Assembly (NCBI RefSeq): GCF_900188435.1
Contig: NZ_FYFA01000002.1
Span: 1-64,000, forward strand
Source of the DNA: Marinobacter sp. es.048
GTDB lineage: Bacteria > Pseudomonadota > Gammaproteobacteria > Pseudomonadales > Oleiphilaceae
Direction of reading: 5' to 3'
DNA: 64,000 nucleotides
In this document: one piece after another, positions 1 through 64,000 of the stretch
How positions within the stretch are numbered: the first letter of the stretch is position 1
Layout of the letters: each line of letters starts with the position of its first letter
Position numbers and translations under genes: made by a program
The notes under the pieces: generated by a model
Told to the model about the DNA's origin: nothing
Database searches by the model: none
What the model saw: only the letters and a program-made list of their open reading frames with translations

Positions 1-207
1 TTATCAGCTTTTGAATCACTCTCGGTAATCGTTGGGTCCGCGGAATGCGACGAATCTGAAAACCTGGGGTAGATTCATTGGTGGGTTTCTGGTCCAAGTT
101 TCTGGCGATTATCGTGACGGCGTTGCCGGCTTCGTTGAGTGACTTTGCAAGCTTTTCTACGCGGACGTCCCAAGGTAGTCCTCTTTGTATACGATAAATA
201 TCTCCAA
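1..207 (-). pseudogene. Glycosyltransferase family 4, N-terminal part, frameshifted, runs off left edge
   Basis: Reading leftward on the minus strand from a TTG at 207 gives a start typical of GT4 enzymes (LEIFIVYKEDY). The frame then breaks near 171-175. Continuing in the next frame gives PWDVRVEKLAKSLNEAGNAV and then a strand ending in TIIAR, the usual first Rossmann unit of sugar-nucleotide-dependent glycosyltransferases. One missing C restores the motif YPWDVRVEK, so a single-base deletion (or sequencing error) is the simplest reading. The frame stays open to the window edge, so the rest lies outside. An AGGGAG stands about 10 bases before the TTG. It points away from the EPS genes to the right and has IS debris directly upstream. 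Confidence 0.6.
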
Positions 208-841
208 ACCCAGCTAACTCCCTGTAACAGTGCTCGATATGCAAATGGGCAAATAGTGTACCAGTAACAGTTAGCTGCCAGCACGCGGTTCCCTGTTTGG
301 TCATGGGAGCCATGCGCCGCAATGATAGGCTTTAAACCTCTGTTCCTGGCATCACCGTCTCTCTGCTTGAATTTTGCTTGGCCGCAGGTCAAGACCATTC
401 ATTCAATTATGGACAACTAGGTAGAGGTGTTGCTCAGACCTGTTAAGTCCTCCCCATTTAAACTGGGAATTCTGGCACGATAGAGTCGTGGTTCAGAGGT
501 TATGCCATTAGGCGACCTGTAGTGGTTCAATGATTCCGGACACCAATGTAGGTGGTAATATCGCCACCATAAACGAGGTGTCTGATGACCAGAAAGTGAC
601 GTTCTTTTTCTCCTGAGTTCAAACAGGAAGCAGCCAGCCTGGTGCTGGATCAAGGTTACACGATTCCCCAGGCGAGCGTGTCCCTGGGAATTGGTGAAAG
701 CGCTATCCGGCGCTGGGTTAACCAACTGACCGAGGAGCGTGACGGTGTCACCCCGAAGGGCAAGGCGTTAACCCCGGAGCAGCGCCGTATTGAGGAGCTG
801 GAAGCCCTCTGCAAGCGCCTTGAACAGGAGAAAGACATACT

Positions 842-1749
<908 letters not shown>

Positions 1750-1757
1750 CCACTACA

Positions 1758-2300
1758 CAAGGATTTTCGCTTCGCCCCAAACGCAATAAGACAGCCAAGC
1801 ACTTTCAGCCGCTTCAGCAGGCCAATCTTCCCAACCACCTTTGGGGTGTGATTTCGTTTCATTTGCGCCGTTCTAAGGCCGGTTTCTGCGTCTGCTGACG
1901 ATCCTTGAGCTGTTTACCCGCAAATGCCTTGGCATCATGGCATATTTTCCGGGTGGCTCGGAGGTCTTCGAGGCCGACAACTGTTCCGAGTTCGCCGGCA
2001 AAGTCATGGACTGATTGGCGTATGAGAGTAAAATAAAAACCGACTTCTTACGACTGGGTAAGCCCATCAAGAATGCAAGTGTGGAATCCTTCAATGGGTG
2101 ACTTCTACAGGAACCCTGAACGACAACAGTTTCTTGTTGTTGGCATACGCCAAGGAAGAAGATCGAAGCGTGGAGGATGTTCTACAACCAAGTCCGCCCC
2201 ATCCCGCATTGGAGTGGTCCATGCCGTTGGGCAATCTAGAAAATGCGGCTTCTCGGCGCGAACAGCAACAACTGGAGTCGGATTTTCCGGCTCTGGCTGA
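1758..2300 (+). pseudogene. IS3-family orfB, C-terminal remnant of the older element
   Basis: DNA here follows the orfB of the intact element (9660-10270) but is full of indels and stops. Recognisable pieces are PKRNKTAKHFQPLQQANLPN, LTILELFTRKCLGI, EADNCSEFAGKVMD, NASVESFNG and PSPPHPALEWSMPLGN. No single frame spans it. It is the distal half of the relic that the inner IS interrupted. Open frames in this stretch are by-products of decay, not genes. Confidence 0.7.
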
Positions 2301-2479
2301 ACCTAATGTGGAGTCAGGGCCAGGCTTGCCAGATGATCAATTCTTAACGGTAACTGTCCTGAGTAATCGGTTTATATTGTGTTAAGTTTTGTGGGATGTT
2401 TGTCGTAGTGGGAACTTGGATAAAGTACTGAGTCTAAGGATTGCTATTGTTCGGCAGGCGGCAAACTTTGGAGCATTTC

Positions 2480-3799
2480 ATGACTATGTATGAATCAAGC
2501 AAGCATAAGGTGGCTATATTTCTCGTGAGCGGTCTTTTTGCTCTTCCTTTTCATGTTCAAGCGGACCCTGTGGTGTCAGCGGTTGTTCTGCAAGACACAA
2601 TGAATCGCATTTCAGTATTCGGGAAAGACTTTGGCAGCAAGAAGCAAGCCGCCCCCATACTCGTTGATCGTGTAGACATTGCCTACGAAAATGGACTAAA
2701 GAATAGTGTTTATTCTGACGTAGACGGTTCAGAAGCCGTGATTAGATCTACAGATTCGAATGAGAGCCTATGGGAAAAATCAAGCTTGAACGTTCATGTG
2801 GATAGTACCCGCGTTAAGCGGCATCCTGCTTCGCGGTCACATTATTTTTTTGAAGGAGAGAACAACTTCCTAGGCTGGCCTAACGCCTACGGGGGCCTTG
2901 ATACTCCGGCCGACAATCGGCAGCTGTATGTTTCCTGGTGGTACAAGCCAAAGGTCGACCCAGGCTCCTACTGGGCTTTTACGACTGAAACTCTCATCGG
3001 AACTTTTCAGGAGTCCGAGACGTTGCTTGTAGAGGGCGGTTATGAGGGTGTTTTTCTCGGTATCGACAGCGATGGTTTAATTAACGCTGGATTTTCGGGA
3101 GTGTCAAAACAGAGTCTTGTAGGTGCTCGAATTGAAGGTGAAAAATCTGGCGCAACGGTAACTTTTCCCACAGAGTTCCGGGGCGGCAGCGGCAGCGGCT
3201 TTGAGACTCCGGGCTCTCAGAAGTTCCTTAGGATCTGGGAGGACCCATACGGTAAAGACGGTATTCGTTTCTCTTGGACACAGATGCACCAAACCGGTAT
3301 GGGCGTTGTTAATTGGGACTCCCAACCACTCAAAGGAAACCAGTGGAATCATCTTGAAGTAGAGCTCGACACGGTTACAGGTAGAGTTGCCCTGGCCATT
3401 AACGGGAACTTTTTTGGCGGCTTCGACTTTGATCCCGCCCGGGACGCTGAGGGTAAATGGAGCCCGACAGTTGCGGCGTTGGGCTTAAATGGAAAGGTTG
3501 GAAAGCTTCAAGAAGGTGAGATTGACGATATATACATAGACAGGTCGCTGCAACGAGTAATCATCGGCGACTCACCAGAGTACAGCAAGCTGACACAGTA
3601 TGAGGTTCAAAGGCCGATTTCTTGGGAAGACGGTGAGATTGAATTGGCACTGTTCCTTGGGGAGTTTGAGGATCGGGGAACGCTGGGTGGTCTCTATGTA
3701 TATGTGTTTGATGATCAGGGTAATGTCAATCAGAAGGGGTATGAAATTTGTGAAGATTGTAAGGCTCCCCCATCCTCAACACCTCTCATAGTGGAGTAG
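2480..3799 (+). CDS. Secreted protein with a LamG/concanavalin-like fold, possible polysaccharide-binding or lyase role
   Basis: 439 residues from ATG 2480, chosen because GGAG lies 6 bases upstream and a signal peptide follows at once (KVAIFLVSGLFALPFHVQA, cleaved near ADPVV). The longer TTG start at 2441 would bury that signal. Residues about 30-80 look like an IPT/TIG-type beta domain (ISVFGKDFGSKKQAAPIL). The rest is beta-rich with aromatic motifs (LYVSWWYKPK; FLRIWEDPYG; RFSWTQMHQT; NHLEVELDTVTGRV; DDIYID) of the kind seen in jelly-roll carbohydrate-binding proteins. I do not recognise a catalytic set. Its place at the head of an EPS locus suggests a periplasmic or surface polysaccharide-interacting role, which is inference. 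A pair of Cys (CEDC) lies near the C-terminus. Confidence 0.75.
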   Translation: MTMYESSKHKVAIFLVSGLFALPFHVQADPVVSAVVLQDTMNRISVFGKDFGSKKQAAPILVDRVDIAYENGLKNSVYSDVDGSEAVIRSTDSNESLWEKSSLNVHVDSTRVKRHPASRSHYFFEGENNFLGWPNAYGGLDTPADNRQLYVSWWYKPKVDPGSYWAFTTETLIGTFQESETLLVEGGYEGVFLGIDSDGLINAGFSGVSKQSLVGARIEGEKSGATVTFPTEFRGGSGSGFETPGSQKFLRIWEDPYGKDGIRFSWTQMHQTGMGVVNWDSQPLKGNQWNHLEVELDTVTGRVALAINGNFFGGFDFDPARDAEGKWSPTVAALGLNGKVGKLQEGEIDDIYIDRSLQRVIIGDSPEYSKLTQYEVQRPISWEDGEIELALFLGEFEDRGTLGGLYVYVFDDQGNVNQKGYEICEDCKAPPSSTPLIVE

Positions 3800-4175
3800 T
3801 AACAGCCTACGCCTATTGGAATAGTTTTTGTTGAAGATGGCTTAAATAGTCAAAGCTATGATGTGTTGTAAGGGCCAGCGAAAGGGGGCTACACAAATTT
3901 ACTCATATTCTGGGCGAAGAAATGATGGTCAGTCCGCATCTCTTAATCTAGCCGTTCTGAAACTCGCGGTGAGTTGGTTGCAATGCACAATTTGCAAACG
4001 AGGACCTGCTTTCCATTTTCGACTAGGCGAGAGTGCTACTGGCTGGAAGGTGGTAATCTAGAGGCCAGCGATATTTGGCAGCCTCGGGTTTGCTGGACAC
4101 TGCCCATGGGCGATCTGTTATTTTGGGTTGAGAGTGGGTTTTAGCGCTACGCATTAACAGCAGGATGCATAGTTG
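3800..4175. other. Gene-poor spacer between the secreted protein and the first glycosyltransferase
   Basis: No convincing gene. Short frames exist (ATG 3858, 67 codons; another of about 50 codons ending near 4143), but neither has a recognisable motif or a good ribosome site. The second reads like eroded coding sequence (ECYWLEGGNLEASDIWQP), so a gene remnant is possible. An AGGA at 4161 probably serves the next gene. Confidence 0.4.
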
Positions 4176-5312
4176 ATGTCACACCAGGAAGTTCCCCAGC
4201 CGATCCTTTTTGTTATAGACCATTTCCGTAATCCCAATGCCGGTACGGAAGGCCAGATGCTTAATCTTATTAAAGGGTTAGACAGAGCTAGGTTTGAGCC
4301 CATTCTTTTGGTGTTTCGTGATTCTGAGTATCTCCGGAAATATGGTTTCCCCTGTGACTATCATGTTCTGGGGCACACACGTTTATTCGCTCCTGTAACC
4401 TGGGCTGCATTGTGGAAGCTCGCCTGGAAGTTCAGAGCTTCCGAGATTCGCCTCGCCCATGTGTTTTTTAATGATCCCTCCGTCATTTGCCCTCCTATAT
4501 TCCGGCTGAATGGTATAAAAACCATCATTTCCAGGCGCGACATGGGGTATTGGTACACTCTGGCCTATCGCGTAATGCTCGCTATATCTGGGCGGTTTGT
4601 TTCCACTGTTATCACAAACAGTGATGCGGTGAAGCAGGTGACGATAAGGGCGGAACCGTTCGATCTATCACAGGTTCATGTGATTTATAATGGCTATGGT
4701 GCGGGCGAGACATTTTGTGAGGTGCCGGCTGACCTTACGGAGCTGCGCACTAAGCATCTGAACGCCGTCTTCGTAGGGTTGGTCGCTAACATACGCCCAG
4801 TCAAGCGGATGGAAGATGCCGTTAAGGCGATTGGTCAGCTTCATCAAAGCGGCCACGATGTGCACCTCATATTGATCGGAGACGGGAGCCAGGCAAACCT
4901 CCGGTTACTGGCCTCGGAGCAGGGCGTAGCTGAAAGGGTTCATTTTCTCGGTCCAAGAGCGGACGTAAAAGCCTGCCTCAAGGCTCTGGATATTGGCCTG
5001 TTATGCTCAGAGTCTGAAGGGTTTTCGAATGCCATTGTTGAGTATATGCAGGCGGGATTACCGGTGGTTTGCAGTAATGTGGGCGGAAACCCGGAGGCGG
5101 TCGAGCATGGCGAAACCGGGTATCTGTATCCCTGCGGTGATGTTGCAGCACTGGCGAGCCATCTGCGGAGGTTGAGTGACAGTGGTGAATTACGTCAGCG
5201 AATAGGCGACAATGCTTTTAGGTGTGCCAGGGAGCGTTTCAGTATGGAGACTATGGTGGCAAAGCATCAGGAAATATATGACGGGCTTATCGGACCCGAG
5301 AGGAGCGGCTAA
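4176..5312 (+). CDS. Glycosyltransferase family 4 (GT-B fold)
   Basis: 378 residues. The N-terminal half begins ILFVIDHFRNPNAGTEGQML, the acceptor-side Rossmann domain. The C-terminal half has AVFVGLVANIRPVKRMEDAV and ESEGFSNAIVEYMQAGLPVV, whose EGFSNAIVE is the E-x7-E nucleotide-sugar motif, followed by GNPEAVEHGETGYL. No transmembrane segment, so it is likely cytoplasmic on the membrane face and adds one sugar to the lipid-linked repeat unit; donor and linkage cannot be read. ATG 4176 is preferred over TTG 4173. Its stop overlaps the next ATG by one base (TAATG), so the two are translationally coupled. Confidence 0.9.
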   Translation: MSHQEVPQPILFVIDHFRNPNAGTEGQMLNLIKGLDRARFEPILLVFRDSEYLRKYGFPCDYHVLGHTRLFAPVTWAALWKLAWKFRASEIRLAHVFFNDPSVICPPIFRLNGIKTIISRRDMGYWYTLAYRVMLAISGRFVSTVITNSDAVKQVTIRAEPFDLSQVHVIYNGYGAGETFCEVPADLTELRTKHLNAVFVGLVANIRPVKRMEDAVKAIGQLHQSGHDVHLILIGDGSQANLRLLASEQGVAERVHFLGPRADVKACLKALDIGLLCSESEGFSNAIVEYMQAGLPVVCSNVGGNPEAVEHGETGYLYPCGDVAALASHLRRLSDSGELRQRIGDNAFRCARERFSMETMVAKHQEIYDGLIGPERSG

Positions 5313-6340
5313 TGGAGCTGTTGTCGAGATCAATCCGTAAGATTGGCCCGATGGGTGGGTACCAATTTGCTCGGCAGATCTGTCGAAATCAGCCCCGTAT
5401 CCTGATGTACCATCGTTTCTCAGACTCACCGGTAAAAGGCTGGGCAAGCTCTGAGTGTTTCGAGCAGCAGGTCAGGCATATTCGGGAACGCTACAACCCC
5501 TATTCCCTGGTCGGGCTGATGAAATATCATCGTGAACATGGCCGTATGCCTCCGCATGCGGTCGTGATTACGGTGGATGATGGCTACCGAGACTTCTATG
5601 AGCACGCCTTTCCCATTCTTCAACGCCATGGCGTTCCCGCAACCTTGTTTGCAACAACGGGCTTCATCGACAGACGGCTATGGCTATGGCCGGACAAGAT
5701 TACCTGGATTCTGGACCAGCTCTCCCATGTCAGCCGGGAATTCACTATTGGTTCCTTCAAAGTGAGCGAAGGTGCCTTAAATGGTGAATCTCGAAGCGAG
5801 CTCTGGAAACGGTTGATTGCCCACGCCCTCTCGCTGCCAGACGAAGTGAAACATGAATTCATATCCGGCCTGGCCTGCGCGCTGGGGCTTGTCTTTCCCG
5901 ATGAAATACCGGAGTCTTTTGCACCATTATGCTGGAATGAGCTGAAGAGAATGCAAGAAGCGCACATTGAGATTGGTGGGCATACGGTAACCCACCCATC
6001 TTTGGGGCGGGTCACTGAGGCTCAGGCAAGGGATGAAATATTCGGTTGCCGTGATGCATTGAATCAACATCTCGGGCAGCAGGACCGCACCTTCTGCTAC
6101 CCCAACGGCCAACCGTCGGATTTTCAGCCTTTCCTGCCGGATCTCGTTCGAGAGGCTGGCTTCCTGGGAGCAGTAACGGCTTTCCCGGATGCCCAAGGTA
6201 TCAGCGACAGGTATCTGATGCGTCGGCACGCCAGTGGAGATAATATGTTTCAGTTCCATAAGGCTGTTTCGGGCTTTGAGCTCTTGGGGCATCGTGTAAA
6301 AGGTGATCGAAAGTTTGAGCTGGAATTTTCACCGACATGA
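5312..6340 (+). CDS. Polysaccharide deacetylase (NodB homology domain)
   Basis: 342 residues. The carbohydrate esterase 4 motifs are in order: VITVDDGYRDF near residue 87 (catalytic base and metal Asp), GGHTVTHPSLG near 220 (HxxxH metal ligands) and RTFCYPNGQ near 257. Family members remove N-acetyl groups from amino sugars using a divalent metal. There is no signal peptide, so it may act on a cytoplasmic lipid-linked precursor, though deacetylases of this class in exosortase loci are often of unclear location. Coupled on both sides: TAATG with the preceding gene and ATGA with the following one. Confidence 0.9.
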   Translation: MELLSRSIRKIGPMGGYQFARQICRNQPRILMYHRFSDSPVKGWASSECFEQQVRHIRERYNPYSLVGLMKYHREHGRMPPHAVVITVDDGYRDFYEHAFPILQRHGVPATLFATTGFIDRRLWLWPDKITWILDQLSHVSREFTIGSFKVSEGALNGESRSELWKRLIAHALSLPDEVKHEFISGLACALGLVFPDEIPESFAPLCWNELKRMQEAHIEIGGHTVTHPSLGRVTEAQARDEIFGCRDALNQHLGQQDRTFCYPNGQPSDFQPFLPDLVREAGFLGAVTAFPDAQGISDRYLMRRHASGDNMFQFHKAVSGFELLGHRVKGDRKFELEFSPT

Positions 6341-7712
6341 AACAGGAAATGATGGTTTCTGTTCAGGATGAAAAGCGGAGCGCCCTTACAAAACTGGATG
6401 CAACGGTCGTAAACCAGTTCAGCTTTGTTCTGTATCTGTATTTTATCCTCGATTTCTTTCTTCGCTTCTCTGTTCGGATTCCTGGCTACGCTGTGATCCG
6501 ACCAACATTAGCGGCCGTCGTCGCCATCAGTCTTCTACTGTTTTTGCAGCGTGACAAGCTAAAAGGCCGCTTCCAGGATCCGATTTTCAAAGCAATTTTT
6601 GTGCTATTCGGTTATCTCGTTATCAGCCTGCCATTGGTGGAATGGCCCGGGAGTGTCGTTCGCACAAACATTGATCCCTTCGTCAAAGCCGTTGCTTTTC
6701 TTTTCTTCACTGCCTTGATTATTGACACGGATAAGAGACTGAAATGGTTTATCGGAGTGTTTGTTTTCTGCCAGGTGTTTCGTGTGTTGGAACCGCTGTA
6801 TCTCCATATTACACAAGGTTACTGGGGGAGCTCCACTCATCTGGGTGGGGGAGAATTTGCGGCTCGACTCGCCGGGGCTCCGGCGGATGTGATCAACCCA
6901 AACGAGTTGGGTTTTGTGATCGTTACTGCCATTCCGTTCCTTCACTATCTGCTGTGGCCTTCAGGCCGGAAATCTAAACTGTTGTACCTGGCCATTATGC
7001 CAGCGATGTTGTACGCACTGATTCTCACCATGTCCAGGGGAGCGTTTATTGCGCTATTGGTTGTTGCGTTTCTGGTGTTTAAAGAATCAAGGCATAAAAT
7101 GAAGCTGATTTTTTTGGCTGTGGTTATTGTTGTAGGTGCTTTGAGCGTAATGACACCTATTCAGAAAGATCGGTATTTGTCCCTGGTTGATAGCGATACC
7201 GCAGGGCTGCGACTGCGGAAGGGCGTCTTAAAGGAATGGTGGGGGAGTTCAAGCTGGGCCTTACGCGGCCTGTTGTGGGTCATGGTCTTGGAACGACACC
7301 TGAAGCCAAAGCTAACAAATTGGGAAGACAGAGAGCCAGCCATAACCTTTATGCTGAGTTGATTATTGAGTTGGGACTGATCGGCTTTGCGATTTTTCTA
7401 AATTTTCTTTACCGGATTACCCGTAAGCTTTCCGTCGTTCGGTCGCAATTTGCGGCCTTGAACAGAAGGGACCAATCTTATTACTCGCGGTTGAATAAGT
7501 GCCTTATTGCGGTGTTTTGGATGTATGCGGTTTACAGTCTGAACTATTGGGGGTTGTCTCAGTACTACTGGTATCTTTTGGGGGGCTTGGTGATTGCGTT
7601 TGGGCGTCTCGTTGGACAGGAATTGCCTTCAACCAGTGATACAAAGTCACAAAACGACCAATCGAAAAAGTCCAGTTCCAGTTATACCTTAGCCGACCGT
7701 TTACGAAGATAA
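6337..7712 (+). pseudogene. O-antigen polymerase/ligase family (Wzy-like) membrane protein, single frameshift
   Basis: Two frames together make one normal-length protein. The first (6337-7362) has many hydrophobic helices and runs in sense to VDSDTAG near 7206. The second (to 7712) carries the continuation ATAEGRLKGMVGEFKLGL and the Wzy_C signature VVGHGLGT...SHNLYAELIIELGLIG. In relatives the junction reads DTAGSATAEGR, so one base is missing at about 7207. It could be a real knockout, a phase-variable site (though no homopolymer run is there) or a sequencing error. Intact, it would polymerise or ligate repeat units in the periplasm; it resembles the O-antigen ligase-like proteins tied to exosortase A loci. 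Overlaps the previous stop by ATGA. Confidence 0.8.
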
Positions 7713-7856
7713 GGTCTTGCTGTCTTGTGATACATTGTGGGTTTTAACGAGCCAGAACCCGCTTCAAAATCTCGTGTGTAGCCAAGAAAAAATGGCTTTT
7801 AGATGTTAAATTATTTATCGAAATTTTAGACTAACCAACCGATAGCAGGTCGAAAA

Positions 7857-8750
7857 ATGGACGGTTCAGGGAAGACATTAGTTTCCGTGGTTGTGCCGGC
7901 ATTCAACCGAGTTGAGTATATTAGAGAAACGGTGGAATCGGTGCTTTCGCAGGACTATCCGCGGGTGGAGCTTATCGTCGTTGATGACGGTTCTACAGAT
8001 GGAACGTACGAGATTCTTCTTGAATATGCGGAGAAGGGAGATCTGAAGCTTTTAACCCATCCAAACCGCGCTAATCGAGGGCAATCAGTCGCATTGAATC
8101 GGGCGCTTGAGAATGCGTCCGGTGAACTTATAGCCATACTTGATAGCGATGACATTTTCTTGCCAGGCAAGCTCCGCGCTCAGGTGGATTATCTTCAGGC
8201 TCACCCAGAGGTTGGGCTTGTTTATGGTATGGGTGAAGCGGTAGATGAAAAGGGGCGGTGGCTCTATAACATTCATTCGCCGAATCATATTGAGCCGAAT
8301 GACCCAAATACGGTGTTGCTGGATTGTTATTTTTCTTTGCCGGTGAACGCTTTGGTGCGCCGATCTATCTATGAGCAGGTTGGTGGTTTCGAGGAAGGGT
8401 TTCGGGCCGCTCAAGATCATGACATGTTGATCAGGATCGCTGAAAAAACCAGGTTCGCATTTATTCCGGTCAAGGTTTTTCAGTATCGCCGCCATGGTGA
8501 TTCGATTAGCCATAAAGGCCTGCGGAAACGCTGGGAGAATGGTTTCGAGATTCTTCGCCGTGCTCAGGCTCGCTATTCTTACAATACATCTACCATTCGA
8601 AAGCGGCGCGCGTTACTTAATTATCGAATGGCGCAGGTGTGCTGGCGTGAGAACAGGAGTTTTGCTGCGATCGGGCATTTGCTTAGATCAGGAGCGCTCG
8701 ATCCGGTCCGCGCACTGAAGGTGCTTACCGGTAAGGAAAAGGTTAGGTAA
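7857..8750 (+). CDS. Glycosyltransferase family 2 (GT-A fold)
   Basis: 297 residues. Starts VSVVVPAFNRVEYIRETVES, then LIVVDDGSTDGTYEIL, the donor-binding loop AILDSDDIFLPGK near residue 97 (DxD), and the acceptor-side GGFEEGFRAAQDHDMLIRIA. It should add a sugar to the growing repeat unit on the cytoplasmic face. A 144-base gap separates it from the Wzy-like gene, with AGGTCG before ATG 7857. Its 3' end (from about codon 240) is duplicated in eroded form at 11515-11665, showing a past tandem duplication. Confidence 0.92.
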   Translation: MDGSGKTLVSVVVPAFNRVEYIRETVESVLSQDYPRVELIVVDDGSTDGTYEILLEYAEKGDLKLLTHPNRANRGQSVALNRALENASGELIAILDSDDIFLPGKLRAQVDYLQAHPEVGLVYGMGEAVDEKGRWLYNIHSPNHIEPNDPNTVLLDCYFSLPVNALVRRSIYEQVGGFEEGFRAAQDHDMLIRIAEKTRFAFIPVKVFQYRRHGDSISHKGLRKRWENGFEILRRAQARYSYNTSTIRKRRALLNYRMAQVCWRENRSFAAIGHLLRSGALDPVRALKVLTGKEKVR

Positions 8751-8809
8751 GGAATCGGTCCCTATAACGCTTTGAAGTTACGCGCAGTAATGAACGGAGT
8801 TACGGGGCA

Positions 8810-9056
8810 ATGAAGGTTTTGGTGACTGCTTTGAAGCCCGGGAGGCGGCACAGGTACTTTTTTCCGTTGTGTGTACGGTCAGCCAGTCTTTGAGGGCAAT
8901 AGCTTTACCCCCAGCTCCTGATATCAAGAAAGAAACTGGAGTGCCAGCTGATGTTCCATTGCTCGGTTTTTTTGGGTGCTTCATGAGTCCCAAGAGGACC
9001 CAACTCCTGATGGATGCTATGGATGCTATTCAAAGGCGACTGAAAGTAAGTCCTAT
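8810..9056 (+). pseudogene. Relic copy of the GT4 gene at 11728, internally deleted and split by an IS
   Basis: ATG 8810 opens MKVLVTALKPG, matching MKILMTALQPG of the intact GT4. The DNA then follows that gene (with a frameshift) to AGCTTTACC near 8915, jumps over roughly 440 bp, resumes at GATATCAAGAAAGAAA near 8920 and continues to AAGTCCTAT at 9056. The match resumes after the IS at 10342 (TATGCCTCATGTAGTCATGT) for about 35 bases and stops. The gene is dead by frameshift, deletion, insertion and truncation. The intergenic sequence before it also matches that before 11728. Confidence 0.85.
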
Positions 9057-9133
9057 TGACCCTACCCCAGAATTTAGGTCCATTTAAAACTGGAAAATCC
9101 GGCATGATAGAGCCTTGAGCAGGAGATCATGCC

Positions 9134-9400
9134 ATGAAGCGATCCCGTTACACCGAAGAGCAGATTGCCTTCGCCCTGAAGCAAGCCGAGCTGGGTACGC
9201 CGGTCCCGGAAGTCTGTCGGAAAATGGGCGTCTCGGATGCCACGTTCTACAACTGGCGCAAGAAGTATGGCGGCCTGGGGCCATCCGAGCTGAAGCGACT
9301 CAAGCAGCTGGAGGAGGAGAATCATCGCCTTAAGAAGCTGGTAGCGGACCTAAGCCTGGACAAGGCCATGCTTCAGGACGTGGTGGCAAAAAAGCTCTGA
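9134..9400 (+). CDS. IS3-family transposase OrfA
   Basis: 88 residues, MKRSRYTEEQIAFALKQAEL with the helix-turn-helix VPEVCRKMGVSDATFYNWRK and a leucine-zipper tail (LKQLEEENHRLKKLVADL). OrfA binds the IS ends and regulates transposition. The slippery heptamer A-AAA-AAG is at 9388-9394, four codons before the stop. A -1 slip there enters the orfB frame as KKALRPPRKRQL, which gives the OrfAB fusion that is the active transposase in this family. It lies 77 bases inside the left end. Confidence 0.92.
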   Translation: MKRSRYTEEQIAFALKQAELGTPVPEVCRKMGVSDATFYNWRKKYGGLGPSELKRLKQLEEENHRLKKLVADLSLDKAMLQDVVAKKL

Positions 9401-10275
9401 GACCGCCTCGTAAACGCCAACTGGTGGCTGACCTACAAAAGCGATATGGGGTCAGCGAACGCCAAGCGTGCGCGGTCTTGCAGTTTTCCAGGGCGTCTAA
9501 TCGCTATCAATCGGTGGCGAGGGACTCGTCGGCGCTGTCGATGAGGATCCGTGAGATCACGCTCACGCGGCTTCACTACGGTTACCGGCGTGTGCACGTC
9601 CAGCTGCAACGGGAGGGTTGGCGTGATAATCACAAACGGGTTTACCGGTTATATCGGGACCAGGGGTTGTCACTTCGCCTCAAGCGTCCGAAGCGTAACA
9701 AGGCCGCCAAGAACCGACAGCCGCTACAGCAGGCCAACCATCCCAATCACATCTGGGGCATGGATTTTGTCTCAGACGCGCTGTTTGATGGTCGACGTCT
9801 GCGTCTCCTGACGATCATTGATCTGTTCACCAGGGAGTGCCTCGGCATTGTGGTTGGGCAGAGCCTGAAGGGCCACGATGTTCAGGAAGCCCTGACGGCG
9901 ATTGCGCGCTTCCGGGGCAACCCGGAGGTGCTAAAGACCGACAACGGTTCGGAGTTTGCCGGCAAGGTCATGGATCGCTGGGCCTATGAGCGAAACATTG
10001 AAATCGACTTCTCACGGCCCGGGAAGCCTACCGACAACGCAACGGTAGAATCGTTCAATGGACGACTCCGGCAGGAATGTCTGAATGAAAATTGGTTCTT
10101 GTCACTGGCCGACGCCATGGAGAAAATCGAAGCATGGAGGACTTTCTATAACCAAGTCAGACCCCATTCCGCATTGGAGTGGTGCACGCCCTCGGACTAC
10201 GCCAGAAAACATGCGGTTTCACGAAGAAAACAGAAGCAACTGGAGCCGGATTTTTCCAACTCTGGGTGGACCTAA
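9388..10275 (+). CDS. IS3-family transposase OrfB (DDE integrase core)
   Basis: Open from the slippery run at 9388 (internal candidate start about 9424) to TAA at 10275. HTH_21-type region YGVSERQACAVLQFSRASNR, then the rve integrase core: MDFVSDALFDGRRLRLLTII (first Asp), LKTDNGSEFAGKVM (second Asp), KPTDNATVESFNGRLRQECL (Glu). C-terminal YNQVRPHSALEWCTPSDYA is typical. Expected to be made as OrfAB by programmed -1 frameshifting. No lesions seen, so the element may be active. Confidence 0.9.
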   Translation, partial: KKALRPPRKRQLVADLQKRYGVSERQACAVLQFSRASNRYQSVARDSSALSMRIREITLTRLHYGYRRVHVQLQREGWRDNHKRVYRLYRDQGLSLRLKRPKRNKAAKNRQPLQQANHPNHIWGMDFVSDALFDGRRLRLLTIIDLFTRECLGIVVGQSLKGHDVQEALTAIARFRGNPEVLKTDNGSEFAGKVMDRWAYERNIEIDFSRPGKPTDNATVESFNGRLRQECLNENWFLSLADAMEKIEAWRTFYNQVRPHSALEWCTPSDYARKHAVSRRKQKQLEPDFSNSGWT

Positions 10276-10340
10276 TTCGGGGTCAGGGTCAGGAGCCGGA
10301 TTTTTCCAACTCTGGGTGGACCTAATTCGGGGTCAGGGTC
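10242..10340. repeat. Tandem duplication of the right 49 bp of the IS
   Basis: Bases 10242-10290 and 10292-10340 are the same 49-bp sequence (from GGAGCCGGATTTTTCCAACT to GGGGTCAGGGTC), separated by a single A. The first copy contains the orfB stop codon and the first right end; the second provides another terminal repeat. The flanking TAT target duplication abuts the outer copy, so either the duplicated form transposed or the duplication arose later in place. Confidence 0.9.
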
Positions 10341-10426
10341 ATATGCCTCATGTAGTCATGTTTGGCTGGCGCGGTTCAGCTTCCTGACTATGTGCTTGAC
10401 CGCGCAGATAAACGAGGGAAAAGCCT

Positions 10427-11428
10427 ATGAAGACTAACTTTAATTGCCCTGTGTGCGAATCCAAAGGATGGATGTCGCTTGAGGCATATAGCATGAGGGA
10501 ACGAACGGTTCCTAAGTTTTCACGGTGGCAGAGGATAGCCGAACTCGGAAAAATTGCGGCAAGAATTCTGGTGTTTGCCCGGCCAGCAAAAAAAATCTTG
10601 GAGCGAAAGTTCCTATCGAAATACGAACTCGATCGGCAGAAAATTTTCCGCGATATTTGGGGTGGGGGTAATTTATTGACCTCAATTTTATGTGAAAAGT
10701 GTGGATTTGTCTGTTATGACCCAAGGCCGACGAGCGAGGATATATCTGCCAAATATGAATCTTTGAAGGCACGCGATCCAAATGTCGGTGGACAGAATCT
10801 TGCCGATCCCGTTATGGTCAAAATGGATCGGGATAGGTCTTTTACTGTATATGAAAAGGTAAAATCGCACACAAAGGGTAATTCGGTGCTCGACTATGGT
10901 GGCGGAAACGGAAAGATTATGAATTCCTTTATTGAGCATGGTTACGCTTGCTATATAGCTGATTATTCAGACGTGCAACTTCCCAATGTGGAAAAGGTTG
11001 CTAACGATATTGAAGGCTTAGAGCATCGATATTCAATTATTATTTTGTCGCATGTCTTGGAGCATGTTGCCGAGCCGGGGGAGCTAATTTCTAGGCTTAA
11101 GGATCATTTGGAGGATGACGGAGTGGTTTATGCTGAAATTCCGATTGACATTCTCGGGGGCATACGACTGGAAGGAGACCCAGTTACACACATCAATTTT
11201 TTTACGCGAGAAAGCCTTGCGACTTTATTCAATAGGAACGGATATCAGGTTGTAAGCGGAAATACAGAGTACGGGACCTACGGAAGACACCAGTTAGAAG
11301 TAGGCTGGCTTCTGGCACAAAAGGGTGATGAAGCGCCCTCCTACAAGCCAACATCTGCTAAAAAACTATTGTGGCCAAGCCGCTGGTACGCACTCAAGAA
11401 GTTGCTGGTTGAGGCGAGTAAATCGTAG
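10427..11428 (+). CDS. Class I SAM-dependent methyltransferase with N-terminal zinc-binding motif
   Basis: 333 residues. Cys pairs CPVC (residues 8-11) and CEKCGF (about 88-93) suggest a split zinc ribbon, as in sugar C-/O-methyltransferases of EPS clusters. The SAM site is VLDYGGGNGKIMNSFIEHGY near residue 154, an atypical GGGNG for GxGxG, then ILSHVLEHVAEPGELI. Likely methylates a sugar or nucleotide sugar for the polysaccharide. Base composition is clearly more AT-rich than its neighbours. It sits between two copies of a duplicated GT2/GT4 segment, so it may have arrived with the rearrangement. ATG 10427 follows GAGGGAAAAGCCT. Confidence 0.85.
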   Translation: MKTNFNCPVCESKGWMSLEAYSMRERTVPKFSRWQRIAELGKIAARILVFARPAKKILERKFLSKYELDRQKIFRDIWGGGNLLTSILCEKCGFVCYDPRPTSEDISAKYESLKARDPNVGGQNLADPVMVKMDRDRSFTVYEKVKSHTKGNSVLDYGGGNGKIMNSFIEHGYACYIADYSDVQLPNVEKVANDIEGLEHRYSIIILSHVLEHVAEPGELISRLKDHLEDDGVVYAEIPIDILGGIRLEGDPVTHINFFTRESLATLFNRNGYQVVSGNTEYGTYGRHQLEVGWLLAQKGDEAPSYKPTSAKKLLWPSRWYALKKLLVEASKS

Positions 11429-11514
11429 AACTTGATATCTGAATGCTTTCTTATAATGAATATCCATCATTCGATTCCTGTTTTAAGTGAATTCGAAAAA
11501 ATGGGAGATACGCG

Positions 11515-11665
11515 CAGGATAAGTTACTCGTTGCTAAGATTTCGAATGGCCAGGTCTGTTGGCGCGAGAATAAAAAGCTTTTCTGCGCTAGGGCATCTGC
11601 TAAGGTCTGAATCGCTTGGCCCGGTTTCGGTGCATTAGGTGCTTACCTGCAAGGCGAAAGTTAGC
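11515..11665 (+). pseudogene. Eroded copy of the 3' end of the GT2 gene at 7857
   Basis: This stretch aligns with 8593-8750: TTCGAATGGCCAGGTCTGTT against TATCGAATGGCGCAGGTGTG, then GGGCATCTGCTAAGGTCTGA against GGGCATTTGCTTAGATCAGG, then GGTGCTTACC in both. Indels and a premature TAG interrupt the frame. Together with the following GT4 it forms the second copy of a duplicated block. It is the only content of the 299-bp gap between the methyltransferase and the GT4. Confidence 0.75.
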
Positions 11666-11727
11666 TAGGATAGCGACCCCTCTGAAACCTTGAAGTTAAG
11701 GGAAGTAGTGAAAGGAGTTACGAGCCA

Positions 11728-12855
11728 GTGAAGATTTTGATGACCGCTTTGCAGCCGGGAGGCGGTATACGCACTTTTTTCCGCTATGTGTACAGTCAGC
11801 CTGTCTTTGAGGGCTATAGCTTTACCATTTTAGCGCCAGATCAGGGGGGGTTAGAAGCTTTCTTGTCAACATTTCTCCCGGCAGGCCGTATTGAACTGGT
11901 CTCCGCTGATCCCGGTAAAGCCGGTTTTATGAGGCAGGTACGGAAAATGGCGAGGCAACACTCGTATGACCTTGTGCACTCTCATGGCTTCTCGGCCGGC
12001 TTGCTTACCCAGCTGGCTTTGACTGGTAACACTACGCCTCACTTGATGACGGGGCATGATATGTTCACCAAACCTTTGTTTCTCGGTTTCAGGGGCCACG
12101 TAAAACGCCTGTTGATGGCGCAATTGTTTAATCGAATGGCTGCGGTTCATACCGTCACTGAGGATGCAAAGCGTAATTTTTTAGAGTTCTTCCCAAGTGT
12201 TGCCGATGAGAGAGTCCACCCGATTCTTCACGGGGTAGACGCCAAATTTTTCCAGTTCGGAACAGCTTCGGATATCAAGAAAGAAATTGGCTTGTCAACC
12301 GACGTGCCACTGATCGGTTTCTTTGGGCGGTTCATGAGCCCCAAGGGCTTCAGAGTGTTGGTCGAGGCCATGGATATTGTTCGAAGACGTCTGAAAGTAA
12401 GTCCTATGCCTCATATAGTCACCTTTGGCTGGGGTGGCTTTATTCGTGAAGATTATGCTTATCTTAAAGAATTGGGGCTAGGCGACTATTTCCACCAGAT
12501 GGCGCAAACCGATAACATGCCCGGTGCGTTGAAAGGGGTAGACCTGATCGCCATGCCTTCTCGCTGGGAGGCTTGCGGACTTCTTGCCATGGAGGCATTG
12601 GCGGCAGGGGTGCCAATCGTTGGAAGTGACTCTATCGGACTTCGTGAAGTGCTAGACGGTAGCCCAGCCAGACAGGTGCCTGTCGGTAATGCTGCGGCAC
12701 TAGCGGAGGCCTTGGTGGCAGAGATTGATGACATCGAGCGTCGACGGGAAGTCTTCCAGGCATACCAGCCAGCCGCCGTAGCGCGTTTTGGCATTGAACG
12801 TCCCGCTCGACATCTCGCAGAGCTATACGTCACGGTCGCAGCCAGTGATAAGTGA
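11728..12855 (+). CDS. Glycosyltransferase family 4 (GT-B fold), intact copy
   Basis: 375 residues from GTG 11728. N-domain MKILMTALQPGGGIRTFFRY and LVHSHGFSAGLLTQLAL; C-domain PLIGFFGRFMSPKGFRVLVE, then AMPSRWEACGLLAMEALAAG, where EACGLLAME is the E-x7-E motif, then SIGLREVLDG. Soluble, probably acting at the inner face of the cytoplasmic membrane. AAGGAG lies about 12 bases before the GTG, a long spacing; the relic copy uses ATG at the same position. The intact paralogue of the IS-split copy at 8810. Confidence 0.92.
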   Translation: MKILMTALQPGGGIRTFFRYVYSQPVFEGYSFTILAPDQGGLEAFLSTFLPAGRIELVSADPGKAGFMRQVRKMARQHSYDLVHSHGFSAGLLTQLALTGNTTPHLMTGHDMFTKPLFLGFRGHVKRLLMAQLFNRMAAVHTVTEDAKRNFLEFFPSVADERVHPILHGVDAKFFQFGTASDIKKEIGLSTDVPLIGFFGRFMSPKGFRVLVEAMDIVRRRLKVSPMPHIVTFGWGGFIREDYAYLKELGLGDYFHQMAQTDNMPGALKGVDLIAMPSRWEACGLLAMEALAAGVPIVGSDSIGLREVLDGSPARQVPVGNAAALAEALVAEIDDIERRREVFQAYQPAAVARFGIERPARHLAELYVTVAASDK

Positions 12856-13015
12856 TGTGTTCCGTCTTGCTCCGGACAATACCGGCTTAACTGTCTTGGT
12901 GATGATGCTACTCGCCGTGTCAATTCCCTTTATTGTCTTTACGATGATATCTGCCATCGAAAGTCGAATACCCGATGATTGCTGACAAAACCGCTTAACC
13001 GAGATTGTTTAATCG

Positions 13016-14539
13016 ATGTTACAACGAGTTTTAATTAATACCGGGTCTAACGTTGCTCAACTTATGGTTAGCATGGTGGCGACGTTCATCATGGCGCCAA
13101 TTTACCTGAAGATGATGGGGCACCACGACTATGGCTTGCGGGAAATGGTGCTCGCTCTGGTCGGCTATATGGGGATGCTGGACTTGGGCATGCGCCCAAC
13201 GGTGAGTCGGTTTGCGTCCATGCATAACGCGCAGAATGATCGGGAATCCTTACTAACTGTTTATGGTACCAGTCTCGTATTTATGACGCTGGTTGGTGTA
13301 ATTCTTGGATTGTTCTTCTGGCTTTGGGCGCTTTCCTTCCCTGACATACTTAACCCGGAAGGCATGGAAGGTAACACAAAGTATACATTGTTTCTGCTGC
13401 TGGTAGGCGCACAGTTGGTGTTTCTGTTTCCGGGCTTTGTTTGTGAAAGTTTTCTTGAAGGCCTGCAACGCTATTACTTCAAGAACCTGGTTAATATTTT
13501 TTCTATTGTTTTAATTTCAGTTCTGGCCTATCACTACATCACTCCGGAAAACGCTCTGGCACTCCTGGCCTTGTTGGCCGCTGTTGGTACGCTAATTAAG
13601 TTAATTATTTTTGCCGCCATACTCATGCGACCAATGGTGGGTGCAATTTATCCAAATTTGCGTCTGTTTTCGCGTGAAAAATTCAGAGAGATGCTGGCTT
13701 TTGGTTTTAAATCTTTTATTCAGGGTGCGGCCGGAAAAGTAGAAAAGATGTCTGACCGAATTGTTATCGGTACAATCATGAGTCCGGCAATGATACCTGT
13801 TTATACGATACCGGCCACACTCGTAACCTATATGGCAACAATAAGCATGACGTTGAGTCATACGTTTATGCCGCTGTTCAGCGATCTTGATGCAAGGGGC
13901 GAGCGCGAAAAAAGTAAAATTGTGTATCTTCTGGCTAGCAAGTTGCTGGTCGCGTTGGTTATACCTATGGGGGTAGGCATTTGTCTCGTAGGAGGGCCCT
14001 TCATTGCCATTTGGATGAGCGGGCAGTTTGACCCAGACTTGGTCGACGCAATTCTCATTCTATTGGTTATCTACATGGGTGTTCCAAAGCTCAACCCATT
14101 TGCCAGCCGCTATCTGACAGCTATTAACAAACACGTTATTTTTGCGAAGGTGGCACCTCCGGCAGCGCTTGTTAATCTGGGCCTAAGCATCTGGTTGGTT
14201 CTGGAGTATGGCGTTATCGGTGCGGCGTTGGGTTCGGTGTTGCCGGTATTTGTGGTAATGCCAATATTCCTCAAGGTTGTTGCTGATAATTTAGGAATCA
14301 CCATGCTTCAGTACGTGAAGCATGCCATTCTGCCGGCCATTATTCCGGTGATGGTTATGGGCGGTGGCTTGGCCTGGTGGCGGGTAGAGTACGGGTTGGC
14401 TGGCTACCTCGATATTGTCGCCGCCGTTGTGGCATCTGGAGTTGTGTATGGCGTATTGTACTGGTTTATTTCCATCGGTAAGGACGAACGTGACGTACTA
14501 ATGAGGCTGATGCCTGCGCGTTTCAGACAGGGTGTATGA
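13016..14539 (+). CDS. Polysaccharide flippase, Wzx/MVF type
   Basis: 507 residues with about 12-14 hydrophobic helices spread evenly. N-terminus LINTGSNVAQLMVSMVATFI followed by YLKMMGHHDYGLREMVLALV, and the central KMSDRIVIGTIMSPAMIPVY, are typical of the oligosaccharide flippase family (MOP superfamily). It would move lipid-linked repeat units to the periplasmic face. The 160 bp before it hold no recognisable gene; a short hydrophobic frame (about 12902-12985) may be chance. Only a weak ribosome site precedes ATG 13016. Confidence 0.9.
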   Translation: MLQRVLINTGSNVAQLMVSMVATFIMAPIYLKMMGHHDYGLREMVLALVGYMGMLDLGMRPTVSRFASMHNAQNDRESLLTVYGTSLVFMTLVGVILGLFFWLWALSFPDILNPEGMEGNTKYTLFLLLVGAQLVFLFPGFVCESFLEGLQRYYFKNLVNIFSIVLISVLAYHYITPENALALLALLAAVGTLIKLIIFAAILMRPMVGAIYPNLRLFSREKFREMLAFGFKSFIQGAAGKVEKMSDRIVIGTIMSPAMIPVYTIPATLVTYMATISMTLSHTFMPLFSDLDARGEREKSKIVYLLASKLLVALVIPMGVGICLVGGPFIAIWMSGQFDPDLVDAILILLVIYMGVPKLNPFASRYLTAINKHVIFAKVAPPAALVNLGLSIWLVLEYGVIGAALGSVLPVFVVMPIFLKVVADNLGITMLQYVKHAILPAIIPVMVMGGGLAWWRVEYGLAGYLDIVAAVVASGVVYGVLYWFISIGKDERDVLMRLMPARFRQGV

Positions 14540-14555
14540 AAAGGGAGTTTTCTGA

Positions 14556-16523
14556 ATGTGCGGTTTCGCAGGATTTTCCGGCCCCGATTTGCCTGGTACC
14601 AGAGACCAGTGTGAAACGGTACTGAATAGCATGGGGCATGCTATTTTGCACCGGGGGCCAGATGCGGGCGGTGTCTGGTTTGACGGACAGTTGCGTTTGG
14701 GGCTGAGCCACCGACGCCTTTCTATTATCGACCTGTCTGAACTTGGTGCCCAGCCGATGGCATCTGAATCTGGCCGTTACGTGATCTCCTTTAACGGTGA
14801 GATCTATAATTTCCGCAGCCTCAGAACGGAACTGGAGAGTGTCGGCGCCCGGTTCCGCGGCCATTCCGATACGGAAGTCATGCTTGCCGCCTTCGAGGCG
14901 TGGGGTGTGGAGCGGGCATTGGGTCGCTTTAACGGGATGTTTGCCTTTGCCTTGGCAGACAGACACCAGCGCAAGCTTTATCTCGCCCGGGACCGGATGG
15001 GAGAGAAGCCACTGTATTATGGCTGGCAGGGGCGTTCCCTTCTGTTTGGTTCAGAACTCAAGGCCCTTGCGTGCCATCCCTCCTGGAAAGGGGAAGTTAA
15101 TCGTGGTGCATTGCCGTTGTTGTTGCGTCACAACCTCATTCCAGCGCCCCATTCCATCTATTCCGGTATCTATAAACTGCTCCCCGCGTCATTCATTAGT
15201 CTGGACTTGGATCAGCTAGTGCCCGGGGAGCTGCCTGAACCCTCTCGCTATTGGCGCCTCGAAGAGCAGTTTGATAATGGCCGGGACTGGACTTTGGAGG
15301 GTGCCTCTTCCCATCTCGAAACGTTGCTTGAGGACGTGGTTGATGATCAGATGGTTTCAGACGTCCCTTTGGGAGCGTTTCTGTCCGGTGGTGTGGATTC
15401 CTCTACTATCGTGGCGCTGATGCAAAAACAGGCCAGTCAGCCGGTTAGAACGTTCAGCATTGGTTTCAATGAAGAGGGGTTTAATGAAGCTGTACACGCG
15501 GCGGCGGTGGCAAACCACCTGGGCACGGACCATACTGAGCTATATGTTACAGAGCAGAATGCAAGGGATCTGGTACCGCGTTTGCCGCAGATCTACGATG
15601 AACCGTTCGCGGATTCTTCTCAGCTGCCCACTTATCTTGTCAGTGAAATGACCCGCAAACACGTGACTGTGGCGCTGTCCGGTGATGGTGGTGATGAATT
15701 GTTCTGCGGGTACACTCGTTACCCAAGCATGCTTCGTGGTTGGGAGCGGCGCGGTTCCCTTGGCTCCCGCTTGAAAGAACTCTCCGGTCGGCTGCCGCCT
15801 GGCATGACCGCACTGGCCATCCGTGCTCTGGTGCCATCCCAGAAAGGGCGTAGTGCGGAAGCAATTCGGTTCCGTCTCGCGCGAGCCAGAGCTATTACGT
15901 CTGCCAGGACCTTGTCTGAGTTTTACCGGCAATCTGTGTCTTTCTGGCCCGATCCTGCCATGGCATTAGTGGAGTCAGGTGAGGGCAGTTATGGGCTGAT
16001 GGGCACGCTTCCGGCCCAGGTGCCGGACAATGATCTGAAAACCCTGATGTGGCGGGACCTGAACTGGTACCTGCCAGACGATATACTGACCAAGGTGGAT
16101 CGTGCCGCCATGGCCTGCAGCCTGGAAACTCGTATTCCAATGCTGGACCATCGAGTAGTGTCGTTTGCCATGGGACTGCCTGCATCTCTTAATATGAACG
16201 GGAAAGTCGGTAAGCAGGTGCTTCGGTCAGTACTTTTCCGCCATGTGCCGCGGAAACTGATTGATCGGCCGAAACAGGGTTTTGCCGTTCCGGTGGCAGC
16301 TTGGCTCAGGGGGGCTTTGCGGGAGTGGGCGGAAGAGTTGCTGGAACCGGCCAGACTGCGTGAACAGGGGTATTGGAAGGCAGACATGGTTCGGCAGGTG
16401 TGGCATGAACATCTTTCAGGCCGGGAAGACTATAGTTTTGAGTTGTGGGGTATTTTGATGTTTCAGGCATGGCTCGCGAACATGGGCAGTGCGGACCTTT
16501 TGTCATCGAACAGGTCCGCGTGA
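14556..16523 (+). CDS. Asparagine synthase-type glutamine amidotransferase (AsnB family)
   Basis: 655 residues. Begins MCGFAGFSG, with Cys2 as the class II glutaminase nucleophile; LGLSHRRLSIIDLS and SFNGEIYNFRSL complete the Ntn site. The synthetase half has the PP-loop FLSGGVDSST near residue 276 and ALSGDGGDELFCGYTRYP. Family reaction: ATP-dependent transfer of glutamine ammonia to a carboxylate. In EPS and exosortase A loci this family is thought to amidate sugar acids or carry out similar chemistry rather than make free asparagine. GGGAG 12 bases before the ATG. It heads a tight run: the next ATG follows the stop directly. Confidence 0.93.
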   Translation: MCGFAGFSGPDLPGTRDQCETVLNSMGHAILHRGPDAGGVWFDGQLRLGLSHRRLSIIDLSELGAQPMASESGRYVISFNGEIYNFRSLRTELESVGARFRGHSDTEVMLAAFEAWGVERALGRFNGMFAFALADRHQRKLYLARDRMGEKPLYYGWQGRSLLFGSELKALACHPSWKGEVNRGALPLLLRHNLIPAPHSIYSGIYKLLPASFISLDLDQLVPGELPEPSRYWRLEEQFDNGRDWTLEGASSHLETLLEDVVDDQMVSDVPLGAFLSGGVDSSTIVALMQKQASQPVRTFSIGFNEEGFNEAVHAAAVANHLGTDHTELYVTEQNARDLVPRLPQIYDEPFADSSQLPTYLVSEMTRKHVTVALSGDGGDELFCGYTRYPSMLRGWERRGSLGSRLKELSGRLPPGMTALAIRALVPSQKGRSAEAIRFRLARARAITSARTLSEFYRQSVSFWPDPAMALVESGEGSYGLMGTLPAQVPDNDLKTLMWRDLNWYLPDDILTKVDRAAMACSLETRIPMLDHRVVSFAMGLPASLNMNGKVGKQVLRSVLFRHVPRKLIDRPKQGFAVPVAAWLRGALREWAEELLEPARLREQGYWKADMVRQVWHEHLSGREDYSFELWGILMFQAWLANMGSADLLSSNRSA

Positions 16524-17714
16524 ATGTCTGAATTTCCGTGCGTGATCATTACCGGAGCAGATACCCCTACAGGCCTTATGACCGCGCGCGCGCTGAAAGG
16601 CTTGCCGGTCACGGTCAATGGCATTTTTCAGGAGAGAGGCGCACCCTCGATTAAATCGATGCATTGGGATCGATTGGTTTATTTACCAGGAAGCCCGGAA
16701 GAACAGCTTGATGCACTGATAAAAAAAGCAGAAGCGGCCGAATTTCCAGGCCGTCCTATATTACTTTTTTCCCAGGATAGCCATGTAATCTCCGCTTGGG
16801 CGCGGCTTGAGGAGCTGGATCGATATTTTATTGTGCCGATTCCGCCCCAAAAGGAGGGCGAAATAATGATGGATAAAACACGGTTCCATCAATGGGCGCT
16901 TGAGAATGGGGTCGATGTGCCTCGATCTGAAATCGTGGCAAGCCTTGATGGTCTGATTGATTTGGCGGCAGATTTAAGTTTCCCCTGCATACTGAAACCT
17001 CTCGTGCGCACCTCAGCCTGGGATAGCGCGCATAAGAATAAGAAGTTTTTCTTGTTGAATTCAGAGAAAGAGTTGCAAGAATTTGTTCGCTCCGCCGACC
17101 CATTTCGTCTCTCCAACCGTTTCATTCTTCAGGAATGGGTTCCCGGGGGTGACTCTGAGGTGTTTTTCGTGCTTTTCGCTTTTGATGAAAACGGGGTGAT
17201 GTTAGCCGAATATGCTGGTCAGAAGCTATGGCAATGGCCGCCATTGGGTGGGTCAACAGCAGTTTGTCGATTGATCGAAGCACCTCAGTTGATTTCGCAT
17301 GCAAGATCAATTGCAATCAGGTTGAAAATGACGGGCCTCGGCTCTATCGAGTTCAAGCGGGATCCAAGAACCGGAAAGTTTCTGGTTACTGAGCCAACAG
17401 TGGGTCGAAACGACTATCAGTCAGGGGTGGCTTTGAATTATGAAAATAATCCTACCGCAGCTCTGGTAAAAACATACCTGGGACTCGACGGAGGGAGCGG
17501 ATTTGCCAAAAAGACCAAAGCTAATTGCGTTTGGGTGGATGAGTTGTCAGCCTACCGGTACGCCAAGTCGATAGGGCCGCTCAAGGCTAGTGTTCGGTTA
17601 ATCAGAGCGCTTGGTTTTATTCGCCATTTTCAGTTTTTGTATTTTGATCGGCGGGACACAAAACCGTTTCGAGCGCATCTAAAAAAAGCGCTTTCAAAGA
17701 AGCATCCAGTATGA
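16524..17714 (+). CDS. ATP-grasp ligase, carbamoyl-phosphate-synthase-like
   Basis: 396 residues. N-terminal Rossmann-like pre-ATP-grasp VIITGADTPTGLMTARALKG; ATP-grasp core from about residue 115: MDKTRFHQWALENGVDVP, FPCILKPLVRTSAWDS (Lys for ATP), FILQEWVPGGDSEV, and metal ligands in GLGSIEFKRDP (near 270) and VTEPTVGRNDYQSG. Such enzymes join a carboxylate to an amine through an acyl phosphate. Immediately after asnB and overlapping the GNAT gene by ATGA, so the three are probably one functional unit decorating the polysaccharide. Substrates unknown. Confidence 0.87.
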   Translation: MSEFPCVIITGADTPTGLMTARALKGLPVTVNGIFQERGAPSIKSMHWDRLVYLPGSPEEQLDALIKKAEAAEFPGRPILLFSQDSHVISAWARLEELDRYFIVPIPPQKEGEIMMDKTRFHQWALENGVDVPRSEIVASLDGLIDLAADLSFPCILKPLVRTSAWDSAHKNKKFFLLNSEKELQEFVRSADPFRLSNRFILQEWVPGGDSEVFFVLFAFDENGVMLAEYAGQKLWQWPPLGGSTAVCRLIEAPQLISHARSIAIRLKMTGLGSIEFKRDPRTGKFLVTEPTVGRNDYQSGVALNYENNPTAALVKTYLGLDGGSGFAKKTKANCVWVDELSAYRYAKSIGPLKASVRLIRALGFIRHFQFLYFDRRDTKPFRAHLKKALSKKHPV

Positions 17715-18382
17715 GAGCGGTTAGAAGCTTTTTGCGGCGGGCATTTCGTTTTGATCTGGATGCCTACTTCCTGTTTTCTGATTCACTGGAAAGCGGGCTG
17801 TTGGCGGAATATGCGAACGTTTACCCCAAAAATTTGACAGTTGAATATTATATCGTTGAAAAGCCCTCAGAAGATGCATTGTTAATCAAGCTCTGCAAAG
17901 AGGGGGGGTATTTGGGATCAACAGACCAGCTGGTAAGGAAAAACCTGGCACTTACTTCCGGCCGGGTAGACAGGTGTATCGTTGCGAAGCATGAAAACCA
18001 GTATGTGGCAATGAGCTGGGTAGCTTTGGGTCAGCGTGTTGAATGGCCACCATTTGCGCAAGTTCCCCTCACTCAAAAGAGCGCGGGCCTCCTGCACCTC
18101 AGCTACGTAAAACCGGAATATCGTGGACATTGTTTGCAAAGATTTCTCGATTTGCAGCGTAAAAAGCTGCTGGCGGAGCATGGGTTTGAACAGTCGGTGA
18201 GTTTTGTCGGGGTCAATAACCTTAGTTCGGTGAGAAACTCTATGGCATGCAATGAGAGTTTCAAATTGATATATCACCTCTCCTTTGAAGTTCCAGGTTT
18301 GAAGAAAATCAATTTCTTTCCGAAATGGAATCAGGAGAACTGGAAATCGTGCAGGGCGCATGCAAATAGATGGATTCCGTGA
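17711..18382 (+). CDS. GNAT-fold acyltransferase-like protein
   Basis: 223 residues. The segment LLHLSYVKPEYRGHCLQRFL near residue 135 resembles the acetyl-CoA-binding motif A of GNAT enzymes, followed by SVSFVGVNNLSSVRNSMACN in the place of motif B (Asn-x-x-Ser-x-x-x-Asn). The first 60 residues match nothing I know. Together with the upstream ATP-grasp gene (ATGA overlap) it may acylate an amino sugar or amino-acid substituent. Assignment rests on these motifs only. Confidence 0.65.
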   Translation: MRAVRSFLRRAFRFDLDAYFLFSDSLESGLLAEYANVYPKNLTVEYYIVEKPSEDALLIKLCKEGGYLGSTDQLVRKNLALTSGRVDRCIVAKHENQYVAMSWVALGQRVEWPPFAQVPLTQKSAGLLHLSYVKPEYRGHCLQRFLDLQRKKLLAEHGFEQSVSFVGVNNLSSVRNSMACNESFKLIYHLSFEVPGLKKINFFPKWNQENWKSCRAHANRWIP

Positions 18383-18419
18383 CCACAAAAGCAAATAAAC
18401 TGTAAGCGGGTGAAGAGCA

Positions 18420-19310
18420 ATGCTAAAGGACGAGCCACTGATCAGTATTATTACGCCGACCTATAACCGTGCGGACTTTGTCGCGCAGGCTGTGCAAAGC
18501 GTTCTAGATCAGACCTATCAAAACTTCGAGCATCTCATTGTGGACGATGGCTCTACCGACAATACCCGGGAAGTACTGGACCCGTTTCTTGCTGATCCAC
18601 GCTTGCGATACTTTTACCAAGAAAATCAAGGCCAGAGCGTGGCGCGAAACCTCGCGCTTGAGCACGCCCGCGGCGAGTTCATATGTTTTCTTGATTCGGA
18701 TAATGTGTGGCTGCCAATTAATCTCGAATCACAGCTAGAAGCATTTCAAGAGACACCAGACGTTGATATTGTCTATGGGGACGGCATAACTATCGACAAA
18801 CAGGGCAACGAACTCGGCCGGAAAAATATAAAGAGACACTCGGGGTGTATCGCCTTCCAGATGCTTAAAGATAATTGCGTTGGTATGAATATGACGATGG
18901 CTCGACGTAAATGCTTTGAGGAAATGGGGGGCATGAGCGGAAAGCGTAGAGTGGCGGATGACTATGACCTTTGGCTGAAGTTTTCATCCCGTTATCGTTT
19001 CCGATATGTACCCCGTTATCTGGCCTATTATCGGGTGATGGATGATCAGATTTCCTCAGACAAGGAGGCCCGTTTCGAAACTAACGAGTCAATCATTCGG
19101 GATTTTCGAGAGAATTACCCCAAGGTTTTAACTGAAGCGCAATTTGATGAAGCGTTCGCGTTTTTTTACTCACGCAAGGCGCGCTACCTGGCACGGTCGG
19201 GGCATAAGTGGCTTGCCATTCGAAACGTTGCGACGGCTTTAAAATATCGGCCTTTTGTGATGGTGCCATGGCGCAGCCTCGCTGCAATTTTGCTCAAGGG
19301 CGGGCGGTAA
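18420..19310 (+). CDS. Glycosyltransferase family 2 (GT-A fold), paralogue of the gene at 22858
   Basis: 296 residues. ISIITPTYNRADFVAQAVQS, HLIVDDGSTDNTREVL, RYFYQENQGQSVARNLALEH and the metal site FICFLDSDNVWLP (DxD kept, next residue Asn where most have Asp). C-half VADDYDLWLKFSSRYRF and YYRVMDDQISSDKEARF. Very similar along its whole length to the product at 22858, so one arose by duplication. AAGAGC before ATG 18420. The next gene starts one base after its stop. Confidence 0.92.
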   Translation: MLKDEPLISIITPTYNRADFVAQAVQSVLDQTYQNFEHLIVDDGSTDNTREVLDPFLADPRLRYFYQENQGQSVARNLALEHARGEFICFLDSDNVWLPINLESQLEAFQETPDVDIVYGDGITIDKQGNELGRKNIKRHSGCIAFQMLKDNCVGMNMTMARRKCFEEMGGMSGKRRVADDYDLWLKFSSRYRFRYVPRYLAYYRVMDDQISSDKEARFETNESIIRDFRENYPKVLTEAQFDEAFAFFYSRKARYLARSGHKWLAIRNVATALKYRPFVMVPWRSLAAILLKGGR

Positions 19311-19311
19311 A

Positions 19312-20475
19312 ATGCGCTCCAACACAGACACTTTTATGGGTGAGCCCCATATTTTTGTGGAGCGCCTTACCGCTGATGATTTCAGCAAGCTCGCAGGGGA
19401 ATGGCAGGAAGTGTTGGAAAGTAGCGAGGCTGACCCGCTTTTTATGAGTTGGCCGTGGCTTTTTTCCTGGTGGGAAATCTGGGGCAAAGATCTGGGGTTG
19501 GAATTGGCGCTCTTTGGGGCTTACGACGCCAATTCACGTCTTGTTGGTCTCGCGCCGTTTTATTTACATGATTTTTCATCTCCTTTTGGGCTGCGAATTC
19601 GACGCGCTCACTTTTTGGGCAATGCCTGGCATATTAGCCCGACTGTTCGCACAGAGTATTCAAGCCTCATAATCAAGAAAGGAATGGAGGCGGTTGTCAC
19701 AAATGCTCTTTTGTCAGAAGTAACCCGGCTCGACTGGCATGAAATGGTCGTATGTGACCAGTTGTTGCCTGAGCTTTCCCGCTGGAAAAGGGGATTATTA
19801 CTTGGAGGTAGAAAAATTGCTCTGGTACCTCGGGCGAGGGATATCGGGGTACGCGTACCGACAGAAGGGTCATTCCGCGAGTGGCTCCGTAAGCTCGGAG
19901 CTAACACACGCCTTAAACTTTATAATCGACGAGAGTACATCAAACAGAAGAGGGGAGATCTCGTTTTAACTCGTGTCACAGAGAAGCAGATGGCGGGCTT
20001 TTTCGAGCATTTAAATGAGTTCCATCGGCATAGATGGGGAAAGAGCTGTTTCGATGACAAAGCTGTCGCGTTTCACAAAAAGGTCATTGCTCGACTTCAA
20101 CATCACCAATTGGGATTGACAGCTTTGGAGTTTAACGGGGAAACCGTATCGGTCCTTTATGATATTTTGGCTGGCTCCAGTAGGTACAACTTGCAAGCGG
20201 GATTTCAGGAGGGTTTTGATCGGAAGGTGGCCTTGGGAACTCTACATCTCGGATATGCTATTGAGGAATGTTTTAGTGCCGAGAGCGTCCGTTCCTATGA
20301 TCTACTTGCCGGTTATGGCAAAAACAGCTTTTATAAAAGCCGCTTCCAGGGAGAAACGGTTCAGTTTGTAACCGTTCAGTTTGCGCGTCACCCGCTCATG
20401 CGAGGAATTTATCGGGCGCAGGCTTTTCTCCCGGGGGGGGTTCGCAGATCACTAAACCGACTTGCCCGGTTATGA
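19312..20475 (+). CDS. FemAB/CelD-like GNAT acyltransferase (Acetyltransf_6 type)
   Basis: 387 residues. N-terminus has FVERLTADDFSKLAGEWQEV and PLFMSWPWLFSWWEIWG, typical of the double-GNAT BioF2/CelD family; the second half contains FREWLRKLGANTRLKLYNRR, ALEFNGETVSVLYDIL and LGTLHLGYAIEECFS...YDLLAGYGKNSFYKSRF. Relatives lie in cellulose and exosortase A polysaccharide loci and in FemABX peptidyl-transferases that use aminoacyl-tRNA. Likely transfers an acyl or aminoacyl group to a sugar amine; donor unknown. Possible alternative start at ATG 19336. Confidence 0.82.
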   Translation: MRSNTDTFMGEPHIFVERLTADDFSKLAGEWQEVLESSEADPLFMSWPWLFSWWEIWGKDLGLELALFGAYDANSRLVGLAPFYLHDFSSPFGLRIRRAHFLGNAWHISPTVRTEYSSLIIKKGMEAVVTNALLSEVTRLDWHEMVVCDQLLPELSRWKRGLLLGGRKIALVPRARDIGVRVPTEGSFREWLRKLGANTRLKLYNRREYIKQKRGDLVLTRVTEKQMAGFFEHLNEFHRHRWGKSCFDDKAVAFHKKVIARLQHHQLGLTALEFNGETVSVLYDILAGSSRYNLQAGFQEGFDRKVALGTLHLGYAIEECFSAESVRSYDLLAGYGKNSFYKSRFQGETVQFVTVQFARHPLMRGIYRAQAFLPGGVRRSLNRLARL

Positions 20476-20561
20476 AGTCGGATCCGCCGACGGCATTAAA
20501 GTTCGGGCTTTAAGGTAAACTAACGACCTGTTGTTTTGGTTAAAGGAATTAGGCGAAACTC

Positions 20562-21686
20562 ATGATAATTAGCAACATCAACTCCAGAAAAATAGAAAAC
20601 CAGGTGGAGGTTTCTGCCTTAATAGATGGGTATCGGCTTTGGTATCGCTTTCCCGCTAATTTTTCAGCATCGCTTTCGGTCGAACCGTTCTTGGTGGCAT
20701 CATTTTTTGTGGCATCCCGGTCAGGTCAGCCTGTGGAGGTTAAAGACTCAAAGACGGCCTCGCCTCGTCTTCTTGCAAACTTTAAACGCCTGCAGTGCAT
20801 CTTCGGAACCTGGAAACGAGACCTAAGACCTTTCACCGTTAATGTTCAGGCCGCTGAACTGCATGCCGACAACGCAATGGTTTGTAGTTTTTTCTCGGGT
20901 GGCGTGGATAGTCTGTATACTCTTATTAACAATGAAAGTGAAATTACTCATCTGGTTTACATCAACGGGTTCGATTTTCATGTATCGCCGGAAGAGTTTG
21001 CGATTAATGTCCAGAGACTAAGAGATTTGTCGGCACCTTTCGAAAAGGAAATTATTCCTGTAGAAACGAATTTTTTTGATTTTGATAAACTGTATGGTGT
21101 TGGACGTCACTGGAGTCATGGTGCCAGCCTTGCAAGTGTTGCTTTACTGCTTCAGCCTGCTAAATGCATTGTGCCTACCACCTTTACTTATCGGGACTTG
21201 CGGCCTTGGGGAACGCATCCGTTGACCGACAATCTCTGGTCTACTGAAGTTACAGAGATCCTTCATGATACCGCAGACCGTGAACGCCCCGAAAAAATCA
21301 GGAAAATCGCGGAGCGGTCTCAAGCCGTACTCGATAGCCTGGTGGTGTGCTGGACGTATCCGGACAAGAATTGTGGTCAGTGTATAAAGTGTATAAGAAC
21401 AATGATCATATTGAAAATACTTGGCATAGAAACTAATAGTTTTCCAGGTTCTATTTCTCCTGAATATGTTTCTAGATTATCTCCATCGGAGCATTATCGA
21501 GCTTACTTTGAAGATTTACTGAGGTTTGCGCGAGAACAAGGCGATGAATCTATGGTAAAAGCTCTGCAAAAATCCCTGTCAGTTTCTATGACCAAGAAAA
21601 TTGTAAAATTATTTGATGATAGATATTTAAATGGAAGTATTAGGTCCGGTTTCCGATACTTACAAAAGAAGGCGTCAAAGGCATAA
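20562..21686 (+). CDS. QueC-like PP-loop ATP pyrophosphatase with zinc motif
   Basis: 374 residues. PP-loop SFFSGGVDSLYTL (SGGVDS at 112-117) for ATP pyrophosphate binding, and C263-x7-C271-x2-C274-x2-C277 (CWTYPDKNCGQCIKC), which has the spacing of the zinc site in QueC-type 7-cyano-7-deazaguanine synthases. An extra 100-residue N-terminal beta-rich region and a long C-terminal tail separate it from true QueC. Such enzymes adenylate a carboxylate or carbonyl and let a nitrogen nucleophile attack. No other queuosine gene is nearby, so a role in EPS modification is more likely. Coding sequence turns AT-rich towards its 3' end; the next ATG follows the stop with no gap. Confidence 0.8.
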   Translation: MIISNINSRKIENQVEVSALIDGYRLWYRFPANFSASLSVEPFLVASFFVASRSGQPVEVKDSKTASPRLLANFKRLQCIFGTWKRDLRPFTVNVQAAELHADNAMVCSFFSGGVDSLYTLINNESEITHLVYINGFDFHVSPEEFAINVQRLRDLSAPFEKEIIPVETNFFDFDKLYGVGRHWSHGASLASVALLLQPAKCIVPTTFTYRDLRPWGTHPLTDNLWSTEVTEILHDTADRERPEKIRKIAERSQAVLDSLVVCWTYPDKNCGQCIKCIRTMIILKILGIETNSFPGSISPEYVSRLSPSEHYRAYFEDLLRFAREQGDESMVKALQKSLSVSMTKKIVKLFDDRYLNGSIRSGFRYLQKKASKA

Positions 21687-22799
21687 ATGAAAAGATTATG
21701 GAATCGATATAAAGATAATATCCTCATTATTCAAGAGTCATATCGAGTTGCTGGTCTCTGCGTAAAATATTATGGCGGCTTTAGAGTTCGAGCGTTTTTA
21801 AAGGCCTTGCGTTTCACATGGGAAACCAAGATGCGTCCGATGGAGGCACTTGAGTACGGTGCATTTTCTTCCGGGGCACGTCAATACTCAGACTACCTAA
21901 GTAAAAGGACGTGCTCGGTCCTACAGTCGCGCCTTAACCCCCAAGACTGGTTTTGGGTGACTGAGGATAAGGGGATCTTTCAGTCTTTTTGCGATGCAAA
22001 TAAAATACAGACGCCTAAGTGTCTGGCTCTTCTTTTCCGCAATTCGCCGGGCATTTCCTCAGGGCGCCCGGTGCCCGCAACCAAAAGCGCGTGGGCAGAG
22101 GTAATATCCCGGCTTGATCTGGATAAAGTTGTTATTAAACCGTGCCGGCATAGTTACGGACGTGGTCTCCTGGTGCCTTTGCTCCGTGAAGACCGGATAG
22201 AAGTCAACAACATCAAATTTGACTCTGCGCAAGAGCTGGCAAATTATATGTTCGACCTGCCAGAGTTGACGAGCTGGATTGTTCAGGAACGAATTCAATC
22301 ACATTCTGCGCTATCCGAGTTTTCTGGAACAAAACATCTTCAAACTATGAGAATTTATACCCACGTTGATAAACGTGGGAAGATTTTTATTATTGATGCT
22401 TTTCTAAAGGTTATTGGTGGGGATGCTGCGATCGACAACTTCCAGCATGGCTCGCTGGGCAATTTTATAGCACCGATAGATATAGAGTCAGGCCAGCTTG
22501 AGTCTGCGATTACGAGAAGTCCGGATATGCTGTGGTATAGATTTGATGTTCACCCCAGAACCAAACGAAAGTTTCAGGAATTTACGATACCGTTATGGGA
22601 GCACGCAAAAGAATTAGTCATTAAAAATGCTGAATGTTTTAAACCTATTCGATCATTGGGATGGGATGTTGCAATTACAGAGGACGGCCCTGTGGTTATC
22701 GAAACGAACATGCGTTGGGACCCGCCAAACTGGAATCCAGAGACTATATATAATGTCCGTAAAGTGCTTGAAAACCCGGATAGTGTGTTTGCGAAGTAA
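21687..22799 (+). CDS. ATP-grasp protein of the sugar-transfer-associated type
   Basis: 370 residues. Core motifs: VVIKPCRHSYGRGLLVPLLR near residue 150 (Lys and glycine-rich loop), WIVQERIQSHSALSEFSGTK, TMRIYTHVDKRGKIFIIDAF, FQHGSLGNFIAPIDIESGQL, and SLGWDVAITEDGPVVIETNM (metal ligands Asp and Glu-x-Asn). This layout matches the sugar-transfer-associated ATP-grasp family found in capsule clusters. The N-terminal 100 residues are basic and helical. Starts directly after the PP-loop gene, which suggests paired action, for example activation by one and amide formation by the other. Confidence 0.82.
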   Translation: MKRLWNRYKDNILIIQESYRVAGLCVKYYGGFRVRAFLKALRFTWETKMRPMEALEYGAFSSGARQYSDYLSKRTCSVLQSRLNPQDWFWVTEDKGIFQSFCDANKIQTPKCLALLFRNSPGISSGRPVPATKSAWAEVISRLDLDKVVIKPCRHSYGRGLLVPLLREDRIEVNNIKFDSAQELANYMFDLPELTSWIVQERIQSHSALSEFSGTKHLQTMRIYTHVDKRGKIFIIDAFLKVIGGDAAIDNFQHGSLGNFIAPIDIESGQLESAITRSPDMLWYRFDVHPRTKRKFQEFTIPLWEHAKELVIKNAECFKPIRSLGWDVAITEDGPVVIETNMRWDPPNWNPETIYNVRKVLENPDSVFAK

Positions 22800-22857
22800 G
22801 TCAACTACGTTATGAAATGAACCTTTACGCCGAAGTGGAAGTTGTTGGGGACTTGCA

Positions 22858-23730
22858 ATGGCAACCGTTAGCGTAGTGACGCCAACCTACAACAGGGCCC
22901 GGTTCCTGCCGGATGCCGTTGCGAGTGTCCTGGCGCAGACTTACGCGGATCTTGAGCTCATTGTTGTGGATGATGGCTCTGTTGATAATACGCGCAAAGT
23001 GCTGGAGCCGTTCCTGTCTGACGGGCGGGTGCGGTATTTCTACCAGGAAAATCAGGGCCAGAGCCATGCCCGCAATCATGCCATCGAGCAGGCGACGGGA
23101 GATTTTATCGCGTTTCTCGATTCTGACGATCTCTGGGCGCCATACAAACTGAAGAAGCAGTTAGCGATTCTCAAGGCAAATCCCGACGTCGATGTTATCC
23201 ATGGTGACGAGGCCATGATTGATGAGCAGGGCTCAGTTATAAGCTTGGAGAACATGAAGCGTTATTCCGGTTACATCACACGTTACCTGTTGGCTGACAA
23301 CAGCGTTAGCATTGCCACGGTTCTGGTGAGGCGGCGATGTTTTGATGAGATGGGTGGATTTGATACGTCAATGGGCGTGGCTGATGACTACGAGCTGTGG
23401 CTGAGGTTTTCCGCAAGATACCTTTTCCACTACGAACCGTGCATTGTCGCCTCATACCGCGTGATGGCGGATCAGATTTCCTCTGACAAGCGTAGGCGTT
23501 TCGCGGCAAACGAAAAGATTATTCGTACATTCCTGGCGCGGCATGGTGAGGTGCTTTCTGTGCGTGATCGTCGTTGGGGGTTGGCTCGATTTTTCTGTCG
23601 TAAGGCGCGATATTTCGCCAGCGTGGGAGAACGGTACGTTGCCACCGGTGCTGTGGCCCGCGCATTTTGGTATGCGCCACTGGCTCCGGTTGTCTGGCGA
23701 GCGCTCTATCGTGTAATCGTGCCGAGGTGA
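22858..23730 (+). CDS. Glycosyltransferase family 2 (GT-A fold), paralogue of the gene at 18420
   Basis: 290 residues. VSVVTPTYNRARFLPDAVAS, LIVVDDGSVDNTRKVL, RYFYQENQGQSHARNHAIEQ, FIAFLDSDDLWAP (full DxDD), VADDYELWLRFSARYLF and YRVMADQISSDKRRRF. Closely similar to the product at 18420, including the acceptor-side half. More GC-rich than the two genes before it. GTTGGGGACTTGCA precedes ATG 22858. Last plus-strand sugar gene before the exosortase. Confidence 0.93.
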   Translation: MATVSVVTPTYNRARFLPDAVASVLAQTYADLELIVVDDGSVDNTRKVLEPFLSDGRVRYFYQENQGQSHARNHAIEQATGDFIAFLDSDDLWAPYKLKKQLAILKANPDVDVIHGDEAMIDEQGSVISLENMKRYSGYITRYLLADNSVSIATVLVRRRCFDEMGGFDTSMGVADDYELWLRFSARYLFHYEPCIVASYRVMADQISSDKRRRFAANEKIIRTFLARHGEVLSVRDRRWGLARFFCRKARYFASVGERYVATGAVARAFWYAPLAPVVWRALYRVIVPR

Positions 23731-23893
23731 CAACTATTAATGCGAGGGTAGTCGGATTCTATCCAAGAGACCGTTTCTCCATTCATCTCCAGAGCAATCC
23801 TGACCAGGGCCGGGTTGTGATTCAGTCGTGGCAAAAAAGGCTACATGCAGGCACAATGTTTTAATTCGGCTTAGAGGTAAGGGATGTAAGCTC

Positions 23894-25441
23894 ATGACGA
23901 TTGAAGGGATTCGCGATCGCAGTTTGGTTAACAAGATACTTCCGTTCCTGGTAATATTTGCCTTTCTTTTCCTGCTTATCTGGCCCACCGTCGGAGGAAT
24001 TGTCAGCCGCTGGTTCAAGTTTGACGAATCCTACTCCCATGGCTTGTTGCTTCTGTTGGTTTCCGCTTTTCTTATTGTTCGAACGCTTAAAAGAGAGTCG
24101 CCGGTTGCCGGGTTTTATCCGATGTGGCTATTGCCTTTTGCCATTGCGTTAATTGCCTACGGCCTTGGCGATATTCTGCGCGTTCAAGCGTTGCAAGAGT
24201 TGACTGTTGTTCCCCTGTTATTGGGGACGCTTGCTATTTTGCTGGGTTGGCACCAGGTGAAGGCGTTTATTATTCCAGTCGGTATTCTTTTCTTTACCGT
24301 GCCGGTATGGGATTACCTGTCCTGGACCCTTCAGGTCATTACGGTTGAGATAAACCGGCTGTTGCTGGGTTTTTTTGATATTGATTTTGAGGTGGAAGGG
24401 GTATTTGTATACCTGATTGGCGTTGGTGCCTTTGAGGTGGCGCACGGTTGCTCTGGCTTACGATACCTCCTGGTTGGTCAGTCCCTGGCTGCGTTGTATG
24501 GAGAGCTTAATTTCAGGCGTCTGCGTTCAAGGGTCGTGTTTTTTCTGACGGCGGTTGGCTTTGCGTTATTGGCTAACTGGATTCGGGTTTTCGTAATCAT
24601 TTATATGGGCTACGTAACCAACATGGAAACGAGTCTGATCCGTGACCACGACAACTTCGGTTGGTGGGTGTTTGCGGCGACTCTTGTGCCGCTATTCTTA
24701 ATTGGCCGAAAACTGGAAACGACCAATGCGGAACAGGCACCTCGGGCCGAAGGTGCGATGCCTTCTACTGGCAAAGGTGGTTACCGCCGAATTTGGTCCG
24801 GTGTTTTAGCCACCTCCGCACTGCCAATTATGATTCTGGGGCTTCTATCTTCCACTGCTGGAGAAATAAAGCCCTCACCGGATTCATTTGATCTTAGTTT
24901 GAACACCGAGCGTTATGGGCAATTGTTCGGGAATCGACTGAGTGGCTGGAAACCGCAAGTGCGCAACCCTGATCTCGTCTTTGTTCAGACAATGTTTGAC
25001 CGGGAGGCTGTTACCGGTGACTCGGGACCAGAGCAGCAGCTGTTTGTAGGTGTGTACAGTTATGGGTATCAACGCCACAGAGCGGAGCTTGTTCAATACC
25101 ACAACCGTATCTATGACCGCGATGAGTGGTTACCAGAAAGGTTCTTTAAAGTGACATCGCCCTCCGGCATCCCCCTCCAGGGGGTATCTTTGCGAAGCTT
25201 GTCATCCGGAAAACACGTGCATCTGGCGTACGGCTATTATGTTGCGGGCTTGTGGGAGACCGACCAGTGGCGCGCAAAGCTTGCTCAGGTCGTCAGCTTT
25301 TTTAGTCCCCGGACGGACGCATCTCTGATTGTTTTCGGCACCGCCTGTGAAGACTGCGATGGTGAGACCGCAGTCGGTGAGTTGGTGCGCGACGTTATGG
25401 GGCCGATTGTTGAACAGGTTGACCAGCACTTCCAGCAATAA
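23894..25441 (+). CDS. xrtA: Exosortase A with C-terminal EpsI domain
   Basis: 515 residues from ATG 23894; the longer frame from 23828 lacks a good start context. About eight membrane helices carry the exosortase catalytic residues: Cys186 (EVAHGCSGLRYL), Arg231 (ANWIRVFVII) and His252 (RDHDNFGWWVF). After a TM near residue 310 a periplasmic domain of about 190 residues (DSFDLSLNTERYGQLFGNRL onward) resembles EpsI, which is a separate protein in some species. XrtA cleaves PEP-CTERM sorting signals at the inner membrane. It closes the EPS gene run and faces prsT convergently; its substrate gene is at 32320. Confidence 0.95.
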   Translation: MTIEGIRDRSLVNKILPFLVIFAFLFLLIWPTVGGIVSRWFKFDESYSHGLLLLLVSAFLIVRTLKRESPVAGFYPMWLLPFAIALIAYGLGDILRVQALQELTVVPLLLGTLAILLGWHQVKAFIIPVGILFFTVPVWDYLSWTLQVITVEINRLLLGFFDIDFEVEGVFVYLIGVGAFEVAHGCSGLRYLLVGQSLAALYGELNFRRLRSRVVFFLTAVGFALLANWIRVFVIIYMGYVTNMETSLIRDHDNFGWWVFAATLVPLFLIGRKLETTNAEQAPRAEGAMPSTGKGGYRRIWSGVLATSALPIMILGLLSSTAGEIKPSPDSFDLSLNTERYGQLFGNRLSGWKPQVRNPDLVFVQTMFDREAVTGDSGPEQQLFVGVYSYGYQRHRAELVQYHNRIYDRDEWLPERFFKVTSPSGIPLQGVSLRSLSSGKHVHLAYGYYVAGLWETDQWRAKLAQVVSFFSPRTDASLIVFGTACEDCDGETAVGELVRDVMGPIVEQVDQHFQQ

Positions 25442-25617
25442 GGCGAAATATCTTTTATCGCTGGCTGGGATACTTGGGGCTTTAGAGAATCTCTGCAAGT
25501 TCGGCAGTCGCTGCCCAGGATAACATACACCCGAGCCTCAGAAGCCTTACCATAGCGATGAACCACCTTCCTTGCGCATAAGTACGACGTGTACAGTATT
25601 GTTGCGAGGGCGGAGCG

Positions 25618-25659
25618 CGCCACCACCTGATTCCAGGAATGTTTCGATATGTGGTGGCG
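25618..25659. repeat. Inverted repeat between xrtA and prsT
   Basis: CGCCACCAC (25618-25626) and GTGGTGGCG (25651-25659) are perfect 9-bp arms around a 24-base loop, in the 248-bp gap between the convergent xrtA and prsT genes. There is no T-run on either side, so it is not a standard intrinsic terminator. It could be a protein site or an RNA hairpin at the end of either transcript. Nothing else recognisable lies in the gap. Confidence 0.5.
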
Positions 25660-25689
25660 GTAGTTATATCCTTTGTTTATTTTCTGACT

Positions 25690-28389
25690 TCAGCCTTGGC
25701 TACCAAACTTCTCCAATACTCGTTTTGCATCCGCATCGCGACCGTTGGCGCGATAGGCCTCTGCCAAATGCATGGCGATTTCCTCAGAATCAGGTTGCAG
25801 TTCGTGGGCTTTTTCCAGAACCGGGAGGCTTTCCTCTGTCTGCCCGCCCTGTAACAGAATCCAGCCATAGGTGTCGGCAATAGCCGCGTTATCGGGGGCA
25901 AGTTCGAATGCTTTTTTGGCCAGTTCAATGGCTCGGGCATCCCCTTTCTGGTGATAGATCCACGCCAGGTTGTTAAGAGCGACCACGTTACGAGGAGTTA
26001 CCTCAAGCAGTTCTTCATAGGGTGGTATCGCTTTCTCAGGTGCGTCATTTTCCTGGTGAAGCATCGCCAGATTCATCAGAATCTGAGGGTTGCGAGAGAA
26101 CTCCTGGCGTGCGTTTTCGAGTGCTTCAACAGCCTGGGTGCGCTGCCCGGATTGGACGAGCGCTCGGGCATGGGCAACTTCCAGTTCGGCGGATTGTTCC
26201 AGCTCAAGGCCAAGCTGGTAAAGCTCGGCCGCCTCCTTGTACTCGCCCTGTCTCTCAAAATAACGGGCTTCTACGAGGAAGGGGGCTGCGGACTCGGGAT
26301 GTTGTTGCTTGACGTCTCTCAGGATGTCCCGGGCCTCCTTGGTATTGCCTTCCGTGAACTGGATGGCGGCGGCCTGAATACCGATCTCCTCGTTCTCTGG
26401 AAAAAGTATGCGCCCGCGGCGCAACACATCAGATGCCTGCTGCAATTGGTTCCGCTGGGCCATCTGAGTGGCAATGCCGTGATATATGGAGGCAACCACT
26501 GATTCAGCCGGGGCAGGGCGTGATTCGTCCTCACGCTCTAGCAGGTTTGCCGTCAGTTCATCGGCCAGTTGTGTGTTGTTGTTGATCAGCGCCGATTCGA
26601 GCAATATCAGCCTGGGACCATAAGCGTCCGGTTTTTGCGCCTGGATGCGCTCCATGAGTGCGGTCAGCTCCTCACGTGGCATTACTGAAGTGATTCCCTG
26701 AAGTGCCTGGCGGTTGTCGGGAGCGACCTCAATGGCGCGCCGGTAGTAGTCTTTTGCCTGCTCCGTTTCTCCGAGCAGCTGTGCGAGATTGCCGAGAGCA
26801 TTAAGACCAGTGGGGTTTTCAGTATCCGCTTCTACCGCTCTCTGATAATACTGCTTTGCCTCATCGATATTCTCGGCGTTGGCGGCAACATTGCCCCGGG
26901 TCACCAGGGCGGCCGGACTTTTCGGTTGCGCCTCCACCCAATCGGACGCCGCAGCGATTGCCGCATCGCTGTTATCCGAGGACACGTGCGCTTGGACTAT
27001 CAGCAATCTTGCCTGTTCTGATTCGGGATCGTTCTCCAGTACCCGGTTAGCCTGTTCGATAGCACGGGCGATCTCACCGGTGCGTACCAGATAGGTCGCA
27101 TACCTCAGCCGAAGACTGTTGTTGTCAGGCGCAAGTTCCAGGGATTTCTGGATGAACTGTTCACCGCTTTCGGTATCTCCGCTGATCAGTGACGCAATAC
27201 CGACGAGCGCTAGGGTTTCCGGGTCTGAATCCTGATTATCCAAATTGGCGAGAACTTCCCGCGCCCCCTCCGGGTTGCGCAATTGCAGGCGGGTAGCGGC
27301 GAGGAGCTTCCGCGCCTGATCGGAATTGCCCATATCGGCAACCGGCGCGAGGAGGGCTTCAGCTTCTTCGGCCTGGCCCTGGCGAAAGCGGATTAATCCC
27401 AACATCAGTGAGGCCTGTTGGTGGCCCGGTGCCTGCGTCAGGACTTCCTCAAGGTAGCGGGCGGCATTATCCAGTTCGCCGTTGTTGAAGGCCTCCTGGG
27501 CAGCGTTCAGGTTGCTCATCATTGTTCCCGGCGCTGACTTGGCAAGAATCTCCTCGTAAACAAAGGCCTCCGACGATTTGCCCTGTTCCCGCAAGACGTT
27601 AACCAAGGCCGACATGCTTTCAAACTTCTGGTAGGTCATAACGTCGTACTGGCCGATGGTCTCCAGCGCATTTATCAATGCCTGTTCAGCTTCTGGCCAA
27701 TTCTGTCTGTCTTGTGCAATGCTGCCCTTGAGGAGCCACAGTTCGACGTGGTCCGGATCAAGTTCTTCGGCTTGAGCAATGTATTCATCCGCTTCACCTG
27801 GTTTGTTCTGACGGTATGCCGCGCTTGCCAGACCGATTAATGGCCGGACTGCATTAGGGTCAATGCTCTGTGCAGAGGAATACGCTTCTGCGGCCTGATC
27901 AATGCGGCCTGCCGCCAGGTGAATCTCCCCCCTGAGCAATGCACCTTCCAGCTGTTGAACGCGGTCCGGGTCTTCAATCCCATTAAGGGCAGACAGCGCC
28001 TCCTCGTACTCGCGTTGCATCAGGCGGGCTTCCGCACGAATCAGCGCCGCATCGTTGGCATTCTGTTGGCTGATGGACTCTTCGCCAATATCCGAAAGTA
28101 ACTGATCAAGCATGCGTTCCGCATTCTGGGCATCGCCCGCGGTAAGAAGATTGTTAATGATGACAAGATATGGCTCTACTCGGTCCGGTCGCAGTTCAAT
28201 CGCACTGCGGGCCTCGAGAGTACTGGCCTTCAACTCCCCCTGGCGCTGGAAAAACCGGGACTGATCCATATGACTAAGATACTGGATGTCCTCCGGGGTC
28301 ATTTCTTGTTCCTCTTCGCTGCAACCTGCGAGAGAGAGAGAAATGGCAACTATAAGGAGGGTGGCACGTAATGCTGAAACTGGTTTCAT
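25690..28389 (-). CDS. prsT: TPR-repeat lipoprotein of the exosortase A system
   Basis: 899 residues. Signal peptide with lipobox SLSLAGC (Cys23), so it should be lipid-anchored in the periplasm. The rest is nearly all tetratricopeptide repeats, for example AERLLDQ-type helices, YYQRAVEADTENPTGLNALG, YYRRAIEVAPDNRQALQG and AFELAPDNAAIADTYGWILL. Size and architecture fit the PrsT family always found beside xrtA. Family members are thought to act in polysaccharide export or assembly, like TPR scaffolds of other secretion systems. Third gene of prsK-prsR-prsT, 51 bases after prsR. Confidence 0.93.
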   Translation of the reverse strand: MKPVSALRATLLIVAISLSLAGCSEEEQEMTPEDIQYLSHMDQSRFFQRQGELKASTLEARSAIELRPDRVEPYLVIINNLLTAGDAQNAERMLDQLLSDIGEESISQQNANDAALIRAEARLMQREYEEALSALNGIEDPDRVQQLEGALLRGEIHLAAGRIDQAAEAYSSAQSIDPNAVRPLIGLASAAYRQNKPGEADEYIAQAEELDPDHVELWLLKGSIAQDRQNWPEAEQALINALETIGQYDVMTYQKFESMSALVNVLREQGKSSEAFVYEEILAKSAPGTMMSNLNAAQEAFNNGELDNAARYLEEVLTQAPGHQQASLMLGLIRFRQGQAEEAEALLAPVADMGNSDQARKLLAATRLQLRNPEGAREVLANLDNQDSDPETLALVGIASLISGDTESGEQFIQKSLELAPDNNSLRLRYATYLVRTGEIARAIEQANRVLENDPESEQARLLIVQAHVSSDNSDAAIAAASDWVEAQPKSPAALVTRGNVAANAENIDEAKQYYQRAVEADTENPTGLNALGNLAQLLGETEQAKDYYRRAIEVAPDNRQALQGITSVMPREELTALMERIQAQKPDAYGPRLILLESALINNNTQLADELTANLLEREDESRPAPAESVVASIYHGIATQMAQRNQLQQASDVLRRGRILFPENEEIGIQAAAIQFTEGNTKEARDILRDVKQQHPESAAPFLVEARYFERQGEYKEAAELYQLGLELEQSAELEVAHARALVQSGQRTQAVEALENARQEFSRNPQILMNLAMLHQENDAPEKAIPPYEELLEVTPRNVVALNNLAWIYHQKGDARAIELAKKAFELAPDNAAIADTYGWILLQGGQTEESLPVLEKAHELQPDSEEIAMHLAEAYRANGRDADAKRVLEKFGSQG

Positions 28390-28440
28390 GGCCCTGTTCC
28401 TTTTCCTTTTGAGTCTTATTTTGGATTCCCTGCTTGCTAT

Positions 28441-29814
28441 TCAGGCACTTGGTGATTCAGATGAAGTTTGTATCCGGTATTTATCGGTCAAGTTGTATAG
28501 GGTTGGCCGGGTAATGCCCAGCAGGCGGGAGGCCTGGGCCATATTGAAATTACAGGACTGGAGCGCCTGTAAAATGGCTGCCCGTTCGGCGTTTTCCCGC
28601 ACTTGCCTCAGGTTGAGCTGCTGGTCCTGGCTTTGTTGACCCCCGTCGAGCTCAAGATCTTCGGCGGTCACCCGCTTACTGTCCGCCATAATGATGGCTC
28701 GCTTTACCTTGTTGATCATCTCTCGAACGTTGCCCGGCCATGCGTAATTGTTAATGGCGTTGATGGCATCTTCACTAAAGGAAAGGTTGGGGCGGTCCAT
28801 TTGCTTCCCTAGCGATTTCAGGAGGGATTGAGCGATAACCAGGGCGTCACCCTCACGTTCCCGAAGTGCGGGCACGTCCAAGGTGATTTCGCTGATCCGG
28901 TAGTACAGGTCTTCCCTGAAGTCCTCGCTGTCAATCAGTTGCCTTACATCTCTGTGGGTTGCGCAGACCACGCGAACATCGACAGAGATGGCGTTTACTG
29001 AGCCCACACGGTCGATTACCCGCTCTTGCAGGAAACGCAGAAGTTTGGCCTGGAGCGCCATGGGCATGTCGCCAATTTCATCCAGAAACAGGGTGCCACC
29101 GTTGGCGCTTTCAATCTTCCCTTTCTTGGATTGCGTGGCTCCGGTGAATGAACCTTTTTCGAAGCCGAACAGCTCGCTCTCCAGTAGGTTCTCGGGAATA
29201 GCGGCGCAATTGATGGCCGCAAAAGGTTTACTTGAGCGCGGGCTGAGGTCGTGAAGAGCCCGTGCCAGGAGTTCCTTGCCAGTACCGGTTTCTCCGGTGA
29301 TCAGGGTGGTGACGTCAATGGGGGCGACTTTTTCCAGTGTGCGGCAGACAGCCAGCATCTGTGGGCTGGCAGCTACGATGCCCTTGATACTGGTTCCGTT
29401 GCCTGATTGAGCGAGCTCCCGATTTTCATGTTCAAGCTCTGCCAACCGGAAGGCGCGGTTAACCACAAAAGTAAGAATATCCGCATCCAGTGGTTTCTGG
29501 TAAAAGTCGGACGCCCCCATGCCGATTGCTTTCACGGCATTTTCTTTGTCTTCACGACCAGTAACAACGATAACCTTTGTCATCGGTGCCAGTTGGAGAA
29601 TGTCTTCAAGCAGTCTGAAACCTTCAGTTGCCCCACCTGGGTCTGGAGGGAGCCCGAGATCCAGTGTTACCACCTCAGGCTCTTCTCGTCGCAGACAGGC
29701 CAAAGCAGATTCCCGATCTGATGCTACTGACACATCAAGGTCTTCACTGAAACACCAGCGCATCTGGCTTTGAAGGCCGGGATCATCTTCTACGATTAAT
29801 AGTCGTCTGGTCAC
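28441..29814 (-). CDS. prsR: Sigma-54-dependent response regulator of the exosortase A system
   Basis: 457 residues. Receiver domain RRLLIVEDDPGLQSQMRWCF with phospho-acceptor in VVTLDLGLPPD near residue 53; AAA+ domain with Walker A ITGETGTGKELLARALHD, the sigma-54 contact loop FEKGSFTGA (usually GAFTGA, here Ser for Ala) and Walker B GGTLFLDEIGDM; C-terminal Fis-type HTH NMAQASRLLGITRPTLYNLT. Matches the PEP-CTERM-box regulator family. Probably phosphorylated by the upstream-encoded PrsK and activating sigma-54 promoters such as the one at 32246. Confidence 0.95.
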   Translation of the reverse strand: MTRRLLIVEDDPGLQSQMRWCFSEDLDVSVASDRESALACLRREEPEVVTLDLGLPPDPGGATEGFRLLEDILQLAPMTKVIVVTGREDKENAVKAIGMGASDFYQKPLDADILTFVVNRAFRLAELEHENRELAQSGNGTSIKGIVAASPQMLAVCRTLEKVAPIDVTTLITGETGTGKELLARALHDLSPRSSKPFAAINCAAIPENLLESELFGFEKGSFTGATQSKKGKIESANGGTLFLDEIGDMPMALQAKLLRFLQERVIDRVGSVNAISVDVRVVCATHRDVRQLIDSEDFREDLYYRISEITLDVPALREREGDALVIAQSLLKSLGKQMDRPNLSFSEDAINAINNYAWPGNVREMINKVKRAIIMADSKRVTAEDLELDGGQQSQDQQLNLRQVRENAERAAILQALQSCNFNMAQASRLLGITRPTLYNLTDKYRIQTSSESPSA

Positions 29815-29916
29815 AGCAGCAACAAGTCCTTTTTATGTACGTTTCCACAATTCTGATTCTCAACTGAACATTGACACTTTGCAATGCCGGTTTTTACTCC
29901 TGTTCAATCGTGGCAT

Positions 29917-32052
29917 TTAATTGGCGCTCTGCATCGGATCCGGTGTGCTGGAAACCGGTTTTATTGCCGTAATATCCTGGGCCGTGTTTTTCTCTGTGGC
30001 CAAGGGGATCCTCACCGAAAAACAGGAGCCGATACCCGGCTCACTGGTTACATCAATATTGCCTCCGATTTTCCGGATATATTCCCGAGCCTGGTAGGCA
30101 CCAATTCCCATACCGGTGAGCCCTTTGGTGCTCTCGAACGGCTTGAACAGCTGGCTGGAGATGAACTCTTTGGTCATGCCTGTCCCCGTATCCTGGATGA
30201 ACAACACCACGTTACCTTTGGCGATTTTCAGCGTAATCGATATTTCCCCATCGTTCGGGGTAGCGTCCTGGGCATTCTGGATCAGGTGGCCAAGTACGCT
30301 ACGAAGTTGTTCCACATCGGCTTTTATCGTGGCATCGGGAGTATCGCCTTCAAGGTGTGGAGCAGGTTTCTGATGATGATGGTGTTCGATGAGCTCTCTG
30401 ACAATGCCTGTCAGGTTCAGCAATTTAAGCTGGTCTTCATCATCGCTACCCGGTCTTCGGATATGGTCCACCAGGCTCGACATTTTGCGAACTGCATGGT
30501 CTGTTGTGTTGATCATGTCGTCGATGAAAGCCGGGTTATTTCGATGCTTGGGGGCGTTCTTCACGAGAAGTGATAACTGGGCAATCACCGTTTTGAGATC
30601 GTGGACCATAAAGGCTGAGGCTTTACTTACTGCCTCAAACTGCATGGCTCGGGAAAGCCGGTTCTGGGCATCGGCCTGGGCCAGCAGGTTGCAGGTCTGG
30701 CGAGCAACAACTTTGATCAGATCGAAGTTCTCCCAGTTCAGCTCGACCCTGGTGTAAGGATTGCCAACCAGGGCCATGCCATACAGATCGTTGCCCAGGT
30801 AGAGCGGAATGATCAGCCATGCATCCGGGGTTTTCGCGATGGCATCCGGTATATCAAGCAGGTTGTAGCTGACCGGATCTGCGCGGTATTCGTGCAAGTC
30901 AACGATCCATTCGCGGTCTGAGAAAAAACGCACGAGTTCCGCATCATGGTCAATTATTGTGTGTTTGGGCGTGGACAGATTGATAGATGCCTTCAGAATG
31001 TAGGCGTCCCTTTCGCCTTTTAGCCAGATTGCTCCTCCGTTACTTTCAACCAGGCCTGCGAGAATACGGATTACCCGTTCTGGCAGCGGGGGATCGTTGC
31101 TCAGGTCGGCCAGCTCCCGGGTCATTTTCAGCCATTCCTCTCGATAATCGTACTTGTAGTCGAAGAAGTTCTGACTGATCAGAACCATGAGTCTGGCTCT
31201 GATGCGCCTCGAGAGGAGCAGTGTCGCAAGGAACACGAGAGAGATGGTCAGGAAAAGGACTTGCAGTGCTTCGCCCCAGCTGCCGCCGAGGGCGCGAACA
31301 TAATACCCGCCCATTGCCAGGAACAGCAGGTAACCGCCCGCAAATACCAGGGTGCTGGCATGAAAAAAGGCGGTTCGTGAGAGTTGAAATTCAATGGGCT
31401 GCTTGCGGGTATTGATCACGTTTACCGCGAACAGGGGTACCAGAGCGGCATTTATGAAGCCGCGGGCATTCCAGAAGGAGTCTGAGATCTGGCCAAAGAG
31501 CAGGGCATCGGTATACATGAAGAAATCAAATGCAAAGATGGTGATCACCCCGATGCACAGGTATTTCATACTGGAGCGGCCGAGACCCGTGGAGTTTCGC
31601 CAGATTTGCTCGATAACGGAGAGGCCAAGAAGAGAGAGCCCGATCTGGCCGAGAATCTTGGCTTTGCCACTGAATAACTCCAGACCAAGCACATACTCGA
31701 GTAACGCGAATACCATCAAGCCAATGATGAGAACACAAGCGGCCACCGCGATCATTGAGCGCACACGGTTGCTTATTCCTGAAGATTTGAAGGAGTCCCT
31801 CAGGATTGCGAACAGCAGCAGCAACCAGGAGGCATCCCGGAGGAGTTCGAGAAGGTAACGGATCAGGAAATCGGGTTGACCGAAGAGGCTTTGAGTAACC
31901 AGCGCCGCGGCCCATAGGAAGGAAATAATAGTTGCAAGAAAGAGCGCGCGGTCGACGTTGCGGCGCAAATAGCGAGTACCAACGACGATCGCCAGCAGTG
32001 CAAAGCAGATAGCAGCTGCTCCGTGGCTTATAACGCCCAAGTCCCTGAACAT
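29917..32052 (-). CDS. prsK: Membrane histidine kinase of the exosortase A system
   Basis: 711 residues. About eight to nine hydrophobic helices in the first 300 residues form the sensor, then a GAF-like region (NWENFDLIKVVARQTCNLLA end), then the kinase: H-box FMVHDLKTVIAQLSLLVKNA near residue 480, N-box LGHLIQNAQDATPNDG, G1 FIQDTGTGMTKEF and G2 TGMGIGAYQAREYI. Same architecture as PrsK. Signal unknown. 102 bases separate it from prsR. Its upstream region (32053-32319) is shared with the divergent PEP-CTERM gene. Confidence 0.95.
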   Translation of the reverse strand: MFRDLGVISHGAAAICFALLAIVVGTRYLRRNVDRALFLATIISFLWAAALVTQSLFGQPDFLIRYLLELLRDASWLLLLFAILRDSFKSSGISNRVRSMIAVAACVLIIGLMVFALLEYVLGLELFSGKAKILGQIGLSLLGLSVIEQIWRNSTGLGRSSMKYLCIGVITIFAFDFFMYTDALLFGQISDSFWNARGFINAALVPLFAVNVINTRKQPIEFQLSRTAFFHASTLVFAGGYLLFLAMGGYYVRALGGSWGEALQVLFLTISLVFLATLLLSRRIRARLMVLISQNFFDYKYDYREEWLKMTRELADLSNDPPLPERVIRILAGLVESNGGAIWLKGERDAYILKASINLSTPKHTIIDHDAELVRFFSDREWIVDLHEYRADPVSYNLLDIPDAIAKTPDAWLIIPLYLGNDLYGMALVGNPYTRVELNWENFDLIKVVARQTCNLLAQADAQNRLSRAMQFEAVSKASAFMVHDLKTVIAQLSLLVKNAPKHRNNPAFIDDMINTTDHAVRKMSSLVDHIRRPGSDDEDQLKLLNLTGIVRELIEHHHHQKPAPHLEGDTPDATIKADVEQLRSVLGHLIQNAQDATPNDGEISITLKIAKGNVVLFIQDTGTGMTKEFISSQLFKPFESTKGLTGMGIGAYQAREYIRKIGGNIDVTSEPGIGSCFSVRIPLATEKNTAQDITAIKPVSSTPDPMQSAN

Positions 32053-32245
32053 CTCGAGTTTCCCGTGGTTAATCCGCTCCTATATTGGGCGGATTATTGA
32101 GGGTGATCAAGCAGGTCGACTGTAACGAAAGTTGAACACCTATTTCCAGTCGTGTCGGTATTTTTTACATATGCAAGTTGCCTTCGGCTATTTTGCACGG
32201 CGTGTGAATATTAACCAGTTGGCCAAGTTGAAAATATCAGTTTAT

Positions 32246-32259
32246 GGCCTGTTACCTGC
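32246..32259 (+). promoter_or_regulatory. Candidate sigma-54 promoter (-24/-12) of the PEP-CTERM gene
   Basis: TATGGCCTGTTACCTGCAA has the invariant GG (32246-32247) and GC (32258-32259) twelve bases apart, close to the consensus TGGCAC-N5-TTGCA. A start near 32271 would give a leader of about 50 bases before ATG 32320. The nearby sigma-54 activator PrsR makes this biologically plausible. No obvious activator palindrome could be fixed by eye in 32053-32245. Confidence 0.65.
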
Positions 32260-32319
32260 AAACCGTGGAATCAGGTGAGTTTCGAAACTCGAAGGTGGTA
32301 CAAGCCGAAGGAAGTAGTT

Positions 32320-33063
32320 ATGAATAACAGGAAGATGTTGAAAGCTTGGTCTGCGGGTATTTTGTTGTCTACGGCGTCAACGTTTGCTAGTGCAACGCCG
32401 GTCACAATGGATCTTGATTACACTGGTTTCCCGGAAGGCTACCAGGGCGGGACAATTACAAACGATGGTAACGCAACAAATGTTCGTGCCGGTATGTTCC
32501 GTTTCTCGGTGAGTAATTTGCAGGGGACCTCACCGTTCCCGTTGTCGGCCGATGATGTTATTGATGCGTTTTGTGTCGATATCGATACGTACCTTGATAC
32601 TACGAACACCATTTCCTACTCGCTGGAAGACGCAGGTACTTACTTCGGCGATGCGAATAAAGTGGATCAGATTGGGCGGCTTTATACTGGCTTCGAGTCT
32701 TTGGTGAGCGGAGCTGATCGGTCAGCCGCTTTTCAGCTGGCGCTTTGGGAAATCATCAATGAAGATGCGGGCTCTCTGGATCTTTCGAATGGATCGTTTT
32801 CCTCCAGCGCATTCGACTCCGCTCGTGGTATCGGCGAAGGCTGGCTTGGGTCTTTGAATGGTTTTGAGAATAATTATCAGCTTTATGTCCTCTCCTCGGA
32901 GCTGTTGGAGTCTAATGGAGGTTTGGAAAAGAAATCGCAGGATCTGCTCGTCTTTTCGCCAAAACCGCCGGTTAAAGTCCCTGAGCCGGGAACCCTCGCT
33001 TTGTTGGCCCTTGGAATCTTTGGACTTGTGCTGAGAAAGAAGGCCGGTCCTAAAAAGAACTGA
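32320..33063 (+). CDS. PEP-CTERM surface protein with a thioester-domain-like Cys...Gln pattern
   Basis: 247 residues from ATG 32320 (AAGGAA 8 bases upstream). Signal peptide to about residue 25 (STFASA|TPV). The C-terminus is a classic sorting tail: VPEPGTLALLALGIF plus a hydrophobic stretch and LRKKAG, the XrtA substrate signal. Between lies IDAFCVDIDTYLD (Cys85) and SAAFQLALWEIINED (Gln139, Trp143). A Cys in [F/Y]C plus QxxxW is the pattern of bacterial thioester domains that bond covalently to targets, and it also recurs in PEP-CTERM proteins. The Cys-Gln bond itself is inference. Sole gene between a sigma-54-type promoter and a strong terminator. Confidence 0.9.
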   Translation: MNNRKMLKAWSAGILLSTASTFASATPVTMDLDYTGFPEGYQGGTITNDGNATNVRAGMFRFSVSNLQGTSPFPLSADDVIDAFCVDIDTYLDTTNTISYSLEDAGTYFGDANKVDQIGRLYTGFESLVSGADRSAAFQLALWEIINEDAGSLDLSNGSFSSSAFDSARGIGEGWLGSLNGFENNYQLYVLSSELLESNGGLEKKSQDLLVFSPKPPVKVPEPGTLALLALGIFGLVLRKKAGPKKN

Positions 33064-33091
33064 TACCGTCAGCTTCTTTGACACCCTTGAG

Positions 33092-33121
33092 AAAACCCCG
33101 CAGCCGAAACTGCGGGGTTTT
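33092..33121. terminator. Bidirectional intrinsic terminator
   Basis: AAAACCCCGCAG (33092-33103) pairs perfectly with CTGCGGGGTTTT (33110-33121) around the loop CCGAAA, with further T's on the plus side. The A-tract on the left arm gives a T-run for the minus strand, so it can end both the PEP-CTERM transcript and the convergent epimerase operon that stops at 33136. Confidence 0.92.
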
Positions 33122-33135
33122 CTTTTGAGGGCAGA

Positions 33136-34083
33136 CTAAACCGGCCTCTTATTCTCCCGATAGAACCGGAAAATCTCCTTCAGTGGCCGCTTGGGCTCAA
33201 AACCGAATTCGTTAACAAACGCCCGCCCGTCAATCACCACCGGATACTTGAAGAACGCCATCAGGTATGAAGGAAAACTCTTGAGCTTCAAGGTGCCCAG
33301 TATCATCTTCGGAACCATCGGTGGAATGGAAGGCACGGGAATCCGCTTGCAGCCACAGAGTTTCAGGGCGTGTTGATAGGCGACCCAGTCTTGCGGCGCC
33401 ACGTTGTACACGCCCCGTATCGGCTTGCTATAGGCCAGGACGATGGCATCGGCCATGTCATCGATATGGATAAATTGCATCATCGGTGAAAAGCCGGCCA
33501 GCACCGGCGCCCGCTCGCTGGCCAGCAGGGTGCTGATGGTGTTGCGCACGCCCGGCCCCACGATGTTGCAGGGGCGCAGGATGGTGATGTTCAGTTCCGG
33601 GTAGCGCCACAGGTAGATGTTGGCGAGGTTCTCGAGTTCCACGGAGTCGATCAGGTCGGCACTGAGCCCGGCGCTCTTCAGCGGTGCGGCTTCGTCGATA
33701 AGTGCTGGGTTGTAGGCCACCGCTCCGTACACGTGGAACGTTGAAAGCACGACCACTCGCTTGATGCCGTATTTATGGCTCAGGTCCAGCAGTTTCTGGG
33801 TGCCAAGCACATTGGCATTGTAGCGCCGCATGCGGGTGAGCTGGCTGGACATGATCCGGCCCATATGGATTACGCCATCAAACTGGTAGCGCCGGAACAG
33901 GTCTTCGAATACCCGCTTGTTGAAATCAATGCAGTAGCTGGGGATGTCGTCGCCCAGGTACACCTGTTCTCGGAAATCCACGGCGACCAGGTCGCAGGTA
34001 TCCCTTAGCTGTTCGATGACCTGTTGGGCGAGGGCGCCGGCGGCACCGGTGATCAGAATGTGGGGTCTGCGTTGTTCGGTCAT
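33136..34083 (-). CDS. NAD-dependent epimerase/dehydratase-like SDR with altered active site
   Basis: 315 residues. N-terminal Rossmann motif HILITGAAGALAQQVIEQL; the third Gly of GxxGxxG is Ala. VVVLSTFHVYGAV gives the catalytic Ser/Thr region, but where the Tyr-x3-Lys pair is expected the sequence reads LIDSVELENLANIY, with neither residue in place. ILRPCNIVGPGVRNT and FIHIDDMADAIVLAY are typical of extended SDRs. It may bind a nucleotide sugar or lipid without the usual oxidation. Its start overlaps the end of the acyltransferase gene by one base. Confidence 0.85.
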   Translation of the reverse strand: MTEQRRPHILITGAAGALAQQVIEQLRDTCDLVAVDFREQVYLGDDIPSYCIDFNKRVFEDLFRRYQFDGVIHMGRIMSSQLTRMRRYNANVLGTQKLLDLSHKYGIKRVVVLSTFHVYGAVAYNPALIDEAAPLKSAGLSADLIDSVELENLANIYLWRYPELNITILRPCNIVGPGVRNTISTLLASERAPVLAGFSPMMQFIHIDDMADAIVLAYSKPIRGVYNVAPQDWVAYQHALKLCGCKRIPVPSIPPMVPKMILGTLKLKSFPSYLMAFFKYPVVIDGRAFVNEFGFEPKRPLKEIFRFYRENKRPV

Positions 34084-34898
34084 CAGAAAAGCCTTTTTCG
34101 TTCGCTCAGTCCCTTGTCGATCAGCCGGCTGATTTCCGCCTTGACCATCTCCACTCGTTCGGTGACCTGTTCTTCGGGAATTTCCAAGTCGTCAAAGTAC
34201 ATGGGGGCTCCGAAATTCAGGTGTACTTTTGCCGGCAGCACCACGGGCATGGCCACCGGGGCGTAGGGAATGCCCAGGGCCTTTGCCAGGGGCTTGATGT
34301 TGGCGATGGCCGGGATGGTTTCCTCACAGCCCACCACACCCACGGGCACGATCGGTGCCTTGTACTTCATGGCCAGGTGCATGAAGCCATTGCCAAACCG
34401 TTTAAGCTGGTAGCGATCGTGGTAGAGCTTGCCGGAACCGCGGATGCCTTCAGGGAACACGATGACGGCTTCGTTATTCGCGAGCATCTTGGCGCAGTTC
34501 ACCGGGTCGCCGAGCACAGCGCCCACTTCATTCAACAAGTTTCCCAGCCAGGGCACGGTCGGAAAAAAGCGTTCAATCATTGCCCTTGGAATCCGGGCAT
34601 CTTTTTCCCGGGAGGCGAGGGCATAGCCGATCAGCAGGCCGTCGATGGGCAGCTGCCCGCTGTGGTTGGCGATGATCAGCACCGGCCCATCCGCGGGAAT
34701 GTTTTCGACGCCGTGGGCCTGCACCCGGAAATACTTCTCGTAAATCTGTTTGGTGAGCGAAAGCCCGTATTTCATGGCTTCGTTATTGTAGCCCCAGGGG
34801 TCGTAGCCCAGGCTCCCGATGGGTTTGCGGATGCGGTTGATATGCTCCTCCAGTTCCGCGGGAACCAGTCGGGTTTTGAGAAACGATGCCAGGCTCAT
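34083..34898 (-). CDS. Lysophospholipid acyltransferase (PlsC/LPLAT superfamily)
   Basis: 271 residues. Motif I ANHSGQLPIDGLLIGYAL near residue 77 (catalytic His), motif III VFPEGIRGSGK near 149, and VGVVGCEETIPAI. The family transfers acyl chains to glycerolipids; this subfamily (NHSGQLPxD) resembles diacylglycerol-acyltransferase-type LPLATs. No strong TM, so peripheral to the inner membrane. Middle gene of a three-gene minus operon: 4-base overlap with the mutarotase, 1-base overlap with the epimerase-like gene. The pairing with an SDR suggests a lipid role for both. Confidence 0.88.
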   Translation of the reverse strand: MSLASFLKTRLVPAELEEHINRIRKPIGSLGYDPWGYNNEAMKYGLSLTKQIYEKYFRVQAHGVENIPADGPVLIIANHSGQLPIDGLLIGYALASREKDARIPRAMIERFFPTVPWLGNLLNEVGAVLGDPVNCAKMLANNEAVIVFPEGIRGSGKLYHDRYQLKRFGNGFMHLAMKYKAPIVPVGVVGCEETIPAIANIKPLAKALGIPYAPVAMPVVLPAKVHLNFGAPMYFDDLEIPEEQVTERVEMVKAEISRLIDKGLSERKRLF

Positions 34899-35818
34899 GA
34901 TTTCCTTCCGATGAAAACGCCTAATGTGTGGCTTTGCCCTTTATTGAGCACCCGATAATCGCTCGCCGCATTGGCGGTTTCGACACACAGCATGGACTGC
35001 CAGGCCGTATCGGGAAAATCCGAAAGCGTGGCCGCCTTGGCCGGACCGGGGTTCCAGACCACGGTGGAGTCGCTGCCAACGGCTGAGAGCTTGCGGCCAG
35101 TTCGGGGTGTCACAATGGTCATGGGTTCGCCGCTTTCGTAGATCCGGTCGGTTTCGCCCTCAAAATACACAGGGCCTTCCTGGTTGCGATATTCCCAGTT
35201 ATCCAGGGTGTCGATGTATTGGCTGTTGCCAAGGCCCAGGACCCGGGTTCGGGCTAGGTCGCTGGTGGGGAAATAGGTATGGAGCGCTTGGGTAAAAGCG
35301 AGCGGGTCGTTCCCCAGATTCGTAGTGGTCAGCGCCAGTTGGCAACCCCTGATGGAAAAGCTGAACGTGAGCAGGGCGAGCGCATGGCCGATCCAGGCAT
35401 CGCTGAAATCCTCATTGGCATCCAGGGACAGGCTGATTTCCACTTCGTGGGCGTTTTCCCGGACATCCTCCAGTTTCCAGAGTGCGGTGCGGGCGAACCC
35501 GTGGGCTTTCTCGGTTTTGATCCGTTTTCGCACTTCCGGCGCGTTGCGGGCTGGATCGCCAAACCAGGGCCAACACACCGGAATGCCACCACGGATAGCG
35601 CGGCCAGGTTCGTATCGGGCGGTTGGGCTCATCCACAGCCAGTCAGATTCGTTCTGGGGCTTGAAGTTTGTCAGGTGGGCGCCCTGAATAAACAGTGTGG
35701 CCTGGAACAAAGGGTGGTGTACCTCAAGGGCTTCCAGTTGCCCGATGGTTTTCCAGCGCGTGAAGGACCATTGGCCCGGAGAAAGTGAGAGCGGTGGCCT
35801 GTTACTGCTTTCTGACAT
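34895..35818 (-). CDS. D-hexose-6-phosphate mutarotase (aldose-1-epimerase family, YeaD-like)
   Basis: 307 residues of beta-rich galactose-mutarotase fold. IRGGIPVCWPWFG near residue 78, AHGFARTALWKLEDV, FTQALHTYFPTSD near 178 (catalytic His) and VVWNPGPAKAATLSDF near 268 are family signatures. Interconverts alpha and beta anomers of hexose 6-phosphates in the cytoplasm. First gene of the minus operon, divergent from the oxygenase gene across 118 bp. GTG or ATG choice is not an issue: ATG 35818 fits. Confidence 0.92.
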   Translation of the reverse strand: MSESSNRPPLSLSPGQWSFTRWKTIGQLEALEVHHPLFQATLFIQGAHLTNFKPQNESDWLWMSPTARYEPGRAIRGGIPVCWPWFGDPARNAPEVRKRIKTEKAHGFARTALWKLEDVRENAHEVEISLSLDANEDFSDAWIGHALALLTFSFSIRGCQLALTTTNLGNDPLAFTQALHTYFPTSDLARTRVLGLGNSQYIDTLDNWEYRNQEGPVYFEGETDRIYESGEPMTIVTPRTGRKLSAVGSDSTVVWNPGPAKAATLSDFPDTAWQSMLCVETANAASDYRVLNKGQSHTLGVFIGRKS

Positions 35819-35936
35819 GGTTATCTACTAAGTGAAACCGGTTAAGTGTATTTGCCTACACAGAGAGTAAATTAAAACTGCCGCTCCGGCGAGAATTGCG
35901 CCTAAAATACGCTCAAAATACGTACGAGGCCCGCCG

Positions 35937-36686
35937 ATGGAAACGCCGGTAATTATCCCGATCCATGACCTCCTGATCACGCCTTTGCATAGCGCCCAAG
36001 ATGCTGTAGCAGGCAGCGATGTTCAGTCGATGGACCTTGCGCCGGATCAACGCGAGCCGTTGTCTGAGGACTGGCTGGATGAACTGGCTTCGGGGTTGAG
36101 CGAGCACGGCTGGATGTCGCTGGACGTGCGGTCACGGCTGGGAACCAATCTGCTGGCGGCGCTGAAACAGGAAGTGCAGATTCTGGATCGTACCGATGCC
36201 ATGAAAAAAGCCGGCATCGGACGCGGCAATGATCTGGTGCGTGACCGCTCGGTACGCCGGGACAAGATCGCCTGGCTGCAAGGCGTTACTGCACCCCAGG
36301 CGGCGTTGTTCGAGTTTTTCGAGTCGATTCGCCAGGGCCTGAACCAGAGGCTGTTTTTGGGCCTTAAGCGGTTCGAGACCCACTATGCCACCTACCACTC
36401 CGGTGATTTCTACAAACAGCACCTGGACAGCTTTCGGGGCAGGGCGTCCCGGGTGGTCAGTGTGGTGCTGTATCTGAACGAAGACTGGCAGGCAGCCGAC
36501 GGCGGAGCGCTTCAGGTGTTCAATCGCGACAACGACCATGAAGTGTGCGGAACCGTGTTGCCCGAGTCGGGGCGAATGGCTGTGTTTATGAGCGAAGAGA
36601 TTCCTCACGAGGTGTTGCCGGCAAACCGCACCCGTTACAGTCTGGCCTGCTGGTTCCGACAGGATGAGGTGCCGCTGCCTTTGTAA
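35937..36686 (+). CDS. 2OG-Fe(II) oxygenase, prolyl-4-hydroxylase type
   Basis: 249 residues. Double-stranded beta-helix in the second half with metal ligands in YKQHLDSFRG (His and Asp), EIPHEVLPANRTRYSLACWF (distal His and 2-oxoglutarate-binding Arg), and VVLYLNEDWQAADGGALQVF between them. Uses 2-oxoglutarate and oxygen to hydroxylate an unknown substrate, possibly a protein residue. The first 80 residues are family-specific. Alone on its strand before the SRP RNA. Confidence 0.9.
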   Translation: METPVIIPIHDLLITPLHSAQDAVAGSDVQSMDLAPDQREPLSEDWLDELASGLSEHGWMSLDVRSRLGTNLLAALKQEVQILDRTDAMKKAGIGRGNDLVRDRSVRRDKIAWLQGVTAPQAALFEFFESIRQGLNQRLFLGLKRFETHYATYHSGDFYKQHLDSFRGRASRVVSVVLYLNEDWQAADGGALQVFNRDNDHEVCGTVLPESGRMAVFMSEEIPHEVLPANRTRYSLACWFRQDEVPLPL

Positions 36687-36717
36687 GGCGGATCCGGGCG
36701 GGCGTGCTGATTTGTCA

Positions 36718-36746
36718 TTGTAGTGTGCAAACCCTTTTGCTAATAT
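36718..36746 (+). promoter_or_regulatory. Probable sigma-70 promoter of the SRP RNA gene
   Basis: TTGTAG (36718-36723), 17-base spacer, TAATAT (36741-36746). A start near 36753, followed by the G/C-rich CGCGCCGC, precedes the mature RNA by about 30 bases, consistent with a processed precursor. Confidence 0.6.
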
Positions 36747-36785
36747 GCGCGCCGCTTTCAGGGAATTGTTCTGAAACGCCGTTAT

Positions 36786-36895
36786 GGTGGCTCCATTGGT
36801 GCCTCCGCAACATGAAACCGTGAACCCGGTCAGGCCCGGAAGGGAGCAGCCGAAGCGGTGGAATTGTGTGCCGGGGTGTCGCTGATGGAGTCACC
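36786..36895 (+). ncRNA. ffs: Signal recognition particle RNA (4.5S)
   Basis: The conserved apical hairpin is exact in its core: GGTCAGGCCCGGAAGGGAGC followed by AGCCGAAGC, the GGAA tetraloop and internal loop bound by Ffh. The outer stem pairs GGTGGCTCCATTGGTG (36786 on) with the 3' strand ending CGCTGATGGAGTCACC (36880-36895). CCC and a T6 run follow, ending transcription. About 110 nt, usual for gammaproteobacteria. Directs membrane proteins to the Sec translocon with Ffh. Sits before dnaX, a common arrangement. Confidence 0.95.
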
Positions 36896-37064
36896 CCCAG
36901 TTTTTTCCTTCCGTAATACTATTGCCCTGATTTTTCTTTGATATCTCTGTTGAAGTCTCTCTGCTTTTACCGCCTTTTCCTTCGGTTTTCGAAACCGACT
37001 CTGCTTCTTATAGATCTGTGTCCATGCTAAGGTTAAACCCGTTTTTCACAGCAGTTGGCGGAAC

Positions 37065-39017
37065 ATGAGCTACCAGGTACTTGCCCGTAAATGGCGCCCA
37101 CGCACCTTTGAGGATATCGTGGGCCAGGAACACGTGCTCCAGGCGTTGATTCACGCCCTGGAAAGCCAGCGTCTTCATCACGCTTATCTGTTCACGGGGA
37201 CCCGTGGGGTAGGCAAGACCACCATCGGTCGTCTGCTCGCCCGCTGCCTGAACTGCGAAACCGGCGTTACTCCGAATCCCTGCGGTGAATGCTCAAGCTG
37301 CCGGGAGATTCAGGAAGGCCGGTTTGTGGATCTGATCGAGATTGACGCCGCCTCCCGGACGGGCGTCGATGATATGCGTGAGCTGACCGATAACGTCCAG
37401 TACTCACCCACCCGTGGCCGCTATAAGGTGTACCTCATTGACGAGGTGCACATGCTGACGAACCAGTCATTCAATGCCTTCCTGAAGACCCTTGAAGAGC
37501 CACCGGAACACGTCAAGTTCCTGCTGGCGACGACCGACCCCCAGAAGCTGCCGGTTACGGTGCTTTCCCGGTGCCTGCAGTTCAATCTCAAGCGGATGAC
37601 GCCAGAGCACATCGCCGGCCACCTCCGGCATGTTTTGGGTGCCGAGGGGATTCCGTTCGAGGAGCCGGCCCTGTGGCTCCTGGCCCGGGCTGCCGATGGC
37701 AGTATGCGCGATGCCTTGAGCCTGACCGATCAGGCCATCGCCTTTGGCAACCAGAAGCTGTCAGCAAGTGATGTCAGCAATATGCTGGGCACCATTGATC
37801 AGCGCGATATCGAGCGAATCGTGAATGCACTCGTTGAAGGCGACGGCCCGGCCTTGCTGGCGGAAATCGGCCGGATTTCCGACTTTGCGCCGGATTACAG
37901 CGTGATCCTTGCCGATCTGCTGTCACTCTTTCACCGAGTCACCATGGAGCAGGTGGTGCCGGGCAGTGCCGATAACGCGCTAGGTGATGCTGAGCAGGTC
38001 CAGGCCCTGGCCCGTAAGCTCAGTGCCGAGGACGCCCAGCTTTTCTATCAGTCTGCGCTGATCGGTCGCAAAGACCTTACCATTACGCCCGATGCCCGGA
38101 TGGGTTTCGAAATGACCCTGCTCCGGATGCTTGCCTTCCGGCCCGGCGCTGACCGGCGAGAGCCGCCCGCAATAAGCTCCGGTGGCCAGCCTGCCGCCTC
38201 TGAGCCACGGGATGAGCCCGACCCGGCACCGCCACCGGAGCCGGCTACGCAAATAGAGCCGAAACAGCCCGAATCGCAGGCACTAAACTCTGAGCCGCCG
38301 GCGGAAGTGGCGCCAGAGCCGGATCGGGAGAACAGCGAAGTTCCTGCACGGCCGGAGCCTGAACCTGCATCTGAGCCCGAGATCCCGGAGGCTCCGCCTG
38401 TTGCGGCGGAGAATGCATCCTGGCTGGCCAGTCTGGATGCCCAGGCCGAGGCGGCTGGAGAGTACGAAGAGAGCTATCCGTTAACTGATGAAACTCTGGT
38501 TGCAGAAGAGCAGGCGCCCGAAGTTGCCGCAGAACCAGTCGTTCAACCTGCGCCGGCTCCGGAACCGGCTTTTTCAGAGCCGGAGCCGGCGAAAGAGCCA
38601 GCAGTTGAGCAGGAGCCTGTGCCGGAGGGAGAGTTTGTCTGGCACCGCGATTTCCGGAGTCTTGGCATTGTGGGTATGCCCGGTAATCTCGCAAGTCATG
38701 GCGCCATGTCGCGGGACGGCGATGTAATCACTCTGACCATCGATGAGGGTCACGCCAGGCTGTTGAATGGCCGGCACGAGGAAAAGATTCTCGCTGCCTT
38801 GAGAAACCGCTTTGGCGACTCCATTCAGTTACGTACAGAGCAGGGCAATCCTGGGGCACACACCCCGGCGGCCTATGAGGAACGCCAGCGAAAGGCTCGC
38901 CAGGAAGAGGCGGAGGCGTCCATTCGTCAGGATCCGCTCGTAAAGTCTATTGTTGAACGATTCGAGGCGCGGGTAGTTGAAAACAGTATCCGGCCGGCCG
39001 AGACAAGCAGGAGATAA
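37065..39017 (+). CDS. dnaX: DNA polymerase III subunits tau/gamma
   Basis: 650 residues. Clamp-loader ATPase: Walker A YLFTGTRGVGKTTIGRLLAR near residue 46, zinc module CLNC...CGECSSC, Walker B VYLIDEVHML, sensor TTDPQKLPVTVLSRC. Domain III follows to about 365. Residues about 370-525 are a Pro/Glu-rich linker of low complexity, then a tau-specific C-terminal domain (FVWHRDFRSLGIVGMPGNLA) that contacts the polymerase alpha subunit. No A6G-type slippery site like that of E. coli is visible, so gamma may not be made by frameshifting here. ybaB follows after 3 bases. Confidence 0.96.
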   Translation: MSYQVLARKWRPRTFEDIVGQEHVLQALIHALESQRLHHAYLFTGTRGVGKTTIGRLLARCLNCETGVTPNPCGECSSCREIQEGRFVDLIEIDAASRTGVDDMRELTDNVQYSPTRGRYKVYLIDEVHMLTNQSFNAFLKTLEEPPEHVKFLLATTDPQKLPVTVLSRCLQFNLKRMTPEHIAGHLRHVLGAEGIPFEEPALWLLARAADGSMRDALSLTDQAIAFGNQKLSASDVSNMLGTIDQRDIERIVNALVEGDGPALLAEIGRISDFAPDYSVILADLLSLFHRVTMEQVVPGSADNALGDAEQVQALARKLSAEDAQLFYQSALIGRKDLTITPDARMGFEMTLLRMLAFRPGADRREPPAISSGGQPAASEPRDEPDPAPPPEPATQIEPKQPESQALNSEPPAEVAPEPDRENSEVPARPEPEPASEPEIPEAPPVAAENASWLASLDAQAEAAGEYEESYPLTDETLVAEEQAPEVAAEPVVQPAPAPEPAFSEPEPAKEPAVEQEPVPEGEFVWHRDFRSLGIVGMPGNLASHGAMSRDGDVITLTIDEGHARLLNGRHEEKILAALRNRFGDSIQLRTEQGNPGAHTPAAYEERQRKARQEEAEASIRQDPLVKSIVERFEARVVENSIRPAETSRR

Positions 39018-39020
39018 GCT

Positions 39021-39344
39021 ATGATGAATAATATGGGCGACATGATGAAAAAAGCCCAGAAAATGCAGGAAGAGATGCAGAAGGCCCAGGAAGAAATCGC
39101 CAAGGCAGAAGTCACCGGCGAAGCGGGCGCCGGGCTGGTCAAGGTCACCATGAATGGCCGCCACGACGTTCGTAAAGTGGACATCGACCCATCTCTGATG
39201 TCAGAAGAAAAAGATATTCTGGAAGATCTTCTGGCCGCCGCGGTGAACGATGCCGTTCGGCGTGTTGAGGAAAATCAAAAGGAGAAAATGTCCGGTATGA
39301 TGTCGGGCATGGGTCTGCCGCCCGGTTTCAAGATGCCGTTCTGA
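39021..39344 (+). CDS. ybaB: YbaB/EbfC family nucleoid-associated protein
   Basis: 107 residues: methionine- and lysine-rich helix ([20 protein letters not shown]), then [20 protein letters not shown] and a C-terminal helix ending [10 protein letters not shown], all standard for this small dimeric DNA-binding protein. Lies between dnaX and recR as in most gammaproteobacteria, suggesting cotranscription. Confidence 0.96.
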
Positions 39345-39375
39345 ATTTCATCCTGCAGTCGTTTGAGGACTTTTC

Positions 39376-39978
39376 ATGGCGTTCAGCCCGCTGGTTGATG
39401 AGCTTGTAGAATCCCTTCGTTGCCTGCCTGGAGTTGGCCAGAAAACTGCCCAGCGCATGGCTTTCCATTTGCTGGAGCGTGGCCGGTCCGGTGGCACCCG
39501 GCTTTCCGAGGCACTGAGCCAGGCCATGAACGGTGTCCGGCGCTGCCAAAGCTGCCAGAACTTTGCCGACACCGAGATCTGCGGGATCTGTGAAAATCCC
39601 CAGCGGCGTACGGGTACCCTTTGTGTGGTGGAAAGTCCGTCGGATCTGCTGGCCATTGAGCAGGCGGGTGACTATCGCGGCAGCTATTTCGTTTTGATGG
39701 GGCACCTGTCACCCATTGATGGCGTAGGGCCGGAAGAAATCGGCATTGAACGCCTGCTGAAGCGGATCCGGGATGAGGGTGTGACTGAACTGATCCTGGC
39801 GACCAACCCGACGGTGGAGGGCGAGGCGACCGCCCACTACATAGCCGATCGGCTTGATGGTCAGGGAATTCTGATTACCCGTCTGGCCCATGGCATTCCC
39901 GTTGGTGGAGAGCTGGGCTATGTTGACGGATTTACCCTGACTCACGCATTCCGCGGCCGCAAACCGCTGTCCGACTGA
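39376..39978 (+). CDS. recR: Recombination mediator RecR
   Basis: 200 residues. Helix-hairpin-helix start [21 protein letters not shown]4 zinc finger [16 protein letters not shown] near residue 57, Toprim domain [16 protein letters not shown], and [19 protein letters not shown]. Forms a DNA-encircling ring that helps RecO load RecA on gaps. Length typical. Starts 31 bases after ybaB. Confidence 0.97.
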
Positions 39979-40009
39979 ACCTGACCGAATAAACCTACCA
40001 GGCACGTTT

Positions 40010-41167
40010 ATGGATATTTCTGCCCAGACCACTGCGGCTGTTGACGTTCCCCCGGCTCCGGCCAGCATCCATTGGCTCCGGGAGCCGGAAGCGCTGAACC
40101 AATGGCTGGATCGCGCACCGGGCAAGCCTCTGGCTCTGGACACCGAATTTGAGCGGGTAAACACCTTTTACCCGATACCGGGATTGGTTCAGCTTGGTCT
40201 CGACGGTGAATTCTGCCTGGTAGACCCTTCCGTTGCGGAACAATCCCGACGTTTCCGGGAAGTCCTTGCGGACCCGCATACGCCCAAGCTTCTGTATGCC
40301 ATGAGCGAAGATCTGGAGCTGTTTCGCCAATGGCTCAATCTTCACCCTGCCGGTGTGATTGATCTCCAAATCGGGGCTGCGATGGCCGGCGCAGGATTTT
40401 CTCTGGGCTACGCGAAACTGGTGGAAACCCTGTTCGGCGAGACCCTGGACAAGTCTGCAACCCGCTCTGACTGGCTGGCAAGACCACTAAGCGAAGCCCA
40501 GCAACGCTACGCGATCGACGATATCCGTTTTCTGGAGCCAATGTACCAGTGGGTCAGCAAATTGTTGCGTGATCGCAGACTGGAGGAGGCCCTGGTTGAG
40601 GAATCGGCTCGCTTTGCCGATGAGCTGGCGGGGCAGGAAGATCCGGATAACCACTATCTGAAACTGCGGGGTGGCTGGACGCTTTCGGCTCAGCAACAAG
40701 GAGTACTCAGGGAATTGGTTCGTTGGCGTGAACTGGAATGTCAGCGGCGGGACCGACCCAGGAACCGCGTGCTGGCGGATGCGTTACTGATTGCCATTGC
40801 GGAAAGGCTGCCAGGCTCCCTGAAGGAGCTTTCCAACATTCAGGGCGTACCCTCTGGCGCAGTCCGTCGGTACGGCGATACCCTCATTGAACTTGTTAGC
40901 CGGGGATCGACCGCGGATAATTCGTCCCTTGAGAGGATCGCGCCACCCTTGTCCCGGGATCAGCAGGGGTTCTTTAAACAGTTAAAGCGTTTTTTCAAAA
41001 GAGCGGCGGAAGATGCTGATATTCCAATAGAATTGCTGGCGCCCAGAAAGCGTCTTGAGAAGGTTGTGCAGCATCCCGATCTGGCGGAGCATGAATTTTT
41101 CCAGGGTTGGCGGGCGCAGATACTCGCGCCGGTTCGCGATGATATCGAGGAATTACTGAAGTCATGA
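40010..41167 (+). CDS. rnd: Ribonuclease D
   Basis: 385 residues. 3'-5' exonuclease DEDD motifs: LALDTEFERVNTFYP near residue 44 (Asp, Glu), LLYAMSEDLELFRQW (Asp), and YAIDDIRFLEPMY for the last Asp with its Tyr. HRDC domain follows (VLRELVRWRELECQRRDRPR). Trims tRNA and other stable RNA 3' ends. Overlaps ycgL by four bases. Confidence 0.95.
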   Translation: MDISAQTTAAVDVPPAPASIHWLREPEALNQWLDRAPGKPLALDTEFERVNTFYPIPGLVQLGLDGEFCLVDPSVAEQSRRFREVLADPHTPKLLYAMSEDLELFRQWLNLHPAGVIDLQIGAAMAGAGFSLGYAKLVETLFGETLDKSATRSDWLARPLSEAQQRYAIDDIRFLEPMYQWVSKLLRDRRLEEALVEESARFADELAGQEDPDNHYLKLRGGWTLSAQQQGVLRELVRWRELECQRRDRPRNRVLADALLIAIAERLPGSLKELSNIQGVPSGAVRRYGDTLIELVSRGSTADNSSLERIAPPLSRDQQGFFKQLKRFFKRAAEDADIPIELLAPRKRLEKVVQHPDLAEHEFFQGWRAQILAPVRDDIEELLKS

Positions 41168-41457
41168 AAGAGCGGGAATTTGTCTCTGTTTTCCGGAGCA
41201 GCAAGAAGAATGACACCTATCTTTTTGTTCGCCGCGGACAGAAGTGGGAAGAGCTTCCCGAGAGCCTCCGGGGTATTTTCGGGCAGCCGGTTCATTCCAT
41301 GGATCTGGTGCTGACACCGGACCGGAAGCTTGCAAGAACCACCGGAAAGCAGGTGCTGGAAGCCATCGGCGAGAAGGACTTCTTTCTGCAGATGCCGGAA
41401 GAGCAGGAAGGCTACGTGGTGGAATTCAAACGCAAGCTGGATCAACGCAATCCATGA
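41164..41457 (+). CDS. ycgL: YcgL domain protein
   Basis: 97 residues: VFRSSKKNDTYLFVRRGQKW, then LPESLRGIFGQPVHSMDLVL and a C-terminal GEKDFFLQMPEEQEGYVVEF, matching the small YcgL family. Function is not established. Overlaps rnd (ATGA) and ycgN (ATGA), the usual rnd-ycgL-ycgN order. Confidence 0.93.
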   Translation: MKEREFVSVFRSSKKNDTYLFVRRGQKWEELPESLRGIFGQPVHSMDLVLTPDRKLARTTGKQVLEAIGEKDFFLQMPEEQEGYVVEFKRKLDQRNP

Positions 41458-41900
41458 TTGCCCAGGTGCCGTTCTGGCAGCGTAAACGCCTGCATGAGAT
41501 GACGCCGGTGGAATGGGAGTCACTCTGCGACGGTTGCGGTAAGTGTTGTCTGAACAAGCTGGAAGACGAAGACACCGGCGAGGTTTACCACACCGATCTG
41601 GTGTGTCGTTACATGGACGAGGATACCTGCCAGTGCACCGTTTATGAGGAACGGCTGCAGAAAGTGCCGGGCTGCACGGTGCTGACACCGGGCACCGTCA
41701 ACGACTACCATTGGTTGCCTTACACCTGCGCCTACCGGACCCTGGCTGAGGACCGGCCCCTGGCCGACTGGCATCCGCTGCGAAGCGGGGATCCGGATTC
41801 GGTGCATAAGGCAGGCGTTTCGATCCGACACAAGGTGATGTCAGAGGACCGTGTGCCGGAAGAAGACTGGGAAGAACACATCATTCACTGGATTCTGTAA
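41454..41900 (+). CDS. ycgN: YcgN family cysteine cluster protein
   Basis: 148 residues from ATG 41454. The Cys cluster CDGCGKCCLNKL near residue 24 with later CRYMDEDTCQCTVY suggests binding of zinc or an Fe-S centre. TVNDYHWLPYTCAYRTLAED and the terminal HIIHWIL are family features. Function unknown. Start chosen because it overlaps the ycgL stop; the same frame extends upstream without reason. Confidence 0.93.
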   Translation: MIAQVPFWQRKRLHEMTPVEWESLCDGCGKCCLNKLEDEDTGEVYHTDLVCRYMDEDTCQCTVYEERLQKVPGCTVLTPGTVNDYHWLPYTCAYRTLAEDRPLADWHPLRSGDPDSVHKAGVSIRHKVMSEDRVPEEDWEEHIIHWIL

Positions 41901-42244
41901 TGATAGATACCGATGCACAACTGGCCTACGGGATTTTCTGGGCCGCCTATGCCATAGCCTTTGTCGTGTTTTTTTACATGATGAAGAGCTTGACACGTTT
42001 TCTTCCGTTTTATGGGGTGCGGACCCTGGTTCTTGCTGCTCTGGTGGCTTTGCTGCTTACCCCGGTTGAATCTCCCGATCTGGCTGGCTGGTGGATTCCT
42101 GCCTGGCTGTTTGGCGGTTACGAAATGATCCTTGGTGACGCGGATGCGTCCGGCCGTGCCCTGTTCAATCTCGGTCTGGCGGGATTGGTGATGCTGCTGG
42201 TCTGGGTGCTGGATCTTGTTCGCTACCGTCTCGTTAGCAAGTAG
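41900..42244 (+). CDS. Small membrane protein of unknown function
   Basis: 114 residues with three or four hydrophobic helices (IFWAAYAIAFVVFFYMM; TLVLAALVALLLT; AGWWIPAWLFGGYEMI; LGLAGLVMLLVWVLDL). I recognise no family motif. Starts on the ycgN stop (TAATG), so it belongs to the same transcript, and precedes the VWA gene by 25 bases. Confidence 0.8.
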   Translation: MIDTDAQLAYGIFWAAYAIAFVVFFYMMKSLTRFLPFYGVRTLVLAALVALLLTPVESPDLAGWWIPAWLFGGYEMILGDADASGRALFNLGLAGLVMLLVWVLDLVRYRLVSK

Positions 42245-42269
42245 TTTGAAAAACTAAAAGAAGAAAAGG

Positions 42270-44432
42270 ATGGATGCCTTGAGAGAGATGACATCGAGAT
42301 GGTTCGGCCTGTTTGCACTTTGCTTTGCGCTCAGCCTGCCAGCCGGGCTTCACGCCCAGGAGAGTGATGACGTTCAACTGCCGGAGCAGTCGGACGTTCG
42401 GATCATTGTCGATATTTCGGGCTCCATGAAAGACACCGATCCGGAAAACCTGCGCCAGCCCGCCGTTCGTCTGCTCGCCCGGCTGTTGCCGGAGGGTGCC
42501 ACTGCCGGTGTCTGGACGTTCGGCCAGTACGTCAACATGCTGGTGCCGCACCGTGAGGTAACCGAAGGGTGGCGCGAAACGGCCATCCAGCGTTCAGCGG
42601 AAATCAATTCCGTCGCCCTTAGAACCAACCTTGGTGCGGCTATTGAGACGGCCAGCGATGACTATTTCACCGATGGCGATCTGAGTCGCACTCATTTTAT
42701 CCTGCTGACAGACGGCAAGGTGGATATCTCCGACGATCCGGCGGCCAATACGGTAGAGGAAAATCGGATTCTGGACACGATTGTTGCGGACCTAATCAAA
42801 CGGGGCGCCACATTCCACCCGGTGGCTCTGTCCGAGGCTGCCGACACCGATTTCCTGAAAGCCCTGGCGACAGAATCCGGCGGCCGTTTCCAGGTTGCAG
42901 ACACCGCGGATGCTCTGAACCTGGCTTTTCTGCAGGCACTGAACACGGCGGTTCCCCAGGAGCAGATTCCCATTGAGGGCAACGGGTTTACCGTGGACGA
43001 GGGCGTTCGTGAATTTACCGCCCTGATTTTCTGGGGGAACTCGGAGACCTCGGCAACACGGGAGCTTGCACTGGTTCGCCCAGACGAACAGACCGTGAAT
43101 CTCGCCGAATTCCCCGATAATGTCCGGTGGGCAAGGGAGGTCGGTTATGACCTGATCACGGTCAATGAGCCGTCGGCCGGGCAGTGGCGTATCAATGGCG
43201 AGCTTGGCGAGGGTAGCCGGGTAACTGTGGTCAGCGATCTCAGGATGGTAGTTAATCCATTATCACCGTCGTTTACCGGGGACGACCCACTCAACATCCG
43301 GGTTGGCTTTTTCGAAGAAGGGGAGAAAATCACCAATCCTGATTTTCTGGGCGTGATCGAGGTCAGCCTCAGTATCACTTCGGAAGATGGCAGGAGTGGA
43401 ACCAAGGTATTGTCCGCAGAGCAGCCGCCGGAAGATGGCACCTATCGGGATACCGTGAGTCGTTTGCCAGCGGCCGGCCTCTATACCTTTGACGTGGTTG
43501 CCGATGGCCAGACCTTCAGCCGAAAGTTCAGCGCTACCGTCGGGTTTACGGTACCTGAAGGCACAGAGCCGGTTGTGCAGCCAGCGGAGTCGCCGGAGCC
43601 TGAGGTAACCGAGCCGGAACCGGTCCCAGAGCAGTCTGAGCCGAAAGCGACAGTGTCCGAGCCGGTGCAATCCGAGCCTGAACCGGCGATTGCATCGCCC
43701 ATCGATGTGAGTCAGGCCGAGGAGCCAGCGCCGACTGCCCAAGAGCCAGCACCGGCACCGGAAGAACAGGAAGAAGCTGAAACCGCCTTTGCCGTACCTT
43801 TGTGGATGATCGGTGCAGCGGGTGGTGGTCTGGTGGTGATTGGCGGCCTGGTTTGGTTTGCCCTTCGCCAGAGGAAGCAGCGCCAGAACAAGCAGGCCGA
43901 GGCGGCGGCTGAACGCGAAACGCTGGAAGATTTGGATGAAGAGCCCGAGCCAGAACCTGAGCTGGAAATGGAGCCTGAGCCCGCGGCGGAACCAGAAGAA
44001 ACGGTGGAACCCGAACCGGATGAGGATCTCGAGGGGGAGGAGATTCCTGACGTCACCGAAGAAGCTCCAGAAGACGATATGGCTGAACTGGAGGCCGTGA
44101 TCGATGAGCATGAGGCCACTCTGAAGTCTGAAGATGTAGCGCTCGAGGAGCGCGATGCCGAATCGGTCGTAGAGCCGGAAGAGGACATTCCGGTAGCAGA
44201 TACTCGAGTGGACGAAGAGCCCGCCGAGTTGGACGAGGATATCCCCGAGCTGGAGGATGTCGCAGATCCCTCCGACGCTGATGCGCCGGAAGAAGATGAC
44301 GAGGAAGAGTTCGGGCTCGAGGATTTCGATTTGTCCGAGTTCGACGATTTACCCGATTATGATCAGGATGAGTCCGGGTTGCCCGATGACGATCCGAAGA
44401 AGAAACCTGATCAGAAAGACCCGAAAAAGTAA
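42270..44432 (+). CDS. VWA-domain membrane protein with long acidic tail
   Basis: 720 residues. Signal sequence to about residue 30, VWA domain with MIDAS VDISGSMKDTD (Asp48) and ILLTDGKVDISDD, a beta-rich region to about 430, a Pro/Glu-rich linker, one TM near 510-530 (WMIGAAGGGLVVIGGLVWFA) and a strongly acidic tail of about 180 residues ending in KKKPDQKDPKK. The topology puts VWA in the periplasm and the acid tail in the cytoplasm. ATG 42288 is an alternative start. Followed by MoxR and CoxE-like genes, a set usually linked to AAA+/VWA chaperone or metal-insertion activity. Confidence 0.87.
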   Translation: MDALREMTSRWFGLFALCFALSLPAGLHAQESDDVQLPEQSDVRIIVDISGSMKDTDPENLRQPAVRLLARLLPEGATAGVWTFGQYVNMLVPHREVTEGWRETAIQRSAEINSVALRTNLGAAIETASDDYFTDGDLSRTHFILLTDGKVDISDDPAANTVEENRILDTIVADLIKRGATFHPVALSEAADTDFLKALATESGGRFQVADTADALNLAFLQALNTAVPQEQIPIEGNGFTVDEGVREFTALIFWGNSETSATRELALVRPDEQTVNLAEFPDNVRWAREVGYDLITVNEPSAGQWRINGELGEGSRVTVVSDLRMVVNPLSPSFTGDDPLNIRVGFFEEGEKITNPDFLGVIEVSLSITSEDGRSGTKVLSAEQPPEDGTYRDTVSRLPAAGLYTFDVVADGQTFSRKFSATVGFTVPEGTEPVVQPAESPEPEVTEPEPVPEQSEPKATVSEPVQSEPEPAIASPIDVSQAEEPAPTAQEPAPAPEEQEEAETAFAVPLWMIGAAGGGLVVIGGLVWFALRQRKQRQNKQAEAAAERETLEDLDEEPEPEPELEMEPEPAAEPEETVEPEPDEDLEGEEIPDVTEEAPEDDMAELEAVIDEHEATLKSEDVALEERDAESVVEPEEDIPVADTRVDEEPAELDEDIPELEDVADPSDADAPEEDDEEEFGLEDFDLSEFDDLPDYDQDESGLPDDDPKKKPDQKDPKK

Positions 44433-44449
44433 CCAACAGGATTCAGAGC

Positions 44450-45292
44450 ATGAAGTTTACCGGTACCGAGAAGTACGTAGCCACCGATGACCTGCAAATG
44501 GCCGTCAACGCAGCGATTGCGCTTCAGCGCCCGCTGTTGATCAAGGGCGAGCCGGGCACCGGGAAGACCCTGCTGGCTGAGGAGATGGCGGCAGGCCTTG
44601 ATATGAGGCTGATTCCCTGGCACATCAAATCAACCACGAAGGCCCAGCAGGGGCTGTATGAGTACGATGCGGTTTCCCGTTTGAGGGATTCCCAGTTGGG
44701 TGATGAAAGGGTCAAGGACATCGGCAACTACATCGTTAAGGGCAAGCTCTGGGAGGCTTTTGAGGCCGACGAGCAGGTGGTTTTGCTGATCGATGAGATC
44801 GACAAGGCGGACATCGAGTTTCCCAACGACCTCCTGCTGGAACTTGATCGGATGGAGTTCTTTGTCTATGAGACTCAGAAGTTGGTGAAGGCAAAGAAAC
44901 GCCCGATTGTGGTGATCACCAGTAACAACGAGAAAGAACTGCCGGATGCGTTCCTGCGCCGTTGCTTCTTCCACTACATCAGCTTCCCGGACCACGACAC
45001 TATGCAGAATATCGTGGATGTGCATTTCCCGGGTTTGCAGCAGGAAATCGTTCGCGATGCCCTGGAAGTTTTCTTTGATGTGCGCAAGGTACCGGGCCTG
45101 AAAAAGAAGCCATCCACCTCGGAGCTGATTGACTGGCTGAAACTGCTGATGGCTGATGAGCTGTCGGCGAAAATGTTGCAGGAGAAAGATACCAGCTCGG
45201 CGTTGCCGCCTCTGTACGGTGCCTTGGTGAAAAATGAGCAGGATGTGCACCTGTTGCAGAAGCTCGCATTCATGGCCCGTCGCCGCAGCTGA
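44450..45292 (+). CDS. MoxR-family AAA+ ATPase
   Basis: 280 residues. Walker A LLIKGEPGTGKTLLAEEMAA near residue 30, Walker B VVLLIDEIDKADIEF, sensor 1 VVITSNNEKELPDAFLRRCF (with arginine finger). Typical MoxR ATPase that works with VWA proteins as a chaperone pair. Located between two VWA genes, 17 bases after the first and 34 before the second. Confidence 0.93.
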   Translation: MKFTGTEKYVATDDLQMAVNAAIALQRPLLIKGEPGTGKTLLAEEMAAGLDMRLIPWHIKSTTKAQQGLYEYDAVSRLRDSQLGDERVKDIGNYIVKGKLWEAFEADEQVVLLIDEIDKADIEFPNDLLLELDRMEFFVYETQKLVKAKKRPIVVITSNNEKELPDAFLRRCFFHYISFPDHDTMQNIVDVHFPGLQQEIVRDALEVFFDVRKVPGLKKKPSTSELIDWLKLLMADELSAKMLQEKDTSSALPPLYGALVKNEQDVHLLQKLAFMARRRS

Positions 45293-45326
45293 TTCTCGGC
45301 AAGCTCATTGGCAAGAGTCACGTTTT

Positions 45327-46505
45327 ATGTTGATTGATTTTTTTCTTGAAGTCCGGCGCGCGAAGGTGCCTGCCAGTCTGAGGGAGTTTCTGGATCTTCT
45401 GGAAGCCCTGCAGAAACGGCTCGCCTTTGCGGATATGGAGGAATTCTATTACCTGTCCCGTCTTTGCTTGGTTAAAGACGAGCGCCACTTCGACAAGTTT
45501 GACCGTGCCTTCCAGGCGTACTTCGAGGGCATCGAGAACCTCGACGAGCTGCTGGAAGCCCTGATTCCGGACGACTGGCTTAGAGCCGAGTTTGAGAAGC
45601 ACTTGTCTGACGACGAGAAGGCCAAAATCGATTCTCTTGGAGGCCTGGAGGAGCTGATCGAGACCTTCAAGAAGCGAATGGAAGAGCAGGAAGAGCGCCA
45701 TGCCGGCGGCAATAAATGGATCGGCACCGGCGGTACCTCACCATTCGGTGCCAACGGCTACAACCCGGAGGGTTTCCGGATCGGCCAGAAGAAAGGTCGC
45801 CACGGCAGGGCCGTCAAAGTCTGGGAAAAGCGCGAGTTCAAGGATCTGGACGATAGCGTTACCCTAGGCATCCGCAACATCAAGGTTGCGTTGCGCCGGC
45901 TGCGCAAGTTCGCCCGCCAGGGTGCGGCGGACCAGCTCGATATGGACGATACCATCCGTTCCACCGCCCGCAATGCCGGTTATCTGGATCTGAAGATGGT
46001 GCCCGAGCGGCACAACGCTGTGAAAGTGCTGATCTTCTTCGATGTGGGCGGCTCCATGGACCCCCACGTTCGTGTCTGTGAGGAGCTGTTCTCGGCCGCA
46101 CGGCTTGAGTTCAAGCACATGGAATATTTCTATTTCCACAATTTCGTCTATGAAAGTGTCTGGAAGAACAATATCCGCCGGATGAATGAAACCACCAGCA
46201 CCTGGGACATTCTTCACAAGTACACGCCCGACTACAAAGTGATCTTCGTGGGCGACGCCACCATGGCGCCGTATGAGATTTCCCATCCCGGTGGCTCGAT
46301 TGAACACTGGAATGAGGAGGCGGGCGCCACCTGGTTTCAGCGTATCACCGAGCACTTCCGTAAGGTTGTGTGGATCAATCCCCTCCCGGAGAGTTACTGG
46401 GGTAGCGGTGGCTCGTTGGGCATGACCAAACAGCTTGTTAACGATCACATGTACCCGTTAACCGTGGAAGGCCTTGAGTCGGCCATGAAGCAGCTGAGTA
46501 AATAA
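45327..46505 (+). CDS. CoxE-like VWA protein, partner of the MoxR ATPase
   Basis: 392 residues from ATG 45327 (FFLEVRRAKVPASLREFLDL), which begins the conserved region; the upstream extension to 45234 overlaps moxR and is unlikely. N-terminal helical region, then RRLRKFARQGAADQLDMDDT, then VWA VLIFFDVGGSMDPHVRVCEE near residue 235; the MIDAS reads DVGGS rather than DxSxS. VIFVGDATMAPYEI follows. Soluble; expected to act with the MoxR ATPase as in other MoxR-VWA pairs. Confidence 0.92.
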   Translation: MLIDFFLEVRRAKVPASLREFLDLLEALQKRLAFADMEEFYYLSRLCLVKDERHFDKFDRAFQAYFEGIENLDELLEALIPDDWLRAEFEKHLSDDEKAKIDSLGGLEELIETFKKRMEEQEERHAGGNKWIGTGGTSPFGANGYNPEGFRIGQKKGRHGRAVKVWEKREFKDLDDSVTLGIRNIKVALRRLRKFARQGAADQLDMDDTIRSTARNAGYLDLKMVPERHNAVKVLIFFDVGGSMDPHVRVCEELFSAARLEFKHMEYFYFHNFVYESVWKNNIRRMNETTSTWDILHKYTPDYKVIFVGDATMAPYEISHPGGSIEHWNEEAGATWFQRITEHFRKVVWINPLPESYWGSGGSLGMTKQLVNDHMYPLTVEGLESAMKQLSK

Positions 46506-46851
46506 AAAAAGCCGATGCGGTTGAGGGCATCGGCAAAGCTCGGCATATCAAGCGGGGTTGCCTGAAGGCACTCCCGCCGCTTTCCAGTCAGCAAATACAG
46601 GGCCAGTTGACTTAAAAGCTGCTAAAACAGTCGTTTAAAATTCAGCTTATCCGCTGAATCGTCCTGGCGCCCCGATACCCCTCCTGACCCTGTCAAATAA
46701 CTCGACACTCTTCCGACCGCTCAAGCCTTCGCTGTGCGTTTTCCATTTGGCGATCTGTATACCGTTCTTGGCGGTTACCAAGTGTTACGCTTTCTGCCGA
46801 TCTGTTACAGAAGTTTGCATGAGTTACAGAGGCTACAAGGGCAGGAGCCTT
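46506..46851. other. Intergenic region with a hairpin facing the wrong way
   Basis: No gene found in about 345 bases. At 46511-46534 GCCGATGC/GCATCGGC form a perfect 8-bp stem; the A7 tract lies on its left (46504-46510), so it is an intrinsic terminator for minus-strand transcripts, perhaps blocking antisense RNA. The rest is A/T-rich with no clear promoter. An AGGAG at 46843-46847 serves the broken gene that follows. Confidence 0.55.
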
Positions 46852-47400
46852 ATGTTCGGCACACAATAATCGCAAAGGCGCCGGATAGCACACCAAAGGT
46901 TAGTCGCCATCGGGTCACTGATTCTGGCATTGCTGGCTGCCTCGGCGGCAGCCGCCGACGGGCTTGACGAGGAACTCGAACGCCTGAATGCTGGAATCGC
47001 CAGCCATTCCGAGCGGGTATTCGCCCTTGAACAGAAGGTCCTTCATCCAGCCAATACCCGACTGGCAGTTTTTCTGACACTTCAGAGCCGGGATGCCCTC
47101 GATCTTGATTCTGTCGAGCTTTTCGTCAATGGCCAGCCCGTGGCTTCCCACCTGTATTCCGATAGAGAGCGGGCCTCGCTTGAACGTGGCGGGATCCAAC
47201 AGTTGTTCACCGGGAATCTGGAAAATGGCGAGTACGAGCTGAAAACGGTGATTACTGCCCGCTCCGCCGATGATGATTTTGTGCGTCGGGAGTCTACCCA
47301 TCGGTTCAGGAAACGCCCCGGCGTGCTGCGGTTGCAGATGAGCCTGGAGGCCCGGGCGCCCGATTACGAACCTCGGGTTTCTTTCATGGAGTGGGAGTAG
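46852..47400 (+). pseudogene. Periplasmic protein of an ExbB/ExbD-type cluster, early nonsense codon
   Basis: AGGAG lies 4 bases before ATG 46852, which gives MFGTQ and then TAA at 46867. In the same frame the sequence continues RRRIAHQRLVAIGSLILALL, a signal peptide, and a complete-looking product: LEQKVLHPANTRLAVFLTLQ, LDSVELFVNGQPVASHLYSD, LFTGNLENGEYELKTVITA. Relatives usually stand first in ExbB/ExbD/TonB-type clusters. A restart at TTG 46930 would cut the signal peptide short. Read as a recently inactivated gene. Confidence 0.65.
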
Positions 47401-47406
47401 GGCGCG

Positions 47407-47742
47407 ATGATTTTCCGGGTCCTGCTGATTCTATTATCTCTGACTGTTTCCGGTTATTCCTTGGCGGCTACACCGGTATTGCCGGACGACGTACGCACCA
47501 GTCTAAAGCAGTTCCGGAATGCCGGAGATGTTGGCGTCGATCTTGGGAATGGCCGACAGCAAGCGCTCTATGAAGCTGCGGAGAAGGCGCGAACCGCGGG
47601 CCGAACTGATGATGCCGGGGGAATCCTGGCCGGTATGAAAGAAGGATACTGGGCGGCTCTGGGTTACCTCAATCTTGCCAGCGATTACGCGAAAACTGAT
47701 AGAAAGCCAGCCTGCTGTCCGAAAGTATTTCCGTGGCCATGA
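47407..47742 (+). pseudogene. TPR-like periplasmic protein, 3' end deleted
   Basis: Signal peptide VLLILLSLTVSGYSLAATPV then DVRTSLKQFRNAGDVGVDLG and helical repeats (ALYEAAEKARTAGRTDDAGG; YWAALGYLNLASDYAKTD). Past about codon 97 it abruptly becomes RKPACCPKVFPWP, which is out-of-frame exbB sequence. So the 3' end of this gene and the 5' end of exbB were lost in one deletion near 47700. Confidence 0.65.
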
Positions 47743-47879
47743 ACACCACAGCCTTCGGCCTGATGTCGGCCATCCCTTTGCTCATGTTTCATGCGGTACT
47801 GCAGACCCGTACCAACGAAATCGTGGACAGTTTTGAAATGGCCGGGGTGAAGCTGCTGAATATCGTGTCTGAAGCATGA
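47709..47879 (+). pseudogene. exbB-like gene, C-terminal fragment only
   Basis: Frame SLLSESISVAMNTTAFGLMS followed by AIPLLMFHAVLQTRTNEIVD and SFEMAGVKLLNIVSEA, then TGA. This is the last third of a MotA/TolQ/ExbB proton channel protein (NTTAFGL...AIP is the conserved membrane helix). A TAG stop stands right upstream and no start exists. The ATGA overlap with exbD is preserved, showing the original operon order. Confidence 0.8.
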
Positions 47880-48155
47880 GACGCCGCCACCGAAGGTTAA
47901 GTACATCGCCGGAACTGGATATCACGGCCTTTCTCAATCTCATGATTGTGCTGGTACCTGTTCTGTTACTTGGCATGGTGTTCAGCCAGGTCCGCATGAT
48001 CGAGCTGAATTTTCCGGGCATGGAGGCCGGCCAGGTGCCGGAACCTGGGGAATTCCGGCTCGTCGTTACCCTGATTCCCGATGTCTCTTTGATGGATGCG
48101 CCGAGGACAGACAGCTTGCTGCAAACGCCAGTGCTGAATCAGGGGAGGGCGCATG
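47876..48155 (+). pseudogene. exbD-like gene with internal deletion and frameshift
   Basis: MRRRHRRLSTSPELDITAFL then NLMIVLVPVLLLGMVFSQVR is a good ExbD start with the membrane Asp (residue 15). After EFRLVVTLI it jumps directly to PDVSLMDAP, the usual C-terminal end of ExbD, so the middle is deleted. The open frame runs on to 48271 inside the next gene, but a one-base shift gives ASAESGEGA and a TGA overlapping the next ATG, as expected of the ancestral gene. Confidence 0.75.
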
Positions 48156-48392
48156 AAAACGTCCCGGAAGGCAAAAAGAATTCGTCGGCATTACGGCCGG
48201 ATGCACAAGCCCGGCGGCCTGAACCTGATGTCGCTGGCGGTTGGGAGTCTGGCAGTCCAGGTGACTGCTGAGGCCATCATGGCGGGTCGGGATACCGATT
48301 ACCGTTTGCTTCGCAAGGTAATGCAGACCTGTGTAGATGAACAATATCGACGGGTGCGGCTTGCCGTGGAAGGGGAGGTCCGCAATGGCTGA
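48153..48392 (+). pseudogene. Second exbD-like gene with internal deletion
   Basis: Starts RKAKRIRRHYGRMHKPGGLN then LMSL, the N-terminus of the second ExbD in such clusters, which should lead into its membrane helix (MDIFTILVFFLL in relatives). The helix is absent: the frame goes straight to AVGSLAVQVTAEAIMAGRDT and QYRRVRLAVEGEVRNG, the C-terminal part. Without the helix it cannot work in a proton channel. In frame, so a short protein could still be made. Confidence 0.75.
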
Positions 48393-49051
48393 TAACGGAG
48401 TTCCCCCTTCGGGTGGCTCCGGGCTGCCATGGAGTCGTGATCTCGGCGAGAGTCGACAATTTGCGGGTATTTTGCTGGTGATGCTGACGCTGTTTCTGCC
48501 GCCGGCGTTCCTTATCCCAATGCTGGATGTGACGGAAATTGAGCGCAGCGAGGCCGAGAAGATCCCCCCCCAGGCTGGCTCGCCTGGTGGAGAGGCCGCA
48601 ACCGGTGGCGACCTCGGAGCCAGTCCGGCCCGATCCAAAACCTGAACCGACCGTAGCCCGTGAGTTTGCGGTCAATACAAAGCCGGCGGCGGAAACAACA
48701 AAATCGCCCGAAAATTCTCAGCAAGTCCTCAGTGGAAGCGGTGGTATTGAGGACGCTCCGGCGCCGGAAACCACCGTCGCTGTGGCTGAGCACAAGGTCA
48801 AAACGGTTGATGCGCCCGTGGAAGAATCCCGGGAAGTGGCAGACAAACCGGCAAAGCCCGAGCCGTCTATTTGCGAGCGGGCAATGAGCAATATCCGGAA
48901 AGTATTCGATGCCCAGAAAACGGAGCTCTATTCCATGTATCGGCGTGAGCTGCGGCAGGATCCAACTCTTGAAGGCAAGGTTTTGCTGGAACTGGTGATC
49001 GAGCCGGATGGGTCGGTTGTCAGATTCCCGATTGATTTCCTGCCCGGCTGA
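48385..49051 (+). pseudogene. TonB-like / AgmX-PglI C-terminal protein, frameshifted at a C8 run and truncated
   Basis: ATG 48385 gives a cytoplasmic start, a TM (FAGILLVMLTLFLPPAFLIP) and ERSEAEKIPP, then loses frame at eight C's near 48564-48571. One C fewer continues PRLARLVERPQPVATSEPVR, a Pro/Glu linker and the C-terminal domain ICERAMSNIRKVFDAQKTEL...KVLLELVIEPDGSV. It should then run another 30-40 residues but ends RFPIDFLPG, so the C-terminus is deleted too. Overlaps the previous stop. Confidence 0.75.
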
Positions 49052-49095
49052 ACCAGTAATCGGGCGACCAGCGAGGGCTGCCCGATTTGGAGTTC

Positions 49096-49581
49096 TCAGC
49101 TTTCGATGGTGATTTTCGGCAGGCGGGGTTTGTGCAAAGACACTTTTTTCGTTGGCGCGATCACCTTCGCTTCCCCGGTGACCACCTTCTGATCGTTCTG
49201 ATTGCGCACGTCGCACGCCACCACAACCCGACCTTTCGGTTCCTTGCGAAGGACTTTCAAGTGGACGGTCAGGGTGTCGTCCAGTTTAACCGGACGCTTG
49301 AACGACAGGCTCTGCTCCAGGTAAACGGTGCCGGGGCCAGGCATCACGGTTGCCAGCGCTGCCGAGATCAGGGAACCGCTCCACATGCCATGGCCGATGC
49401 GCTCCTTGAACATGGAGCCTGCGGCGAATTCGGAGTCCAGGTGTACCGGGTTCACATCACCGGAGACTGCGGCAAAGAGGACCAGTTCCTCCTCGGAGAG
49501 GGTCCGCGTAAACGTGGCGGTATCGTCCTCGTTCAGCTCGTCATAGGTGATATTTTCCAGGGTATCAAGGGTATCGCTCAT
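49096..49581 (-). CDS. MaoC-like (R)-specific enoyl-CoA hydratase
   Basis: 161 residues. Hot-dog fold with the hydratase motif FAAVSGDVNPVHLDSEFAAG near residue 37 (catalytic Asp and His), then FKERIGHGMWSGSLISAALA and PGPGTVYLEQSLSFKRPVKL. Hydrates trans-2-enoyl-CoA to (R)-3-hydroxyacyl-CoA, feeding lipid or polyester synthesis. Divergent from the acyl-CoA ligase across about 190 bp. Confidence 0.9.
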   Translation of the reverse strand: MSDTLDTLENITYDELNEDDTATFTRTLSEEELVLFAAVSGDVNPVHLDSEFAAGSMFKERIGHGMWSGSLISAALATVMPGPGTVYLEQSLSFKRPVKLDDTLTVHLKVLRKEPKGRVVVACDVRNQNDQKVVTGEAKVIAPTKKVSLHKPRLPKITIES

Positions 49582-49769
49582 CGCGCGCTCCGCACTTTTG
49601 TCATTTGAGTACAGCTGTTCAGGTAAGAATCTCGAAAACTACCTCATCGGTTACAAAACTGCTATTCTCTCCCCACTTTTTTGAGGCTGATACTTTTGTA
49701 GGGTTGATTTTTTGAACAACCTGACATCGGTAAATCATTACAATCAAAAGCGCCAAACAGGAGATGGTG

Positions 49770-51446
49770 ATGGATTTTGAGCAGTTCTATCAGGATAAAT
49801 ACCCCGCCGGCGTGCTCCGTGAGGTGGACCTGAACAAGTACAAAAGCATGGTGGATGTGTTCGAGCAGTCGGTCAAAAAATTTGCTGACCGCCCCGCATT
49901 CAGTGCTGTTGGCGCAACTCTCACTTACCGTGACCTCGACACCCAGAGCCGTAACTTTGCGGCCTGGCTTCAGAACAAGACAGAACTGAAACCCGGCGAC
50001 CGTATTGCCGTGCAGATGCCCAACGTCAGCCAGTATCCGGTGGTTGTGTTTGGTGCCATGCGGGCGGGCATGATTGTGGTGAATACCAACCCGCTGTATA
50101 CCACGCGGGAGATGGAACACCAGTTCAACGATTCCGGTGCCAAAGCCCTGGTGGTTCTGGCCAACATGGCCGAGAACGCCGAGAAGGTACTGCCCCATAC
50201 CGGTATCGAGCACGTGATTGTGACCGAAATCGCGGACATGCACTCGCCGATCAAGCGCACTCTGATGAATGCGGTGGTCAAGCACGTTAAAAAGATGGTG
50301 CCGCCGTTCAATATTCCCCAGGCGCATAAACTCCCGGCAGTCCTGAGTGCGGGCGCCCGTGAAAAATTCACCCCGGTTGAATGCAAGCAGGACGACATTG
50401 CCGTCCTCCAGTACACCGGTGGCACGACCGGTGTGGCGAAAGGGGCGATGCTGACCCACGGTAACCTGGTGGCCAACCTGCTGCAGACCCGCCCGATGAT
50501 GGAAGACATGGTGGTTGAGGGTCAGGAAGTGGTTATTGCGCCCCTGCCGCTATACCACATTTATTCGTTTACCCTGAACTGCGGCATCATGCTTGAGGCC
50601 GGTGCGCACAACGTACTGATTCCTAACCCCCGGGATATCCCTGGCTTTGTTAAAGAGCTGAAAAACCATAAGTTTACTGCATTCCTCGGTCTGAACACGC
50701 TGTTTGTTGCACTTTGCAACAACGAAGAGTTCCAGGACCTGGACTTCAGCAGCCTTAAACTGACTTCCTCTGGCGGCATGGCACTGACCAGCGACACCGC
50801 CAAGATGTGGGAGCGAGTCACGGGCTGTGAAATCTGTGAGGGCTTCGGTATGACTGAAACCTCCCCGGTTGTGACATTTAACCCCCATAGCGCTATTCAG
50901 ATCGGTACCATCGGTCTTCCGATTCCATCCACATTGGTAAAAACGCTGGATGAAGAGGGCAATGAGACGCCTCTCGGCGAGCCCGGCGAGCTTTGTGTGA
51001 AAGGCCCGCAGGTTATGCGTGGTTACTGGCAGCGCCCGGAGGATACCCAGAAATCCTTCACCGAGGATGGCTACCTGCGCACTGGTGATATTGCCCTGAT
51101 CCAGGAAGACGGCTACATCCGCATTGTCGATCGCAAGAAAGACATGATCATCGTCTCGGGCTTCAACGTGTTCCCGAACGAGATTGAAGATGTGGTCAGC
51201 AGCCATCCGAAGGTGGTCGAGTGTGCCGCCGTTGGCCTGCCCGATGCCAAGAGCGGCGAGGCGGTCAAGGTTTACCTGGTGCCGACGGCTGAAGGCGTGA
51301 CGGAAAACGAACTAAAGGAATTCTGTCGCGAGAGACTTACGGCTTACAAGGTACCGAAGAAGTTCGAGTTCCGAGACGAACTGCCGAAGACCAACGTGGG
51401 CAAGATCCTACGCCGTGAACTGCGGGACGAGGCGAACAACAAGTAA
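49770..51446 (+). CDS. Long-chain fatty acid-CoA ligase (FadD family)
   Basis: 558 residues. ATG 49770 is preferred: AGGAG (49759-49763) lies 6 bases before it, but abuts ATG 49764. AMP-binding P-loop LQYTGGTTGVAKGAMLTHGN near residue 212, EGFGMTETSPVV, YLRTGDIALIQEDGYIRIVD, RKKDMIIVSGFNVFPNEIED (hinge and FACS motif) and the terminal catalytic Lys in TNVGKILRREL. Activates fatty acids with ATP and CoA at the inner membrane. Ends in a strong terminator. Confidence 0.94.
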   Translation: MDFEQFYQDKYPAGVLREVDLNKYKSMVDVFEQSVKKFADRPAFSAVGATLTYRDLDTQSRNFAAWLQNKTELKPGDRIAVQMPNVSQYPVVVFGAMRAGMIVVNTNPLYTTREMEHQFNDSGAKALVVLANMAENAEKVLPHTGIEHVIVTEIADMHSPIKRTLMNAVVKHVKKMVPPFNIPQAHKLPAVLSAGAREKFTPVECKQDDIAVLQYTGGTTGVAKGAMLTHGNLVANLLQTRPMMEDMVVEGQEVVIAPLPLYHIYSFTLNCGIMLEAGAHNVLIPNPRDIPGFVKELKNHKFTAFLGLNTLFVALCNNEEFQDLDFSSLKLTSSGGMALTSDTAKMWERVTGCEICEGFGMTETSPVVTFNPHSAIQIGTIGLPIPSTLVKTLDEEGNETPLGEPGELCVKGPQVMRGYWQRPEDTQKSFTEDGYLRTGDIALIQEDGYIRIVDRKKDMIIVSGFNVFPNEIEDVVSSHPKVVECAAVGLPDAKSGEAVKVYLVPTAEGVTENELKEFCRERLTAYKVPKKFEFRDELPKTNVGKILRRELRDEANNK

Positions 51447-51469
51447 GCCTCTATGGCAGTTGATCAAGG

Positions 51470-51493
51470 AAAACCCTGCTTCGGCGGGGTTTT
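51470..51493 (+). terminator. Intrinsic terminator with TTCG loop after the acyl-CoA ligase
   Basis: AAAACCCTGC (51470-51479), loop TTCG, GCGGGGTTTT (51484-51493), one G-T pair in the stem, followed by TCCGTTTTT. The A-tract on the left could allow it to act in both directions. Confidence 0.9.
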
Positions 51494-51570
51494 TCCGTTT
51501 TTAAGAATCCGACTTTCCCGATAGACTGTCGCCCAAATCGAATCCGAGTGAGCGCTATTCCGGCAATTCA

Positions 51571-55506
<3,936 letters not shown>

Positions 55507-55609
55507 GGGAAACTGGTGCGCACCAATCCGGTGCCGCTGACTGATACCTGACGGGCAAAACCCCGATACTGTGTTAGTATTTCTGGCAGTAGGTCAACGA
55601 ATTAACCAG

Positions 55610-55630
55610 ACGGGACGACAGACATCCCGT
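55610..55630 (+). other. Small hairpin in the leader of the KAS III gene
   Basis: ACGGGA (55610-55615) and TCCCGT (55625-55630) pair around a 9-base loop, followed by TTTC. It looks like a weak terminator or attenuator 27 bases before GTG 55657. A TAGTAT at 55575-55580 could be the -10 box of the promoter. Confidence 0.4.
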
Positions 55631-55656
55631 TTTCACAATCATGACGTGGGGTTAGC

Positions 55657-56778
55657 GTGATTAAAGCCGTTATTAGCGGGACCGGTCTCTACACACCGCC
55701 AGCAACCATTGATAATGACGAACTGGTCGAAGCCTTCAATCAGTACGTTGAACTGTTCAACGCCGAGAACGCAGACAAAATCGCCAGTGGCGATGTGACG
55801 CCTCTGCAGCCATCCTCCTCTTCGTTTATCGAGAAAGCGTCCGGCATCAAGTGCCGCCATGTTATCGACAAGGATGGCATTCTCGATCCAAAACGCATGA
55901 AACCCTACATTCCCGATCGCATTAACGAAGAGCCCTCGGTGCAATGCGACATGGCCATTACCGCTTGCCGTGAGGCCCTTGAGCAAGCGGGCAAGTCGGC
56001 ACAGGACGTCGATGCCGTGATTGTTGCCTGTTCCAACCTGCAGCGGGCCTATCCGGCTGTTTCTATCGAAGTTCAGGAAGCGCTTGGTATCGACGGGTTC
56101 GCCTACGATATGAATGTCGCTTGCAGCTCAGCCACGTTCGGCCTTCAGGCGGCAGTCAATTCCGTCGAGAACGGCAGTGCCCGTGCCGTTCTTGTGGTCA
56201 GCCCGGAAATCTGTTCCGGCCACCTGAACTTCCGGGATCGGGACAGCCACTTCATCTTTGGTGACGCCTGCACGGCCATCCTGGTTGAACGCGAAGAAGA
56301 CACCCGTGAGGGCCAGGGGTTCGAGATTCTTGGTACCAGCCTGAAAACCAAATTCTCGAATAACATCCGGAACAATTTCGGGTTCCTCAACCGCGCCGAT
56401 GATTCCGGCGTAGGCAAGCCGGACAAGCTCTTCGTTCAGCAAGGCCGTAAGGTATTCAAAGAAGTTTCGCCACTGGTTGCCGAGACAATCCAGAAACAGC
56501 TGCAAAGCCTTTCCCTGGCCCCGGATGATCTCCGTCGCATGTGGCTGCACCAGGCCAACCTGAACATGAACCAGTTGATAGCGCGCAAGGTACTGGGTCG
56601 GGATGCCACCGAGGAAGAGGCACCGGTCATTCTGGATGAGTACGCGAACACCAGCTCTGCCGGTTCGATCATCGCCTTCCACAAGAACAAGGATGACCTT
56701 GTCAGTGGTGATCTGGGGGTAATCTGTTCGTTCGGAGCAGGTTATTCCATCGGCAGCGTGGTGGTACGCCGCCGATAG
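55657..56778 (+). CDS. Beta-ketoacyl-ACP synthase III family protein
   Basis: 373 residues, longer than standard FabH (about 320). Thiolase fold with catalytic Cys in AYDMNVACSSATFGLQAAVN near residue 154, His in RRMWLHQANLNMNQLIARKV and Asn in LDEYANTSSAGSII. GTG 55657 start. Family members condense an acyl-CoA with malonyl-ACP; long forms in Pseudomonas relatives draw octanoyl-CoA from beta-oxidation into synthesis, which may apply here. Convergent with the thioesterase, 12 bases apart. Confidence 0.9.
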   Translation: MIKAVISGTGLYTPPATIDNDELVEAFNQYVELFNAENADKIASGDVTPLQPSSSSFIEKASGIKCRHVIDKDGILDPKRMKPYIPDRINEEPSVQCDMAITACREALEQAGKSAQDVDAVIVACSNLQRAYPAVSIEVQEALGIDGFAYDMNVACSSATFGLQAAVNSVENGSARAVLVVSPEICSGHLNFRDRDSHFIFGDACTAILVEREEDTREGQGFEILGTSLKTKFSNNIRNNFGFLNRADDSGVGKPDKLFVQQGRKVFKEVSPLVAETIQKQLQSLSLAPDDLRRMWLHQANLNMNQLIARKVLGRDATEEEAPVILDEYANTSSAGSIIAFHKNKDDLVSGDLGVICSFGAGYSIGSVVVRRR

Positions 56779-56790
56779 GAGTGAGCTGGG

Positions 56791-57198
56791 TCAAGACGTT
56801 GCCAGTGCCCTGAGGGTGTCTGGCAGTGGAGCCGATGAGCGCGTCTTTCGGTCGAACCAGACGATTTTTGCATAGCCTTCCGCATATACGGCGCCGGTAT
56901 CGACATCTGTCAGCAAATGGTAGGTGTCGAGACTGGTGTTACCTGCCTTGTCAGCGTATGTTTTCACCTCAACCGTTGCCGGGTGGTTCAATTCCTTTAG
57001 AAAGGTTGCGCTGGTCTTTATAATGACGGGGCCGGTGGGCTCGTCAGGCCCGCCCAGATCCAGTGATGCCAGCCACACAATGCGCGCTTCCTCAAAGAAT
57101 CGGAAGTAGACTGTATTATTGGCGTGGCCGTATGCATCCATGTCTCCCCACCGGAGGGGCATGGTGATTGTGTTTACAAGATTTCCCGGTACTGACAT
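56791..57198 (-). CDS. Acyl-CoA thioesterase, 4HBT/YbgC type
   Basis: 135 residues. MPLRWGDMDAYGHANNTVYF near residue 13 is the 4-hydroxybenzoyl-CoA thioesterase signature with the catalytic Asp, then RFFEEARIVWLASL. Single hot-dog domain, cytoplasmic, hydrolysing short or medium acyl-CoA. Convergent with the KAS III gene and divergent from mlaA. Confidence 0.92.
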   Translation of the reverse strand: MSVPGNLVNTITMPLRWGDMDAYGHANNTVYFRFFEEARIVWLASLDLGGPDEPTGPVIIKTSATFLKELNHPATVEVKTYADKAGNTSLDTYHLLTDVDTGAVYAEGYAKIVWFDRKTRSSAPLPDTLRALATS

Positions 57199-57284
57199 CG
57201 GTTTCTCCGGAACAACGGTTTAATAATAAAAAGTAGCGCCGGTATTTTCGACGAATTGAAACGAATTAAACAACCCAAGAGCAG

Positions 57285-58076
57285 ATGATGAAATACTTTT
57301 TTATCCGGCGCTGGCTTTTTACTCTGGCCATGTTGTTGTCCCTGTCTGCACTTCTGCCAGCGGGCCAGGCTATCGCCCAGAACATGCAGGAACCCGCTCC
57401 AGAGGGGTCGGTTCCGGTTGATCCCACAGATCCCTGGGAAAACTGGAACCGCAAGGTTTACAACTTCAACGAGACCATCGACCGCTGGTTCCTGAAACCG
57501 GTGGCGCAGGCCTATCGGACTTTCACTCCGCGGATTGTCGACCGGGGCGTTACCAATTTTTTCAACAACCTGACAGAACTGAGGAACTTCACCAACAGTG
57601 TCCTTCAGCTGAAAGGGGAGTCTGCGGTGGTTGCCGTGGGGCGCTTCACCTACAACACCACCTTTGGACTGGGTGGTCTGTTCGATGTGGCAACTGCCTT
57701 TGACCTGCCGGAACGGCCCGAGGATTTTGGCCAGACTCTGGGATACTGGGGGGCGGGTTCAGGGCCTTATCTGATGCTGCCTTTCCTCGGCCCCTCCACA
57801 CCGCGGCACTTTACCGGGTTTGTGACCGACGGCTTCGCGTTGCCTTCGGCGTGGGATGAAGTGGAAAATCCTGAAGTGTACTATGCCAGGGCTCTGCAAA
57901 TTGTCGACCGCCGGGCGGATCTGATACCCGCTGAAAGCTTCATCTCTGGCGACAGCTACGTGTTTGTGCGGAATGCCTTTCTGCAACGTCGCGAATTCCT
58001 GATTAATGACGGGAAGGTGGTTAATGATCCGTTTGCCAGCGGTGATGATGAGGACTTGATGCTTGATGATTTTTAA
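57285..58076 (+). CDS. mlaA: Outer-membrane lipid asymmetry protein MlaA (VacJ)
   Basis: 263 residues. Signal peptide to about 30 (LLSLSALLPAGQAIA) but no clear lipobox Cys, unlike E. coli MlaA which is a lipoprotein. Core DPWENWNRKVYNFNETIDRW, FFNNLTELRNFTNSVLQLKG, RFTYNTTFGLGGLFDVATAF, FGQTLGYWGAGSGPYLMLPF and GPSTPRHFTGF are family-specific. Removes misplaced phospholipids from the outer leaflet with a porin. ATG 57288 is an alternative start. Confidence 0.95.
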   Translation: MMKYFFIRRWLFTLAMLLSLSALLPAGQAIAQNMQEPAPEGSVPVDPTDPWENWNRKVYNFNETIDRWFLKPVAQAYRTFTPRIVDRGVTNFFNNLTELRNFTNSVLQLKGESAVVAVGRFTYNTTFGLGGLFDVATAFDLPERPEDFGQTLGYWGAGSGPYLMLPFLGPSTPRHFTGFVTDGFALPSAWDEVENPEVYYARALQIVDRRADLIPAESFISGDSYVFVRNAFLQRREFLINDGKVVNDPFASGDDEDLMLDDF

Positions 58077-58105
58077 GCGTCAGCCGGATTGAAAGGAGAT
58101 CGACG

Positions 58106-59593
58106 GTGCTCAAGGATCCAAGAATAGCCAAGTTCCGGAAAATGCTGGCCGAGGCGCCGAACTACGAGGTATGGAAAGCGGCAGCCCTGGAACTGGACTT
58201 TTTGGAGGGCAATGCCGAGTGGAAAGAGGATTTTGCCTCTGACCTCTATCATTATGAAGTCATCTACGACCGGCTGAGCAACCTCAAACAGTATCGCCAG
58301 CAGAATGACGTGGAACGCCTCAAGCGCGCTCTCCGTGAAGGTTTGCACCATGACCTTGGCAATATGGGCAATCCCGCACTTTATACGCGATCACGCGTCG
58401 GCACCAAGCATCTGATCGAGGAGTACATCACGCAGGTCTGTGAAGCGCTGGACTATCTTTGTGATCAACCGGTTCCGGGTTTTCCAGTTGCGGACAAGCT
58501 TCAGTTCTTCCGGGACACCCTCACAAGTTATGGCCGCCCGGCACTATTGCTCAGTGGCGGCGCGACTCTTGGCGTGTTCCACTTCGGCGTGATCAAGGCG
58601 CTCTGGGAAAAGGGACTTTTGCCCCAGGTTATTGCCGGCTCGAGTATCGGTGCCATCATCGCGGGTATTCTTGGTGTGCACACAGACGCGGAAATCCCTG
58701 AAATGCTGGTACCGGAGAACCATAACCTGAAAGCCTGGAAGTGGCGGGGTCTGCTCAGCGCGGTGCGTGGAGACGGGCTCATGGATCAGGAAGAGCTTCG
58801 CAACTGCCTGCGGGGCAATATCGGTGAATACACCTTTGAAGAGGCCTATCAGCGTACCGGGCGCTCCATTAATGTGAGTGTCTCACCGGTGCAGGCGCAC
58901 CAGAAGGCCCGCTTGCTCTGCGGATACACTTCGCCTTATCTGATGGTCTGGAGTGCGGTGTTGGCCAGCGCCGCGGTGCCGGGTATATTCCCGCCGGTTA
59001 CCCTGATGAAAAAAGACATTCAGGGCAATGCGTTACCGTATATGCCTCGTCTCAAGTTTGTGGATGGCTCGGTTGTAAGCGATTTGCCCATTGAGCGTCT
59101 CGTGCACCTGTACGATGTGAATTATACTATCGTGAGTCAGACCAATCCCCATGTAGTTCCTTTCCTGAGCCAGCGGGGGCGGGATGAAAAACTGTCCCTC
59201 GCTAATCTGCCTATGCATCTTCTGAAATCCGAGATCCAGTTTCATGGCCAGGGAGTGTTCGATTACCTGCGAAAAAGGGTCAGGCCGGAACTTCTGCGCC
59301 AGATGTCCGGTCAGCTGTACACCATTATGGCCCAGCGGTACTCCGGAGACGTCACTATTGCACCCTCGTATTCGTTCAAAGACTACAGCAGGATGCTGGC
59401 GAATCCCGATCCGGGCTACGTGCGGCAGATGATATTGGACGGCGAACGGGCCACATGGCCAAAAATCTCCATGATCCGCTCCCACGCTCGCATCTCGAAA
59501 ACCCTTGAGCGTTGTGTGCGACGGCTCAAGCAACAGAATCGGCGCACTGCCGAGCTCAGACTGATCAGTAACGCGGATTCCGGTACGTCCTGA
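58106..59593 (+). CDS. Patatin-like phospholipase with DUF3336-type N-terminus
   Basis: 495 residues from GTG 58106, with AAAGGAG 8 bases upstream. N-terminal helical region (FRKMLAEAPNYEVWKAAALE; DFASDLYHYEVIYDRLSNLK) as in DUF3336 proteins, then the patatin domain: oxyanion loop LLSGGATLGVFHFGVIKALW near residue 150, nucleophile VIAGSSIGAIIAG (Ser in GxSxG), catalytic Asp in KFVDGSVVSDLPIERL. Hydrolyses acyl lipids; related to yeast and bacterial triacylglycerol/phospholipid lipases. exeA follows after 1 base. Confidence 0.93.
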   Translation: MLKDPRIAKFRKMLAEAPNYEVWKAAALELDFLEGNAEWKEDFASDLYHYEVIYDRLSNLKQYRQQNDVERLKRALREGLHHDLGNMGNPALYTRSRVGTKHLIEEYITQVCEALDYLCDQPVPGFPVADKLQFFRDTLTSYGRPALLLSGGATLGVFHFGVIKALWEKGLLPQVIAGSSIGAIIAGILGVHTDAEIPEMLVPENHNLKAWKWRGLLSAVRGDGLMDQEELRNCLRGNIGEYTFEEAYQRTGRSINVSVSPVQAHQKARLLCGYTSPYLMVWSAVLASAAVPGIFPPVTLMKKDIQGNALPYMPRLKFVDGSVVSDLPIERLVHLYDVNYTIVSQTNPHVVPFLSQRGRDEKLSLANLPMHLLKSEIQFHGQGVFDYLRKRVRPELLRQMSGQLYTIMAQRYSGDVTIAPSYSFKDYSRMLANPDPGYVRQMILDGERATWPKISMIRSHARISKTLERCVRRLKQQNRRTAELRLISNADSGTS

Positions 59594-59594
59594 T

Positions 59595-61277
59595 ATGTAC
59601 TACGACTTTTTCGGCTTTCGCGAACCACCATTTTCCATTGCCCCGGATCCTCGTTACCTGTACCTCAGCGACCGCCACAAGGAAGCGCTGGCACACCTGA
59701 TGTATGGGGTCCAGGGGCAGGGTGGTTTCATCGTGATCACCGGTGAAGTTGGAACCGGGAAAACAACGGTTTCCCGGTGCTTTATCGAAAATGTTCCCGA
59801 TAATGTGGATATCGCGCTGATCCTGAATCCAAGGCTCTCTGCGCGGGAATTGTTGTCGTCCATCTGCGATGAGCTGGAAATCCCCCACGAGATCAGTGCA
59901 ACCATCAAGGAACTGGTGGATCTGATTAACCAGGACTTGCTCAAGGCCCATGCGGCAGGGCGCCACAAGGTTCTGATGATCGATGAGGCCCAGAACCTTT
60001 CGGCCGAGGTACTGGAACAGCTCCGGCTTCTGACCAACCTTGAGACGGCAGAGAAGAAGCTGCTTCAGATTGTCCTGCTCGGCCAGCCCGAGTTGCAGGA
60101 GATGCTGGCACTCCCCGAGCTGCGCCAGCTGAACCAGCGGGTTACCGCTCGCTACCACCTGGATGCCATCGGTCGGGCAGAGCTGCCGGCTTACCTTCGT
60201 TACCGACTCAGCGTGGCCGGCATGCGAGGCGACATTTTCTCGGAGCGGGCAGTAAATCGCCTCTATCGGGAAAGTCAGGGCATTCCCCGACTGATCAACC
60301 TGATCAGCGACCGGGCCTTACTGGGCGCTTATGCCGAGGGAGAGCATGAGATCACGACCGATCACATCCGCCAGGCAGCAAAGGAAGTACGCGGACAGCC
60401 CCTCGGCCCCTCGCCCTCACGCCAGTCGCCGGACAGGTCCCAGTACCTGATCGTTGCGGCTTCGATTCTCGTGGCCATCATTGGCACTGCCTGGCTGTTC
60501 GAGCGGTGGTCCACCGACGGTGTGGTTTTTAACGGCCAGTCGTCTGTTGAACCCCTGAAGGGATCGGTTGAACGGGTGGATGAGCAGCAACCCGAGCAAG
60601 TGGAGGAAACGCCAGAAACCTTGCCGGAAGTGCCGTCAGGGCCCGGTGAGCTGGCCGTACCGGATCAGCTTATGGATTCAGTCTCGGCGTTCCAGGTGCT
60701 TTTCGGGATCTGGGGGCGGGACTATCAACCTGCGGAGGCTCCCGTGGCCTGTGACTGGGCCAGAGAGAATGGGCTGGGGTGCCTGAATCGCCAGGGCAGC
60801 CGCCGAAGCCTGGAGTTTCTGGATCGCCCTGCGATGCTCCAGCTCCAGGATGACACAGGCAACACAGGCTTTGTCGTCCTCCGCCATCTGAACGGCGATA
60901 CGGCAGAAGTTGCCATGCCGGCTGGCAATCAGACTGTGTCTTTTGCCAGTATCGAGCGACACTGGTTCGGTGAATATCGAGTACTATGGCGCTTGCCGGA
61001 ATACCTGACGGGGGACGGCTTCTACAGTAATGGTGGCGGCGAACAACTCTGGATTGGCGCACGAATGATGGACCTGGCGGACCGGCACAGTAAATCCCGT
61101 ACCGAGAGTGACCGCGTTAAACGCATGGACGCGGAAGAGCAGGTTCGCTGGTATCAGGCATTGCGGGGGCTCACTGTCGATGGCATTGCCGGCGCCATGA
61201 CCATCATCCAGATCAACAATGATCTGGAAGCCTCTATCCCTCGTCTCAAGCCCCTGCAGTCGGAAGGTCGAGAGTAA
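59595..61277 (+). CDS. ExeA/GspA-type secretion ATPase with peptidoglycan-binding domain
   Basis: 560 residues. Starts MYYDFFGFREPPFSIAPDPR, typical of ExeA. AAA domain: Walker A VITGEVGTGKTTVSRCFIEN near residue 50, Walker B VLMIDEAQNLSAEVLEQLRL. One TM near 285-300 (YLIVAASILVAIIGTAWLF). Periplasmic part with FQVLFGIWGRDYQP and the peptidoglycan-binding repeat WYQALRGLTVDGIAGAMTII near the end. With GspB it helps place the type II secretin in the wall. Confidence 0.93.
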   Translation: MYYDFFGFREPPFSIAPDPRYLYLSDRHKEALAHLMYGVQGQGGFIVITGEVGTGKTTVSRCFIENVPDNVDIALILNPRLSARELLSSICDELEIPHEISATIKELVDLINQDLLKAHAAGRHKVLMIDEAQNLSAEVLEQLRLLTNLETAEKKLLQIVLLGQPELQEMLALPELRQLNQRVTARYHLDAIGRAELPAYLRYRLSVAGMRGDIFSERAVNRLYRESQGIPRLINLISDRALLGAYAEGEHEITTDHIRQAAKEVRGQPLGPSPSRQSPDRSQYLIVAASILVAIIGTAWLFERWSTDGVVFNGQSSVEPLKGSVERVDEQQPEQVEETPETLPEVPSGPGELAVPDQLMDSVSAFQVLFGIWGRDYQPAEAPVACDWARENGLGCLNRQGSRRSLEFLDRPAMLQLQDDTGNTGFVVLRHLNGDTAEVAMPAGNQTVSFASIERHWFGEYRVLWRLPEYLTGDGFYSNGGGEQLWIGARMMDLADRHSKSRTESDRVKRMDAEEQVRWYQALRGLTVDGIAGAMTIIQINNDLEASIPRLKPLQSEGRE

Positions 61278-61279
61278 TC

Positions 61280-61921
61280 ATGTCTTACATTCTTGACGCA
61301 TTGCGAAAATCCGAAACCGAGCGGCGGCAGGGTCGTGTTCCGGACCTTGGCCAGCAAGTGCAGCTTATTCATCGGCCAAAGAAGAAGAGGGTGTCACCGG
61401 CTCTCTGGGTGTCGCTGGCATTGATGCTGAACGCCGGAGTCCTGGCCTTTGTTTTCTGGCCGGTAACGCCTGCAACCCAATCAGAACCGGCATTGGAAGA
61501 TCCCGTCGCGGAGACGGGGGCCATCCCGGAGCCTGATCCTGCTGAGTCAACTCCACCGCCGACAGCGACGGAACCAACTGTCGCCGAGAGCAGGGAACGG
61601 GCGACCGTCATCGTTCCCTCATCAGCAATATCCGAAACCGCAGCACCGATGGTGGAACCCGAGCAGGCAGGCAGAGTACCTCATCTGGTAGAGTTGCCGC
61701 TTTCATTCCAGAAGAGCGTCCCCGATTTGACCTTTAACAGCCATATCTACTCCTCATCACCTGCATCGCGCAGGGTTATGATTAACGACACTTACCTGCG
61801 AGTGGGTGACGTCTTCGAAGGTCTGCGGGTAGACGACATAACAGAAGAGGGCGTGGTACTGAGTCGAGACGGCCGACGTTTCCGGGTTGGTGTGGTGCGG
61901 GACTGGGTGAGCCCCCGCTGA
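61280..61921 (+). CDS. gspB: General secretion pathway protein GspB (ExeB-like)
   Basis: 213 residues. N-terminal MSYILDALRKSETERRQGRV is diagnostic; TM near 37-55 (ALWVSLALMLNAGVLAFVFW), Pro/Glu/Ala-rich periplasmic linker, C-terminal beta domain LTFNSHIYSSSPASRRVMIN with LRVGDVFEGLRVDDITEEGV, like PilP/GspC homology regions. Partner of ExeA. Two bases after exeA and overlapping dinG's ATG by one base. Confidence 0.93.
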   Translation: MSYILDALRKSETERRQGRVPDLGQQVQLIHRPKKKRVSPALWVSLALMLNAGVLAFVFWPVTPATQSEPALEDPVAETGAIPEPDPAESTPPPTATEPTVAESRERATVIVPSSAISETAAPMVEPEQAGRVPHLVELPLSFQKSVPDLTFNSHIYSSSPASRRVMINDTYLRVGDVFEGLRVDDITEEGVVLSRDGRRFRVGVVRDWVSPR

Positions 61922-64000
61922 TGGCACTGACCGACGAGATCAAGCAATCGATCCAGCAAGGGTATCGGGATGTGCTGGCCGGCAAGGACATACGGGCACG
62001 CTATGGGCAACGCCTGATGATTGCCGAAATTGCCAGGTACATGGGCGACATCACTGAGAATGATGGTCAGAGAACCTCCCCGGCCTCGGCTTGTGTTGTG
62101 GAGGCCGGCACCGGTACGGGCAAAACCCTGGCCTACTTGATCGCCGCCATTCCGGTGGCAAAAGCCCTGGGCAAAACCCTGGTGATATCCACCGCGACCG
62201 TAGCCCTTCAGGACCAGATTGTGCTCAAGGACCTTCCGGACCTGAAGAAGCACAGCAAGATGGACTTCAACTGGACGCTCGCCAAAGGCCGGGGTCGCTA
62301 TCTTTGCATGTCCCGCCTGGAAGCCCGCCTGCACGACGAGGGAAATACCGACAGTGACACCATGCCCCTGTTCCTGTTGGATGGCCCGAAAAATGAAGAA
62401 CCCGGCACCCGGGCATTCTTTGAAGAGATGCTGGCCAGCTACGGCTCAAGGGAGTGGGACGGTGACCGGGACCATTGGCCGGAGCAGATCCCGGACGATG
62501 TCTGGCGACAGGTAACCACGGATCATCGCCAATGCACCAACCGCCATTGCAGCTATTTTGACAGCTGTGCGTTTTTCGATGCCCGCAAAGACCTTGATGA
62601 TGCCGATATCGTGGTTGCCAACCACGACCTGGTGCTGGCCGACCTGGCATTAGGCGGCGGGGCGATTTTGCCGGAGCCGGAGAATGCCCTCTACATTTTC
62701 GATGAGGCTCATCATCTTCCTGACAAGGCCCTGAATCACTTTGCCGCATCGCTCCCACTTAATGCCACCCGCCAGTGGCTGAAACAGCTTTCCCAGGCGC
62801 TGGTTAAAATGCAGCCTTACCTGGCCGCCGGAACTCAGGCCGCGAAATCCCTGGACCGAATCAGTTCTGCGTCAAGGGAAGTGGATCTGGTGCTGAACCG
62901 GGTTTACGAGGAAGCCGAGCAGAATACCGGGTGGGAGTTCAACGAAGAGCGCAGAACGGCCCAGTGGCGTTATCCGGAAGGCGAACTGCCGGAAGCCATG
63001 GCGGAGCTCGCAGCCGAGAGTCGTATTGCAACCGCCAATATGGTTCGACAACTGGGCGTTCTGGCGGATGAACTGCAGGGTGCCTTCGACGAGCGCAAGG
63101 AACATGAGATTGACCGGGAAACGGCGGAAGCCTGGTATCCGGTGATTGGTTCGTTTCACGCCCGGGCAGAAGACCAGTTAAGGCTGTGGACAGCCTGGTG
63201 CGAACAGGGCAACGTGAAGCCCGCCGGTGAGGCAGAAGCAGACACTGAAGCCGGGGAGGAGGCTGACGCAAGGCCAAAGACACAGAAAAGCCCGCCACCG
63301 GCCCGCTGGGCAGTGCGACAACGCTGGGATCACGCGGAAGACATTACCCTGTACAGTTCACCGGTATTGGCGGACAACCTCTTGTACTCCAGGCTCTGGT
63401 CCCGGGCCTACGGTGCTGTTCTCACCAGTGCCACACTGACTGCACTTGGCCGATTTGATCGGCTGAATGCCCGGGCGGGATTACCCCAGGGCAGCCGCTT
63501 CCTCGTGGTCCCGAGTTCTTTCCGGTATGGCGAGATGGCCACGGTAGAGGTGCCTGCTATGTCCGCCATGCCAACGGATGACGGCTTCGCTGATGAGCTG
63601 GTTAAACGACTGCCTGATTTGTGGGCGGGCGAGAAAGCGACTCTGGTATTGTTCACTTCCCGGCGTCAGATGCAGCAGGTGCGGGACGCACTGGCCCCGG
63701 AATACCCGGATTTGATCATCACCCAGGACGATATGGCCAAGGGCGAAGTGCTCAGGCAGCATTGCAGCCGGGTGGACGAGGGCCGTCCGAGTGTTCTGTT
63801 TGGTGTTGCCAGCTTTGCCGAGGGCATCGATCTTCCCGGCAAGTATCTGCACCACGTTGTGATTACTCGTTTGCCGTTTTCAGTGCCGGACGACCCCATT
63901 GAGGCGAGCCTGGCCGAGTGGGTGACCCAGCGAGGCGGCAATCCATTTATGGAAATTACCGTTCCGGACGCTTCAATAAAACTGGTTCAGGCGGTGGGTC
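61921..64000 (+). CDS. dinG: ATP-dependent DNA helicase DinG, cut by the window edge
   Basis: Open from ATG 61921 to the end (693 codons seen). ALTDEIKQSIQQGYRDVLAG, Walker A VVEAGTGTGKTLAYLIAAIP near residue 65, Fe-S cluster cysteines in GRYLCMSRLE and HRQCTNRHCSYFDSCAFF, DEAH box YIFDEAHHLPDKALNHFAAS, LTSATLTALGRFDRL and FGVASFAEGIDLPGKYLHHV (motif V/VI region). XPD-like 5'-3' helicase acting on R-loops and damaged DNA in relatives. Start overlaps the gspB stop (TGATG). Only the last helicase motif and C-terminus are missing. Confidence 0.94.
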   Translation, partial: MALTDEIKQSIQQGYRDVLAGKDIRARYGQRLMIAEIARYMGDITENDGQRTSPASACVVEAGTGTGKTLAYLIAAIPVAKALGKTLVISTATVALQDQIVLKDLPDLKKHSKMDFNWTLAKGRGRYLCMSRLEARLHDEGNTDSDTMPLFLLDGPKNEEPGTRAFFEEMLASYGSREWDGDRDHWPEQIPDDVWRQVTTDHRQCTNRHCSYFDSCAFFDARKDLDDADIVVANHDLVLADLALGGGAILPEPENALYIFDEAHHLPDKALNHFAASLPLNATRQWLKQLSQALVKMQPYLAAGTQAAKSLDRISSASREVDLVLNRVYEEAEQNTGWEFNEERRTAQWRYPEGELPEAMAELAAESRIATANMVRQLGVLADELQGAFDERKEHEIDRETAEAWYPVIGSFHARAEDQLRLWTAWCEQGNVKPAGEAEADTEAGEEADARPKTQKSPPPARWAVRQRWDHAEDITLYSSPVLADNLLYSRLWSRAYGAVLTSATLTALGRFDRLNARAGLPQGSRFLVVPSSFRYGEMATVEVPAMSAMPTDDGFADELVKRLPDLWAGEKATLVLFTSRRQMQQVRDALAPEYPDLIITQDDMAKGEVLRQHCSRVDEGRPSVLFGVASFAEGIDLPGKYLHHVVITRLPFSVPDDPIEASLAEWVTQRGGNPFMEITVPDASIKLVQAVG

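Follow-up and report, generated by a model that had tools for sequence, protein, structure and literature searches.

A protein family with a predicted QueC/QatC-like fold in bacterial surface-polysaccharide loci and its association with ATP-grasp and pyruvyl-transferase-family partners

The window analysed here is a stretch of 64,000 nucleotides from Marinobacter sp. es.048, whose genome comprises 4.06 Mb in two contigs. It contains a surface-polysaccharide locus (11728 to 25441) of closely spaced plus-strand genes for glycosyltransferases, a flippase, an asparagine-synthase-type amidotransferase, two ATP-grasp proteins, a PF13480 transferase, a small protein and the PP-loop protein that is the subject of this study (hereafter Q), with the gene of an XrtA-like exosortase as its last member. 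The nearest named relatives of Q and of the ATP-grasp protein encoded from 21687 are both from Marinobacter. The genes and features of the locus are:

13016..14539, + strand, polysaccharide flippase-like protein
14556..16523, + strand, asparagine-synthase-type amidotransferase with a GATase domain, core of the exopolysaccharide (EPS) locus
16524..17714, + strand, second, divergent ATP-grasp-like protein of 396 aa, cassette gene (weak family matches only)
17711..18382, + strand, small cassette protein of 223 aa (no Pfam match at E ≤ 10)
18420..19310, + strand, glycosyltransferase family 2
19312..20475, + strand, FemAB/GNAT-type transferase (PF13480), cassette-specific version
20562..21686, + strand, Q, QueC/QatC-fold PP-loop zinc protein of 374 aa (sequence, model and family alignment)
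20562..20870, + strand, N-terminal extension of Q, residues 1-103 (predicted structure; lacking in QueC, comparable to the QatC extension)
20895..20912, + strand, SGGVDS PP-loop, Q residues 112-117 (sequence and family alignment)
21204..21245, + strand, Q residues 215-228 (PWGTHPLTDNLWST), segment aligned with TxTxHP of QatC (profile alignment; QueC and QatC residues from PMC13279940)
21285..21296, + strand, near-invariant Arg242-x-x-Lys245 of Q (family alignment)
21348..21392, + strand, zinc-type ligands Cys263, Cys271, Cys274 and Cys277 of Q (214/214 rows of the family alignment)
21432..21683, + strand, C-terminal helical extension of Q, residues 291-374 (predicted structure)
21687..22799, + strand, ATPgrasp_ST (PF14397), RimK/ArgX-like ATP-grasp protein of 370 aa (Pfam 134.6 bits vs. 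a cut-off of 31.4)
22858..23730, + strand, glycosyltransferase family 2
23828..25441, + strand, exosortase (XrtA-like), which marks the locus

The exosortase (537 aa) scores 196.8 bits, just below the XrtA cut-off of 208, and its C-terminal part matches DUF3485 weakly. Two adjacent ORFs with NF033516 matches (9134-10275), IS3-family transposase genes, immediately precede the polysaccharide locus. The counterpart of the 223-aa protein in Marinobacter sp. F3R08 matches GNAT below the cut-off (E 0.02).

A previous reading of this DNA, made from the sequence alone (the sequence-only reading), had proposed a QueC-like enzyme paired with an ATP-grasp protein, and its description of the two genes proved accurate. 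Both ORFs (20562-21686, +, 374 aa; 21687-22799, +, 370 aa) were recovered, and the second directly follows the first: the TAA stop of Q lies at 21684-21686, the ATG of the ATP-grasp gene at 21687 and an AAAGG stretch a few bases upstream. The SGGVDS loop at residues 112-117 and the cysteine motif C-x7-C-x2-C-x2-C (Cys263, Cys271, Cys274, Cys277) are likewise present, and the extra length, put at about 140 residues, amounts to about 150 when the 221-aa QueC of the same genome is taken as reference. In a family alignment of 214 rows (193 distinct sequences), the four cysteines and Lys276 are kept in every row, Gly114 and Asp116 in all 213 filled rows each, and Arg242 and Lys245 in 212 of the 214 rows each; since these residues are near invariant across the family, the motif match is more than a chance resemblance. 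Lys245 is probably the counterpart of the conserved lysine that precedes the zinc site in QueC, QatC and Cap9. Residue 117, the last serine of the loop, varies (Ser in 142, Gly in 58, Ala in 12 and Cys in 1 of 213 rows), and all eight relatives checked at 72-84% identity carry SGGVDG instead of the SGGVDS of the window, while one at 48% identity has serine.

Q belongs to a large family of its own, without a name, within the QueC superfamily, which is often found in glycan gene clusters. Neither Pfam nor NCBIfam yielded a match to it at E ≤ 1, and sequence searches of the PDB with Q alone or with its profile returned weak, unconvincing matches only. A protein search yielded 436 relatives at E ≤ 0.001 and a search with divergent members 263, and none of the 120 relatives listed in either case carries a precomputed Pfam domain. 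Full-text searches of PMC turned up no description of the family. A scan of species genomes gave at least 588 matching stretches, at least 508 of which encode a relative; the best 80 of these at least 508 were fetched as loci, making 81 together with the window. These 80 loci cover 20 named phyla (3 loci are without phylum assignment), and 15 of the 81 hold more than one Q gene or Q piece. Within samples drawn from larger groups, the distribution is sporadic: Q occurs in 7 of the 120 genus genomes and in 12 of the 369 class-level ones, two of the latter being supported only by borderline scores of about 17 bits.

The structure model of Q is confident (pLDDT 95.8), with strands 2-11, 14-21, 24-31 and 58-60 and helices 41-46, 48-54 and 68-84 in the N-terminal extension. 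Its closest fold match is QatC, the N-terminal extension included, followed by QueC and Cap9, and further PP-loop matches include LarE, MnmA and ThiI. Sequence similarity is weak, as hhalign scored the Q profile at 41.1 (probability 52%) against QatC and at 33.7 (26%) against QueC. A value above both, 45.7, was obtained against eight WbpG-like proteins, covering the PP-loop half only; the WbpG family does not appear among the listed fold-match rows, which does not speak against such a kinship. QatC of the qatABCD system (PDB 9y02/9y01; NF041925) is the best full-length fold match. Like Q, it has a Cys4 site and a QueC core that is extended by strands and helices at the N-terminus and by helices at the C-terminus; extensions of QatC at both ends of the core are described in PMC13279940. 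Q differs from QatC, however, by Pro-Gly in place of the pocket Thr-Thr, by its location among glycan genes and by its cysteine spacing, which reads C(x)19CGxCxxRR in QatC (PMC13329287). NF041925 had no match at E ≤ 1 for Q and none elsewhere in its genome, PADLOC returned none for the seven Q proteins and the ATP-grasp protein scanned, and qatA, qatB and qatD are not among the top-25 neighbour families listed for Q loci. Two candidates for QatC from a PF06508 search (L150, L151) were dropped, as they appeared MnmA- and ThiI-like by eye. Cap9 of type IV CBASS (PDB 9nto) shares the core fold and the Cys4 site with Q, but is a minimal protein of about 185 aa in which the CDG-binding YxDC motif is retained (PMC13329287), whereas Q has 374 residues and no YxDC.

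QueC itself (PF06508; PDB 3bl5/2pg3) and Q have the SGGxDS loop, the Cys4 motif and the core fold in common. The earlier description of Q as a protein with QueC-type ATP and zinc sites that is nevertheless not QueC was borne out. The cysteines of QueC are spaced C(x)8CxxCxxC as compared to x7 in Q, and YxQxHxxE and VPxRN are named as QueC motifs (both from PMC13329287). These two motifs and YPDC are absent from Q in sequence and profile alignments, Q is about 150 residues longer, and the PF06508 model does not match it at E ≤ 1. The proposed profile placement thus separates Q from ordinary QueC: a whole-genome PF06508 search had its sole match at C1:433557-434168, and the real queC (TIGR00364; product of 221 aa) overlaps queE (TIGR04508) by one base on the other contig. 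Two Q relatives match PF06508 below its cut-off of 22 bits (at 12.2 and 14.4), and two of the 120 relatives listed bear the source name '7-cyano-7-deazaguanine synthase in queuosine biosynthesis'. The claim of missing queuosine neighbours holds as far as tested, since single-sequence phmmer searches (E ≤ 0.001) with the QueE (TIGR04508) and a QueD-family protein of the same genome (TIGR03367 at 41.8 bits, below its cut-off) found no relative among the predicted genes of the window and the 80 loci.

Deazaguanine recognition is assigned to Tyr129 and Asp131 in B. subtilis QueC and to Tyr115 and Asp117 in Cap9, and Thr278 and Thr280 occupy these pocket positions in QatC (PMC13279940). In an alignment anchored on the Thr/Ser-His-Pro that Q has in common with QatC, they correspond to Pro215 (190/214 rows) and Gly217 (195/214 rows) of Q, which therefore lacks the Thr-x-Thr substrate motif of QatC. 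This replacement and the lack of YxQxHxxE and VPxRN argue against 7-carboxy-7-deazaguanine as the substrate of Q. Moreover, the arginine of VPxRN has no conserved counterpart in the family (His186 in 121 of 209 filled rows), and because of this and the glycine at position 117 in eight of eight close relatives, the catalysis of Q may differ from that of QueC.

The protein encoded from 21687 is a clear PF14397 member in which K95, K151, D327, E339 and N341 are invariant (34 aligned rows); we take these residues to be the conserved ATP-grasp lysines and magnesium ligands. PF14397 proteins at the other aligned Q loci are only 18-24% identical to it, so that the ATP-grasps of Q loci may not all catalyze one reaction. 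Genes of the window, the 80 loci and L001 were predicted by simple ORF calls, and 91 of the 94 same-strand genes within 300 bases of Q were scanned (two L063 genes from an identical locus pair and one short L064 gene were left out), giving 14 PF04230, 11 PF14397, 6 family 2 glycosyltransferase (GT2) and 5 asparagine synthase genes. Among 137 far genes (positions four to nine from Q; 4 of 141 were left out as over the length or size limit), PF04230 and PF14397 occur at most twice each. The resulting near-versus-far enrichment (Fisher tests, P 7e-5 for PF04230 and 1e-3 for PF14397) ignores the relatedness of loci, assumes 2 as upper bound where far counts fell below the listed rows and uses a control that is not strand-matched, as far genes were counted on either strand. 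GT2, GT4 and asparagine synthase genes showed no significant enrichment next to Q (P 0.12 to 0.53).

In a six-frame scan, 14 of the 81 loci had ATPgrasp_ST no more than 1.5 kb from Q (12 on the same strand) and 15 had PF04230, the polysaccharide pyruvyl-transferase family, at this distance (13 on the same strand; at L036 and L040 weak in the profile built for this analysis, though over the Pfam cut-off, and at L028 from the six-frame profile alone). Asparagine-synthase-type amidotransferases lie equally close in 11 loci, and 52, some of them on short contigs, have neither ATPgrasp_ST nor PF04230 at this distance. No locus has both, although the mutual exclusion is weak (P=0.042). Three proteins are fusions of Q and PF04230 (L066, L064 and L196, the last two 51% identical). 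In a quick maximum-likelihood tree of 98 Q proteins (2 of 100 genes, both below 130 aa, were left out), in which several long branches meet and the placement of the most divergent rows is unsure, a 40-row clade (SH-aLRT 96) contains Q from 13 of the 14 ATPgrasp_ST loci and a 50-row clade (SH-aLRT 94) all 15 PF04230 loci; the exception, L075, is an ATPgrasp_ST locus sitting in the 'other' clade. Two branches of Q hence differ in their partner, ATPgrasp_ST or PF04230. As ATPgrasp_ST lies upstream of Q at some loci and downstream at others, its link with Q is not that of one frozen operon.

Within the genus, window-type ATP-grasp proteins (80-100% identity) are encoded in 4 of the 120 genomes, namely the same four that have a close Q, and the two genes are always adjacent; nine further genomes have 23-33% matches, none higher being found outside the four. 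The remaining three of the seven Q genomes have a more divergent Q without an adjoining ATP-grasp gene, one of them (G095) with a PF14397 gene about 5.5 kb away. PF14397 as such is present in 116 of the 120 genomes, mostly as another gene type that scores near 300 bits (e.g., G000:C2:826209-827030) and from which the window protein is distinct. An exosortase is encoded in 107 of the 120 genomes. At five Q-less loci, picked by an exosortase identity of at least 72% (observed range 72-88%; G090, G080 and G106 were left out), the glycosyltransferases, flippase and amidotransferase are kept at 45-90% identity. The genes of four cassette proteins (Q, ATPgrasp_ST, the second ATP-grasp and the 223-aa protein) are absent there (no tblastn match at E ≤ 1e-15 over half the gene length), and identity of the FemAB-like protein drops to 45%. 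The whole set of five occurs, at 74-94% identity, in three other Q genomes. Since the five genes are present or absent together, with the FemAB-like gene diverged rather than lost, the varying unit is a five-gene cassette, and Q and its ATP-grasp neighbour are in this genus part of a swap cassette inside a conserved exosortase/EPS locus. The second ATP-grasp recurs at 14 of the 81 Q loci, including 8 of the 14 with ATPgrasp_ST (P 1.8e-4). The divergent Q of G024, another genome of the genus, is preceded by a protein of 545 aa that has an asparagine-synthase domain and does not match a glutaminase (L152:6291-9104).

Regarding the proposed pairing of Q with the ATP-grasp protein, a recurrent link does exist (14/81 loci, and adjacency in four genomes of the genus), but 67 of the 81 loci lack the ATP-grasp within 1.5 kb of Q. 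Likewise, the suggested co-occurrence with the family of the 21687 protein was found in those 14 loci, while another branch is fused to or lies beside PF04230 instead. An obligate two-gene pair is ruled out by these counts, by the three of seven Q genomes of the genus without it and by the five co-varying genes; the pair is real, but one variant of a broader theme.

Starting from the family, predicted fold, conserved motifs and genomic associations established here, we infer from the chemistry of the superfamily that Q catalyzes an adenylation followed by transfer to nitrogen. In QueC and Cap9, ATP activates a carboxylate that is then attacked by nitrogen (PMC13279940, PMC13329287). By analogy, Q would bind ATP in its SGGVD loop and convert an acyl group into its adenylate. 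This group would most likely be a carboxylate borne by a sugar or by one of its substituents, and possibly an amide oxygen; displacement of AMP by a nitrogen nucleophile would then give an amide-type linkage. In the genus cassette, Q may work with the two ATP-grasps and the FemAB-like transferase, which could make or extend amide links; in the other branch, the pyruvyl-transferase-family partner could supply the carboxylate-bearing group, which is a guess because PF04230 may include proteins with other reactions. We give about an even chance to this reading, i. e., that Q activates an acyl group as adenylate for an amide-type decoration of an exported surface polysaccharide. Acyl adenylation and transfer to nitrogen would best explain a kept core and a changed pocket next to glycan genes, ligases and transferases. 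Of the nitrile, amide and hydrazide formation named in the sequence-only reading, amide-type chemistry appears to fit the superfamily best; a second ATP turn might give an amidine or, as in QueC, a nitrile, but none of the observations points specifically to a nitrile or a hydrazide. A wider proposal seems unlikely when taken as a whole: that Q is a further, non-deazaguanine branch of the QueC superfamily that adds an as yet undescribed nitrogen-containing group (amide-linked, amidine or even nitrile) to surface glycans in about 20 phyla, with ATP-grasp and pyruvyl-transferase-family partners preparing two acyl substrates for one PP-loop chemistry. In this view, the extended architecture of Q and QatC may stem from common descent.

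Alternatively, Q could resemble WbpG/PseA-type enzymes and act on an N-acyl sugar, forming an amidine or imidate and thus representing a second kind of sugar amidotransferase. The N-acetyl sugar amidotransferase WbpG/WbuX (TIGR03573) is, like Q, a PP-loop enzyme of surface-sugar synthesis, and both the asparagine-synthase-type amidotransferases near 11 of the 81 loci and the hhalign score for WbpG-like proteins, higher than for QatC or QueC, are in line with this possibility. Yet we deem it improbable, considering that TIGR03573 does not match Q at E ≤ 1 and that the PP-loop half alone aligns; a search of the genome of the window with this model was negative as well. A second alternative, that Q acts like QatC or Cap9 and modifies a partner protein, perhaps a polysaccharide enzyme, by coupling a small carboxylate to its N-terminus, draws on QatC being the closest fold over the whole chain including the N-terminal extension. 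It is rather poorly compatible with the Pro-Gly (190 and 195 of 214 rows) that replaces Tyr-Asp of QueC/Cap9 and Thr-Thr of QatC and with the negative PADLOC and NCBIfam QatC searches, and we consider it quite improbable; none of 94 immediate neighbours starts with Met-Gly, a weak argument, as about 1.5 would be expected (19 of 1206 genes) and start calls were simple. That Q transfers sulfur to a sugar or cofactor, as the LarE, MnmA and ThiI fold matches might imply, is very unlikely given that its sole invariant cysteines are the four of the zinc motif, which match the QueC/QatC zinc site, and that sulfur-carrier families are absent from the top-25 neighbour families listed. An ordinary QueC or preQ0 enzyme placed in an EPS locus can be set aside as extremely improbable despite the PP-loop, the zinc motif, the two relatives so named and the two sub-cut-off PF06508 matches, as Q has no PF06508 match and lacks three QueC motifs, the real queC lies with queE elsewhere and QueD/QueE relatives were not found around Q genes.

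QueC-fold enzymes are known for preQ0 synthesis and, more recently, for protein modification in phage defence. The occurrence of a QatC-like architecture amid glycan genes points to recruitment of the fold for a further purpose, and the Q family provides QatC with a structural relative outside defence. If true, the amide-type decoration favored above would represent a new decoration chemistry for bacterial exopolysaccharides, and it is directly testable by virtue of the conserved core and changed pocket, the PF04230 fusions and a cassette that only some of otherwise similar loci carry.

Some members of the family deviate in size or copy number. A version of about 507 aa has about 130 residues inserted behind the PP-loop half (L003:11308-12831; P0029, P0044, P0050 and others); the L003 protein, from Aminicenantota, has no Pfam match over the cut-off. 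Very divergent Q paralogues adjoin ordinary Q genes at three loci (L009:8771-9949, L012 and L073:2980-4164), those of L009 and L073 being about 20-24% identical to Q of the window and the one at L009 lying between Q and ATPgrasp_ST. This pairing of divergent and ordinary Q genes suggests heteromers or successive steps.
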